Assembly (NCBI GenBank): GCA_033439295.1
Contig: JAVTLE010000013.1
Coordinates: 1,302,001-1,366,000 of the forward strand
Direction: 5' to 3'
Length of the DNA: 64,000 nucleotides
Source of the DNA: Deuterostichococcus epilithicus
Taxonomy: Eukaryota > Chlorophyta > Trebouxiophyceae > Prasiolales > Stichococcaceae
Part shown: positions 1-64,000 of the stretch, one piece after another
Layout: every line of letters starts with the position of its first letter
Position numbering within the stretch: the first letter of the stretch is position 1
The notes under the pieces: generated by a model
The model's input: the letters and a program-made list of their open reading frames with translations, nothing else
What the model was told of the DNA's origin: nothing
Databases searched by the model: none
Made by a program: the position numbers and the translations under genes

Positions 1-139
1 GCAACCATGCTGTAGTTGTGCGGCTCCTTGTGCATCGACCTCAAGCAATTGGCCCTTGAAACGGGCCGGGTGGTACTGATGAAGGCCTCCGCTTCAGCCA
101 CGACGTGACACCAGGCCAGCCAAATGCATGCAAAATCGA

Positions 140-1483
140 CTAGAGGCTTTCTCTCAAGATTGAAGGTGGTACACCCGCGGCGCCGGAGGGCCCTGCGACG
201 AAGGCCGCCTCCTCGTCGCTGCTGCTCCCATCGCTGGCGGATGCCTCGTCCTCGCTGGCCGCCACAGCGCGGGTTGCACCGCCCTTGGCCCTGCCTGCAC
301 ATGCGTAGCGAGTGGGTGTGAGCCTGGCAGAGTGGCAGGCAATACTGTAGAGGATGCCAGCGACTGCCTGTGCGATGTAGTTAGCCTCAGGCCCACCCCA
401 TTGGCGCAGCAAGTCTGTTGCTGTCAGAATCAGGGGCTGCTGCTGCTTCCTGAAGGGTCAAAAATCATCATGGCAGCTTTCCTCGGCGGATTTCAGTGAT
501 GAACAGCGGCTGCCAGCTGGTCACGCATTCAACCCCATAAGAGATAGCACCTGCATGGGAGCGGCGTCGGCGCTTGGGCGCCCAGGCGGCGTGGCTGGGG
601 CCGGCACACAGCGCTGCCGCCTCCTGGCCGCCGCCCACCGAGTCGGCTCCGGCGCCAGCGGCGCCGCAGATGGCGTCCAGCTGTGCGCCCGTGTACCGGA
701 AGTTTGTGAGGGCGTCCCTGCGTTGCAGAGCATGGCACTTGAGCACTTTTCAGCTCCTTCACCCGGACACAGTGCAGTGGTATCGCATGCCGCCCCAGCT
801 AGCTCCTGCAGAAATCACAGTTCACGGCATCATGCACCGCCTGCGTGCAGAGGCCAGTACCTGTGCAGCTCCTCAGGGTTTAGGGAGAAGGCTCACCGGC
901 CGTTTTCCTCCAGCACAAAGGTGTCGTACGCCCGCGCCGCCTCCTCCTCCGTGTCACAACACTTGCATCGGTACTTGCGCGCGCAGTTATACTTTGCTCG
1001 CCACAATTTTTTTCTACCAGCATTCCGGGTCACGCCCAGGTATTTGCTGTCGCCCTGCGGCTTGTGCGCCAGCTTGGCACGCTTGAGCTCTGCCAGCAGC
1101 TGCGGCAGCGTCATGTCGTCGAGCTGCCGCATCTCGCCTTGGGTGAGGCCCACCTGCAGCTCTGCGTCGGCTCCGTCCAGCTTGTGCAGGATCCTGCGTG
1201 TACACATGACGGCACTTGCGTGAAGGCCTCCGCTGCTTGACGGAACGTACCTGATCCCATACCTCGCTTCTGTCTGTCCCTTCATGGAGAGGTGGCTGCG
1301 GACCAAAAGTGCTTCTTTCGGATGATAGCTGAGTGTGCTGCAGAGTGTGCAGCTGCAGAGTGTTACGCTGTGCTGGTTGGACTTCGAGGCTCGCACTTGT
1401 CGCGAGCCTTCGCGGCGGCCTCCTCCGTTGCATGTGTGCCACCGCTCAGATATGAGCGGCTGGGGCCCCTGCCTTGCACCCAA
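140..1483 (-). CDS. AP2/ERF-like DNA-binding domain protein (ends uncertain)
   Basis: Probable plant-type transcription factor. The exon at about 897-1193 encodes an AP2-like core: SKYLGVTRNAGRKKLWRAKY followed by DTEEEAARAYDTFVLEENGR, matching the family pattern of YxGV, a W-containing strand and the AARAYD helix. A GT donor after base 897 joins in frame to the exon at 551-717, which starts RDALTNF, where AP2 domains usually have a (K)xNF end. A basic run (PKRRRRSHAG) follows and could be a nuclear signal. An acidic, serine-rich stretch at 140-412 may be the tail. The first exon and true start are not resolved; 1483 is only the upper limit of the open frame. The linker in the DNA-binding sheet differs from land-plant AP2 domains, so the DNA target cannot be inferred. 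Confidence 0.6.
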
Positions 1484-1690
1484 CCTGACCAGCTTTTGCC
1501 GCCGTTTCGGGTGTGTACGCCGTCATAAGTCGAACTTCTCAGCCAGGCCCCCATGTGCAAGACGTGCTGTGCTATCGGCGAAGCCCTCTCCTGATCCTGC
1601 AGGACAGCTACTGCGCGCTATATAGTTGAACTGAACTCTGAACGAGAAGGACCGAGCCGGCTACAGGGCTGGAAGATCTGGAAGCTGAAT

Positions 1691-1737
1691 GGATGAATGA
1701 ATGATTGAATGAATGAATACATGAATGAATGAGTGAA
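1691..1737. repeat. GAAT/ATGA tetranucleotide microsatellite
   Basis: About eleven imperfect GAAT units with single-base interruptions, between the AP2 gene and the 3' end of the epsin gene. The rest of 1484-1902 shows no gene; it should hold the AP2 promoter and the epsin 3' UTR. Confidence 0.85.
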
Positions 1738-1902
1738 GCTGTTTACTCAACGTACGAGTATGCACAAGGTGACCCTACGGCCCTGGTACCAGACAGCCGC
1801 GCCCATTTCTAGCTGCAGGGACTACGAGTGTGTCCAATTCCAAAACGCAGTGTACGTGTTCACGCGTCGTGGTATCTAGGTAAGATAATTCTTTGGCCAC
1901 CA

Positions 1903-4900
1903 TTAAAACCCCAGGCCTGCAAACGGATCAGGGCCACTGCTGCTGCTCTGCGGCTGCTGACCCTTGCCGGCGCCCGTGAGCCCCAGCTCTCCCACGTGCA
2001 CCTGCGACTCCAGCGCCGCACCGCCGCCGCCGCCGTAGCCCTGCTGCTGCGCCGGCGCACCAAAGCCCGCTGGCAGGCCGCCGCTCGCGCCAAGCTGCCC
2101 TGCGCCCTGTGGGGCGCCATTTGCAGCGGCGTGCTGCACGCCCGGCTGCGGGGGTCCATAGCCGCCCGCCGCCTGCTGCCCGAACGGCGCGGCCACTGGC
2201 TGGGCGGGGAAGCCCCACCCGGGCTGCTGCTGCGGCTGCTGCTGGAACTGGCCAATCGCTGCAGTCGGCGCTCCGTAGGGCGAGCCCTGCGGTGCTGCGC
2301 CGTATGGCGACCCCTGCAGGCAGCAAGTTGTCTTGAAGTCTGCAGCAGGTATGTTGCACAAGCATTCCGGAGTTGATGTCAGCGTTTGCGCTGCAGACGC
2401 TTGCTTGCATGCCAAAGACATGCAAATGTTCCATGCGGCAATGCACGAGCACGCTGGAGTGCATTGCAAGACAATTCGCAGGCTCCAACGCCAGCAGGGG
2501 GCGAGATGCTTACTCGTGCGTTACTGCCATAGGGGACTGGCTGCAGCGGCTGAGGAGGCGCAGTCGCAGGTGATTCGGAGAAAATGTCCTCCGGCAGCGC
2601 AGGCTTTGACATCGGGGCGATGCTGGGCTGCAGTGACGAAAAGAGCATTCATCAGTGCCCTGCAGCTCATGAGAAATGACATGGAGTCGCCACCACTCAA
2701 GCAGCAAACATCTTGAAAAATGCGAAAGACACACATCGACCCACTCCTGCAATTCAACTCCAACGCTGCAAGTGTGCAGGCGCAGACAGAGAAGCAGGTG
2801 GGAAACTAGTTCGACCTTGGGAGCTGTGCTGGTGGCCGGGCTGGCTGCTGGCGATGCTGATCCAAAGTCGCCAAAGGGGTCAGCCGATGCCGCTGCCCCC
2901 GCCGCCGCCGGCTTGGCAGGCTGCGGCGCTGGCGCACTGTCCAGAGCAAACAGGTCCTACAAGAGGACACAAGACTTGTGTCTCTCATCAGACGCTGTGG
3001 CTGCTCATCCATTGGAGCGAACATGGCATGCCCAACGTGTCGATTGCTCCCTCTTCCCGTAGCGCGGCGGCCTTCTCAGCACACCAAAGTCAAATATTCA
3101 CGGCCCGCTGCCCAGGGACTGCCAGAAAAGACAGTCGCGGCCGCTCACCGCAACAGGGTCGACTGGCTTGGCCTGGCTGGGTGCCGCCTCGAAGTTGGCC
3201 CAGGAGGAACCACTTGTGTCTGCTGCGGCCGCCGGCGATGCTGATGCGCCGCCGTCGGCGCCTTCGAAGGCGTTCCAGGCGTCTGCGGATGCCCTTGCAG
3301 CCGGTGCCTGCACACAACCGAGGCGCTTTGGTCACCTGCCCTGGCTGTCTGTCCCCTTGGACGTTCAGGCTGACAGACACCTCAAACAAGCGGCATATAA
3401 TGGCACATTGACAGCACGGCTGCCCTTCAGAAGGCCCATGCACCAAGTTATGCCAGGCGTCCAGGCAGGACCTGCAATTTCGCTGACGTCCGTTAGGCAC
3501 ATGGGGAAAGCTTTTGTCAGCTTTTTCCTCAAGAGTCCGAAATCGTCAAAGCATCTCTTCAGATGCTGCAAAGCTCACCGGGGCGGCAGGCTCGTCATCC
3601 AGGCTGCCCATGAGGTCCAGTTCCTGCGCCGTTGCCTTGGGCGCCGACCGCGCCGCTGCGGGGCTGGCCCTTGTAGCCGCAGCCGTGGGCGCAGCTGGCT
3701 TCAGGCCCAGGGACGCAGATACCTGCGCCAATGACGAGTGTTCATTGTGTGCATGCAAGCAGTGGGCGAACCGCGTTTGGTTGCTCATCGTGCACGATGC
3801 CCACCTCGAAGCATGCCCAGTGACCGGCGGTACCCCGGCAACTACTTGCTCCCGGAACAGGCAGCAGAATGTCCTGGGTGCCCAGCTCTGATGCCCTAGT
3901 GCTCCGAGCTGTGGACCCTGGCTTGGCTGCTATCAGGCGCCTGAACATTGTTCCTAGCTGACTCCGGGCTGGACCCTGAACTAGGCTCCAAATTTCAGAA
4001 CTGCGGGGTCTGGTCGCACCATAGGGTCCAGGCGCACGGCGGAAAGCTCGACTCACGACTGGAGTCCGCGCTCGCTGACACATCAACCGCCCGGGGCTGT
4101 GGTGGGGAGATGAAAGAGAGGTGCATACCTTGGGGTCGACGCGCATTGTGGACAGCTTGCGCCCCTGCCGCGCGGCCCCCTCCGCATCCCCCTCCTTCTC
4201 TGCCGCCTCCTGCCGCCTGATCGCCTCTATGCGCGCCCTGCAGGCGCCGCGCTGGTGAGCCTCGCGTTTCTCGAGTACCAGGGGGGATCACCGGGACGAC
4301 CGTGTCGAGTGACAAGCAGCACCACCCAGCGAGCAGCTTCAGACAGGTGCTGCATGCTGGCTGTACGCGATACGACATGAGCGCTGAGATGCACTTCAAC
4401 AGCAGGGGCTGGAGGGAATTCGGCTCAGCGTCTCAGCGCTTACTTGGTGGCCTCCATCGGGTCGGCGTCCCGGCTGGACTGTCCGATGGCACCGCGGTCG
4501 CCGCGGCCACCGTTGCGCGACTCCCGCGTCGCATAAATGTCATCCTCGTCCTCGTCGTCATAGTAGCTCCTGTTGCCTGCGGGGGGAGCACAAGCTTGTG
4601 TGAAGCCCCTCCCTGTGCTGCAGCTGTCGTCCACAGACACCTGATGCAGCAAAGGCTTGTGCATACGAGACTGACCTTATGTATGCATGCTTGTGCACGT
4701 CAGGCAAGGGCATTGGCGACAGCACTACCAACCAAAAACGCATCTCACCGCCGGCGCTGGAGCCGCCCAGCTTGTTCCGCATCATGTCTGACGACACGCC
4801 GGTGTACTTGCTCTTGAGCTCCTTCGCCTGCCACATCAAGTGTTGCGAGTCAACATACATGCAGCTGTCTTGCACCGCACCAACTGCAGTGCGAGCCAGC

Positions 4901-6142
4901 AAAGCACCCGACTCCGGCCACCACCAAAGTTTCGCCAGCATCACATGTGCAGCACCAAAGCTGGACCTGATAGCACGCAAGCCCGTGCACTCCTCTGCCA
5001 CCTTGGCGCCGGCGGCCATGCGCTGCCAATGCAGGACACGATGTGCAGCATGGCATGCATCAAGGTGCACAGCAGGTCCGAGGCAGCTTTGTCGCCTGCA
5101 TTGCACAGTTTTGACGCCAGTACGCCATGGAGCGCACTTTTTTGCGCTCTTCGCGCACGCGCTCGGGGTCGATAACCAGCTCGCACAGCTGCTTAGCGCG
5201 GTGGCGCACGTTCTCGCCGTGGTCCCGCATGTTTTTGTCCTTGTACTGGAAGTTTTGCAGCTTCTCGACGACGATGATGTTGCTGGACAGCTCCTGCACC
5301 ACCTGATCACACCCAGGCATGGTTGCTTCAGGTCAAGTGCTTCAGCCGCTCGGCAGGTTAGCTGATGGAGAGCGCCAGACCTCCAAGACAAGCTCCTATG
5401 TCAGCCTTCCCCTCCCCTCTGCCTTGGGCGGTAGCCGTGACCTTTTTTCTGCTGCTGCTTTTACGTGCCCATCTGCCAGGGTTCAGTGCCATGGCGACTT
5501 GTTTCAGTGCTGGCCGACCTTCTGCGGCCCGTGCTTGAGCATGTGCTCCAGCAGCAGCAGCGACTTGTAGACGTGGCGCCACAGCTCGCCCGTGTCCTGC
5601 AGCCGCCGTGCGATGACGCCCATGATCTGGCGATAGCCCTCCGCATCATATGCCGCCTCCGAGATTTCTGCGATGTGCAAAGCCAGTTCTGTGGATCTCA
5701 GAGATGCCCCGGCAATGATGAAGGTCAGGTGGTTGAAATCATGGCCCGTGAGCGCGTTTCCCTGACCCCACCAGCGCCACTGCAAATCGCGACCAGCAGC
5801 GTCTTGAGTTGATCGGAATGAAATGTAGCGGCTCTCCAGATGGTCCGATTGATGCACGGTCTCAGGGTCTGCATGTTACAAATACGTGCACGAAGCAGTC
5901 GAGATGCACACGATTGGAAGCCATGCACACAGGCAGCCTTGTGGGCTGATTGCTTCGCTGTACTTACCTGCCATGGTGCTGCCATGCGGCCCCCATGGCT
6001 CGTTGTTCGTGGCTTCCTCCACCTTCACCTCCAGGTCTGTCAGGTTGAGAGCCATCTGCTTGACTTTCGTGGACAGCGAGCTGATGTACCCCATGGCTTC
6101 CGTCTTTTTGAACTCCTTCGCGAAAGCCTTGATCTGATCCAT
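1903..6142 (-). CDS. Epsin-type ENTH-domain clathrin adaptor
   Basis: Endocytic or trans-Golgi adaptor that binds phosphoinositides through ENTH and recruits clathrin. Exons seen, in order: 5968-6142 (start MDQIKAFAKEFKKTEAMGYI, ending with the ENTH hallmark NNEPWGPHG), 5519-5667 (RRLQDTGELWRHVYKSLLLL), 5138-5303 (EKLQNFQYKDKNMRDHGENV), 4749-4827 (KYTGVSSDMM) and 4444-4576 (acidic, SYYDDEDEDDIY). Later exons are disordered and Ala/Pro/Gln-rich, with a clathrin-box-like LDLMGSL near 3600, DPF motifs of the AP-2-ear-binding kind near 2850, a doubled QGSPYGA unit near 2290, and the end DPFAGLGF. The ENTH fold and exon phases agree well; boundaries in the disordered tail are less sure. The start fits because the family begins only a few residues before ENTH helix 1. 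Confidence 0.88.
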
Positions 6143-6628
6143 GACGTCTCAGCGCTGCAACCCCGCAGAGCCCACACGCCAGTCTTCCGATTGCTTCTGG
6201 CAGATCGGATATAGAGAAAGTGTGTTTCGAGCGCCTGCGGCTTCAGCGGACCTGAATATGTATTGAGTCGCGCAACAGCAACAAGCGTCAGCTGTGTGCG
6301 CTCGTCAACTGGCGAGGTGCCGCACCACGCGCATGGCCTGCAATAAGCACTGGGGTGGATGACGGGCGTGTAATTTTCTGCCTGGTGACATCGACCCGTA
6401 ACAACACAATAAAGCTGAATTGCTCTGCCTGCTCAACGTGCATATCATCAGTTCAGCAGATTCAGCAGATTGCTCTTGAAGTTCCCCGATACGTGCATGC
6501 GAAGTGACGGCTGTCACGCGCGTTGGAACATCAGACCAACCATCAGGTGCCACCTCCATCGAAACTGACAGAAAAGCCAGCTTTTGCTGCGCCTCGACGG
6601 CAGCTCTTTCATGTGAGCGCGGCCAGCG
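6143..6628. promoter_or_regulatory. Divergent intergenic region, epsin / Prp28
   Basis: 486 bases between two start codons facing away from each other. It must carry both promoters and 5' UTRs. I see no TATA box or other clear motif. Confidence 0.5.
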
Positions 6629-9600
6629 ATGCCACGGTCCCTGTCGCCGCGCGACAGGGACGCACGACGCGACCGGTCGCCCAGCGCGCACAAGGAGCGC
6701 AAGGAAAATAAGGACCGGCACAGGGACAAGGACAGAGACAGCCACAGAGACAAGGCGAAGGAGTTGCACATAGGAAAGGATACAGACAGCTCCCGGCCGC
6801 GCAGCAAGGAGCGTGAGCGTGAAGACAGGAAGCGCCGCCGCGAAGACAGCCGCGAGCGCGGGCGGGTGGACGAGCCCAAGCGCAGCCGGCNNACGCGCAG
6901 CCGCAGCCGCGAGCGCGCCGCCACCCGTGATCGGGAGGCGGGCCGCGACGCCTCTAGGCGGCCGGACGACCGGGCACACGGCAGGGACCGGGAGCGGCCG
7001 CGCAGCCTCGAACGCTCAAAAGACAGGGCGCACAGCCCTGAGCGGGGGCGCAGCNNCGNCCGGGCGCGCAGTCGCGGGCAGAGCCGCGACCGCGGTGGCA
7101 GCAGGCGGCCGGAGGATGGTGGCGCCGCCACCAACGGCAAGGCGGATGACAGGGAACATGCAAATGGCTCCGCAGCTGCTGCGCCTGAGGAAGGCGAAGT
7201 TCTGCCGCCGCCGCCTGCGCCAGTGAAAAAGGCTGAGGTGTGTTGCTCTTGGTGCTGCTTCCCGCCCTGCGCAGACGCTGCGGTGCAAGGTCTTGATAGA
7301 GCAGTGCAGCAGCTGGACAGCTCGCTGCTAGAGGCTGGTCGCCCATGCAGGGGTCCTCCAGAGATGTGTTGTTTTGATTCCAGTGGCTGTGATTGCATAC
7401 TTGCATCTGCTTGCAAAGATGTTGCGATATGGGAACGCAGTAGTGTTCAAGGCGCAGCTTCTTTGTCCAGCCTAGTGGGTGCACGAAAGAGGGAGGGAGG
7501 GGGGCGCCAGCAGACAGCAATGGCATCTTCGAACCGACCACAATCTGACGGGTAACGCCTGGCTAATTGGTGGACAATCTCCCGCCACAGCCGCTGTCGC
7601 TGGAGGAGCTGGTGCGAAAGCGGGAGGCGGAGGCGCTGGCGGCCAGCAAGCCTGTGTTCCTCACGAAGAAGCAGCGCGAGGAGCTCGCCCTCAAGCGCCG
7701 GCAGGTCAGCTCTGGCCTTGCAATCTTCCCGTTTCCGGCAATGGCTCCGACTGCTGCTCCCAGCCTGCGCTCACGCAGCGCGTTTGTTCCCGATCTGCTC
7801 TGATGCAGCAACTCCCGATCTGCTCTCATGCAGCAACTCGAAGCCAACAGCGGCAAGCTCAACTGCGAGCAGCATTCTGCAACAGCGTCGCGACTCTTGG
7901 AAAGTTGTGGCGGTGCACTTGGGCGCTTGGCCTGTGAGTGTCGTGATGGGTCCAGGGTCTGGGCTGCAGATATGACAAGGAGTCTTCGATTATGCTACGC
8001 ACACATGTACATCATATACTGTGCCACAGGAGGAGGTGGCGGCAAAGGCGGCGGCGCAGTCGGCCGTGGCGTCGCCACCCAGCCGCGTGCGCGATGACGG
8101 CGAGCGACCGCGTGGCGGAGACGAGCGGCGGCGGGAGGAAGACCGGCGACGGGACGACGACCGGCGGCGTGACGACCGGGCGCGGGATGACGACGCCCGG
8201 CGGCAGCGTGAGATCGTGANTGGTGCACCCCCCCCCCAACCTCCTCAACCGTGTGATTCCCTGCTGGAAGCGCCTGACAGGCGGCGCAACGATGGGCGGA
8301 CCCACATGCAGAGCTGCAGCTAAACTCTGAGAACTGAGTCGAGTAGGTGAATCCGCTCACTCAGTCCCCGAGTTCGCTTTGGAAGAGCAGCGGGACTGGG
8401 CCTCTAGCAGGTGCTCGCACCCAGATGCTAGCTCACATGTCATGTCCCGTATGTGCAGAACCGGGAGCGGGAGAAGGAGCTGGAGATGATCAAGGCGCAG
8501 TACCTGGGTGGCGAGAAGAAGAAGAAAAAGGTGCTCAAGGGCGCTGAGAAGTTCAAGTTCAACTTCGACTGGGAGGCGGGCGACGACACCAGCCGCGACC
8601 TCAACCCGCTGTACAACTCCACGCATGGTTTGCAGCTTACTTTTCCAAAGATGTCTCCTCCAGATGTCTTCCCACATCTCTCACTGTTCACGAGCATCCC
8701 ATGCATCGGCATTGGCATCAGCATCAGCATCGGCATCTGCATCGGCATCAGCGCATGTCAGACTGCGAAGGTCAGTACAAAGGTGACTGCGCGGCCGCAC
8801 AAACTGCAACAGGGTGCTGGCCACCCTGCTATGCGGCCTCTTTGAGAAACATAAAGTGCATGTCGCCTCTTGGTGTTGCAACCTGAACTCTCTGGATCTC
8901 TCAATTGGCTTCACAGCAAGCCAGCTCGTGTGTCAACTTGAGAGCAACGAACACTCAAGTCGCTCCCTTGTGCTCCCTTGCACTTGCGCAGAGGCGGCGC
9001 TGCTGTTTGGGCGGGGGCTGCGGGCGGGTGTGGACCGACGAGAGCAGAAGAAGCAGGCGGCAGGCCACGAGGCGGAGCTGCTGCGCAAGGTACGTTGCGA
9101 TGCTCTGTACATTCTTTCTGTGCTGTCCCACCATGTTCTGGCTGCCGTAGCACGCACCATTCCCCGGGGTTGCTTCCGATCACAGTCGTGTGTCGAACCC
9201 TACATGAGGTGTAGCTGCAGGGAGAGCGAGCCCCACAAGCGCATCGAGGCATCCGTCACTCGTGCTGGTCGACCCTGGAGCACCTCGTTATTTGCACAAA
9301 AACGATCGTTTCTCATGGGACGAGGTGTTCGACGCACATGGGCATGTGGTGTGCACGACAGGTGCGGGAGGCGCAGGGCATCAAGGAGACGCAGGAGGAC
9401 AGGCGGCGCGACCGCAACCGCCAGGCCATGGCCGAGGCGTACGGCAAGAGCAACATGAAGGTGCACACCTGCCTCCAGAACCCGTGCCCTGTGCAGTGTG
9501 TTTGCCAGATGGCGCCGGGAGGGGCGCTGCTGTCCGCCCAGATTGCGCAGAGCCACCCAGGTTGCGACGCAACGCTTGCGCAGAGCCCGGCCGCCTCTGC

Positions 9601-12600
9601 GGTTCAGCGGCGCGCAAGGCTGCGCGTGCATGGAACTGCGACCCGCTTGGAAAGAAGCAGCGAGCAGCTGCTCAGGCTGCTCACATGCATCGTTCAATCC
9701 CCTTCATGTTAAACGCCATCCCTGGCCATTCAGACCACGCCCCATGCCGCGCAGGTGGGGTCGCACTGGTCAGAGAAGTCGCGGGACGCGATGACAGAGC
9801 GTGACTGGCGCATCTTCCGGGAGGACCACAACATCTCGTACAAGGGCGCCTCCCTGGACAAGAACACGCTGCCCATCCGCAACTGGGGCGAGGCGGGCCT
9901 GCCCGAGCCGCTCATGCAGGTGTACTGTCTAGCAGAGTCGTTGATCTTGGTGCATCGACCTGAGGTCTGAGGCTCGAATGATCTGCAGAGCCTTGTCCGG
10001 TGTGCCTACACAACAGTGGCGAGATCTTACACATGCTACCTGCTGCTGCGGCAAGCACAGTGATACAACAAGACTACTGCTTGATTTGTTTGCACCTCAG
10101 TTTGCGGTACACTGAAAGTGCTACTGCTGCCACTGCGCAGGCGGTGGAGGCCATGAAGTATCTGAAGCCGTCGCCCATCCAGATGGCGGCCATTCCATTG
10201 GGCATGCGCTTCAGGGACGTCATTGGCGTCGCCGAGACGGTGTGTTGAAGTGTCACTGTTCTCCCCTGTCTTCGTTCCCCAGCTGAGCCAGAGCAGCTCT
10301 GGCGCATCCCTGGTGCAATACCCTGGGGCTCTGCTCTTCACGGCAGGCCATCATGCTGGTTGTCACAGCATGCCAAGGCATGCAACCCGACACACATGAC
10401 TGGCTGCCCCGCAGGGCTCGGGCAAGACAGCAGCCTTCGTGCTGCCGATGCTGACGTACATCATGAGCCAGCCCAAGATGACGGAGGAGGTCGCGGCGGA
10501 GGGGCCTTACGCTGTCATCATGGCGCCGACTCGCGAGCTGGCGCAGCAGGTGTTTTCTCGTGTTCATTGTGATCCATGCAGTGTCTGCAGGATGTGGGCC
10601 CTGTTTTGATGCATCCTCACAGGGTCGTAGGCCTTGGACCTTGAGTTTGCTGGCAGCTGCCGGCCATGAGGACATGGCTGGCACATGAGAGCAGCACGAG
10701 GTCTCTGACAAGTCGACCAATTGCTGGACGTTTTCGCTGCAGATTGAGGAGGAGTCGATCAAGATGGCGCAGTTCACAGAGTTCCGCTTCGTGTGCGTCG
10801 TCGGAGGTGCAGCATTCGTACAGCTCGGTGGCATGACTCCAGTTGCCTCCGGACGGACCTCAGCACTAGCAGCACGCCAGCGCCTGGCACATTCGTTGTG
10901 AGAGTTGAAGCGCAAGTCATTGCATGCGGCCATCTGCGATCTCTCACGTGCATCAACAGCTCGAGCACGTCCCATGTGCGCCACTGCACAGGCCAGAACA
11001 TCGAGGACCAGGGCTTCAAGCTTCGCAAGGGCTGCGAGGTCATCATCGCGACGCCTGGGCGACTCATCGACTGCCTGGAGCAGCGCTACGCGGTGCTCAA
11101 CCAGTGCAACTACATCGTGCTGGACGAGGCGGACCGTATGATCGACCTCGGCTTCGAGCCCCAGGTCTGCTGATGCTGACGTGCCTCCTGGGCAATGCTT
11201 GTCCCTGTCCTGCAGCTGAAGTCCTGCATGACAGATCGCATGCTCGACCTCGACTTTGAGCCCCAGGTGCTGGGGCCCTGATCTGCTCTGTTTGCACGGC
11301 TTTATTCATTCATGTCGTCGCCTGAGCACGTCTCCTCAGGCTGCAATCTGGCCATGCACTTGTGACTTGCAGACCCAACTCAGTGCTCGTGTTGGTGATG
11401 CGCCACCGGCTTGCAGCCAGTCTGTCACGCCAGCGTGCAGAGGCGCCTCCCGGTTGTGCAATGCTTGGCGTTTGAACCTGATGCCTTGTGCGCGCACAGG
11501 TGATAGGCGTGATGGACGCAATGCCGAGCACCAACCTGAAGCCGGAGGGCGAGGACGAGGCGCTGGTGACCGACCGCATCTACCGCACCACCTACATGTT
11601 CAGGTGCCCGTCCCTATCGTCCCTACCTCTCGCTGCTGCCTTTGACAGGTTGGCCACGTGCACATGATGGGCCATTGGTGCAAAACCCTCCCTTGTGAAA
11701 GCACGTCTGATGGCAGTGTGCTCCGCCGGCAAGGGCCCACAGCTATCGAGCTGGCAGTCGTGCTCCGCTTGGCAGCTGGATGCGCGGTGCGACAGAGCAC
11801 TTTGCAACCTTCCTGTGCGCCTGCATCAGTTCGGGTCACAAGGCCGCTCATCGACGCTGCACGTCTCCCTGAAGCCGAGCCCCAGACCCTGCTCCCCCGC
11901 GGCACCACGACACCGCCGCCAGTGGACGCGGCTGGCTCGCAGACACCTGATGCCCCGCGGCTCCCTGAATCCTTGACACTGCTCCGCTGCAGCGCGACGA
12001 TGCCGCCGCCGGTGGAGCGGCTGGCCCGCAAGTACCTGCGCCGCCCCGTGGTCATCAACATCGGCAGCGCCGGCAAGGCGGTGGACCTCATCACGCAGCG
12101 CGTCCTGGTCGTCAAGGACAACGAGAAGCCCTCGCTCCTGGAGCGCGAGCTCTCGTGCGATTCGTTTCTTCTCGCTTTCTGCTGTTCCCGCTCCTCCGCG
12201 CTCGGAGGCTCTGTCGCTCGCGTCCTGCCGGGTTTGCAAACCCTGCCGCTCTTGTCAGCCCCGTCGTTCTTGTCAGCCGTGTCGCTCTCGAACCCCTGTC
12301 GCTCATATGTTTGGTCGCCTCATGTCGTCAGCGCAGCGCAGCTGCAGTGCCGCTCCTGCTGGTGCTGCTGAGGCCGGCGGGCGGGCACCACAACTGGCCC
12401 TCACAGAGTCTGGCATGCTGCCGGTCTGCTGCCAGCGCCATTGCTCGACTGGTGCACAGGAGTCTGGCACCAAGGAGGGTGCCCAACCTCGTCGGAACAT
12501 GACTCGCGACCGCGTGGAGGGAACTTCAGCCATTGTCAAACCCTGGAAACCGCCTGTGATTCGTGTTCCAGGCACATGGGCGACCGCGTGAAGGTGGTGG

Positions 12601-13787
12601 TGTTTGTCAACACCAAGCGACAGTGCGACACGGTGGCGGGCGTCCTGGCCGACCGCGGCACCGCGTGCACCATCCTGCACGGCGGCAAATCTCAGGTAGC
12701 CAGCCTACCTCTGCCTCGTGTATGACCGTTCCCATGCTCCCCATCTGAGGTGGTCGCCGCCATCTGCCCGCTCACCCAGACAGGCTGACGCCGGTTGGAC
12801 CTGAGCCAAATCGCTGATTCAAGTGGCCTGTCGAGATATTTTGTCACCTGCGGGTGTGGAACCAGAGTGGTGCAAGTACGCTCGTTCCGACGGTTACCCT
12901 GTGGCGCCGCAGGACCAACGAGAAGAGGGGCTCAAGGGCTTCCGCGACGGCACCTTCCCCGTGCTGGTGGCCACGGATGTGGCGGGCCGCGGCATCGACG
13001 TCCCTGACGTGCGCTCCCTTCCCACTCACTGTGCCCGTGCTGTGTTGCGCATTTTGTAACCCTCTGCACTGAAGCTGTGAGCAGATTGACTTCCAGGACC
13101 CCTGACTGTCGCCAGGAGGGCCAGCGGCTGCGTGCATGAGCCTGTGCACATCAGCCGAAAAGCGCCACAGGAAGACTGCGCATGTGAGGCTCCCATGAAG
13201 TCCCCTGTGCGCAAGTGGCGCTGGTGGTGAAGTATGCCCTTTGTAGTAAACTCAGAAACTCAGAACCCTTGAGTACAATTGAACGCGTAAACCCTATGCG
13301 CAGGTGGCGCTGGTGGTGAACTACGACATGCCCAACTCCATCGAGAACTACACGCACCGCATCGGGCGCACGGGGCGCGCCGGCCGCAAGGGCCTCGCCG
13401 TCACCTTCCTGACCATGGGCGACACGGAGGTCTTCTTCGACCTCAAAAAGTGCGCAGCGCTCGTGCGAAGAGTCACCGAGTGCTCTGCTGAATCGCATTG
13501 CGTCAATTGAGTGCTTCAGGCGTCGCTCTGCTGCTCTGTAGAGTCTTGTTCGGCCCAGTCCACCACTCAGTTGAGACCCCAGGCCATATGCAGGCCCTCG
13601 CGGCGGAGTTCGACCTATCATTCATCGCCCGTTCGTGTGTTTAGTCAAGGTCCACATGCGCAGGTTCCTGGAGGATTCCAAGGCCTCAGTGCCGACGCAG
13701 CTGGCGCACCACGAGGCGTCAAAGAACAAGCCGGGCAGTATCGAGGCCCGCTCGCGCCGCGAGACCACCATCTTCGCAAAGCATTGA
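6629..13787 (+). CDS. PRP28: DEAD-box pre-mRNA splicing helicase Prp28 (DDX23)
   Basis: ATP-dependent RNA helicase that swaps U1 for U6 at the 5' splice site in the U5 snRNP. About 17 exons: 6629-7236, 7591-7704, 8030-8215, 8459-8637, 8992-9089, 9362-9460, 9755-9919, 10141-10239, 10415-10549, 10743-10806, 10992-11164, 11500-11603, 11993-12154, 12572-12695, 12913-13008, 13304-13449, 13664-13787; all use GT-AG. Exon 1 is an Arg/Ser/Asp-rich RS domain. Prp28-specific blocks follow ([43 protein letters not shown]). Helicase motifs: Q motif [58 protein letters not shown]. The end, [12 protein letters not shown], is also family-like. A few unread bases (N) lie in exon 1 at 6891-6892 and 7055-7058. 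Three exon-edge copies sit in its introns (see findings). Confidence 0.95.
7789..7838. repeat. 25-base tandem duplication in a Prp28 intron
   Basis: Two adjacent 25-base units (7789-7813 and 7814-7838) differing by one base, each starting CCCGATCTGCTC. The intron lies between the second and third coding exons. Confidence 0.9.
8703..8754. repeat. GCATCR hexamer repeat in a Prp28 intron
   Basis: About eight imperfect GCATCA/GCATCG units in the intron 8638-8991. They would encode Asp-Ala or His-rich strings in shadow frames, but the region is between two well-defined exons. Confidence 0.85.
11216..11266 (+). other. Possible cassette exon copied from Prp28 motif II exon
   Basis: Inside the intron 11165-11499, a 51-base block is bounded by a CAG acceptor and a GT donor, has no stop and is a multiple of three. 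It reads [17 protein letters not shown]. Its last 33 bases match the end of the preceding exon (11132-11164, [11 protein letters not shown] side) with 5 differences. If included it would insert 17 residues just after the DEAD box. Whether it is ever spliced in is unknown. Confidence 0.45.
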
Positions 13788-14004
13788 ACGCGGAGCACGG
13801 AATGCCACCAATAGCGGCCGGTTTCAGGGTTACAGTCTTTCAGGGTGCGACCCTGTGTGTCCTGCTACCAGGACACTTGTCTGCTGGTGCAGCTCTTTGG
13901 GGTACCTATGTCACACGAAGCCACAGCCTTGCCTTCAGTTGTTGGTTGCTTCGCAGAGGAAATTGCTGGTATACATTTGGGCTTGACTGGCTTGAAGTCG
14001 TGCA

Positions 14005-15994
14005 TCAGCACCCCTTCTTGCACGACTGACCGTGCGGCGCCGGCGACCAGCTGGGCAGCAGCCACATCCAGGGCGGGTCGTTGCCAAAGATATCCCGCAG
14101 GCGCTCCCTGCACAGGAGGCCCAACACCATCACTAGTCGTTCCGTGTCGGCCTGCTCGACGCCATCATTCCCATCACGACCAGCGGCCAGCTGCGAGACT
14201 GCCGGCACTGCTCATTTGTGATGTCGGTAGCCACAGCTGGGTTGAGATCGTGCATCACCTGAGCGGCCGCCGCTGCATGTGCATGCTGCCGGCGGGCGCC
14301 TGCTGCATCTTGAGGGCGTCCACGTAGGTTATGCCGGTCGCCACCCAGATGAGCTGCTGCTGGAACAGCATGCCGGCCGCGACGATGACCGAGGTGGAGG
14401 CCATGAACAGGTACAGGGTGGCCACCAGCCATGGTGGCGACACCTGCAGCAGGATCTGCGCGGGTGATGGTGCAGTTCGACCTCATTATCCAGTAGACAG
14501 CGTGAGGTGCAGCAGGCACAGTTCACACCTTGTGTGTTCACCATCACGATTCATAATGGCAGCAACAGCTTAGGTGCCGGGGAGATGGTGCCCGGGAGCA
14601 CTCCCCACCTTCGCAGTCCACCATAGCGTCAGGAAGGCACGGGTCCAAACGAACTCGCGCTTGAAGGCGTCCCAGCACATGGCGACAACGGACCACCGCC
14701 GCCGCAGCGTGAGCGCCGTCATGACGGCAATGTAGGTGCATGCTAGCAGCGTCCAGTACAGCAGTGCCAGGAACCAGCGTCGATTGCCCACCCCCACACA
14801 GCTGCCTGTCGTGCACCGGCATGGCGGGACTGTCACCACGGGATGCCATCTGGGTTCATGGTGCTCATCTGGGTTCGTGATCTGTGTGATGCACCAAGGC
14901 ATGCAAGGCGACGCCAGGATGCGCACCGATGAACGGGCAGTGGTGGTCCATCCCGTCGATGCATGCCCCACACCGGCTGTGGTCGTGACACAAAGCTTTG
15001 TCAGCAAGTTAGCTCACATGTGTCGCGGTCCGAACGTTGCATATCACGAGGCGCTGCCATTCTGGAGCACGGCTGCTTGACCCTGGGAGCACACTCTGTT
15101 CCAGCTCGACAGCGCTTGCCTGCAGTGGTGCGCGTCTGGAGGCTTTGCAGACTCACATGCCGTGCAATAAGTGAAGCACTCCATCGATCCCTGCTGCACT
15201 GGTCGGTAGTCGCTCAGCTGGCACCTCACCACACCTGTGCAGTTTGCAGCCAACTAATCCCGCGTCAGCGGAGGCCACGAGCTCAAACGCAGCACTGCCA
15301 CGCAGCCTGTTGCCAGCGATGCAACTCATCGTTGACATCGCAGCATCACAGCGGTCTGAACGGTGCCAAGCAGGTGCAAACCATCAGAACGTATACCTGG
15401 GTCTTTTGTGACTGCAGCGTGGTAGTTGAACAGCACAGCAAACGCGAGCCAGGCCGTAAGCGGGATGTGGAACTGAAGCGCCGGCGACTGCGGCAGCACG
15501 TAATACACACCCAGCGAGATGAGCGTCGCGACGAGTGCCACCACAGCCGCCACCCGGGCCTGCCTGCGGGATTATCGCTGTGCCTCAGGGCCGCTGCCTC
15601 GGGCATTCTGGCAGCCATTCGCGGGGCAAGTTTCAGTGCAAACACACGGGGCAGCCTTTCACTCACTCTCGCCGCCGAATGCGTTGCGATTCTCTAAGCG
15701 ACGGCTTGCGCGCCGCCGGCAGTGTCGTCAGCGCCCCGCAGTATCCGCACTGCAAACAGAGGACGTGTAAGCACATGCGGAGTCAATAAGCAGCAAATCT
15801 CAGATGCGCAACAGTGCACTGCATCGCGCCAGCCTCACCTTGAACAGCGGCACCGGCTGACCATCCTGCAGCGGCACCTGAACCCGCGTCTCACAGGCCC
15901 AGCAGGACGTCAAGTGGAGTGCAGGCTGCGCTGTGTGGGATGCATCTGGAATGCTGGCGCGATCTTGCGTGTCCAGCTCCGTTGCTGCGTCCAT
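14005..15994 (-). CDS. DHHC-type protein S-acyltransferase (palmitoyltransferase)
   Basis: Multi-pass membrane enzyme that attaches palmitate to protein cysteines. Exons: 15839-15994, about 15660-15749, 15397-15563, 15120-15234, 14927-14976, 14609-14805, 14259-14443 and a last one ending at 14005. The chosen start (MDAATELDTQD) leads into a zinc ribbon, CWACETRVQ...LFKCGYCGA, made by splicing two exons. A two-helix hairpin follows (VVALVATLISLGVYYVLP, LTAWLAFAVLF). Next is the DPG motif and the cysteine-rich domain CTACESAKPPDAHHCS/RCGACIDGMDHHCPFIG, with the catalytic DHHC cysteine present. The NCVG-like block reads GSCVGVGNRRWF, then two more helices. The intron inside the cysteine-rich domain uses a GC donor. 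An in-frame ATG at 16087 is a weaker alternative start. The last exon's joining phase was not settled. Confidence 0.9.
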
Positions 15995-16424
15995 GTTTCT
16001 TTCGAAATTGTATATTAAGCGTGATGGGCGATTGTTCAAAAATTGGTCAGGAGCGCCAAACCGAGCCGCGTGCACCGGCACCGTCACAGCAAGTCAGGAG
16101 GTGCGCTGACCACTGTGTTTTGCGACCTCGTGAGCCAGCATACAGCCATACACAGCATCTGGCTGACCGCGGGAAAGTAAATCTCCGATCATCACCTTGC
16201 GCCCCATGCTCCGTCCCCGCCTCCAGCAACACACGCCACGCCGCGCACCTACACTTGCACATATTCGAAGGCCGTGGTGTACATTTTCACGTCAACGGCT
16301 GCTGTACAGTACGCTGCTAGCTTCACGCGCACCGCAGTCGCGCTCAGTGCAGCGTTACGTCGCCTGATCACAAGGGGTCTTTCTGACGAACGGCACCGCC
16401 ATCAGCAGCCCGCACACCGTGGTA
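15995..16424. promoter_or_regulatory. Divergent intergenic region, palmitoyltransferase / SHMT
   Basis: 430 bases between two diverging start codons. It should hold both promoters. No distinct element recognised. Confidence 0.5.
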
Positions 16425-19400
16425 ATGGCGTCGTCTAAGGCAATGGAGGCAGTGTTCCCGGAGGCTCAGGCCGTGCTGCGGGAGGTCGACCCGGAGGTAG
16501 CCTCAATCATCGAGGACGAGAAGGCCCGCCAGTGGTGAGCGTCCGATATGCAGACTCGATGGCGACGATGCCCCAAACACCTTTCGTGCGCTTCAGGTCG
16601 TCGGCGCATGTCCGCAAAACGGTGCTGGCCAATCGACCGGTAGACTGGCGACCAACCGTTGCCAGCGACCTTGCCACGTCCGTTGGCAGCAATTGCGCTT
16701 GCGTCGTCAGGCATGAGACAACCGCGCATGCAACCGCTCACACCTTGTACTGGTTGCTCATGCTTCCAAGGCGCTGCCACTCGCCAAACAATGTGTTGAA
16801 ATCGGGTTGACGCGCCAGCCCATCGTGCACTTGCTGCATCGTTGGCTGTGCAGCTGCCGCAACCGGTCTCGCGGAAAACTTCTAGCTTGTTTTGGTGGCT
16901 ACTCATCAACGCTTGTCAACGCCATGTGCTCACGCTTACGGCCGATGCTCACGGTGTTGCACTGCCGCCCCGCCGCAGGAAGGGCATCGAGCTCATTGCG
17001 TCTGAGAACTTCACTTCGGCGCCCGTTATGGAGGCGCTGGGCAGCTGCATGACCAACAAGTACAGCGAGGGGCAGCCGGGCGCACGCTACTATGGCGGCA
17101 ACGAGAACATTGACCGCATGGAGAACCTGTGCAAGGCTCGCGCGCTGCAGGCGTACCGCCTGGACCCCTCCGCCTGGGGCGTCAACGTGCAGCCCTACTC
17201 CGGCAGGTGCGACTCCATGCAGTGTGTCTGCAGGCCAGGGACCCTGGCCTCACATTGCATTGAGACGAACATTGCACACTTGCGGACACAAATGCAGAGA
17301 TGCACCTGCTGTCCTGTCCGGTATCTACTGAAAAGCCGCAATCTGCACGGACTCTGGGCCGACCTCGCTGCATCATGCACGGCACCCGTGACCCGTTGCT
17401 GTCTCTGCGCGCGCAGCCCGGCCAATTTTGCGGTGTACACGGCGCTGCTGCAGCCAAACGACAGGATCATGGGCCTGGACCTGCCATCGGGCGGCCACTT
17501 GACGCACGGCTACTACACGGCCGGGGGCAAGAAGATCTCTGCCACCTCCATCTTCTTCCAGTCGCTGCCCTACAAGCTTGACCCGGCGGTGCGCTTTCTG
17601 CCATATACCTGCCAAATCGCTGCCGCATTTGCAACGACAGGCAGACCGGCGGTGTGTCCACCCCTGGGCACTGCTGAGGCGTCTTTCTGCTCGTGAACAA
17701 ATACAGAAGCACACCAGTAGGCCTGTGGAGCCTCCAATTGCATCGCAGCTGCCCTCCTACATCCTACATGGTCCACATTGCATGGTCAATGCCGCAATTG
17801 CAATTTCCAACTTGAACATTGATCTGCAACACTGCCGTGAGACACTGTCGCCCGCGCAGACGGGGCTGGTCGACTACGAGAAGCTGGAGGAGAAGGCGCT
17901 GGACTTTCGGCCGCAGATGATCATCTGCGGCGGCAGCGCCTATCCGCGCGAGTGGGACTACGCCCGCCTGCGCTCCATCGCCGACAAGGTTGGCGCCTAC
18001 CTGCTCTCCGACATGGCGCACATCAGGTGCGGGACCCCCCCGGGACTGAAACTGGCTAGTGCGGTGGATGGCTGCGAGCGCGCAGTTCCTCTTTGTGGTT
18101 TGTGCACTTGGCCAAAGCTCATCTCGCTGATGCGCTGCGGCAAACGCCTGCACACGTCGCTGTGCACTTGCACACGTCAACAGTGTGAGGCTGGTTGGTG
18201 CTTCTCCTGGTGCTGCTCCTGCGCCTCGTGGCTGCCACGTCTGCTGACGTCGCTCGTGTTGCCGCGCCGCAGTGGCCTGGTGGCGGCGCAGGAGGCGGCG
18301 CAGCCCTTCGAGTACTGCGATGTGGTGTCCACCACCACCCACAAGTCGCTGCGCGGCCCTCGCGCCGGCATGATCTTCTTCCGCAGGGTGTGTTCCTGAC
18401 CCAGGCCCTTGGGTCAGCCGCGCTGACTGACATGGCCATTGGAGGGAGTGCATCAGCTGGCCGTGGCCGACACAGAGGCGCCTGCTTATCAAGTGCATCC
18501 AGGTTTCAGTTGACGTTTTGTGCAGCACACCCTCCCGATGTGCACACACTGGACTGGCGAGCGAGGTGGGGTCCTGCTGGCAACGCATGGCGATTGCTGT
18601 CTTGTACAGGGCCCCAAGACCAAGGCATACCTGCGCCGCGGTGAGAAGGAGGGCACTGAGTTCGACTACGAAGACAAGATCAACTTTGCCGTGTTCCCCT
18701 CCCTCCAGGTCCGCTTCTTGCTTTCCTCTTCCGCAACTCTGCTTGCCTGCATTCGGCAGCAGCTTGTTGCATTGCCGCTGCCAAGTGGCTGCGTGTTGTG
18801 CACTCCTCGAAAACAACATGCAAATCATTTGCACGACCAATCAACTTTGGTTGCAATGCTGCGCAGGGCGGGCCGCACAACCACCAGATCGCGGCGCTGG
18901 CCGTGGCGCTGAAGCACGCGCAGACGCCGCAGTTCAAGCAGTACCAGATCCAGGTGCTTCTCGCCTCTTGGACCCTGCACGCCATGCTGGTCCCATTGCG
19001 CCTGCCACCGGCAGCTGTACACTGCGGTGACACTGCACGCTGCCCGTGCTCACTGACGGCGGTGCCCGCTGACAGTGGCAGAGCCCCCCGTGCTCATGCC
19101 ATGAATGTGCGTGTTCTCGCAGACAAAGGCCAACGCGAGGGCGCTGGGCGACCGGCTGATGAAGCGTGGCTACAAGCTGGGCACTGACGGCACAGATAAC
19201 CACCTGGTGCTCTGGGACCTGCGCAAGGAGGTGTGCGCCACCTGAAGCAGGGTTGCTGAGCGGTGTGAGCCAATGACGGGGCTTCCTGTATGAGTCCAAG
19301 AGCTTCAGACACGACTCATGGTTGCGGCTTGTCTGCGGTAGCTCGCTGTGCAGGCGTCCGCACTGAAAACGCCTGTCGACCTGCTGCTGAGGCAGTGCCG

Positions 19401-20178
19401 TGTTGCTCAGGGCGTGACGGGCAGCAAGATGGAGAGCGTGTGCGACTTGGCGCACATCACGCTCAACAAGAATGCGGTGGTGGGCGATGTGTCGGCCATG
19501 ACGCCCGGCGGCGTCCGCATTGGCGCCCCCGCCATGACCTCCCGCGGCCTGGTGCGCCTGCTCAACCGGCATTCCTCAGCCCTCGATCAGCAGAGCAGCA
19601 GCCTGCCTGCCTGTGGTCACCTCAGTCTGGCGCTGCTGTTTCCAGTGCCAGACATCAGTGTTGTGGGTCTCACAGGCTGGTGGTATGGACTCGTAGGGAG
19701 TGAGTGTCGAGAGTCGTCTGGTGACCGACTGGTACGTTTGCGACTGGGTGTGCAGGTGGAGAAGGACTTTGAGCAGGTGGCGGATTTCTTGCACGAGGCG
19801 CTGGAGCTGGCCAAGTCGGTGCAGACGCAGCACGGCAAGCTGCTCAAGGACTTCAACCGGTGCGTTTTTCAAGGGCCCCTCGTAGCTACTCTGCACACTC
19901 CCCATAGGGACGTCACCTGAGTGTCGCGTGCTGGCTGCCCTGCTGGGTTGGCAGGCTATGCGAAAGCCTTTCACATGTGGTGACGTGCGAGAACGCTGCA
20001 GATGTTTGTCGTCCTCCTTTCGACTGGCGAGCATTTGGTGTGCAGGGGTCTGGAGAACAATGCCGAGCTGGCGAGCCTGCGCAAGCGCGTTGAGGAGTTT
20101 GCTGGCGGCTTCGCAATGCCCGGCTTTGACGTCGCGGCCATCCAGCAGACGGCGCCTGCTGCCAACGGCGTCCACTGA
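16425..20178 (+). CDS. SHMT: Serine hydroxymethyltransferase
   Basis: PLP enzyme interconverting serine plus tetrahydrofolate with glycine plus 5,10-methylene-THF. Exons: 16425-16534, 16979-17206, 17417-17588, 17860-18026, 18273-18387, 18610-18708, 18867-18953, 19123-19230, 19411-19551, 19756-19859, 20046-20178. Signatures in order: [11 protein letters not shown], the GGNENID region, [42 protein letters not shown], and the PLP-lysine block [20 protein letters not shown]. The C-terminal half has [15 protein letters not shown] and [15 protein letters not shown]. Length is normal for the family. The short start [15 protein letters not shown] has no evident transit peptide, so a cytosolic form is likely, but an upstream leader exon cannot be excluded. 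Confidence 0.96.
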
Positions 20179-21323
20179 GCGGCGACACCCGCTGCGCTTG
20201 CCAGCAAACCGGGGCATCCCTGCCCTGGCCGTGATGGCACGGCGCATGCCAGCTGGCAGCGCACAATCAGCGGCAGCGCAGTCGCCTGCCCAGATCTCTG
20301 GGTCTATTCAGAGGCAATGCAAGCCGCCAGCTGGCTGGCGCGACAGGCAGTGACGATGTGGCAGCGGCAGACACCAGTGCATTGGCGCAGCCGCCTGCCC
20401 TGATCTCTGGGCACACTCAAGAGGCGCTGTCAGCCAATCTTTTCTCTAAGTTCAGCGAGGGTTAGGCAAGGGTGTGGGGGGGGGGTGGGGGAGGGGGGTG
20501 TGGAGAGATGTAGGCAAGCGCTGCTGCGCCGCCTGCCTGGGTCGCACCAGGCACAACTCAGAGGCGGCGCATGCAGCGCAGCAACAACAGGTCGGTGGGG
20601 CTTGGCACATCGCCCCGCCAGAACCACCAGCCAGGGTCAATGGTGATCCTAGCAGCCAGCCGTGCCTGCCCGGCAAAAGCTTCCGGGCATGAAAGAGGCA
20701 CGGTTGGCAGTTGACAGCAATGGACGCTCGAGCTGTTGCTTTGTGTATTGTGTTGGCTCATCATGTACACCTTGGAGGCTGGAGGTTCTGCCAGCTGCGC
20801 ACACTGGAACAAACAAACGAAACCCTGTGGTTTTGCATTGCAAACGTTGTTGAGACGTCCCTGATGGGATGTGGCGTGGTTCACGCTGAGACCTAAACAT
20901 TATGACGCTCACACTGTCAAATGTGCAAGGGCTGCTGTTTGGCTGTGGAAAGACTGACTCGCTTTGATTATAGACAATCACCCAACATTGATAGTCTGTT
21001 ACGAGTGTCACATTCAGACAAGTTGTACGGGCCCAACGGTGGAGGAGGGACATGTGTGGAGGCTGTGTCTCATCTACACCAGAAAGTGCACGTGGCGGAT
21101 GGTTTTCTCCGCTAGATACCAACTTCGGACATCAGCTAGATTCAAACCCTAATGCCTTAAGCCTTCCTCTCTCGTGCAGATTGCCAAACAGAAAACTGCT
21201 TCCTCACCGATGTGCCCCTTGTTTCACACTGGTCGATCGGCTTCTGCAGCGGTGTCGCAGCTGATACCCTGTCATCAGCCCATGCCTCGGCGCGTGGCAC
21301 GTCCGCCCCCTGCTGCTGCGCCG
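20179..21323. other. Convergent intergenic region with duplication and G-run
   Basis: No gene seen between the SHMT and MCM10 stop codons. It contains an imperfect duplication (20276-20315 and 20385-20425, sharing GCAGYCGCCTGCCC and ATCTCTGGG) and a guanine-rich tract at about 20469-20502. Both 3' UTRs must lie here. Confidence 0.6.
20276..20425. repeat. Imperfect direct repeat in SHMT 3' flank
   Basis: Two copies of about 40 bases, starting 109 bases apart, each running from GCGCAG through CGCCTGCCC and ATCTCTGGG to GAGGC. Confidence 0.75.
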
Positions 21324-24300
21324 TCATTTGAGCGACTTCAGCGAGAAGCCCTGCTCCCAGCCGCGAGCCTGGAACTGATCGCGGCAGGCAAAAGACAACT
21401 CGTCTGGCCCCTTGGCGCCCCGCAGCATGCTGGCCGCCTTGAAGCCGGCGTCTGGGCTGTCGCACCTGTGGCATCGCACAGCCGCACACAATGAACAGGG
21501 CGAAGAGGCTGTGGCGCAACGTGTGCTCTGGCACGTATTGGCAGGTGCAGCAGCATGGCCACGTCTCCGATTGGTCTGCACTCCTCGGATGCCTCGAGAG
21601 TTGGCGACGATGCACGGCTCGCACGCAGCTGAGAGGACGGCTGCCTCACTTGGGGCAGCGGCTGGCAGGGTAGCGCACGCCGACGGTGGCGAAATGCGCG
21701 CCGCAGCCGGCGCATCGCCACCAGCGCTTGCTGACGCTCAGGCGCGCCAGCTCGTGCCCGGCGGCGCGACAGGCCGGGTGCGGCGTCTCTGTGGTGTAGT
21801 TGCACGCCGCGCAGTGCCATGCGCGTACCTTCTGCACCTGTCGGAGACGGCAGCCAGGCGAGGGGTCTACTATTGTCAGGCGAGGGGTCTACTATTGTCA
21901 CGATTACGGCATGTGACAAGCGCTTGTGGGTGTGCAATCAGGTCGAAACTGTCAGCAGAGCACGCAGCGAAGCTCCTCCTCCTAGAACACGGTTCGAGTT
22001 CCAGCTGCCTCCCTGCCAGGAAGGCAAGTATGCCAATTCAGCTCTTCCTGAATTGTGAATTCAGCGGGGCTGGGCCGGACCTTGATGTCGTCCATGGCGG
22101 CGGCGGCGTCGTCCCGCCGCTGCAGGCTGCCCATCACCTTGTCCAGCTCCTCGTCCTCCTCTGCCTCCGCCTCAGCCAGGTACCTACGCTGTCAGGAATT
22201 CCGCTGGGCAGGAGCCGGGCTTCAGATTTGGTCAGGCAGCACAGGCTCGTTGCCTCTGCGGAGAGCGCCAAAGCGGTTCAGGGTGTAGGGTTTGGGTGTC
22301 GAGATCAAGCTCGACAAGCCTGTGTCGTCATCTGCTGGCGTCGAGAGGACTTGTCGGCATGATTGTCGCAGCTTCACTCTGATGAACGCAGCCCAGAGGC
22401 TGGAGACATATCCGGAGACACGAACAGAGCAGCATTGGCTGACGAAGGTGAAAACGCACCGCGACTTGGCCGCCTGAGTCTCCTCGCCGATGCCGGCAAA
22501 GGCCGCCGCAAAGGATGACTTTGCCGGCGTCGCCGCTGCTGCCGCCTTCCGCGACCGGGCCCTCTCGGCTGCCACAGCCGCGGCTGAGCGGCCAGACTCC
22601 GCCGCGTTCAGCCGCGCCGTCAGCGGCGGCCTAGCGGCAGCTGTGCTGCCCTCGCGCCCTGCACCTGCATCAAGGACATTGAGTTGAGAAGGTCGTGGCA
22701 GTGGAGCGCTGAAGGCTGGCAGCACCTCGTCCAATGATCGAAGTGGGTCGCAGTCAGCTTGGGTGGTTGACAAGTGTTTGCAGACGCGCACCTGCTGCTG
22801 GCGCCTGGCGGCCTGTGGGACCCAGCTGCATGTCGAAGCGGTTGCCGCCTTGCGCTGCCTGCGAGGACGGGAGTCAGCACTGGAGTCTGGCCCGCTGGCG
22901 CCGGTTCACATCCGAGAGCCTTTCCCACGAGCACGTGGGAGGCAGCCAGGGTCCTGTCTGATCATCGCGCAGCAGTGCTCGAGGTGATGTCCATGCACGA
23001 CTCGCGTGGCCGGCTGGATGCCATCAGCTGCAGGAGCCATCGCCAACGAGCGCTTGCCTTCTGGAAGCTCGGCAGGTTGGGGTTTCTCCGCTGAGCGAGG
23101 CTGTCCCTGCGGCGGACTGCTGCCGCGGGGGCGCCGCCGCCGCCGCCGGGCGCCCTGCTTGCTGCGATGGAGGTTGCTGCTGCAGACGTGCTGCCGGCGG
23201 CTGGCCGCGCTGCGGCACACCCCTCTTGTCGCGCACGCCCGGCTGGTCGTGCCGCGCTGCCGCAGCGTGCTCGCTTGGCTGCCTCTGCCGCTTCCGACAT
23301 GCCGCCTGCAGAACCCGGAATTGTGAAGGCATTGAGGCGTTCTCAACCATCCGCCTCTCGAGTGCCAGTCTCGCCGCCTGTTCATCTGCAGACGCTGCAA
23401 GCATCTGCTCGCTGAGAAGCACAATGCAGGAACGCTTGACCCAATTCTAGGCGTGGTGACAGCATGCCAAGCCCACCTGCTTCCCGTACGGTTGCGACCA
23501 CACGCAGGTAGGAAGCAGCTGGATGCCTGCGCGGCGGCTGGCATGCCCACATCGCCTCGTCCTCCTGCAGCAACCCCTCCGCGTGCAGCTCCACAAAGTC
23601 GTCCTCGCTGCCTGGCGCCCACTTGCGCTTGCTGCCCGGCACCGCCGCCGCCGCAGCTGCCGCCATGCCCGCGGCAGCGCCGCCGGATGCTCTGCTGCCG
23701 TTGCCACCGGCCGCGCACGCTCCGGCCACTGGCCCTGCTGCTGCAAACGGCTTGCAGCCGCCGACGCCGCCGCCGCCGCCGCTGCCGGAACCGCTGGCGC
23801 TGCCGCCCAGTGAGGACATGTGCCGCCCAGCAGGTGGCCGGCTGCCGCCGCGCTGCTGGGCGTCTGTGCTGCGGCCTGGGACGCCCTGCTGGGGGCGGCC
23901 CTTGACCTGCAGGCAGGCAGGCAGAGATCAGATGTGCTCTCAGAGAAGTAGCGATGCAATGCGAGGCACGTGAATACACGCTGCGCAGAGGGAACAGATA
24001 TCGCTGCCTGCACGCTGCTGCGACCTGGCACACTGTCGGCAGGGTGCTCCGCATGACCTCCAGGCTTGCCCAGCCTCAGAGACGGGCTGCTGATGGCGCA
24101 ATCCGGACGCGCACCTGGCTGCCGGAAGTCGCAGCGACCTCGCCAGGCGCGGGGCAGCGCACCTGCGGCAGCACGCCGGCCTGCCCCGCATGCGCCGCCA
24201 CAGCGCCCGCCTGACTCAGCATGTACCTGCATGTGGACAGACGGGCAGTCTCACAAGACGTCCGCGCTTGTCCCAGGCGCGCAGGTCACGCCGTCAGCGG

Positions 24301-27046
24301 CTGGCTGCCGGGCTGCTGTGCTGAACGAAGCGCTGGCCGACTCCATTGCAAGGGTGCTCGAGCAGGCTCTGCCGATGAAGCAGAAAGCGGCCGCCAGAGT
24401 CCGGAGCTGTCCAGCGCATCGACAAGCTCGCTAAGGCGATCTCACCGTTTGCCCATGCCATTGCGGCGTCCGATGTCGCGCGCAGCCATGGCCGCCATGT
24501 CCGCCGCGGAGTGCTGCCGCACCCGCGGCATTGTCATGTTTGCCCCCAGCATCTTGCGCCCGCCTATCGTACACAAGTATGTGAGCTGGCGGCAATGCGG
24601 CTCTCACAACTTCAAATTCGGCGAGTGCTTGACCAGCCAGTCATGGCTGGCCTGGCTGCCACATGAGGAGCCCATGTCCTGATGGGCAGTTGGCCAACAA
24701 GGGATCAGAAGCTGACTCTGGTTGTTGACAGCCACACCAGACGGCGGCAGCCAACCCTTACATGATGCAGCTGTTGAGCACAGCGGCGCTGCGCTGTGCT
24801 CCCCCACAGTGTCAGCAGTTTCAGACAATGCAAGGCTGGTGGGGACAGGAGCAAGTGGGCCGCTGAACTGTCCGACCTGCGCCCTGCTGGGTGTGGCCGC
24901 CGCCACGGCGGAAGGCGGTAGGAAGCAGGCTGTCAGTGAAGCCGCCACGACTTGGCGCCATCTTTTTGTACTCCCCTGCCACGTGGTACTCGCAGTAGGG
25001 GCACCTGCTCACGTTGACGCCCGCCGTGCACGGCGTGCCGTCCTGCGGCGGGAGTTGCTGCGGTTGATGCCCCGGGTCACGCGCTCGCTGGTCGGAGAGT
25101 TGCCGGGGAGTGCGCCGCACACCATGTGGGGCCGCAGCGCAGCGCGCTCGTGCTGCAAGCAGGTGAGTCGGCCTCTGCCGCCTTGCACACAGTCTCTAGA
25201 TCGTGTGCAGGACATGCGAGGTTCTGCGGTTCAGGGCTCCGCATTTAGACCCTGGCCCCTAAACCCTGAAAAATGCGCACCTTGCGGGTGCTCTTGCAGA
25301 TGCCAAAGTCCGCTGCGGTGCCGACGTGCGTCAGCTGCTCGCCCCCCGACAGCGTCAGCGACGCCCTTCCCTCCTCCACCCGCACCTGCGGCTTCCTCAA
25401 GCGTCACTGCCGAGCAAGAGTCGCAGCAATGTTTTCCCCACGAGGGACTGGCGTCCGAGGCCCACACATGTCGCTCACACCATGGCGCTGCAAAACTCGG
25501 ACACAACAACAAGCTGCTGGCAGTGCGTGTGCTGGCAGGGGCATGCGTGCATGTACCTTGCAGTTATGGGGCGCAAACAGGTTCTTGCACTGCAGAAGCG
25601 CAACAGCGCACCTTGGCGGCGAAGACGGCAAGGAGGGACCCCTGCGCCAGCTGCCAGTGCGCGTCGTGGGCGTCGCCAAACAGGAACGTCTTCACGGAGC
25701 AGCCTACGGGACAGAAACGGTACCAGAAGATCACCCGAAGAACTCTGCGCAGTGCCCTGCACATGCTGTCCTGGAGGCACCGTCACCCAGGTTGACATGT
25801 TACACTCCCGATCGTGCCATGGAAAGTCACTGTAGATATAACAACATCGCTCACCGCTGAGGTCGGACAGCACCCACAGGGAGTAGGCCTTGCCGCTGGA
25901 TGAGGCGCGCAGCGGCAGCTTCTCCGAAAGCACACCCACCGTCGCCCAGGGCCCCTCGATGCCCGCCGCCCGGCTCCTGCGGCGGCGTGCGGCTCACGGT
26001 TTGCTCGGCAGCGCATTCCGGGCACCAGGGCCTGTTGTCGCTTGCTGCGACCCCAGCGCTGCATTGCACCCGCCAGGTGCAGGACGCATGTCGGCAGGCA
26101 CGGTATCGTTTTCAGGGCTGCACGTGCAAGTTTGTGTGGGCCTATTTGCTCGCTAGGGAACGCCCAGAGGATGCGGCAGGACGTCAAACGAATGGAAAAG
26201 AATCAACAACGGGTGGAGTGACGCACGAGAGGGCGCCAAGCTTGACGAACGTCACTTCTTCGAGCCGCTCTTGCAGCACCACGCTGGAGTACTTCGGGTT
26301 TCTCACCTGTGGCAGATCAGCATGTCCTCTTCTGGCACCAATCAGGTGCCCTTCTTAGTGCGCAGGTGCACACTGCGGCGTGTGTCATGGGCAGGAGCCC
26401 AAATCATTTCCTCCAGCGTTGAGCCACAGGCAGGCGGAAATCTGCTCACCCGCAGGCCCGAGCGCCGCTCCATAAACCCCACGCCCTTGGCAGCTGCTGG
26501 AGGAGCCGCCGTGCCGATGCCCAGGAATGCAGTTTGCCCTGCGGGGGCCGAACAATCAGGCGGATCGAATCCGGACGGGACGTTACTTGGCTGGCAGGCC
26601 GGGCTTCCTGTCGAAATCATGCTTAGGGTACCTGTGGGCTGCGTTTCTGCGTCTGTTCGCGCTGCTGCTGCAGAGGGGCTGCCGCCGCCGCGCAGCTGCC
26701 CCACCGCCCGTTGGCCCACTGCATATCGGGACGGCTGGTCATCAGCAGCTGGTGTCTCAGGCCGCCGCGTCTGATGCTGCTGCGTCTCGCAGGCCGCTGC
26801 GTCGTCCGGATCGAACGGGCAGCCCGATGTGGGACTGCCCGGCACCATCCTCGCCTCTGCCTCGTCAGCGAGCGCTGCCAGTATATCTAGATCCTCGTCT
26901 GGGATGTCACCGATGTCCGGGCTGGATGCCACGCACTGGTGCGTGTCGGCGTTCCTGCCATGTTGTGCTGCCTTTGTGCGTCCTTCCTCGGTCTCGAAGT
27001 CGCCGGCCAGCTGCAGCAGCATGTCAAGCTCATCGCCTTCCGACAT
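21324..27046 (-). CDS. MCM10: DNA replication factor MCM10
   Basis: Binds CMG helicase, DNA and polymerase alpha at origins. The first exon (26.6-27.0 kb) starts MSEGDELDMLLQLAGDFETE, an acidic N-terminus. FMERRSGLRV (near 26.46 kb) and RNPKYSSVVLQERLEEVTFV (near 26.25 kb) lead into the OB-fold, with AYSLWVLSDLSG and FGDAHDAHWQLAQGS around 25.65-25.9 kb. The Mcm10 CCCH zinc finger follows near 25.0 kb: CTAGVNVSRCPYCEYH, then VAGEYKKMAP. After a long Ala/Pro-rich linker, the C-terminal paired zinc motif appears at 21.65-21.84 kb (WHCAACNYTTETPHPAC, WWRCAGCG, CPKC-type end), and the last exon finishes QGFSLKSLK. The order matches animal MCM10, including the C-terminal zinc module that yeast lacks. 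Exon limits in the linker are uncertain. Confidence 0.9.
21856..21899. repeat. Perfect 22-base tandem duplication
   Basis: Two identical adjacent copies (21856-21877 and 21878-21899), each starting AGGCGAGGGG. They lie in an MCM10 intron just upstream of the C-terminal zinc exon. Perfect identity suggests a recent event. Confidence 0.95.
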
Positions 27047-27701
27047 GCTGAGCAGTTTGTGACAGGCTGCCAGACGGCGACGTGACCTCTACAAAGCGGC
27101 AGATCGCAACGAACAAAACATTCACGTTCGAAATTTGAAGCATGCCATGCGCCCCGTCGCTGGTTTGTTCCCCTGCACTACCCAGTCAACGAGAAACGAC
27201 TACAGGTGCTGTTTGCTAGTCACTCATGTAGGTATTGAGTGGTGCTTTCGCACACTTGTACGACGCCAGAAGAGTGGCACACTGGTCCCTCAACTACGAG
27301 GAGTCATACTGACTTAGTCTAAGAAACTTGATCAAGCCGCCACTGCGTTTCAGAAACCACAACACGAGTTCTTCTGTCTCGGAGCCTGCCCGTGACTACA
27401 TCTGACGACTGCTTCAGTTCCGCCGAGTGGCATCTCAACCAGAGAAAGTGGCAGCGCACCGCCCCTGATGCTGTGTGCACAGGGAAGCCTCGTGATTGCT
27501 GAGTCAAGCAGCGGCACTGAAGGCTCATGGGCCTGTCAGCTGAGGTTGCGCAATGGCATACATGTGGCACCAGCTGCCTCAGCCGGCCCCTCGACAACCT
27601 CGCGAGGCCGCGGTCGCTGCCTGATCCAGCAAAACGTGTCGCCAGAGCGACCTGCTGCCCGGCGGCGACACAAAACTGCCGCGAATTATGCCTCATTTGC
27701 G
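27047..27701. other. Intergenic region, MCM10 promoter / ABHD17 3' flank
   Basis: Both flanking genes are on the minus strand, so this holds the MCM10 promoter on its left side and the hydrolase 3' UTR on its right. Base composition is less GC-rich than the genes. No further feature seen. Confidence 0.5.
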
Positions 27702-30224
27702 TCATTGCCGTGGGTTGCACTCTGGCCAGACCTCCCTCATGAACCGCTTCAAAGTGGGCAGATAGCCGTCCGCCATCTCGAGGTCCTGAGGTGTAAGGTG
27801 GAGAAGCAATCATGCTCGGTGTCTAATGCATTCTGAACTGCATGAGTGTTACGGCGCTTAGCACTTACAGCGGCACGTCACAGCGAACCTTTCGATGCAG
27901 TCCTGGGGCGCATCCAAAGCCACAAACCGGAATGGCATCCCACAAGGCGGTGCTGCGAAGACGGCTGAACAAAATGTGCATGTTGAGAGGGAGGATGGAG
28001 GCAGCAGACCTGGTGATTGTGCCCCTCGGCCCACAGCGGCTCTGATGGGTGCTGTGCCAGCGAGTGCAGCTTGCGCCCGTGCACCACGTCAATTACCTCG
28101 TCGTCCGTGCCCTGCAGAGCCCAGCGCTGCTTCGTTTGGAGTGTCAAACAGAGCTGTCACGTCGGAGAGCAAGCTCTGCGTACGATGCAGGCGTGGGTAC
28201 AGCGAAGCTTCAGCAGGCCAGCAGCACCCTGACGGCAGGTTCCATAGCGGGTTTGCGAGCTCAGCACCTTCCACTCTTGCTGGAGCAAATCGCGCTATGC
28301 AATATCAAAACCAGTATATGGCGTGTGCCTGCTTGAGAGATGCCCTCAAGCACGAGTCTCATGTTGGATGCAGAATCCTGGGGCACAAGCCTTCAGCCTA
28401 TGATGTCAGATAGCAGGCAGGAGGAGGCAGCAGCGTGAGCGTACATGCATGATGAGCAGCGGGCAGTCGATGCGTGGCACGAGCTTGGAGCTGACGAACA
28501 CGTCCAGACACGATGGCCACGCATTCCAGCCTGGGTTCAGCACCCGCATGCCTGCAGCCGCACAAGGGAGGGCCTCGATTTTTTGCCGCCCTAAAGATGC
28601 AACTCTCGTGATGGTCACAGTCCGAGCTGTGGGGTTGCGGCCTCACAGTGTGATGGCGAGCGTCAGGTATGGGGTAGGTGGCACGTCAATAGGCGTGCGA
28701 CAAATATTCGGCAGACTTGGCACATGCAACATGGCACATGCAATGGGACGCTGCGGGAGACTTCCATATTGTGGGGTCCGCAGAAGCATCGATCTTCCAA
28801 AGAAGCATCAAACGTGCACAAGCAAGGCCAGATCCCCGCACCCGACATGAGTGGGCTGTGCAGAATACAGCCGGCAAGGCCACGGGTGCGGGCGGCCAGG
28901 TCTACGCTGGGACCGCTGCCGACGCTCTGCCCATACAGCACGATATCGTCCGGCGCCCGATTGTACCTGCCGCACGACAAACGGACGCCCATCACGTCCA
29001 AGCTGAGAGGAGTGAGTTTGCGCGACCATACCTTGCTGGCGCAGCCGCTGGCCGAGCAACACAATGCTGGGCTGCTGCTGCTGCAGCCAGCGCAGAGCCC
29101 GGAACCTCGACCATACTCTGTCATGAGGCAGCGGGCCTCGTCAGCGGCGCTGTTGCACCATGCCCTAGTGTGTGGCTGGCGCCGGCCCTGGCGCTGGGTG
29201 GCGGCGCCACAGAATGCTGAGGAAAGAAAGCCCACCGCTGCAGCAGGCAGGTGTACACCGCTTCCAGGTCCGCGATGCTGCCCGCCACGGACGGCTGCCC
29301 GCTGCTGCAGCCGTACCCCGTGTAGTCATAGCCCATCACATTGCACCGCAGCTCCTTTGCAAGCTCCCTGCAGGTGGGGAGGCCATTGCATGGGAAAAGG
29401 GCGGAAGTAGGCTCCATGCCGCAACTGCCGGGCAGATGGCTCTGCGCGTGCATCCCGCAAAACCCAGACAAGCTGCAGCGCGCAATGAAAACTCGGCGGC
29501 AGCGCAGTGTCGCTCACAATCGCCCTAGTCTGGTGCATGTCGCAAGCACAGGGCAGCACCAAGGTTGCACTGGTACCAGTGGACCTACCTGTAGAAGGGG
29601 AGCATTTGGCCAAGGTCCACAGCATTGCCGTGGCTGAACAGGATCGTGCGCGCTGTTTCCCGGCCCGCCGAGGTGTAGGGAATGTAAGCTGCGATGACCT
29701 CCTCCACTGGCGCGCCCTTCCTGCCGCTGCCAGAGGGGATCCGCAGCACAGTACAGCTGAGCACCTTTCGGCAGCCCCTGCACCAGCAGGGCAGAGAACA
29801 CTAGCGCCTTGTGGTCGGCATCATGCGTACCGTGAAATATGCGCTCCCTGCACACGAGACACTTGACGTAGCAACAGCAAACTCAAGAAAGAGCAGGCTT
29901 TCAGAGAGTCCAAGCGCCACGCAGGAGCGGCGCAGCAACGCACTGGAGCAGGGGCTGAATGTACAGCTCGCCGGTGCCATCCGCGTGCTCCTTGACCTGT
30001 CAGCAGAATGAGATGGCAAGCTGTTTTCAACAGAAGTACTGCGCTGTGCTGCACAGCACCGTCAATGTGCCAGCTGTACAACACTGAAGGCATCCCCCAC
30101 TGCATTCGGTGACACGCAGGCGCCCTACATGACGGGCGGGACAAACCTGGTACGTCGCTGGCCGAGGCGGGAAGAAAGCTAGTTTAGAGCTGATGTGGTC
30201 CACGATTTTAGACAGCGGTCCCAT
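27702..30224 (-). CDS. ABHD17-like alpha/beta hydrolase (probable protein depalmitoylase)
   Basis: Serine hydrolase of the ABHD17 (FAM108) family, which in animals removes palmitate from membrane proteins. The protein reads [53 protein letters not shown] (oxyanion region), [16 protein letters not shown], then the nucleophile elbow [45 protein letters not shown] (catalytic Asp) and [21 protein letters not shown] (catalytic His) follow, with stop after PECNPRQ. All introns I could check are GT-AG. I chose the ATG at 30224 because FFPP normally lies within 20-30 residues of the start; an in-frame ATG at 30374 adds 50 residues. The Cys-rich N-terminal palmitoylation patch of animal ABHD17 is missing. 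It sits two genes from a palmitoyltransferase; no functional link is implied. Confidence 0.9.
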
Positions 30225-31077
30225 CCTCCTTAGACGTGGCTTCACAGTGCCAGAGTCATCATATTCCACGCCCGCTGCCTTGCAGGTCCCGCGGAGCTTC
30301 AGCCCCATATCATGCTCGCTGCTGTCCACCGCCTGTTTCAGCTGCCGCTGCAGCGCGGCATCGAAGCTCGCCACGCTTTGTTGTCAGACGCTGACAGTCT
30401 CGCGCCTTTGCAACGGCTGCCACCCTCTCCACCAGGATTTGAGTTTCGGTAGAAGATCAAGATTCCTGGTACGCTTCGCGCGCTTGATGAAGCAGCGACG
30501 CGTCGGTGTGCAGCCCGGCTCTGCGCCCGGCTCTGGTTCACAGCTCCGAGGTGTCTGTCCCGAGCGCTGCGCAGCGCGTCAAACTGCGGTGTCACCCAAT
30601 ATCAAGCTTGCTTCTATGATAGCAGTAACTGGCGTCGGATCTGGTGAGCCGGTGAGCCAGGATGCGGTGGGAAAGCGATGGTCGTGCAACCGTGTTGTGT
30701 TTTGTGTGTTTCCAGAACGAGGGCGGGCCGATCACGTAACTTTGCCAACTTTCCATTCGACAAGAGGCCGCCTGCCCCGAGTCCCGCTCACAACTTCTAC
30801 AGAGACGCAAGTCGCCATCTGAACGTCCAGAAACACGGCATCTTGAGTCACCATTGCTCAGATTTTCACACGAATTGCATCCCCGACGGCTGGCTTTCGC
30901 AATCAGCCAACAAGAGCCCGACACGGCACGGAAAGGTTGCTAAAGCCTTATTATCTACAGCAGCGTTTCCTGACAGCAATTGTTCTGTGCACACTCTGGC
31001 GGAATTTGCCAAATTCCCACTGCGCGCCGGGCGGCGACAGCGCGCCATGCATCGCTGCGAGTAAGAAACCTTAGAGT
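30225..31077. promoter_or_regulatory. Divergent intergenic region, ABHD17-like / RCL1
   Basis: 853 bases between diverging starts. It includes a perfect 8-base inverted repeat with a one-base centre at 31001-31017 (GGAATTTG C CAAATTCC), about 60 bases before the RCL1 start. Confidence 0.5.
31001..31017. promoter_or_regulatory. Palindrome upstream of RCL1
   Basis: GGAATTTGCCAAATTCC is a perfect inverted repeat around a single C. Its symmetry suits a dimeric factor. The role is inferred from position only. Confidence 0.35.
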
Positions 31078-33039
31078 ATGGCCCTGCGGTTCGAGGGCTG
31101 CACGCAGTTCCGGCAGCGCCTGGTGTGCTCCACGCTTTCGGGTCGTCCCATCCGCATTGATAACATCCGGGCGCATGATCAGAACCCGGGTCTGCGCGAT
31201 TTCGAGGCATGCCTGCTGCGGCTGCTGGAGAAGGTCACCGACGGATGCGTCGTCGAGATCAATGAGACAGGTGCTGCTTGCGTTTCGATCCGTCTGCCGG
31301 ACCCGAATTCAATCCTTATTATATGCGCATGCGCCGCTGCGTGATGGTGTCGAGATGCATGGCATTTGATTTGGGCATCTGTGATTGTCAATGCGTTTCT
31401 GGCGGCGCCTGCTGCAGGCACCAGCCTGCGCTACAAGCCGGGCATTGTGACAGGCGCCACAGGGCTGCTGCATGAGTGCGGCACCTCCCGCGGCATCGGC
31501 TACTTTCTGGAGCCGCTCATCGTCATTTCGTTGTTCGGCAAAAAGGTGGGGCTTGTGTACCGAGCATCAGGCTCGTGCAGTGCCACCTTTTTCAACCTGC
31601 ATGGGAGCCAGGAGCTGTACGTTTGACGTTGCGCGTCCGACCCTGCGCAGCCACTGAGCATCACGCTGCGGGGGATCACCAACAGCCTCGAGGACCCCAG
31701 CGTGGATGTGTGGCGGACGGTGACGCTGCCGCTGCTGCGGAAGACGATAGGCGCAGACGGCCAGCTGCAGCTCAAGATCGTGCGCAGAGGCGCTCCGCCG
31801 CGGGTGCGGACTGCGCTCTTCCGTAGCACTCCAGCTCCACGCTGCCGGTGTTGCCCAGCAAAAGTTGTGTATCCTCGAGCGCCGTTGTTGCTCGGCACGC
31901 TGAACAGGGAGGTGCTCTGGGAATGCCCCAGGAAGGTCACTTAGGATGCACCAGTGGACGTTTGATAGTATCTGTTATAATAATAAAAAAATGTATCTAC
32001 AATGATGCAGGGAGGCGGCGAGGTGCTACTGAGCGTGCCGACGGTCCGAACGCTGCCGCCGGTCAGTCTGCTGCAGGAGGGTATGGTGAAGCGCGTGCGC
32101 GGCGTGGCGCACTCAATGCGCGTATCGCCGCAGAGCAGCAACCGCATGGTGCGCGGCTTGCATGTACTTGTCAGGCTCGCAACCCAGCCTCGCCGCGGCT
32201 GGACACTCCCCCACGAGAAGCACATATTCACCGGCGCTGGCCGCTCTGCTCTTGAGCAGACACACACCTTTCGATGCATTGCCGCCAGGTGGATGGCGCG
32301 CGCGGCATGCTGAATCAGCTGCTGGCGGACGTGTACGTGTTCACGGACCACATGAGCGGCCCGGAGGCGGGCCTGTCGCCGGGTTACGGCATCATGCTGG
32401 TTGCAGAGACCACTACCGGGCGCTTCATCTCCGCGGAGGCCGCCGTTGCGGCGGAGACCATGGTGCGCAGTTTTGCGACCTGCGAGGTGCCGCTGAATGG
32501 TTTAGCAGTGCACGAGGCGAGCTAGTGAGGATCACGGTCGAGTCTCTCCTAGGGCTGCAGCTGTGACCTTATACTGATCACGCTGCTCGTGAAGACTGAG
32601 GGCTATACTGTCTCACAGGGCGACGAGGCGGCGGTGCCGGAGGACATCGGCAGGCAGGCAGCCAAGCGGCTGTTCGAGGAGATCAGCTGCGGCGGGGCCG
32701 TCGACAGCGCGCATCAGGTGAATGTCTGTTTGGGAAGCAGCAGTATCTGTAGGAGCACGTCAGTTTGTAGTGCCTTATTGCCAGTCTGCAATACCGGCTG
32801 AGCACTTGCTACTGTGCCCCCTCACGCAGGGCCTTGTACTGCTGCTTTGTGCCATCGGGCCGCAAGAGGTGAACGAGGTGCGGCTCGGGCTGCTCACGCC
32901 ATACGCGGTGCAGACGCTGCGGCATGTGAAGGACTTCTTCGGCGTCTCCTTCAGCATCAAGCCGGAAAAGGAGAGCCAGACCATCTTCCTGTCATGCATC
33001 GGGGCCGGCATCAAGAACACGTCAAAGGCAGTGACGTAG
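31078..33039 (+). CDS. RCL1: RNA 3'-terminal phosphate cyclase-like protein (RCL1)
   Basis: Nucleolar component of the SSU processome, needed for 18S pre-rRNA cleavage; the family lost the cyclase activity of RtcA. Exons: 31078-31270, 31417-31545, 31651-31803, 32011-32148, 32289-32462, 32619-32717, 32830-33039, all GT-AG and in phase. Motifs: start MALRFEGCTQFRQRL, GTSLRYKPGIVTGA, SRGIGYFLEPLIVISLFGKK, LSITLRGITNSLEDPSVD, EVLLSVPTVRTLPPVSLL, PGYGIMLVAETTTGR, EEAAVP-type block DEAAVPEDIG, and the end SCIGAGIKNTSKAVT, close to animal and plant RCL1 throughout. Length (about 365 residues) is normal. Two exons end in ATG|GTGCGC. Confidence 0.95.
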
Positions 33040-33368
33040 GGCGGGTGCTGCAAGGTGTCGGCGTCCAGTTCGTTGGTCACGTGAAGGGTTGCAGTTGCTG
33101 ATTTACCAGTTTTGTTACGGATGTGCGCAAGTGCGGCACATAGCAGAGAATATGAGCAGGTTGTTATGATGCATCTGTCCAATCAAGCATCGCCTACTCC
33201 CAATCAGTCCGTCTCTTTCAAGCTCTTTTTCAACGGGCGGGACCCTATTCTGGCACACGATATCCCCGGCGGCCATTTGACGCGAGGAGCACGGCAGCGT
33301 TCGTCCCTTTTGCAGCTTTCAGGCGAAGCAGCACACGGCGCGTGGAGCAGCAGCTTGTCGTTGCCAAG
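33040..33368. other. Short intergenic region, RCL1 3' flank / eS21 promoter
   Basis: 329 bases between same-strand genes. It must hold the RCL1 terminator and the eS21 promoter and 5' UTR. No clear motif seen. Confidence 0.5.
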
Positions 33369-33887
33369 ATGCTGAACGACGAGAACGAGCTGGTTGACCT
33401 GTACCTGCCCCGCAAGTGGTGAGCATCATCTTTGCAGAGCTGGCTCTGCTGCAACCGCAGTGGCGGACGCACGTGGAGGCGATAGGCGCCAAGCTGGTGT
33501 ATGAAGCAAAAGAGCACTGCCAGCCACGAGCCCGGCGCTCTCGGGGTCTGGTTCTGGAAGGCCTTAGCTCCAGAGGTTGAGAGCTGCATCCTTTACTGAA
33601 CCACTCCAGCGAGCGTCGGCAAACGCTGATTCACACCTAAGGTGTGTCATGTGTCGTTCGCTGCAGCTCGTGGACCAACAAGCTCATCACGTCGAAGGAC
33701 CATGCAGCAGTGCAGATTAACATCGGCCACCTGAACGAGGAGGGCGTGTACACCACCGGCCAGTTCTCCACCTTCGCGCTGACCGGCGCCGTCCGCGCTC
33801 AGGTGAGCATGGCTTGCTAGTGCATCGTGTCACAAGAGAGCCGTGTTGGCAGCCAGCGGCAGCGGCAGTGGCAGCGGCTGGTTGTGT

Positions 33888-33923
<36 letters not shown>

Positions 33924-34137
33924 CTGAGGTGTAGAGCGGCCGATTCGCAGTGTGAATCTTGGCTGCGGTTTGCCAGGGTGGAAATGCTCGAATGCTCGTC
34001 GCAGTGAGCTCAAGCTGCGTCAAGCGGTTTGTAGCCTCGCCCGAACAACATCTCGACCCTACTGTTTCTGGCAGGGGGAGGGCGACTCTGCCATCGACCT
34101 GCTGTGGCAGAAGAGGCGGCAGGAGGCGGGCCAGTAG
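33369..34137 (+). CDS. RPS21: 40S ribosomal protein eS21
   Basis: Small-subunit protein next to uS2. Three exons: 33369-33418 ([16 protein letters not shown]), 33667-33802 and 34075-34137. The first junction rebuilds the family motif PRKCSWTNK, followed by [13 protein letters not shown] and [20 protein letters not shown]. The end is EAGQ and the total of about 82 residues is the usual size. The second intron contains a CAG run. TGTAA, the chlorophyte poly(A) signal, occurs at 34399-34403. Confidence 0.93.
33888..33923. repeat. GCA trinucleotide repeat in eS21 intron
   Basis: An uninterrupted run of about twelve GCA units in the second intron of eS21. Confidence 0.95.
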
Positions 34138-34398
34138 GAGGCCCATCACTGCGATGGAAACAGTCGGGAAGGAAGCGCAGCGAACAGCACGGAGCAGCCG
34201 ACGTGCTGCCATGCGAGCACCTGGACAGCGACGCGAGCTGTAGCAGCACAGCGCCGCAGCAGCGGCATGCTGCCTGCAGCAACGCTTTGCAGCACCTAGC
34301 AGCCTGCCATCTCGTCTCTGATGCGCATTGCAGGCTTGGTGCTTGCGCTGAGATGCATGAACATGGTCTGCCCGTGCCAGCAGCTCTATGATGTGAGT

Positions 34399-34403
34399 TG
34401 TAA
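34399..34403 (+). terminator. TGTAA polyadenylation signal of eS21
   Basis: TGTAA about 260 bases after the eS21 stop, before the next gene's start. The motif is the usual green-algal poly(A) signal; use here is inferred from position. Confidence 0.4.
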
Positions 34404-34830
34404 GCATATTCTCATCACCTGCTCATTCTAGGGTTGCAAGCTTCCACAGACGAGCCAATCAAGAAGGTAGATCCCTGTCCTGCCGGTCCCGCGTGAAGCA
34501 CCGCATGACTGTGTCCTGCTGCTCTTCTCCCACTCTGGTGATCCCGCACTCATGCGTGAGGAATTGCCCTCTGGTTTGAGCAGCTGCAGCCTGCTATCAG
34601 ATCGGACGGAATTGCTTCCCCTTTTTCAATCAGCTTTTGTGCAGCTTTCATCACTCAGCTTCCTGCCGCCGCTTCAGGGCTCCCCAACCCAAATCTGCAT
34701 GCAAATTCGGAAAACTTTCAATCGCACAGACGAGAGATCACAATACAGCATCAGCTTCAGAGTGCTTGACGATGGACCCGCCCCTGTAGAGCTGCGCGTT
34801 AGGCTGCGAGAACGTTTCCGGAACGGAATC
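34404..34830. other. Upstream region of the Mak11-like gene
   Basis: Probable promoter and 5' UTR. The open frame extends upstream of the chosen start, and an in-frame ATG at about 34699 could add some 44 unconserved residues. Nothing else seen. Confidence 0.4.
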
Positions 34831-37174
34831 ATGCTGGTCGCCGGCTGCTACGAGAGGTTCCTGTTCGGTTTCAAATACTCAACAGACGAGGCGGCAAGTC
34901 ATTTAGAGACTGATTTGACTGCATGGCATCTGGTGCGCATTGAGATGTTGGCTATGTTTGACACTGGCTCCTCGTTTGCGCCGCGCAGAGCCCAAGCATC
35001 GTCCGGACCTTCAATTACCCCGCGCACAAGGTGAGATTACAGCAGTCGCATCGTTTAATGATTCGCTTGCAAAATATGTACGTTCATGGTCAACAAGATA
35101 GCGCAACCATGATGCCGCAGGGCGCCGTCAAATGCCTTGCAGCGGCAGGCAACATCATTGCATCCGGCGGCGCAGACGACCTCATACACCTGTATGACGT
35201 CCACGTGAGTATTCAAGACTCTCAGGAATCTCGAACACGCTGAATTGGGGCAGGACTGTGGTCATGCATCCCTGCTGCGCGCCCGTCCCACCTGCCTCCT
35301 GAATGCCCAGGCTCACCATCAAGCCTCTGCTGTGCAGACCGGTCGGGACCTAGGATTCCTCATGAACCCGGGCGATGGAGCGGTCACATCACTAGCGTTC
35401 CACCGCCCCGCCGCCAGCAGCGCGCCGAGCCACCTGCTCAATGGCAGCTCTGACGGCAGCATCAGCGTCTGGCAGGTGGGGCATTGGGAGTCAGCTCTGT
35501 GGCGGCGCTGCCTTCCTTTGCGGGACCGCTGCAACGAGAAGCACCGTGCAGGCGCAGGCTGCAAGCGGCTGAACTGCTGTGCTGCCCTGCCGTTGTCTTG
35601 GGCCATCTCCCATCAACGAGCCTTGGCACCTACGCTGGAATTCCTGCTTCCCCATCCTCTGGCGCGTGCTGCGGCAGGCGGGCAGCTGGGACTGCCTCAA
35701 AACGATGGCGGGCCACAAGGGCGAGGTCAACAGCATCGCGGTGCACCCCACGGGCAGCGTCGCCCTCAGCGTTGGCAGGTGGGTGACAAGACGCATCCAG
35801 AAAGTCGTCATTTTAACCTATACGCTGATCTCCCATGTAGGAGCCGTGCTGCATGCCATGCTAGTATCGGTGCACCCCACCGGCAGCGTCGCACTCAGCG
35901 ATGGCAGGTGGACGCTCACCGTCACGCGTTGCTGCCCGACATCAGGGCTGCAATCAGCCCGCTTGATCCCATGCCAGTGCCACGCGGGCGCAAGTGGTGG
36001 TTGCGAGTGTGGGAGGGCGAGCTCCGCCACCGCATGCCCTTGGAGGCACCCTGCTCAGACCACGACGCCCTCTGGCCGTGCCGTCTGTGATGGTGCGGCC
36101 ACTGCAACCGGCTCCCCAACTACCCGCAGGGACCGGGAGCTGCGGGTGTGGAACCTGGTCAAGGGCAAGGTGACATACCACAGCCGGCTGGCGGCGGAGG
36201 CGGACCGAGTGGCTTTCATGCCCTCCGGCGACACGGTGAGTGGCGCGAGCTGGAAGCTGCCTGATGGCGGCGGCCGTGTCATGTGGCATGCAGCGGAGGC
36301 GCCGCTTGGTGTACTTTTGTTGAATGTCCTGTACAAGCAGTGTTGTGCTGCTGTGAGGCGCGGAGGTTAATTCAGCTTCAGTGGTCCGCCACGTAATGGA
36401 GAAAAAGAATGCACCGTCCTGCGGCCTGAACACGGCCGCCCCTGGTTTATTGCTACATCGGCCCAGACAGTGTTTGTCCTGTGCAACAGTATGCACTGGT
36501 GGTGGGCCGCACGGTGAGCATGCACTCGCTTGCGGACGATGGCGCGCAGCTGGCGGACATGCCGCACCCCTCCCGCGTGCTGGCCGCCTCCTTCTGCGGC
36601 CCCCATGGCATCCTCACGGGTGAGGCCCCTGGAACTCGTGCATCTGTTTTGCAAAGTTCCACCCCCTCCTTAAGCATGCCCTCCCTGCATCGCGAGACCT
36701 TGGACTCGAGACCCAGGCCATGCGCTCCTGAGCCCCCCGAGCCGGCCACAGAAAGTGCGGCCAGTCTTCGGCTGCACTGCACGGCTGGTGGGCGGCGCTT
36801 GTGAAGCACCCGATGAGGAGTCCAGAAGGTCTCAGCTTCCACGACTGCACCATCTCTGCCAACCTGACCCCGGATGAGGATTCATCTGTAAATTGGTTTC
36901 GAAACAGCCGGACACCTCTTGCCGCAGGCTGTGAGGACGGCAGTGTGCGACTGTGGGACTCACGCACCAGCCGCCCGGCGGCGGAGCTGCCACGGGCGCA
37001 TGCGACGAGGGTGCGCGGCGTGGCGGCGCTTGGCGCCGCCGCATCCGGCGCCGCAGGTGCCGCGGCGGCCGCCGGAGAGCGCGCAGGCAATGCCGAAGCG
37101 GCGCCGCTGGCGGCCTCGGCCTCGTCGGACGGCACCATTCGACTGTGGGACCTGCGTGCTGCGGCGAGCCACAG
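34831..37174 (+). CDS. MAK11: WD40 ribosome-biogenesis protein Mak11/PAK1IP1
   Basis: Nucleolar seven-blade propeller that helps load factors (Rlp24 in yeast) on pre-60S particles. Exons: 34831-34893 (MLVAGCYERFLFGFKYSTDE), 34989-35030 (SPSIVRTFNYPAHK), 35121-35204 (CLAAAGNIIASGGADDLIHL), 35338-35475 (HLLNGSSDGSISVW), 35678-35778 (GHKGEVNSIAVHPTGSVALS), 36130-36235 (RELRVWNLVKGK), 36490-36619 (YALVVGRTVSMHSL) and 36928-37174 (GCEDGSVRLWD, SSDGTIRLWD). The pattern GGxDDxIxxYD / GHKGxVxxIxxHPTGxxALSVG / LRVWNLVKG is typical of Mak11. The first intron has a GC donor. A near-perfect copy of the end of exon 5 lies inside the next intron. The last blade holds an Ala-rich insert. Confidence 0.9.
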
Positions 37175-37496
37175 GTGGGACTAGTGATGGTGGACCTTGC
37201 GCCGGCTCTCCTCCTGCGGGAGGGCCTTGTGGTAGGTATCTCTCGTGGGAGCCTCCGGATCTCTGGCACTTCAAGCTTGTAGGTCAGGCCGCACCTTGCC
37301 GACTGTTGGCTCGCTTGACTCAGTCGGCTGTGAATTGACTCCAGGACCCGCATTGCCTGCCGCGTCTTTGGTCGCTGCCACAGTGACCAGGCGTTGGCAG
37401 AGTTTCTGGCCTGCTGTCGCAGCCCTTGCCTGCCTCTCTGCGCTTCTGCTGGCAATTCTGCCGCGGGCCGCCTCCGCTGCGAAAACTTGAGCCAGG

Positions 37497-38606
37497 TTTG
37501 CTGCTCGCATGCAGACCGCTGGCCGAGGCGGCCACATCGGCGCGGCTGACATGCCTCGTGCACGCGTCGCCCGGCCCACCGCCAGCAAAGAAGCAGGCGC
37601 CAGCCCGGCAGCTGCGGACCGCCAAGCAGGCGGATCGGCAGCCGGCAGCGGCGGAGCCGCCAGCGCAGCAGGGGCAGCAGCAGCGGCAGCAGCGGCAGCG
37701 GCAGCAGCTATCAGAAGCAAAGCTGCCTGAGCAGCGGAAGGCAAAACAGAAGCTGTCAGTGAAGGCGAAGCAGCACTTCGGTAAGGACATAGCACCGCCT
37801 GGCAGGGAGCCGCCGGACAAGCCGGCAGCAGGTGCGGGAGCATGCCGCCACACGTCCACCGCAGAACCACCATCAAGGGCATCTAGATGGCAGATGGGGG
37901 TTGAGTGTCTTGAGCGCTTTTGAAACCTCGCTCAACTGTTGCGAGGCAAGGGGGGACTTCTCTTGTTCTACAGGTTGGGCATCGCAGAGGGCAAGCTGAG
38001 CCTGCGTGCGCGGGCTACAGGTTCAGAATCATTATCGCACGGTGATGCGGCATCCTTGCTCGCGGCTGCAGGCGAAAAGGTGAAGAAGCAAAAGCAGCAG
38101 CCAGCAGAGGGGGCTGCGCCGGCAGCGGCCAAGAGGCCTCCCAAGAAGGGCAAGAAGCGAGAGGCCGCGGCGGGCGGCCAGCCGCAGGCGCCGGACGTCG
38201 ACAGGGGCGTGGTGAGGATGCCAGTGCCACGGAGTTAGCCCATCACGGCTCTTCGACCGCTCATACCGCATAATGATTGCAGGTGCAGCACGGGCAGAAA
38301 CTTGTTTGTGAGCCTGGCATTACCCTGTGTATGTGGGCCAAAGTCTGGACAGGCACACATAATGTTCCAGCTCACAGGTTAGGAACCACCACCAGTACTG
38401 ATGGCATGTTTTGTGAGCAGGTGAAGCGAGGCCGTCGCGAGAGCGTGGTGGAGTTTGCTCCGGAGGACGATGAGGCGGACAAGGGGCCGCCAGCCCACAA
38501 GCCAAAGAAGCTGCAGCAGGCGGGTGGGAAGCAGAAGGGTGGCGGCGGCGGCGGCCAAGATGCACCCAGAAAACCGCGGCTTCGAAACCTGGATCGTTTC
38601 GATTGA
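37497..38606 (+). CDS. Probable basic C-terminal exons of the Mak11-like gene
   Basis: Lysine-, Gln- and Ala-rich open blocks: PEQRKAKQKLSVKAKQHF near 37.74 kb, GEKVKKQKQQPAEG near 38.08 kb (exon about 37973-38212), and a last exon from about 38421 (KRGRRESVVEFAPEDDEA) to the stop at 38606 after RLRNLDRFD. They lie directly after the last WD blade on the same strand with no other start or promoter evident, and Mak11/PAK1IP1 proteins have Lys-rich tails. The joins from 37174 onward were not fixed by phase. They could instead be a separate small gene. Confidence 0.5.
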
Positions 38607-39141
38607 AGTGAATGTCAGGTGTGGCCATCGCCATGAAGGCTTCTGAGGGTTTCCGTTCATGCTGCTCTGAGATGAGACTATGTTGATGAGCGCATCCTGA
38701 TATGCAACTGAGGCAACATCTGATTAGACCGGGCGATTTCGACCGTGTTTACAAGACCCCATCTAGGGAAGCAAACATTTCGCCGCAAGGAAGCAAAATC
38801 CGAAGAGTGCAATGTGCAACGAGACTTTTTCCGGAGACAAACTGTGAACGTATGCGCTTTCACCCTGCCCTGCAAGCTGCCTGGTCCAACCAGCTTTTCT
38901 GCCGCCACTGCAAAGATGGACCACGACAGCTGTTTGACGACAGCAAGCCGTGTCCCTGCACGGCAGCTCTCTGCTGCCGTTGCGCAAGCCAACGGTAGAA
39001 CAGTCGAACAACGATGTCATGAAGAAATCCCATACCGCAGCCGTGTCGTGAGTATGTGTGTGGCAATCCACGGGAACAAAGCCCGGTGCCAGCAAACAGT
39101 CGCTCAAAACTACCACCTGCGCTGCTCCTGTGCGTATTGCG
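38607..39141. other. Convergent intergenic region
   Basis: Between the Mak11 tail (+) and the small membrane protein (-). No conserved open frame seen; probably two 3' UTRs. Confidence 0.4.
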
Positions 39142-39510
39142 CTATTCCCATTGACGTCCTGACAACTTTCGATGCTCGGTAGCCTGCCGCTGGCGGGCAA
39201 CTGCTGCGGCGCCCGCTGCTGAGGGGCCAGCTCTTGATGGGCCGCCGCCTGCGACGCCGGCGGGTGCCTGCGTAAGCTCAACCAGCCCGTACGCCGCCTT
39301 GCCGTCCGCCGGATTGCTGGACTGCCCCAGCTTCCGCTGCTCGAACAACACCTTGCGCGCATGGCGCAGAGCGCTGGCCCCGAATGTTGCCGCCCAGATG
39401 GCTGCTATAACGCCAATTAGCACTGTCACCTTCCACGCGCGGCTGTCGCTGTCTGTGCCCGCAGCAGCGGCGTCATTGGCCTCTTCTTCCATGCTCAGCC
39501 GCCACTGCAA
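39142..39510 (-). CDS. Small single-pass membrane protein, hypothetical
   Basis: Uninterrupted frame of 122 codons, start at 39510 or more likely MEEEANDAAAAGTD at 39492. One strong transmembrane helix (VTVLIGVIAAIWAATFGASA) is followed by a basic segment RHARKVLFEQRKLG, then a Gly/Pro/Ala-rich tail ending SGRQWE. The positive-inside pattern suggests the tail faces the cytosol or stroma. No family recognised. Composition and a plausible topology support it, but there is no second line of evidence, and it could be the last exon of a longer gene. Confidence 0.5.
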   Translation of the reverse strand: MQWRLSMEEEANDAAAAGTDSDSRAWKVTVLIGVIAAIWAATFGASALRHARKVLFEQRKLGQSSNPADGKAAYGLVELTQAPAGVAGGGPSRAGPSAAGAAAVARQRQATEHRKLSGRQWE

Positions 39511-40349
39511 ACGCTGTGAGGCTGCACGGGTGCCAATGCGCCGCCCGCAGCGGCTGCTGGTCGCCAGTCAGTGCAGCATTGTTGTGCTGCACCGCCACCA
39601 CTGCTACCAATGTCTGTCCTGAAATAGCAGCATAAACGGAGATCAAACTGGCCATGCGTTGTGGTGCACATGTCTGCCATTGCACGGAGCATTGCAGTGG
39701 CGCAACGGCGTCCACATTGCCGCACCGCCAAGGCTTGGTGAGCAGCAAGTGTGCGATCGCAGCAGCGTGACGCGTCCTGCGAGCAGCAGTTGTCTTTCTA
39801 TGTTGCGGCAAAGTGTTTTAAAGAAGACAAAAGGGCTGTGCTGCGAGATCACATGGGAGATACCTACATTTTTAAACGAAATTAGGACCAGCAAGCTGTA
39901 CGCACCAGGGCTTGCGCTAGTCTGACTTGTCATCCGACGAGACTCCGCGGCTAGTCCAACATCACATTAGCAACTGCACCTCCAGTCAACCAGTCAGGAA
40001 ACTGAGCAGCGGCTGCATGCTGCGGGTGTCGAATCTACTCAGCCTTGAGATGCATTTCCGATAAGATGAATGCATGAAGCATGCAACAAACCATGATACA
40101 CTTGAGGATGTCAGGTCTGGTGTCAAATCGGGCAAAGAGCTAGGCTCCCGTACAGGTTTTGATTGGAGGTTTTCGGTTGCGAAAAGGGGCCTAAACGATT
40201 ACGACCCGAATCAGTGTAACAAATCACGCACAAAAAACCAAAGGGTTCTCGCTGCAGTTCACAAGCATCATGAGCGCCGCCGGGGGCGCAATCGCTTTCT
40301 CGTCAGCTCTGCCGCTGCAAGTGGCGCCGCTGACATTTGGCGGCGGGTT
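39511..40349. other. Intergenic region without recognised features
   Basis: Lower GC than the genes. Contains the promoter side of the small membrane protein and the 3' flank of the glycosylase gene. No repeat or open frame of note. Confidence 0.4.
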
Positions 40350-43300
40350 TCAAAAGCCGAGGACTTGGCCGAGGGTGACCACATGTGCGGCACCGGCTGC
40401 CGCTGCTGCCGTCTCACTGGCGGTCACAGGCGGCGTCGCTGCCGCCGCTACCGCCGTTGCTGCCATGGCGTCCAGCTCCGCACGCCGTGTCAGGCATGCC
40501 TTCTTCATGGCGCGATTGAGGCAGGTCTTGCACTGGCCGCACCGCTCCTCGTTGCGGATGATGCCGTACCTGCTGGTGCGCCGCCGCTTGACTCCCATCT
40601 CCACCCCGGTTTTGTCGCTGTGGCGCGGCGTCCGCGGCTCGGGCACTGGCCTGCCCAACGTGCTCGGCGCTGGCCGTGCCGACAGCGGCAACCAGGACAG
40701 CGTCGGCATGCCAGCGACGATGCCCACTGGCACCGCCGCCGCCGCCGGCAGCGGCGGCGGCTGCTGGCTAGAAGGCGAGGCTGCACCCCTCCCTGGGGCA
40801 GCGGCACCAGCGCCTGCGCCAATCGCGGCTGGCCGCTTCACCGGCAATGGGACCTGGGTGGCTGCCGCCGCTGCCGCCGCCGCCTTGGAAGGGCTGGCGC
40901 TGGTCTTGGCAAGCTGCTTCGGCGGTGCGCACAGCCAGCTCGGCAGGAGCGCTGGCATACCTGTGGCGTGACGCAGCTGCCGCTCAGCGCCTCGTGTGCT
41001 CTTCGTCAGCCGCCATCGCAGTGGGCGTCAGCGGGCGCATGCACACATTGTTGCTCGGGATCACAGCCGCGATGTCATTGTGAAAAGCAGTCAGGCACGC
41101 AGGAGTCCAAGTGTGTTGCAGCGGTGCGTGACGGCAGCGGTCACAGACAGCTGGCGAACGGCGACGGCTCTACTGGTCGGCAAGGCGACAGCTCGCACCT
41201 GTGGTGGGCTCATAGGCGCGCACGCACATGAGCTCGCTGGCAAACAGGCGTGCCACCTGCGCCTGGCCCATGCCGCGGCAGATGCCGCCGATGTGGCCGC
41301 CAAAGTGCACCACACGCCGCACGCCGCCCAGCAGCGACCGCGGCACCTGCACGTGATCAGAAGCGCGGGGTGCTCATGCTGTGCGCCGCTCGCAGTCGCG
41401 CCCTCGCTGTTCAGCGTCCCCCCTCAATGTGGTTCGGGCCTCTCCTGAGCCGAGGCAGAGTGGGGAGGTGGGCTTGCGTGACATACCTGGAGGGGGGCGG
41501 TGACCGTGTCAATGTCTAGAAACACCTCGTTGATCTGGAAGTAGGTACCTGAAGGTAAGGTAAGGCACTGAATTCAAGTACTAGGATTTAGTAGTCATGA
41601 AATAATGTTAATTTCAAACAATTACAATATGTGACGATGTCTAGAAACACCTGTTGATTTGGTTATGATAATACCTGCCAGCGGGAAGCTGCCGCGCATG
41701 GCCGCTCGCACCGGCACCAGCTGCGCCATGGACAGCGTTTCCGCCTCGCTGATGCCGCCGCCGCCGCCGGGCTGCAGCGCATCGGGCAGCCGCAGCAGCA
41801 GGCGGCGGCCGCCGACGCTGCCCTCCTGGCGATGCAGCGCCGGCAGCGCGGCCTCCAGCTCTGACGTCACTTCGTGAGCCTGCAACCGGCAGAACCGAGG
41901 CTTCACGACCTGTGTCACAGTCGCAGCAAGGCGTCGTCGTCAGAGGGAGTGCCACGAAACATTGCTGAGTATCGCCACTTTGCAGCAGATCTGCCAAGCC
42001 AGCCACCCTGCTGAGTGCACCGAGCAGCACGATTGCGTTCAAAGCCCACCTGCAGTACAATGTGCCGGGGCCCAAACGCAGCCGGCTTGCCGCCTTCAGC
42101 TGCCCGTGCACTGCCTGCATCGGCGCCTTCGGCTGCACCGGGCGTGACCACAGGCGCGGCGGCGGGCAGCGGTGGGGCAGTGGCGACATGTGGCGCCACT
42201 GCGCTGTATGCCTCGGACAGCATTGCAAAGGCCTGCAGACCACAAAAAATTGGCTTGGGGTGCGTGCTGCTGTGGAGGCAGTGCAGGCAGCGCCCGATCG
42301 GAGCACTGCATGCCATGCGTGGGGAGGCCACAGCTGTGCCGGGCATATGCAACACTGCAGATGATCAGCACTGCTGTGCCTCCGACGGCGACCGTTGCAT
42401 GCTGTGGGGGTGTAAGGGTTTAAGGGTTTAAGGGCGGCACCTTGCTGGCCTGCCCGTGTCGGCACTTGTCGGGATGAATGGCCACGCTCAGCTGCCGGTA
42501 GCTGCGCCGCAGCTCCGCTTCCAGGCACTTCAGCTCTGCGCCGTCACACGCCAGCAATGGCTGCTGCTGTGGGAGGTGCGGGGGCGGCTGGCAGGCTGCT
42601 TCTGCCAGCAGCGGTGGCCGCATGCCCAGCACCGCAAATGCCCTGTGCAAAGTGAGAGAATTTTCAGCGACAGCGCTCAGTGACTGCCGGCCCTGCGACC
42701 CAAGCCGAAGTGGTAGCGCTCTCGCTGCATCAATGAACTGCTCCACCTGCAATTGATGACCCTGGACCGATGTGTCTCATTCCGAGGGTGCAGTTTAACG
42801 AGATAGCGTACCAGGTCAGCTGCTCTGCTGGTGTCGGCGCTGCCGTCGCCGGCGCCGCAGCCAAGATGCGCTGCACCTCGGCCGACCGCGCCTCCTCTGA
42901 CAAAGCCGGCGCCCTATGCTGCACTTCCGCATCCAGCGCAGACGCCAGCGTCTGCTGCAGCGGCTCAGGCGCTGTAGCGGGGTCGGGCTCGGGCGCCTGT
43001 CGCGGCTGTGGCGCCGCCGTGCCGCCTACGCCCGCGCCGCCGCACCCTCCGGCAGCATCTGCAATATCTCCGGCATCAAATTGTGGCGGGCCCGGATGTG
43101 CCGCAGGCGCCGCATTGGGGGACGGCAGCCCTGTTGCGGCCGCCNGCGCCGCCCGGGCGCTGCCGCCGCTGCTGGCGGGGAGACCCTGCCGCCAGGCGGC
43201 GCACCCTTTGCCGCGTCCGGGGGTGCGCCCTCTGCGCAGAGAAGCATGCGCGGCTCCGCGCCGAAGCCCTGGCAAAGGCTGCCGGGAGGTGTCGACCCTG

Positions 43301-46300
43301 CAGCCACCGCTGTGGGCGGCCCAGCCTCAGTGGCTGGGGCGCTTGCTGTGGCCGCCGGCCGCCTGGACGCGGCAGCGACGCCACCAGCGAGCGGGTTCGC
43401 GGCGGCGCCCGCCAGCCGGCGGCCGCCCTGCTGCGCGTACTCGCACATGGACGACAGCGGACAGGCGTCGCACGCCGGCAGCGCCTTCGTGCAGAACACC
43501 TGTGCAGCGAGAGGGGACACTAACCTGGGTGCGACACCCTGCTTGGAGACGCAGAATCAGGCTCAAAACCTTGGTCGTGGCACATGGGCACCGTGCGCTT
43601 CCAGCTGGTCGCAATTAGGCAGATACGGCAGGTTTTGCTTATTCGTGATGGAGCTCTCATACCCCGCGGGGGGAGGGGGGGGCACCTTGCCGAGCGTGAT
43701 CATCTGGTAGTGCAGCTCGTGCAGCGCCTCCACGTCGAACTTCAGCAGCCTGCACGCAGCGCCACAGCCGCTCGGCCTGAAGGCGCAAGCAGGGCTCCAC
43801 CGGCTGTAACTTTCGCGCCTTGCAGGGCTGCTGCGGCTCTGAAAAGTCCTTCAGACAAAGTGTGCACTGCCACACCTTGCATATGAAAAGGTGATCACTT
43901 CAGGGGCTGCTATCCAAGTGGCATTAGCAATAAGTAGATCGAAAGTGCACCTGGAGTGCAGATACTTGTGCACCTCAGGCTCAGCCGCATAGTCGTCCAG
44001 CTCCTGTTGCAGCAGGATCAGCTTGCAGCCTCATTTGCTGCATGTGATCAGGAATTGACACAATGCACGCGTGGACATCACGGCAGCATCCAGACAGCGT
44101 CAGTCGCCTCGGCAGCGGGTGGGCAGGCAGACAAGACCCTCGCCTCGATGGCCTTGTCGCTGTCCAGCGGGATCCACCTGCACACATTCGCGCACTGCAG
44201 TGGGGCGCCCGTAAAGCCCTCGTGCACAGACGGCAGCTATGGAAGGATGGTCATGACGACAGGGCCTTCGCACTGCCTGGCCAGCTTGCTGCCAGGACCA
44301 AGACAGTGGAGACATCCCTGCATCTGGAACTGAGCAGACTGCATCCCAAAGCCTCCCCCCGGGGCCGGGGCCGCCAAGCAGCGGTGTGGCCCGTTGCAAC
44401 ACAGCGCCGCACCCGAGGCGCGAGCAGATGCGGCCGACATTGGTGTCCACGGGAAAGTCGCGCAGCCGCAGCGCCAGCAGCAGGATGCAGGCGACGCTCT
44501 TGCGCCCCAGGCCGTCGATGCCCATGAGGTAGGCTCTCGCCTCGTCCGCGCTCAGGTGCCGCAGCCGCTCCAGCGTCAGCGCCGCCGCCTGCACGCACAC
44601 CTCAGCTGTTCTGCCTCGTGGGCCAGGCCGTGCTGTCGAACTGTCAGGTCACTCTCACATCACACAACGTGCGGGAAAAGGAGGGCTGCGCGCCCGCACG
44701 AAACGCATGCGATTCTTGCACCCGCTGCACCACTTGGCAGCAGCAAGATGGGCAGCAAACTCCTGTCTTGCTGGTTTAATGAAGCTCGTCTCAATGGCTG
44801 ACCAGCCGAGGTTCACGGACCTACTCACCGCTGCAGGAGGGCTGCCTGTGGCAACCGATGCAGGCCGTGCTGGCGAGGTCAGCGCTGGCGCATCAGAACC
44901 CAGCTCGCAGTTGGAACCCCCGCAAGGGGCTGAGCAGCAGGCAGCAGCAGCGGCGTCGGCCTTCGATGCCAACGAGGGCGCGGGGGCATCTGGTGCCGTT
45001 GCCGTCTCCTTCGGTCGCGCATGCACCGGCGGAGCGCCGCCAGCTGCACTGAAGCTGGGCGGCGCCGGCGCAGCTTGGCAATCCCCTGACTGACGCGACG
45101 CGGAGTTTACTGGGGGCGTCGCCATGCGCGGCGACGCCAGCGTCTTTGCTTTAGCCGGCTCAGCAGCAGCCACCATTGTTGCGACCTCTGTCGCCGCCGC
45201 CGCCGTTGCGGCCTGTGCTGCCACCGCAGTGTGTGCTGCCATCGCTGCCGCGGCGTGCGGCGTCTGCACGCCTCCCTGCCACCAGAGTGATGGTTCCACA
45301 GCTGCTGCCGCTCCAGGATGTGGCTGCGGCTGTGGCTGCGGCTGCGACTGCGGCTGCGGCTGCGGCTGCGGCTGTGGCTGCGGCTGCACAGTGCTCAGTG
45401 CCATCTGTGACAGCGCCTGTGGTGGGTCTGGCTGCAGGGTCAGCTTCCTGGCAGTGTCCTTGAAGCTGCGCCACACGACGCCGGCCAGGCCGCTGCTGCT
45501 GGTGCTGCGGTCGCCATCGACAGCCGCATTTGCGGCGCTGCCACTGCGCTGCAGCCGCAGGCGCTGTGCCGCCTGCGCTGGCGTCACCGGCTCTACTGGG
45601 TCCGAGGGCTGCTGATCAGGCATTGACGCCATGCCCTGCCGTGTAGGAGTGGCCGGCAGAGTGCCGTCAGCCACCACCCGGCCGGCCGCCACTGCCCCGT
45701 CCAGCGCTGCTGCACCGTCTGCCGATGGGCCCATGGCGTCAGCTTCGCAGCACGGCGCGTCGGCATTCCAGAGCCCATCCTGCTTGTACAGGCGCTGCTT
45801 CTTGCACGGGGTTGCCGGCACGTCCGCCATGCTGGCTGCCGCCTGGGGGGTCTCCTGCATGACCTAGGCATTCGGCAGTTGAGACACAGGGCCAGCGAGA
45901 CACCCAAAGCTGCAGCTGGTCGCCTGCCATTCACAGTGCAGGAAGGTCAGAACCCAAAGGGCCAGGCTGATGCACGACGCAACATCAGAAACAACAGGCG
46001 TGCACGTTCAAGCTGGTGCATCAGCTGACCTGGTCCGCAGGCGTGTCGGGGGGGCGCGGCGCTGCCGAGCTGGCCGCGTTGTCTGCGCCTGCCGCCGGCT
46101 GCCGCGGGGCCGCCATGCCTGCTGCTTCCTCCGTCCGCCGCTTCTTCCGCGGCGCCCCCAGCTCGCCCACCTGCCAGACGGCCCGGGCCCTGCGCAGCTC
46201 GCCAGACCGCCGCCTCGTCGGCCTGCCGCTGCTGTCGGGCGGGCCGGCCTCGCGCTGCGCTGCCGAGCCCGCGGCGGGCAGCGCTGCTGATGTTGCGGGA

Positions 46301-46446
46301 GACACGCCAGGGTCCACCGCTGAGATGCCCCTGACGGCCGGCGACGCGGCGGCACCATCGTCAACGGGCTGGCCCTCAGCGGCCACCGTGGCAGCCAGCT
46401 GGGCAGCTGAGTGCGCCTCGAGAAGGATCCGGTTCAGCAGGGCCTG
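40350..46446 (-). CDS. DEMETER/ROS1-family 5-methylcytosine DNA glycosylase with J-domain
   Basis: Excises 5-methylcytosine for active DNA demethylation. From the N-terminus: disordered exons (46021-46446, basic APRKKRRTEE; 44731-45866, Ala-rich with Gln-Pro repeats). The HhH-GPD exon (about 44400-44640) has LSADEARAYLMGIDGLGRKS (catalytic Lys) and FPVDTNVGRICSRLG (catalytic Asp). PEVHKYLHS and ALHELHYQMITLGK follow, then the 4Fe-4S loop CTKALPACDACPLSSMC with exact C-x6-C-x2-C-x5-C spacing. A J-domain (YRQLSVAIHPDKC, then AFAMLSEAYSAV) is split over two exons at 42.44-42.60 and 42.23 kb. The DEMETER RRM-like fold (RGSFPLAG/TYFQINEVFLDID, RRVVHFGGHIGGICRG, MCVRAYEPTTG) is at 41.2-41.9 kb. A CXXC half-unit, CGQCKTCLNRAMKKAC, comes near the C-terminus. 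The start is unresolved; upstream blocks at 46.5-49.5 kb may belong. Confidence 0.9.
42413..42434. repeat. Telomere-like TTTAAGGG repeats
   Basis: Almost three units of TTTAAGGG, a one-base variant of the plant/green-algal telomere repeat TTTAGGG, right beside the donor site of the J-domain exon. Confidence 0.6.
45320..45388. repeat. GGCTGC/GGCTGT hexamer repeat coding for Gln-Pro
   Basis: About eleven hexamer units. On the minus strand, in the glycosylase reading frame, they encode a (Gln-Pro)n tract with occasional Ser or His. Such tracts vary in length between strains. Confidence 0.9.
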
Positions 46447-46459
46447 TAGATGGCAAGAA

Positions 46460-47804
46460 TCAGATGCTTGATGTCGACAGTTCTGACACGGAGATGTAGA
46501 AAAGATCGTATGTTTGAAAGCCAAATGTCAACTGGGTCGTGCCCTTGCGCACGTTCACATTCAGGCTGCGGTCTGCCACAGAGGCAATGCCCAGAAGGCA
46601 CTCATCACCGAGCTGCTTTGACATTGACCACAGCCAGAACAACAAGGACAGGAGATCGCCACCTGGATCCTGGTGGCCAGCATGAGGTGCATGCCACGGC
46701 ACTGGATTGCTTCTGCCACCTACGGTCCATCAAGACAGCACATTCAACGGTCCCGAGAGTGGCTTGCCGAAGCGGCGACACCAGGCCAAAGCCTGCTGGA
46801 GCCAGCCCTACAGCAGCAGCATCATATGCGGTCCACACCTCGCTGACTGGCGCCGTCCGAACAGCGTCCCAGTCGATGACGTCAGCATGCAGCTCAGCCT
46901 CGCAGCCTGCAATGGGTCACAGGCGACATCACCAGCCAGGTATCTGAACTCGCACAATCCATAGGAATTCAATTGAGTAGGTAGCATGATCTGCAGAAGG
47001 AACACGGCGACATTCTCAAGCACGTTCTCGTTCAACAACCTTTGCCGGGCTCTGGTGGCGGGCGGCGCTTGGCGGGGAAGCGTGCAGCCAATGTCATGAA
47101 GGCTTTGCTTGACGCGACGTCCGTCACGTTCTGGGTCTGCGACGCCAATCGACTGCTTGAACTCATCGGGCAAAAACCACTGGAGGACGGTCAAGATGAC
47201 TTGTCCAATGCTTGCTACCCTTGCTGCAACTTCAAACGAGGGTGATCCGCAAGCTGGATCAATGCAGATTGCGTTGCATCCATGCATCTTGGTTAGTGTT
47301 CCCTTATGATACGCTGCGACAACGGTGATAAGGATTGAAAAAGGCTGCACCAGAAAGGCGCCGACGACGGAGTCCAGCACGGAGCCTCCCCAAGGCGTCT
47401 GCCCGGGCTTGCGATCGCCGAGCACGCCCCTGCATGAGAAGAAGCTGAGTGAGGACTCAAATGAACCAGCTGACTTATATGAACCAGCTATGGTGCCAGT
47501 ATGGGGACCTCTGCGAGTCATACACAACGAGTCATGCACAACTTCGTAAGGTCGAACACATCGCATTTGAACACCTTGCTCGACGCGCCAGTCGGGTGAA
47601 ACAAATATGCGCCGTGGCAAGGCAACCGCTTGGCATGACAGCAGTCGGGATGAGGCAGTCGCACCGCACTGCACACTGGAACTCGCCGATGCGCTTGAGC
47701 CAGACGAACGACTCGTCGGCACCCCAGGTGGTCAAAGTCAGCTGGCCATCTTTGAGGATGCGCGCCTTCTTTGCCCCTGCGGCATGAGGGGCGACCTGGC
47801 CCAC
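46460..47804 (-). CDS. Unidentified coding-like block
   Basis: No family recognised. Minus-strand segments look protein-like: ARILKDGQLTLTTWGADESF near 47.75 kb, a long open frame 46808-47722 with ILTVLQWFLPDEFKQSIGV and RLLNENVLENVAVFLLQIML, and a piece ending at 46460 with DRSLNVNVRKGTTQLTFGFQ. Frames change between segments, as expected if introns intervene. Residue composition is balanced and hydrophobic, unlike the low-complexity proteins on both sides. It could be a separate small gene, intermediate exons of the glycosylase, or an old insertion. Confidence 0.3.
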
Positions 47805-47966
47805 GGGTGGAGAGCAGCAGGTAGAGCAGTACAGTAGGTTTCTGCCAGCATGCTATCACCACTGTGGCAGGCACGAGAGACGACCCACGCCAGGAAAGGG
47901 ACCGCTGAGCGGACTGCAGCCCTGAAAGCCTTGGCGATTGAGCTGGCAAGCCTTGCGACGTCTTGA

Positions 47967-49493
47967 TCAAGGTGTCCTCTCCGTGAATGCGACATGATGT
48001 GAAAAGGGCTTACATTTCCTCTTGGGCTTCACCTCCGCAGCAGGCACCGCCGCGGGCGGCACCGCCGACGGTGCCAACTGCACCAGGGCTTGCAAACCCT
48101 GGAAGGGGTCCGGCGCAGCAGGTGGAGATGTCCGCAGCGGCACGATGTCCAGCAGTGGGGGGCTGCGCACCAGACAGGAAAACGAGCTGACCTTTGAAGC
48201 TTCCGAGAGGCCTCCGCTGACACCAGTCTCCTTTAGGGCTGCCCTTCTGTCACTGGTTACGCTCTGGAGGGCGGTCACATCTGCTGCCCAATCAGGATCA
48301 CCTGGGCATGCTTCCCACCGACTAGTTGACAGCTTGAGCATGGCATGCGGGTTGACCTGCGATCTCAGAAGCAGGCTTTGAAAGGTGTGCACGCAGGGCT
48401 CCCACCTGAAGGTGGAGTCTGGCAGCAGAATCTCAGACCCGTGCCGGCCGAGCCACGGCGTCACTGGCGGGCTACCAGCGCCACCAGTGCCGCCGACGGG
48501 GCCGCCAGCGTCGCCGCCGCCCAGCAAGCTCGACTCTCCTAGCGTAGCCGGCACTGCCGCCCGCTGCTGCTGCTGCTGCCGCCAGCTGACCAGCCATGTA
48601 GATGGGCTTTGCTGGCTGGCCGCCTCAGGGAGCCAGGCCTCGGCGCTCCACTCCCTGGCTGACGGCGTCAGGCTGAGGTGTCTGGCGGCGGCCACCACGT
48701 CCGCCTGGCGCAGGGCATCGCCACCGGGGCTGCTGGATTGCCCTGACGAAGGCTCATTCCAGCCAGCGCCTGGTCTGCTGTGCAGTGACTCATCAGAGAC
48801 GCTGCTGGCACCGCCGGCAGGCCCGCAGCACTGGGACGGCCTGGCCGCCGCAGCAGCGGTCACCTGCTGCTGTTCCTGTTGCAACACCCGCTGGTAGACG
48901 GCGATCGTGCTGTGGTACAGGGCTGCCGGCTGCTCGGCATGTGGCTGGGTGTGACGCTCGGTTGCGGCCGGACTGATCTGACAGGCGCTCTGCTGAATTG
49001 AGCGCCCAGGCACTTTGTCTGCCGACTGCTGAGCGACCGCCCGCTGCGGTGAGTGCTGCAGGCGTAGCCGCGCTCCGTCCGCGGTGTGCTGGTATGGTCT
49101 GCAGGCCATGCCGCATCGGGGCGCCTCCGGCATTTCGCAGCGCGCCAGCTCGAGCAGGCTGACGGGCGCTGCGGCGGGATTTCGCGCCGTGGTGCAGGCG
49201 TACTGCGCTGGCGTCCGCCACTGCTCGCCCAGCTGCATGCTGATCGGCAGGCTGTGTGGCACAGCGATGCCGCCGGCGTAGGCGAAGCCCGCTGGCGGCA
49301 GGGCAAGGTTGCTGCTGTCGACTCCTGCGCAGACACCGCTGTCGGCGCTGCTGGCGCCGTGGTACCCGCTGCGCTGCTGCAGCAGCAGCTTGCCCAGCGT
49401 CTGTATCGTCATGTGCAGGCTGTCTGGCGGCGCCGCAAGTAGGTATCTTGGTCGCCATCGTACCACATCGATGTCGCTCCCGTCCACGGGCAT
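47967..49493 (-). CDS. Low-complexity protein, possible N-terminal exon of the glycosylase
   Basis: A 508-codon open frame from MPVDGSDIDVVRWRPRYLLA, rich in Ala, Ser, Gln and Pro, with no known domain. It includes QRVLQQEQQQV and several Gly-rich turns. Near the 3' end it has a basic AT-hook-like EVKPKRKCK, and a GT donor lies within that codon string (AAAT|GTAAGC). DEMETER-family proteins have long disordered N-termini with Lys-rich motifs, and the first mapped glycosylase exon (46446) starts with an acceptor, so a more upstream exon is required. The phase of this donor does not fit that acceptor directly, so at least one exon would have to lie between. It may be an independent gene. Confidence 0.55.
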   Translation of the reverse strand: MPVDGSDIDVVRWRPRYLLAAPPDSLHMTIQTLGKLLLQQRSGYHGASSADSGVCAGVDSSNLALPPAGFAYAGGIAVPHSLPISMQLGEQWRTPAQYACTTARNPAAAPVSLLELARCEMPEAPRCGMACRPYQHTADGARLRLQHSPQRAVAQQSADKVPGRSIQQSACQISPAATERHTQPHAEQPAALYHSTIAVYQRVLQQEQQQVTAAAAARPSQCCGPAGGASSVSDESLHSRPGAGWNEPSSGQSSSPGGDALRQADVVAAARHLSLTPSAREWSAEAWLPEAASQQSPSTWLVSWRQQQQQRAAVPATLGESSLLGGGDAGGPVGGTGGAGSPPVTPWLGRHGSEILLPDSTFRWEPCVHTFQSLLLRSQVNPHAMLKLSTSRWEACPGDPDWAADVTALQSVTSDRRAALKETGVSGGLSEASKVSSFSCLVRSPPLLDIVPLRTSPPAAPDPFQGLQALVQLAPSAVPPAAVPAAEVKPKRKCKPFSHHVAFTERTP

Positions 49494-50216
49494 CTGTCAC
49501 AGAACACAGATGACCGTCACGCCCGCGTCTGCGCCATGGCAGGTACACTCCGTCACCGAACCGTACGTTTGTCGGCATGCACGGAAAACTGTGCATGCAT
49601 CATGATTTTGCGACGGAGTGCGCGAGCCTGATGTGAGGACGTCAACGCATCCAATGTAGCGATCAGAAACAATGCCGGGCAGTTTTGCTGCCGAGAATCC
49701 TTAGTGGACACGCGCCTTCCGTGCGTCGGATACGAGCTGTTGTGGAATACCGCTGCTTCTCAAGTTCCCCCGTGTCACGCAGAATCACTATAGAATTATC
49801 CAGACATGACCTGCGTCTCGTGAGCTGCCAGATCGCATAGCGGTCGTTCAACGCTACACGGGCGTCACGGAGTCAACAGAAAAAATTCAGCGCAATCACG
49901 TTGCAACTGATCCTGCGGGCCTATCAACTTATCAAATATGATACTGAGTCGCGATACCAAGCGGCGTGCACCAGCAGACGGGCACGCGGTTCCGGAACGC
50001 ACACCGCGATGACAGGGGTGTGCATGTGTGCAATCGAAAGGGGTGCAAGATGACGGGATCAGCCAGCAAGTGAATCAGGTCGGACGCCAACGGAAGATAG
50101 ACAAAGCGTGAATCATGAGGTTCACATTGTTTAGGATATTCAAGTGAAATCGGCCGCAGCTGGCCATAGACAGCACCGGCAAGCGCACATCGCTCCCTCG
50201 TCATCACCGGGCAGCC
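49494..50216. promoter_or_regulatory. Divergent intergenic region upstream of Y3IP1
   Basis: 723 bases between diverging starts. It should contain both promoters. No recognised element. Confidence 0.45.
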
Positions 50217-52484
50217 ATGCAGACCCTGCCACTGTCTTCCTGGAGCAAGTGCACCGCACCTGCCGCTTGCGCACAGAACCGCCGTGGCCGGTCGTTGCAT
50301 GCCCGGCAGGGCAGGTCATTCGGACAGCCAGCTCATCACAGCAGAGCCGCAGCTTCGGATGCGCAAAGGTGCGGCGCTGGAATGTGATGCGATGAGGACT
50401 GCTGAGCGTAGATTGCGAATGGCGGCTGCGTCAAATCGCAAGATGATGCTCGATTGGGCCCGCACCTGCCTGAGGCGCCAACACTGTCGCCATCAGGTTG
50501 CACGCGACCAACGGCGCAGCCAGCGACACCAGCACAGAGGCATCGCTGGATGGCGACGACCAGAACCTCAGCCAGGAGGCCCTCGAGGAGAAGATGCAGG
50601 AGTTTCTCAGGCAGCAGGCGCTGCAGGAGAGCGGTGAGACGGATTGCAAGCCTTGTCCGGTGGCAGCGCTGCGTTGGATACTGTCCCTTGCCTTGATGGG
50701 CCGTGCATATCCGCAACGCTTCGAGTAAACGACGGACTGCCGCGCTTCACTTTGCAGGCGAAGCATATGTGCAGCCGGCGTCGACAGGCAGCAGGGTGCT
50801 GGGCGCAGACGACGTGACAGATGAGGTGCTGCTGCAATGGCTGGCTGGTGGCACGACTGAGATGTGCAATGACCTAGGCAGGAGGATGCTCAGCGACTGT
50901 ACGCTTGACCATACCTGATCGTGGAGTGCCCAGCCCATGGCGCTACCACATGTCAGTGTTGAGCCACATAGTATTCCAGGCGCGGACTGTTGCGTCGCCC
51001 GGCCCTCTGTGGCTGGCGAGGCTGGTTGACCACGCCACATGTGCTGTGCGAGCCTGGGGCATGCCAGCAATTTTCCGGGGCACTGCAGACGTGCTGGCAA
51101 ATGATGATGGCCAGCATTCGTTCCAAACAAGGCTGGCGTGTAGGTCAGCAACGACGCAGCACAGATGCGGTTTGCGACATCGGGGCGGCACCGTCAAACA
51201 CATGATGCAATTCACGGCTGCATCTGCAGGAGGCGAAGGGGTACTGCAAGCAAGTGCGGGACATGATCAAGCAGCTGAAGGCCAACCGGGACATGGCCTT
51301 CAACGAGATCAAGCTCACCATAGCGATCGAGGATCCGCGGGCGCGGGAGCGGCGGGAGAACCTCGGCATTGAGGTGAGCCGGCTCGGTTCCGCCTCTGGT
51401 TTATTTGATTGGTGTATGGTGTACAGGGACCAGCCATTGCTCATGAGCAGCCAGGGCGCAAGTCAAGGCAAGGCAGCTTGACACCCGGCACAGGTTACTT
51501 CGGCGGTGACCGCCGCATGGATGGTCCAGACACAGCGTTTGGTGCCAGAGGTCCGTGGCATCTGCACCCTCGAGCGTGACGCCGCTGAAAACATGGCCAG
51601 CGCTGCAGGGCGCCTGTGACAGTCGCGTGACGTCACCAGACAGTCGCCCATCGGCATGCACAGCACCTCAACTCGAGCCGAACATTGCCCGAACTTGGCA
51701 GCATCCTGCCCCACAGGACGACAGTGGCGTGTCTCGGGACGAGCTCGCGGCGGCGCTGACGGAGGTGGCTGAGGGCCGCATCCCCAAGGACCGCATCGCG
51801 CTGCGGGAGCTGGCGCGAGAGATGTCCGAGTGGCCCTATGCAGATCTGTCCAATGACAGCCGCCTGGACCAGCTCAAGGACGCAGGTCGGTGCCCCTACA
51901 CCCCAAAGCGCAAGCCGCAAACGGCACCATGACAGTTTGCCGCGGCGCCCAGGCCCCGTCCTGCTTCTGTGGGCGCTGCCCGATGGACGGCAGGGAGCAG
52001 GAGGCTGCGCGGCGTGCCGTTGGCATGCAGGCCGGTGAATGGAAACGACAACAAAAACTATGAAGGTCAGTGCTGGGTGACTGGTTTCTGCAGAGCCGGA
52101 GGTGGGCGTGCTGCGGCCAAAAAAACTGCTGGGGCGCGACAAAAACGAGGCGCCGCAGGTGACTTACGCCGAGTCCTCTCGACGTTGATGGGCTCTGCAT
52201 GGCAGCTGGACCATGCGAGCGGGGCGCCAGGGAGAAAGACCCAAGCCAAGGCATGACGTCATCAGCTGCGGACTGGAATTTTGGCATGATGCAGCCAAGC
52301 CGTCTAAACCTGCGCTAACGACTGCAGAGTGGGGCATGACATGCATGCCTGCTTGTGATTGCAGGGCATTCAGGATCTGCTGCCTGAGTGGGTTGGCTAT
52401 GGCGCGCTGTACGCCGTTTCGGCCGCTCCGATCATCATCGGCGTGGGCGTCATCACCGTCCTGTTCCTGAACTCGCTCAAGTGA
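50217..52484 (+). CDS. Y3IP1: Y3IP1/CEST-like thylakoid protein (photosystem I assembly)
   Basis: In land plants this Ycf3-interacting thylakoid protein assists PSI assembly and affects stress tolerance. Exon 1 (50217-50368) encodes a typical chloroplast transit peptide (MQTLPLSSWSKCTAPAACAQ, rich in Ser, Ala, Arg). Exon 2 (50496-50633) has LSQEALEEKMQEFLRQQALQ; a third starts at 50758 (EAYVQPASTG). The conserved core is in 51230-51373 (MIKQLKANRDMAFNEIKLTI, EDPRARERRENLGIE) and 51717-51885 (SRDELAAALTEVAEGRIPKD). Then 52094-52158, and 52365-52484 with a C-terminal helix, WVGYGALYAVSAAPIIIGV, ending LFLNSLK. The core and the GYGALY helix match my memory of the plant protein. The 3' end of the third exon is not fixed. 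Confidence 0.85.
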
Positions 52485-53119
52485 CGGGTAGCTTTGCGAC
52501 TCCACATGCCAATTGCAGACGGCAAATGCTGATTTGCGGGAGTCGTCGTTGGCCTCCTCAATAGCATGAGGTGTCGCAGCGCAAGGGCGGGGTGAGCAGT
52601 TTTGCAGAGCGCTGTGGCATGTCGTCGCCGAGCACCGAATACATGTATGTTGAAACACCCTTTGGGGGACTGTGAAATGAGAGAACTGGCAATCAGCACT
52701 CTCCACGTCGCTTAATTCAATATGCAAGCAGTAGTCACGCTTTTAGCCCCTCAGGGCTTGCGACATGGTGCAAGATCTATCTCTCCTCGCTTCTGCCCGT
52801 TTCCGCTGCCAGCCCCATGCGAGGCCCGTTGCGACGGCAGTATCGGTACCTCAAGGCTCAAGCACATGGTGTGAACCACACCAGTTGCACAAGAAATCAG
52901 CTCTCGACAGCTGGTACAGGACCAGGCCCATAACAGCGTAGTAGCGAGGAGTTGCTTTCTGAACAACGGTGTGCAGGTGCATTCTAAACGATGCTCGCAG
53001 AAGATGATGAGCGGTAACCCAATCAATTTTGAGGGCAGGATCCGTTGGGATTTAAACACTGTTTCGCAACGCTGATCCGTCAAGGGCTACCCAAAACAAG
53101 CTGTTGCGTCTGAGCAGCG
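52485..53119. other. Intergenic region, Y3IP1 3' flank / WAPL promoter
   Basis: 635 bases between same-strand genes. No open frame or repeat of note. Confidence 0.45.
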
Positions 53120-56100
53120 ATGAAGTCGGCAACGGTCGTCAGGACGTTCACCCGAAAGCTGAAGAGAGCGCCACCGCCAAGTGCGGTGGACTTTGACACC
53201 CTGCGCGTTGCGCAGAATGCGTCAGACTCCAGTCAAGACTGGCCGTCGTCACAGGTGCACCCACAAAATTGACGCGGCTGCAGTGTCGCACATCGGTGTC
53301 GGCGCTGCTCCCTGCACGGCTGTGCCTTCATCTTGGGGCGCTCATCCACAAGTCCCTTTGCTGTCCAGGGTGAGTTGCCAGACAGTCAGCAGTCAGTGAG
53401 CAACAGCTTCGACATGCTGCTGGTGGAGCCTGCGTTGAGGCCGCCGCCAGAGCCTGCCACTGCTGCGCCGCCGGCACCCAGCATCCCCAAGCCGGCTTCG
53501 CTGTTGGCACGGCGTGCGACCAAATCGGCAGCGCAAGCCACGCCTGCAGAGGGACGGCAACCGCCGCAAAGCAAGAGCGCAGACATGCTGTTCACAGCCA
53601 TGCAGCAGGGCCAACCCGAGGAGGGGGCACCGGTGCCACGGGCAAGGCCGCAGGATGGGAACGGGCGGTCAGACGAGCCGCCGCCGCCGCGATGGGCAAG
53701 GCGGCAAGCGGAGCAAGTGTCGGCCAAGGCGGCTATGCCGACAGCAGCAGATCACGAACCACGGCCACCCGCTGCACCCGCGGCAGAGCCGCCGCCAGCG
53801 CCCCGCAAGCGCAAGGAGCAGCCATCCAGCAATTCAGAGCTTGTGGAGCCGCCAGCGCCGCACAAGCTGCCGGCAGTCGGCACCGCCGCCTCAGTGCAGT
53901 TGAACAGGACGTCTGGCGGCTGCTCTACGGTGCAGCGGAGCGCCAGCGACGCCAGCAGGCAGCGGCCAAGCGGTTGCCTGAGCAACGCTGCTCAGCGGCC
54001 CAGTGGTGGCTTCAGCAGCGCCATGCAGCGAAGCAGTAGCGGCAGCCAGTGCACCAGCGGCGGCAGCCAGGCGTCCAGGGGCACCGCCGAACCGGCGTCT
54101 GGCGGCCGCATCGCCGCCATCACCCTCGTCGAGGTGGCCTGGCGGTGCTTGGCAGCCGCAAAACAAGCCTTGTATGCCGTGGGCGGAAGGAGCTTGCACG
54201 GCAGTCGCCATACGTGCCTTGTGTGACCCTGCACAGCCGACACAGGGAAAGTCTCAGGGCTCTGGATGCACTAAGGAGGCGTGCGTCGTCGGTCAATACA
54301 GGCGCAGGACAGCGGCGAGAGCGTGCGCATCATGGACGACCTGATGTACGCCCTGGACGGCCTCGACCCGCGGCTGCCAGCGGCGACGCAGCAGGAGAGC
54401 GCGGCCGCCGTCGCCGAGACGGCGCTCACGCAGCGCGGCCGCATGGCCCTCAGGTCGGCGGCCCTCCGATCGTTGCCGCTGATGAGCTCTGCCCTGCGGG
54501 CTGCGCATGTACCGCCACTGCGTTTCAGGTTGTTATCCACCCACGTGCAATGTTGACACATGCCTGCAGTGGGGGCGTCGATCCCCTGTGCAGGCTGAAG
54601 CAGGGGCGGCGTGCCTCGCGATTTTGTGTGTTTCTCCACCCGCAGGTCGGACGGCGCGATCGGGGACGTGCTGCATGCGGCGGACGGGCTGCCGCTGGCG
54701 CGGGACCCCCTGGTGGCGGCCGCCCTGGCCGCGCTGCTGCTGTGCTTCAGCCGGCAGCCGCTGGACCAGCCGGTGCTGGCGACGCCGCGCGCCATGTCGC
54801 TGCTCGGCAAGCTGCTGCAGGTGCCTTCTGACCTTGGGCGATGAGATACCTTGCTTCCTAAAACCTGAGAACACTGTCGGGCCTGCGGCTGCCGATGTTG
54901 GCCCGCCCTCGCCGGCCGTTACGGCGGACCCCGGTCGCCCAAATCTTTTGGTGATGGCGAATTGGTGGCAAAGCGTCGAGGTTCCCCGGTGCCGCCGCAG
55001 GTGGCAGAGGGTCTCCCGGCTGCAGCTGGTGACGCCAGCAAGTCGGCTCCCCTGACAGAACGCGTGCTCAGGACTGCCTGCGAGGCGGCGCACCTCCCCG
55101 CAGGATTGCGCGCGCCGCAATGCCTGGCGCTAACTACCCTGGCAGGTGAGTCGCTTGCCTTTAGTCAAGGGATCTGCCACTGCGGCGCAGACAGCTCCGA
55201 TGACTTGGCCCCATCGTACCTGCGGTGCAGCATCCGCCTCGAGCATGGCGCGATGCACAGCTTGACCTGCACAGGCGCCTGGCGTCGGAGTCTGGAACAG
55301 CCCACCGGACCTGGGCTACTGACCACTATCCATCATCCGCCCATCACTGCCGTTCCAACAACTGCTGTGCCGCGCGCAGCGGCCATGGACCCGCACCTGG
55401 CGCCGGCGACGGCAGACGCGGCCAAGCACGCTGCCCGGGAGGCGGGGTTGCTGCACGCAGTGGCTCTCGCCGCGGACGCGGCGTTGAGCGGCCTGTCGCA
55501 GCACGGCGCCGCCAGTGCTGCTGAGCGGGAAAAGTGCGTGGAAGTGTTTCCATCAGCTGCCTGCCGGGACCTGGCAGGAATGTGTTCAACCACACATCCG
55601 GAGCGCAGCAGGCACAAGAGCCCCAACAAGGCACATGCCCAAGCCAGTGACCACAGCTTGGTTCGCCTCGGAAGGCGGTGACTCACACATAACCTTTGCA
55701 CAATGCAGGCTGCGCTGGCTTGCGCACAAGAGCATGTTGGTGCTGGAGCATGCGACTTTTGCATCGCCCAAGAACGAGGCTCATGTCGTCGGCCTGCTCA
55801 TGCCGGCAGCCGCTTCACCAGCGGACAGCGACAGCAGCGCTGGCGGCAGGGGCAGCAAAGGCGGGACCGACGGCACGGTCGCCGGCGGGCGCCCATTCCC
55901 GCAGTGGCTGGTCGGCAACCTGACCCGCAGCGCTGCCTGTGCTGCCGCAGCGCCGCCACCCAGCCCACCAGCTGGCCCGCAGGTGCAGGCCCACACTGCA
56001 GCAGCTCACTGCCGCTGCACCAGAGCAGGGTGTGCCCCAGTATCACTGCTACTGCTCGTCGCAGCAGGGACACCGTTCCAGAAAGCAGCAGGGCCAATGC

Positions 56101-57665
56101 CCACAGATCAACCTCCAGTGCATTCCCCAAATGGTTGTACTGGCACTCATCGACCCTTTGTGAAGGTCGCATCGCCTCTGCCGCGCACAGGCGTGGGTGC
56201 AGACGGGATTGTCGGTGCTCATGAACGTGACGCACAACAACGAGGCGGGGCGCGACGCTGTGGCCGCGCACGGCGGTCTAGAGGCACTGGTGCAGCTGGT
56301 GGCCGCCTCCGCCGCTGCCTGCATGGGCAAGGGTGAGTAAGAGTGACCTCGAGATATTTGACGGCTGCAGGCGGCAGGCAGCAACATGCAGCCCTGCAGC
56401 TGACTTGCTGACCATGCCTGCCCAAGCTTGCACAAAAACCTTCCAGGGTTATGAAATCACCCCCCTGTGACTGGAGAGCACTGAGGTGTGGGTGGCCGTC
56501 GACCTACAGGCGGCCACTCGGGGTTTGGCGACACAGAGCTGCTGTCCAGCGGCCTGGGTGTGCTCATCAACCTCGCAGAGGGCACAGCCAGCCTGCGCGC
56601 ACGCCTGGCCGCCGCGCCCGTGGCGCCGCCCTGCGACAGCAGCGCAGGCGCGGCGGCCGGTGAGCCGTGTGGCATGGAGGTCGGGAGCGCCGGCGGCGCG
56701 GCGCCAGCAATGCTGGTGCCGCTGCTGTGCAGCCTCGTGTCCCGCATGGCCCAGTGAGCGCCCTGCGCCTGCTTGCCACCCCCAGCGGCCCTGCCCTCCG
56801 CTCTGTCTCGGCTGCATTGCAACTGCCGAAACACTCAGTGCCACCTTTTGGTCAGCTGCTGCTCTCGCACGGAGGCGTCACCAGCGCCGCAGCCGTGCGA
56901 CGAAAGTCTTGGGAATGCGCCGCAAATGCCTTGTCTGGTCTCGAGATCAGCAGTGCAGAGACTGGTAGATGCACAATGGTTCCAGTGCTGCGCGGCGGAA
57001 AAGTGCAGGCCGGAAGGCACGCCGTCGCCGGTGGCGCGCCTGCGATCGCCGAGCGGCGGGGAGCTGACTACGGACCACCTGGATCGCGCCGAGTCTGCCG
57101 GCGCCGCCTCCATACTGGAGGTGCGATCGAACAATCCTTGATGGGAACCCCGATGAACAAAAGCCTCAAGCCTCTGCTCGATGTGAGCGACCTGGAGCTC
57201 GCCGAGGCTGTCGGGGCTGGTCCAATCCTGGAGGTGCGCGGTTGGGTTGTTCGTGCACGCTGCTTGATGCAATGCGCTTGCTTAGATGCTTGCTTAGATG
57301 CATTGCACCTGTCTGTATACGGAGTGCGGATGACTGTGCTGCAACTTGTTGCAGGACGCTGCCACCGGCTGCCGTGCGTCGATGTTGCAAGGTTAGATTG
57401 CCAGTGCCCTGTCGAGAAACACGATTGTCAAAGGATGTTGCTTGTTCCCATGCAGGCGTACTCCGCCATGCTGCTGGGCTTCATCGTGGCGGACGAGCCG
57501 AGGCTGCGGCGCGAGGCGGCGGCTGCGCTGCCGGGCGGCAGCCTGGCGCCCGTGGCGGTCGCAGTGGAGCGGTGCCTCCACTTTTATGTCGCCGTAGGCG
57601 CCATGACTGCCGACAATGAGCGCTCCCTGCGGCAGCTGGTGGCGTCACTGCGCCAGGAAGCCTGA
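53120..57665 (+). CDS. WAPL: Cohesin-release factor WAPL
   Basis: Opens the cohesin ring with PDS5, releasing it from chromosomes. Exon 1 (53120-53254) starts MKSATVVRTFTRKLKRA, like the VRTYxR start of other WAPL proteins. The long exon from 53369 (SNSFDMLLVE) is disordered. The WAPL domain begins near 54300 with QDSGESVRIMDDLMYALDGL, matching the plant EFGE...FALDGL element, and continues as helical-repeat exons (DVLHAADGLPLARDPLVAAA, ELLSSGLGVLINLAEG). The last exon has AYSAMLLGFIVADEPRLRRE and LPGGSLAPVAVAVERCLHFY. The residues joined to it (SILE/AYSAM) agree with plant WAPL. Two similar exon ends, at 57120 and 57233, both fit that join. Internal exon limits are approximate. Confidence 0.88.
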
Positions 57666-58397
57666 CTGAACAATGAGCAGTCGGGCAGGTCTGGGCGGGT
57701 GTCGGCGACCGCCCAGCGATATGGTGCTGCCGAGTCGGCACGCACTGGCTCACATACGCGGTGTCAGCCACTTAGAGGGGCCCTTACGACTGAAGTAAGT
57801 TGGTAGTAGCGCGCGGGACCAGAAAGATCGCAGCGACCCAGGCCTGATTTGCTAATTTGTGAAAGTGGGATCAGATGGCGGCCAGTGAACCGGGACGCCG
57901 ATCACAAAGAATCCGCGGGTACCCAGCGAAAGACCGCTAGTAGAGGAACCGTGAACCTCTTGCAGGTGCATCGATTCCAGGTTTCTCAGGTTTCTGTCGA
58001 GACGGCGCATGCCCGTCAGTCCTGTGATGTGATTTTTCGGTGTTAGATGAGGTACACTGCTCATGAGGATGCACCGCGGCTTCAGCAGCGCCAAACGCGA
58101 GGTGGCAGCCGCTGCGATTGCTGGAGCGTACTGCAACCAACCTCGGGAAGAGTTAAGGAGGTAGCCTCATCCAGCTGGCATCACCAATTAAGGAAAGGCA
58201 GTCAGTCGCCCGCTGATTCGAGCACACCGCGGAAGAGGCGGCCACTGCGGCGGTGCCAGTTGGCCCCTAGGAATCTAGGTCAGAGGCACTGCCTGCGATT
58301 CCCGGCGCCCACCAAAGCTCGCTGCCCGGCTGCAGTGCCGGCCTCTTCCTGTTGGTGCAGATTTGGCGAGCGTGCCAGCTGCTTAATACCCTTCAGG
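57666..58397. other. Intergenic region, WAPL 3' flank / P1 promoter
   Basis: 732 bases between same-strand genes. It holds the P1 promoter and 5' UTR. No distinct motif recognised. Confidence 0.45.
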
Positions 58398-59327
58398 ATG
58401 GCGAACGCCGAGCTCGCCTGCGTGTACGCGTCCCTCATCCTGCACGATGACGGCGTGGACATCACGGTGAGCAGGAGCTGCTGTTTGCGGCTGGGAGCTG
58501 CTGGCTCGCCGGTGGCAGGCTCTACAGCAGCGTCGCCGTCGCCAGCCACGCGCCGTTGCTGCTGTGCAGCAGGACACACGTTTGCTCGGCAAACATCACA
58601 AAGGATGTCCCGGATTTGCAGACTTGCAAACCTTCTCCTTCCTGCGAACGCAGGCTGACAACATCAGCACCTTGATCAAGGCTGCTAACGTCACGATCGA
58701 CCCCTACTGGCCCGGTCTGTTCGCCAAGCTGTTCGAGAAGACCTCCATCGAGGACCTCATCAGCAACGTGGGCGCTGGTGCGCACCTTTTTGACCTCGCA
58801 GCCTGATGCTGCTGCAGCATCTGAGTTCAGGAGCTGTGGGAGCGCGAGGCCGGCGTCTTGTTCACCGGTCGAAGCTCTGCGGCGGTAGCAGCGGCAGCAT
58901 CGCGGCAGCGCTGGACAGTGGCAAGCAAAGGGCAGGCACAGCACATGGGCGCAGCAAACGGGCACACGGCAGTGGCAGCTAGGGTTCCGCCTTCTCCAGG
59001 CGGGCACCCTGCGGCATGGCAGCAGCTCAGCCAGCGTCACATGCCACACCCGCCTGTGCTAGAGGTCCACACGACAGTAGTTAGTGCTGCAACATAGCCA
59101 CACGTAATAGTAATGCCAGCCTGTAGTCCTCCCGACACCGTCCTCGAACTGGCATTGAGCTTGTGTCTTGTCTGGTCGTAGGCGGCGGCGGCGCGCCCGC
59201 CACGGGCGGCGGTGGCGGCGGTGGCGGTGGCGGTGGCGACGGCGGTGCTGCCGAGGTGGAGGAGGAGAAGAAGGAGGAGGAAGAGGAGGAGGAGGACGAC
59301 GACATGGGCTTCTCCCTGTTCGACTAG
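58398..59327 (+). CDS. RPLP1: 60S acidic ribosomal stalk protein P1
   Basis: Part of the P0(P1/P2)2 stalk that recruits GTPase translation factors. Exons: 58398-58466 ([20 protein letters not shown]), 58654-58777 ([35 protein letters not shown]) and 59182-59327. The helical dimer domain is normal. The hinge is nearly all glycine (GGGGAPAT then about ten Gly) instead of the usual Ala/Pro-rich linker. A run of Glu/Lys leads to the universal tail [15 protein letters not shown] lies 70 bases after the stop. Confidence 0.96.
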
Positions 59328-59396
59328 GCTCTGAAGGCCGTCGGCTGTTTGCCCTGCCGCTGACATCCATCGCACCGCGTGTCTGTGGACATGCCC

Positions 59397-59401
59397 TGTA
59401 A
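59397..59401 (+). terminator. TGTAA polyadenylation signal of P1
   Basis: TGTAA 70 bases past the P1 stop codon, the usual distance for green algae. Confidence 0.6.
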
Positions 59402-60100
59402 TCGCCAGGTCCACCTTCAGCAGATGCTCAGCACATTCACCTACCTTCATGCGACGTCAGAGAATCAAAAGCTGCCAATATGTCACATCTGTCCTTCCGT
59501 TGTGCATGCCTGTTTGCAGAGGGTTCTTGGCTCTGCGCGATTGCGGGGCAGGTACCTCATTAGACTGCTTCCCTCTGCAACGTTTCTCGGTTCGCGCGCA
59601 AAAAGTGCATGCTCTCAGTTGCTCGACGTTCATCTCTCTTTTTAACGCAGTGCGATTGCCGGTAGCTTGTAAGAGAAGCAGCACCATGCTGTTGGACTGC
59701 CCTTCATTATAATTCGCAACCAAGACTCGATGGTATGGCGCAATGTTGCAGAAGAACGTATCGACCTCATACATTGTACCCCCGCTGCTGGCATATAACA
59801 GAAATAATGGTTCTGCTGACCGACCAAGAATGGCAGTAACGAGCATCTAGGTATGTAGTTGACGGCCGTGCAATGTGCACGGCCTGGCTAACCCAGGTCC
59901 AGCATTCAGTCCTTCAGCGCAAATGGCTGCATTGCCTTCCTCGTCTGCGACAGCGGCACAGACGCAGTGTCAGCCTGCTGCACCGTCATGACTGGAACCA
60001 GGTGTAGTGAGAGCCTACGCAGAGGCGTGCAGAGCCAAAAGGCAGAGTCTCACAACTTGCAGAAGGCATGCAACATGCCATGCACAGCGTTGCAGTTGCA
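59402..60100. other. Convergent intergenic region
   Basis: Between P1 (+) and the carrier gene (-). No protein-like frame recognised. A short final exon of the carrier gene could lie here if the last mapped exon is spliced. Confidence 0.4.
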
Positions 60101-63100
60101 CTATGACGTGCCAGCAGACGACAGCAGGCACAAGAGCATCGCCATGACCAGCTTGAATAGCGACGAGCCGATGCGAGAATGGCACAGGAGAAAGGACCAC
60201 ACCTGCTCCAGGGTCAGAAAGAGCGCCACGTTGTACACGCCGAGGCGGCCCCAGTTGGGCAGGAAACCTGCCAGCAGTAGCACAGCAATCAGCATTTTCT
60301 GCAGGGAGGTGTTGAGGGGCACACAGTCAAATGGGCACACACAGCACAGCAAGCACCATGCATCCATGGCAGGGTGCGCCCAGGACCTTCTCGTGGGGCT
60401 TGGTTTGAGAGGGTGTCAAGAGCAGTCCCCGGGTGGTGCGCTCACCGTTGTAGAAGGCGCCCACGCCGTCGTTCTTCAGTGTTTTAGCAAAGCAGTCCAG
60501 CACCCCCTTGTACTTCCCCGTGTTGTCGCCTGTGATACGAAAGCAGTGCCACGCTCAAGGATGGCGCTGCATATGTTAGACTGCAGCAGCTTTGAAGCTG
60601 ACAGCGAGACTGCCAGCCCATCCTGTATAAAGCTCCGTCAGGTGTGGCCTTCCGCTTGATAGCGCCGCACCCAACCTGTATAAAGCTCCGTCAGGTGTGG
60701 CCTTGATCCTAGTGTCCGAGCACCCAAGACCCCTAAAGATATGTGACACAGTCAACCTGCCTCGCCAGCCACTTCGGGCCGGGCGACGCAGCATCTCGTG
60801 CCTGGACTTCCATCTCGCGTGACGCTGACATGTGGTAGCGCCATGGTCTGGGCCCTCCACAATCAGGTATGGCCACGCTTAGGGTTTAGGGTTTGCCTGA
60901 CACAGCTGCATGCCGCCCGCCGCGTGGCTGCCTGCATGCGTTTGAAGTCTTTCCCAACATGGCCAAACCTGCAACACTCTGCAGCTGGAGGCGCCTGGTA
61001 CGTTTGGTGTGCGCCGCAGGGCCGCCACCCACCACCCAGTTCAGTTAGGTTGACACGACAGCATAATTCGGCACTCACTCATCATGCGCGACTTGACGAC
61101 GTCGACGGGGGAGCCGCACACGACTGCAAAGAAGCCGGCGCCCAGTCCAGACAGGATGTGGCAGTACACATTGTCGCCCACAATGCCACTCGCCAGCAGC
61201 GACTCCTTGATCTGCGTGCATGTGTAAGTAGGTTTAGAGTTCGAACCCAGACATGGCCTCTCGTCCCACCCAGCTCACAGCGGTTGCCAGCAAAGGGGAA
61301 TAAGGTTGCATTTAGGAGGTCAGCGCTCGCAGCTGACCTGTGATAGTGTGCAGCTTGCCTTCGCTGCGAATCAGGTTTATGACCACATCTAGGCACACCC
61401 ACCTGGTCGTAACTGGCGAGCTCCGCTGCGTTGATGATGGCGTTGCGGGCGATGTTGGGGCCTACCCCCTTCCACAATCCCCGCAGGCCCTCTTCTCTGC
61501 GGCCACCAAGCAGGCGATGCCACCTCAGGTGCTCGTCGATTCCGCATGTCCAGACAAAGCCGTCACACTGCTGCACAGCGCTCAGCCAGGCGACTGCTCG
61601 GCATGCTCATCGGGGGAGGCACCGCTTTTACGGATTGCAGAGCGTCCTGCCGACAGCGCACCTGACGATGATGCCGTAGGCCTTCAAGGCGCTGGGGTAC
61701 CGCTTGGGCGTGCCCTCCGGCAGCTTGCCCTCAGCCTGCATCCGCACCTGCAGCAGGAACCGACATTTGATTTAGGAACTATGCGAGCATTCGTCATGCC
61801 TCGGCAGGCGCGGCGATGAAGCGGCAGCGCTGCGTCACCGGGAGGCATGCTCTCGTTGCTAATTTGCTGCAACCTGTCCAGGTCATCCGCCAGCAGCTGT
61901 CCATGCTGTCCATGCCAATTCCACTCCCTCACCCTCATTCATCCCAGCCCTGGCAGGGCTGGCAGGTCTGGCCACAACACCCGCCGACGGTGCAGATGAA
62001 GCTGCAGGGTCTGCACAACTTGACCGCACCGATCAGGGGCTGGCGCTGGCACCTGCCGACGGTGCAGAGACGGCGCTGCTGCGAGGTCGAGACGACTCGG
62101 CAGTATGTGCGACTGCGCTCACTATCGCACCTTGACCAGGTCGGTGGGGCTAGCGATCGCAATGGCGAGTGCGCCGGTGGTCATGCCGGCCGCGATTTTG
62201 ATGTGCAGCGGTGCCACCTTATCGATGTCGCCGCCCATGAAGGCCCGCTTGACGGGCTCATACAGCCCGATGCGCAGCCCGCCATATAGCACCTGCCGGT
62301 GCAGCCCTGCAAACGACGATGTATCATCAAACTACTGAGATCGATGAAGCACTCCGAAGTTCTCGATGTGGGGCAAAGGCGGTTCTGCTGGTTGTTCACC
62401 CTGACGATAACTGGTTGTGGCGCAAGACCGCCGGCACACGGTACATGCAGCGGATGGCACCGCTGCAGGGGACAGGCGTAGGCGACGATGCTTGCGACAG
62501 CTAGGAGATGCCAAAGGGTATAAGTCATTGCTTATCGAGCTGGATTTGCGGATCCCTCGCCTGGCTCAATGCCGCTCCATAGTGCCCGAGCGCCCTCCTC
62601 CCGTGCTACTGTCAAGGTCGTGCCCACAAGACCCCTGTCGATCAGAGAGTGAGAAAGATTTGAAACTCCACATAGTAAGGCTCAGGTCTTTGCAAGGTGA
62701 GTTTGACAGGTCACACATACACATGACCCGAAAATGCCGCGGCCATGCAAACGTTCTGGCGGCAGCTGCTTACACGGTGAAAGGGCTCACTTGTACTTCG
62801 GGGTGACGGCACCCTTGGCCTGTAGCTGCAACCTGACCTTTGCTGTGTCGAGGGGCAGACTGACGACCTGCAAGCGCACCCGCTCAGATGTTGTCACATA
62901 CTGCCTACAATCAGTGCGTCGGAGCTGCAGTAATCTGCCCTGAAACTTCTGCTGTGAGTGCTTGTGCTTGTCAGACCCCGAAACCCGCTCATCACATGCA
63001 CTGTGCAGCCTGCCGTCACAGCGGCGGCAGCCAATCAGGGCACACTGACTCGAGGCCGTCGCAGCACCCACATCGCTGGGATTGCAGGGATTGAAAATTC

Positions 63101-63226
63101 CAGGATAGCCAAAATTGCAGATTTGCGGGCCACCAGCAACGCCCGCACCTCTGCTGTGCAGGCTGCGGTTGCAGAGGCGATCAAATTTGCCCACGCGGGA
63201 AGCGGCTGCGTCTGAGGCTTCGACAT
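60101..63226 (-). CDS. Mitochondrial carrier, plant uncoupling-protein type (UCP/PUMP)
   Basis: Inner-membrane carrier with six helices; plant UCP1 homologues carry out fatty-acid-activated proton leak and aspartate/glutamate exchange. Exons: 63149-63226 ([20 protein letters not shown]), 62791-62867, 62561-62634 ([20 protein letters not shown]), 62131-62306 ([20 protein letters not shown]), 61662-61747, 61403-61496 ([19 protein letters not shown]), 61079-61211, 60446-60529 and a last one from 60267 ([20 protein letters not shown]). Each of the three repeats shows the carrier signature: [21 protein letters not shown] and [11 protein letters not shown]. The short 62561-62634 exon restores the otherwise missing end of repeat 1 and ends at a GC donor. 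The C-terminus is uncertain: reading through gives a stop at 60101, but GTGTGG after LTLEQ could be a donor. Confidence 0.93.
60622..60704. repeat. Perfect 30-base direct repeat in the carrier intron
   Basis: Two identical 30-base copies (60622-60651 and 60675-60704), 53 bases apart, each starting CCTGTATAAAGCTCCG, in the intron between the exons ending at 61079 and starting at 60529. Confidence 0.95.
60879..60894. repeat. Interstitial TTTAGGG telomere-type repeat
   Basis: Two TTTAGGG units plus flanking TTT, the standard plant and green-algal telomere sequence, inside the same carrier intron. Confidence 0.7.
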
Positions 63227-63911
63227 AGCCGTAGAAATGCAGCGAAACTAGGCAGTGCTCACGATGTGAAGTGCTAGATGGCATTGCGTCAGTGTTGCAC
63301 TGGCCGTACACTGAACGAGAAGGCGCAATGCATGGCCAGTGGCGAGGACGAGGTCGTTTGCTCGTTTCAGAGCTGCGTCTGATTTTAATATGCCCACGGA
63401 CTCCTGTGCTTGCAGCGACATTCACAGTCAAGACCTCCTGCTGTGCCGGCATGTGCTCCCCGGATCACAGCGATTCCAATAATTCGGAGTCGTCCACCTT
63501 GGGGGAACCTTTTGGAAACGGCGTTGGTGCAGCGATGTGCCTCCGAGCGTCGCTTGGACATCTCTCCTGACGGAAGTAATCGCAGCTTGAACAAGAAGAC
63601 GGTCGCATCACAACAAGGATCATCTCGACCCATCAGCTAAGCAGGTCAGCTGGCAGCGGCGTCGCCGCCGCATCTGGCAGCAACCGGTGCATACCTTCAC
63701 CAGCACAGCACATCTCTCGCCAGGTTCATCAGGCATCACCAGACAACTACGGCTTCCCCGAACCTGCAGCTGCTGTGCGGCGGCGGCAGCCGCAGCGTCT
63801 GGCGCCATGCCGCCATGCCGGCCGCTGGAGCTGTGTTGCCACCAATAAGAGGCTGCCGCAGCATGTGAGGGCGAGATCGGAATTCAGCACCACCATCGCA
63901 CGCGGGGGACC
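63227..63911. promoter_or_regulatory. Divergent intergenic region, carrier / CPSF100
   Basis: 685 bases between diverging starts. No clear motif recognised. Confidence 0.45.
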
Positions 63912-64000
63912 ATGGGAACGCGTGTCATGTTCACGCCGCTGTCCGGCGCCGATGCCGCCTCGCCGCCGGCGTACCTGCTCGAAGTCAATGGCTTCACTTT
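63912..64000 (+). CDS. CPSF2: CPSF100 (CPSF2), start of gene only
   Basis: The last 89 bases of the window open with MGTRVMFTPLSGADA and continue PPAYLLEVNGFTF. The 100-kDa cleavage and polyadenylation specificity factor begins MGTSVQVTPLxG...YLVSIDGFNFLID in animals and is similar in plants. The match in spacing and residues over 29 codons is good; the gene runs out of the window to the right. Confidence 0.8.
   Translation, partial: MGTRVMFTPLSGADAASPPAYLLEVNGFT

What the first reader, a model, noticed from the sequence alone, without database searches (positions are those of the whole stretch)
42050..42752. J-domain embedded in a DEMETER-family DNA demethylase
Between the iron-sulfur loop (about 43480) and the RRM-like fold (about 41700) the protein has ELRRSYRQLSVAIHPDKC, then, after an intron at 42233-42440, AFAMLSEAYSAV. 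This is J-domain helix II, an intact HPD loop (codons 42469-42477) and helix III. J-domains stimulate Hsp70 ATPase, so the enzyme may bring a chaperone to sites of 5-methylcytosine excision. Land-plant DEMETER/ROS1 have no J-domain. I do not know whether algal relatives with this architecture have been described.
Basis: partly seen in the sequence, partly recalled or inferred. Interest (0 to 1): 0.82.

Follow-up and report, generated by a model that had tools for sequence, protein, structure and literature searches.

The report
J-domain inside an algal DNA demethylase
A gene, apparently from a green alga, joins an enzyme that cuts methylated cytosine out of DNA to a J-domain, the docking part that switches on Hsp70 chaperones, so one protein may bring a chaperone motor to the places where DNA methylation is erased.

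Summary
The minus strand (about 49493-40350) carries a DEMETER/ROS1-family gene, modelled here with 19 exons: a split HhH-GPD glycosylase with the catalytic Lys and Asp, a 4-Cys iron-sulfur loop, and RRM_DME (90 bits; Pfam cutoff 34.6). Between the iron-sulfur loop and RRM_DME lies a J-domain made by joining two exons. Joined, they score 33.0 bits against Pfam DnaJ (cutoff 27.8); the HPD exon alone scores 20.8 and the second exon alone gives no DnaJ hit. HPD, helix II and helix III are present; helix I is only suggested.

In the model all 18 introns are GT-AG, but exons were chosen by hand to fit phase and homology. The join from the iron-sulfur exon to the J exon has several possible forms, the preferred one needing a frame change near an undetermined base (43145). 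No transcripts were available.

Hsp70 recruitment to demethylation sites is plausible but inferred. Arabidopsis recruits separate J-proteins to methylated DNA; here the J-domain would be in cis with the eraser. Ten library searches showed no such fusion, but two key papers were not held. New variant of a known kind; conservation in other algae untested.

The parts
48014..49493 (-). exon 1, N-terminal low-complexity region with ATG start (provisional)
   Evidence: 493 open codons, GT donor; no Pfam match at E up to 0.1 for a 560-residue piece that starts here
47665..47776 (-). exon 2 (provisional)
   Evidence: GT-AG and phase-consistent
47351..47429 (-). exon 3, first part of HhH-GPD (GDRKPGQTPWGGSVLDSVVGAFL)
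   Evidence: exons 3-4 aligned to ROS1 construct 7yhq 155-204
47040..47136 (-). exon 4 (TQNVTDVASSKAFMTLAARFP)
   Evidence: aligned to ROS1; phase-consistent
46839..46906 (-). exon 5 (DVIDWDAVRTAPVSE)
   Evidence: aligned to ROS1 DTVDWKAIRAADVKE
46663..46719 (-). exon 6 (VAEAIQCRGMHLMLATRIQ)
   Evidence: aligned to ROS1 VAETIKSRGMNHKLAERIQ
46030..46443 (-). exon 7, end of a glycosylase helix and start of a low-complexity insert
   Evidence: ALLNRILLEAH falls in the ROS1 alignment; GT-AG, phase 0
44829..45863 (-). exon 8, low-complexity insert inside the glycosylase fold
   Evidence: 345 codons open, GT-AG, phase 0
44413..44588 (-). exon 9, GLGRKS hairpin (Lys codon 44501-44499) and FPVDTN (Asp codon 44447-44445)
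   Evidence: aligned to ROS1; codons checked; Pfam HhH-GPD 30.2 bits with the insert removed, cutoff 26.2
44138..44177 (-). exon 10
   Evidence: WIPLDSDKAIEAR aligns with ROS1; GT-AG
43951..44021 (-). exon 11
   Evidence: phase-consistent GT-AG; KYL..R aligned to ROS1
43686..43749 (-). exon 12 (LLKFDVEALHELHYQMITLGK)
   Evidence: aligned to ROS1 LCKLDQKTLYELHYQMITFGK
42812..43499 (-). exon 13: iron-sulfur loop C-x6-C-x2-C-x5-C (Cys codons start at 43493, 43472, 43463, 43445), then linker; undetermined base at 43145; 3-prime end uncertain
   Evidence: the frame must change between the iron-sulfur loop and 42812 in this model
42441..42642 (-). exon 14: possible J helix I (AFAVLGM 42641-42621), long loop, helix II, HPD (42476-42468); 5-prime end uncertain
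   Evidence: Pfam DnaJ 33.0 bits when joined to exon 15; in-frame codon score 0.60 bits per codon
42050..42232 (-). exon 15: J helix III (AFAMLSEAYSAV, 42232-42197) and linker
   Evidence: GT-AG, phase 0; codons checked
41675..41879 (-). exon 16: start of RRM_DME (PVRAAMRGSFPLA)
   Evidence: Pfam RRM_DME 90.3 bits, cutoff 34.6
41487..41548 (-). exon 17: RRM_DME
   Evidence: GTYFQINEVF against ROS1 GTYFQVNEVF
41199..41346 (-). exon 18: RRM_DME
40350..40960 (-). exon 19: end of RRM_DME, C-terminal tail with a half-CXXC-like motif (40571-40482), stop codon
   Evidence: zf-CXXC 10.8 bits, below cutoff 26.5, profile positions 17-47 of 48; coordinates

Best explanation
It is a DEMETER/ROS1-family 5-methylcytosine DNA glycosylase in which a J-domain has been placed in the linker between the iron-sulfur loop and RRM_DME. 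Shown by sequence: the glycosylase core with its catalytic residues, the iron-sulfur cysteines, RRM_DME, and a J-domain core with intact HPD built across an intron in matching phase. Inferred: one transcript, an active glycosylase, and a J-domain that docks on nuclear Hsp70 and stimulates its ATPase. Most likely role, inferred: the glycosylase recruits Hsp70 in cis to sites of cytosine demethylation, where the chaperone either loosens protein-DNA contacts around the site or pulls the slowly released enzyme off its product so that repair can proceed.
For: Pfam: RRM_DME 90.3 bits and DnaJ 29-33 bits, both above curated cutoffs; the DnaJ score passes only when the two exons are joined. ROS1 constructs (7yhq/7yho) are the best solved relatives of both halves; the glycosylase part, with the insert removed, is 49% identical to ROS1 (191 alignment columns). 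A model with 18 GT-AG introns runs open from an ATG to the stop, apart from the frame change in exon 13. The J exons show in-frame codon preference trained on 16 other exons (0.60 and 0.39 bits per codon), above their other two frames and above the intron between them (0.00 at best). Context: Arabidopsis recruits J-proteins to methylated DNA, namely SILENZIO through MBD5/6 and ACD15/21 (PMC12632923, passages) and DNAJ1/DNAJ2 through SUVH1/SUVH3 (PMC10660380, passages).
Against: No RNA evidence. The splice sites were picked by hand to fit phase and ROS1 homology, so phase continuity is partly by construction. The join from the iron-sulfur exon to the J exon is ambiguous: the preferred form needs a frame change near the undetermined base 43145 or a 74-base intron at 43045-42972, shorter than the 18 modelled introns (116-240); other donor/acceptor pairs also fit. 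Helix I is not recognised by Pfam: the match starts at profile position 12-14 even with the loop shortened. A single-exon AlphaFold model was poor (mean pLDDT 58.5). No relative was confirmed in 4 collection scans, though those collections are viral and prokaryotic. Nothing here tests Hsp70 binding or 5mC excision.
Confidence: 0.58

Rival explanations
1. The J-domain is present in the protein but serves the enzyme itself: it keeps a very large, disordered, iron-sulfur-containing protein folded or stable, and does not act on chromatin.
For: The protein carries long low-complexity stretches (exons 1, 7, 8, 13, 19; sequences) and an iron-sulfur loop. J-proteins of the HscB/JAC1 type serve iron-sulfur delivery (recalled); HscB and JAC1 appear only as weak matches (E 0.12; 0.22-0.24).
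Against: HscB and JAC1 are not the best matches; general Hsp40 J-domains score better. Plant ROS1/DME work without a J-domain in cis (recalled).
Confidence: 0.25
2. The J exons belong to a separate or nested gene, or to an alternative transcript, and are not part of the main demethylase protein.
For: The upstream join is ambiguous, splice sites were chosen by hand, and there are no RNA data.
Against: Same strand, lying between the iron-sulfur and RRM_DME exons. The 43029-42812 stretch is open in the J frame (0.63 bits per codon, 72 codons), and its donor at 42811 has the phase that the acceptor at 42643 needs. Exons 14 to 19 run in one open frame to the stop.
Confidence: 0.1
3. The J-domain is a decayed relic without Hsp70 function.
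For: Helix I not recognised, with about 35 residues between AFAVLGM and ELRRSYR; DnaJ score only moderately above cutoff.
Against: HPD, the YR..L stretch of helix II and the F..L..EAY pattern of helix III are kept, and codon preference is retained.
Confidence: 0.12

Closest known systems
Arabidopsis ROS1 / DEMETER family 5-methylcytosine DNA glycosylases
   Same: Split HhH-GPD with GLGxKS and FPVDTN, the C-x6-C-x2-C-x5-C iron-sulfur loop and RRM_DME, in the same order.
   Different: The ROS1 constructs matched here only in the RRM_DME part of the C-terminal half, not in the J segment (constructs of 757 residues, not full ROS1). This protein has a J-domain before RRM_DME, about 470 residues inserted inside the glycosylase fold (exons 7-8), and a C-terminal tail with a half-CXXC-like motif after RRM_DME.
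J-domain proteins tied to plant DNA methylation: SILENZIO with MBD5/6-ACD15/21, and DNAJ1/DNAJ2 with SUVH1/SUVH3
   Same: A J-domain protein is brought to methylated chromatin (PMC12632923; PMC10660380; passages only).
   Different: There the J-domain is a separate subunit attached to a reader of methylation; here it appears to be in the same polypeptide as the eraser.
RabJ (2ys8), DNAJB12 (2ctp), human HSP40 (1hdj) and other J-domains
   Same: Helix II-HPD-helix III core.
   Different: Here helix I is only suggested and about 35 residues separate it from ELRRSYR; similarity is modest (best E 0.0014).

Membership tests
DEMETER/ROS1 5mC DNA glycosylase family | HhH-GPD glycosylase core with catalytic Lys (GLGxKS) and Asp (FPVDTN) | tested here: met
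   49% identity to ROS1 with the insert removed; Pfam HhH-GPD 30.2 bits with the insert removed, but 22.9 bits, below the 26.2 cutoff, with the insert left in. That these residues are catalytic is recalled
DEMETER/ROS1 5mC DNA glycosylase family | Four-cysteine iron-sulfur loop C-x6-C-x2-C-x5-C | tested here: met
   FCTKALPACDACPLSSMC aligned to ROS1 FCTKSKPNCNACPMKGEC; the Pfam EndIII_4Fe-2S model gave only 13.3 bits, cutoff 20.5
DEMETER/ROS1 5mC DNA glycosylase family | RRM_DME domain | tested here: met
   90.3 bits in the C-terminal part and 95 bits alone, cutoff 34.6
DEMETER/ROS1 5mC DNA glycosylase family | Permuted CXXC zinc finger in the C-terminal part (feature taken from PMC9266487, passages) | tested here: inconclusive
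   No permuted-CXXC model among the Pfam hits; a half-CXXC-like motif after RRM_DME scores 10.8 bits against zf-CXXC, cutoff 26.5
DEMETER/ROS1 5mC DNA glycosylase family | Excision of 5-methylcytosine | not testable with these tools
   needs enzyme assay
J-domain (DnaJ/Hsp40) proteins | DnaJ profile above the curated cutoff | tested here: met
   33.0 bits for the joined exons, 29.0 in context, cutoff 27.8
J-domain (DnaJ/Hsp40) proteins | HPD motif between helices II and III | tested here: met
   HPD codons at 42476-42468, inside the Pfam match
J-domain (DnaJ/Hsp40) proteins | Helix I and the complete four-helix fold | tested here: inconclusive
   AFAVLGM resembles helix I by eye, but the Pfam match starts at profile position 12-14 even with the loop shortened; single-exon model poor
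J-domain (DnaJ/Hsp40) proteins | Stimulation of Hsp70 ATPase | not testable with these tools
   needs biochemical assay

The most novel reading that the evidence does not exclude
A lineage of algae couples its 5-methylcytosine eraser directly to the Hsp70 motor: the J-domain in the glycosylase recruits Hsp70 to each site of excision and uses ATP hydrolysis to clear proteins, or the enzyme itself, from the product. This would be a cis version of the J-protein and small-heat-shock-protein modules that Arabidopsis attaches in trans to methylated DNA.
Probability: 0.3. Interest if true: 0.72.

Novelty: new variant of a known kind. Interest (0 to 1): 0.52.

Why it matters
Chaperone-type proteins turn up in plant DNA methylation control (SILENZIO, DNAJ1/2, the ACD proteins IDM2/IDM3), and to my knowledge their biochemical job is not settled. 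A demethylase that carries its own J-domain would make the question directly testable in one purified protein: does Hsp70 change turnover of a 5mC glycosylase, in an HPD-dependent way?

Tried and rejected
Rejected: a chance match to HPD. The joined exons pass the Pfam cutoff, and the loose motif occurs 8 times in 200 shuffled windows.

Phase-0 donors that would fit it exist (43379, 43307 and 43184 in the iron-sulfur frame; 43029, 42924 and 42876 in the J frame), but 42746-42643 scores -0.06 bits per codon in the J frame, no better than intron.

Forms of the join to exon 14 at 42642. (a) Frame change at the undetermined base 43145, donor at 42811 (preferred). (b) No frame change, donor at 43029 straight to 42642; this leaves the coding-like stretch 43029-42812 as intron although it scores 0.63 bits per codon in the J frame with no stop. 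(c) A 74-base intron at 43045-42972 that changes the frame without any sequence error. Forms a-c enter exon 14 in the same phase.

Led nowhere: collection scans for relatives, 0 confirmed of 58 and 79 pattern matches in viral contigs and 0 of 70 and 83 in prokaryote genomes. The single-exon structure prediction was poor and was not used for a fold search. A DNA pattern for further CXXC halves was badly built and found nothing. Tandem repeats in 39000-50000 gave 2 rows, neither in the J exons. Whole-genome search was not possible. The metagenome collection had a cap of zero and was not scanned.

Literature: in the listings of ten searches (some listings were capped, for example 20 of 490) I saw no title or abstract start that describes a DEMETER-family protein with a J-domain. 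Passages, not whole texts, of 11 papers were seen. Not held: Iyer et al. 2011 on eukaryotic DNA methylation systems, Zhang et al. 2019 on the DEMETER catalytic core, and Hong et al. 2014 on the ROS1 C-terminal domain. The first two are the likeliest places for an earlier mention; I have an unverified recollection that algal DEMETER homologues with extra domains are discussed there.

Full report
What was checked. The finding points to the minus strand at 42752-42050. I read the sequence, built the gene around it, tested it against Pfam and solved structures, and rechecked coordinates and splice options.

The gene. Nineteen exons can be placed between 49493 and 40350, with 18 GT-AG introns of 116-240 bases. 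I chose the splice sites by hand, guided by phase and by homology to ROS1, so the continuous phase is partly built in; exons 1 and 2 are provisional. The frame changes within exon 13. Exons 3-6, the start of 7, 9-12 and the start of 13 align with ROS1 over two stretches (7yhq, 213 bits; the long insert of exons 7-8 had been removed from that query). Identity to ROS1 in the larger stretch is 49%. The Lys (codon 44501-44499) and Asp (44447-44445) that I recall as catalytic, and the four iron-sulfur cysteines, are present. Of the two ROS1 constructs one has Asp and the other Asn at this Asp position, consistent with an inactivated catalytic residue. Exons 16-19 encode RRM_DME (90.3 bits, cutoff 34.6), matched by ROS1 at 62.7 bits.

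The J-domain. Exon 14 (42642-42441) and exon 15 (42232-42050) join in phase 0 and give ELRRSYRQLSVAIHPDKCRHGQASK+AFAMLSEAYSAV. The joined segment scores 33.0 bits against DnaJ (E 6.4e-8, cutoff 27.8), and 29.0 bits inside the 580-residue C-terminal part. The HPD exon alone scores 20.8 bits, below cutoff, and exon 15 alone has no DnaJ match. That the score passes only after splicing is good evidence that the two exons belong together. The nearest solved J-domains are RabJ, DNAJB12 and other Hsp40s, all with modest E-values (best 0.0014). NCBIfam gives general DnaJ models at up to 21.2 bits, far below their full-length cutoffs.

Weak points of the J-domain. Pfam covers profile positions 14-52 of 63. 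Exon 14 begins with AFAVLGM, which resembles the end of a J helix I, but about 35 residues separate it from ELRRSYR, and the match does not reach helix I even when the loop is shortened (starts at position 12). A model of exon 14 alone was poor (mean pLDDT 58.5).

Is it one protein? Codon preference trained on 16 other exons gives 0.60 (exon 14) and 0.39 (exon 15) bits per codon in the model frame, better than the other two frames of each (best rivals 0.29 and 0.26); the intron between them gives 0.00 at best. Upstream, 43029-42812 is open and coding-like in the frame that leads into exon 14 (0.63 bits per codon, 72 codons). If that stretch is exon, the iron-sulfur frame must change before it: either the undetermined base 43145 hides an error of one base, or a 74-base intron lies at 43045-42972. 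A reading with no frame change (donor at 43029 to acceptor 42643) is possible but leaves that coding signal unexplained, and an earlier J-exon start at 42746 has fitting donors but no coding preference in 42746-42643. Every one of these forms joins the iron-sulfur exon to the J exon in an open frame; transcripts would decide, and none were available.

Organism. No genome is held. G+C is about 62%. A neighbouring gene at about 16800-18396 encodes serine hydroxymethyltransferase (378.6 bits), closest to entries 6smr (SHMT 4) and 6uxh (424.6 and 408.1 bits), ahead of cytosolic entries such as 1bj4 at 341.2 bits (best 60 of 70 shown). From memory these are Arabidopsis, soybean and human. This fits a green alga but does not prove it.

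How it may work. Established knowledge: DEMETER-family enzymes excise 5mC, and J-domains with HPD stimulate Hsp70 ATPase. Removal of the ROS1 C-terminal part, which includes the permuted CXXC and RRM_DME, inactivates it and abolishes H3 interaction (PMC9266487, passages). In Arabidopsis, J-proteins are recruited to methylated DNA: SILENZIO by MBD5/6 with ACD15/21, while MBD7 with the ACD proteins IDM3/IDM2 is proposed to promote demethylase activity (PMC12632923, passages); DNAJ1/DNAJ2 are recruited by SUVH1/SUVH3 (PMC10660380, passages). The inference is that this organism carries such a J-domain in the eraser itself and recruits Hsp70 in cis, to open chromatin around the site or to release a product-bound enzyme. 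I recall that ROS1 turns over slowly because it stays on its product; this was not checked. A role in the folding or iron-sulfur loading of this large protein is the main rival.

Novelty. The listings of ten searches of the open library showed no DEMETER-family protein with a J-domain (some listings capped). A survey of 77 species reports DME in all five algae examined, with low-complexity regions and partial domains in C. reinhardtii; the word DnaJ does not occur in its main text (PMC6624907, passages). The two works most likely to describe algal DEMETER architectures were not held. No eukaryotic collection could be searched, so whether the fusion is shared by other algae is open. I therefore rate it a new variant of a known kind, with a real chance that it has already been noted.

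Noticed in passing
window 41674-41549 (intron 16) and 41548-41506 (exon 17): The first 44 bases of intron 16 are an imperfect copy of the start of the next exon (36 identities in 41 aligned bases, 5 gap positions; 33 of 40 against 18-27 of 40 for the other 17 introns). The intron is AT-rich (32% G+C, the others 49-66%). This looks like an intron gained through a duplication carrying an AG|GT site.
   Followed up: partly
window 46443-44829 (exons 7-8): About 470 low-complexity residues are inserted inside the glycosylase fold, after ALLNRILLEAH, where ROS1 has only a short loop; the HhH-GPD score passes the Pfam cutoff only when they are removed.
   Followed up: partly
window 40571-40482 (exon 19): RYGIIRNEERCGQCKTCLNRAMKKACLTRR resembles the second half of a CXXC zinc finger (10.8 bits, below cutoff) and lies after RRM_DME, near the C-terminal end.
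   Followed up: partly
window 43145: A single undetermined base lies where the reading frame appears to change inside exon 13; possible assembly error, though a 74-base intron at 43045-42972 is an alternative.
   Followed up: partly
window about 16800-18396, plus strand: Exons of a serine hydroxymethyltransferase gene (Pfam SHMT 378.6 bits for joined pieces), closest to entries that I recall as plant enzymes.
   Followed up: partly
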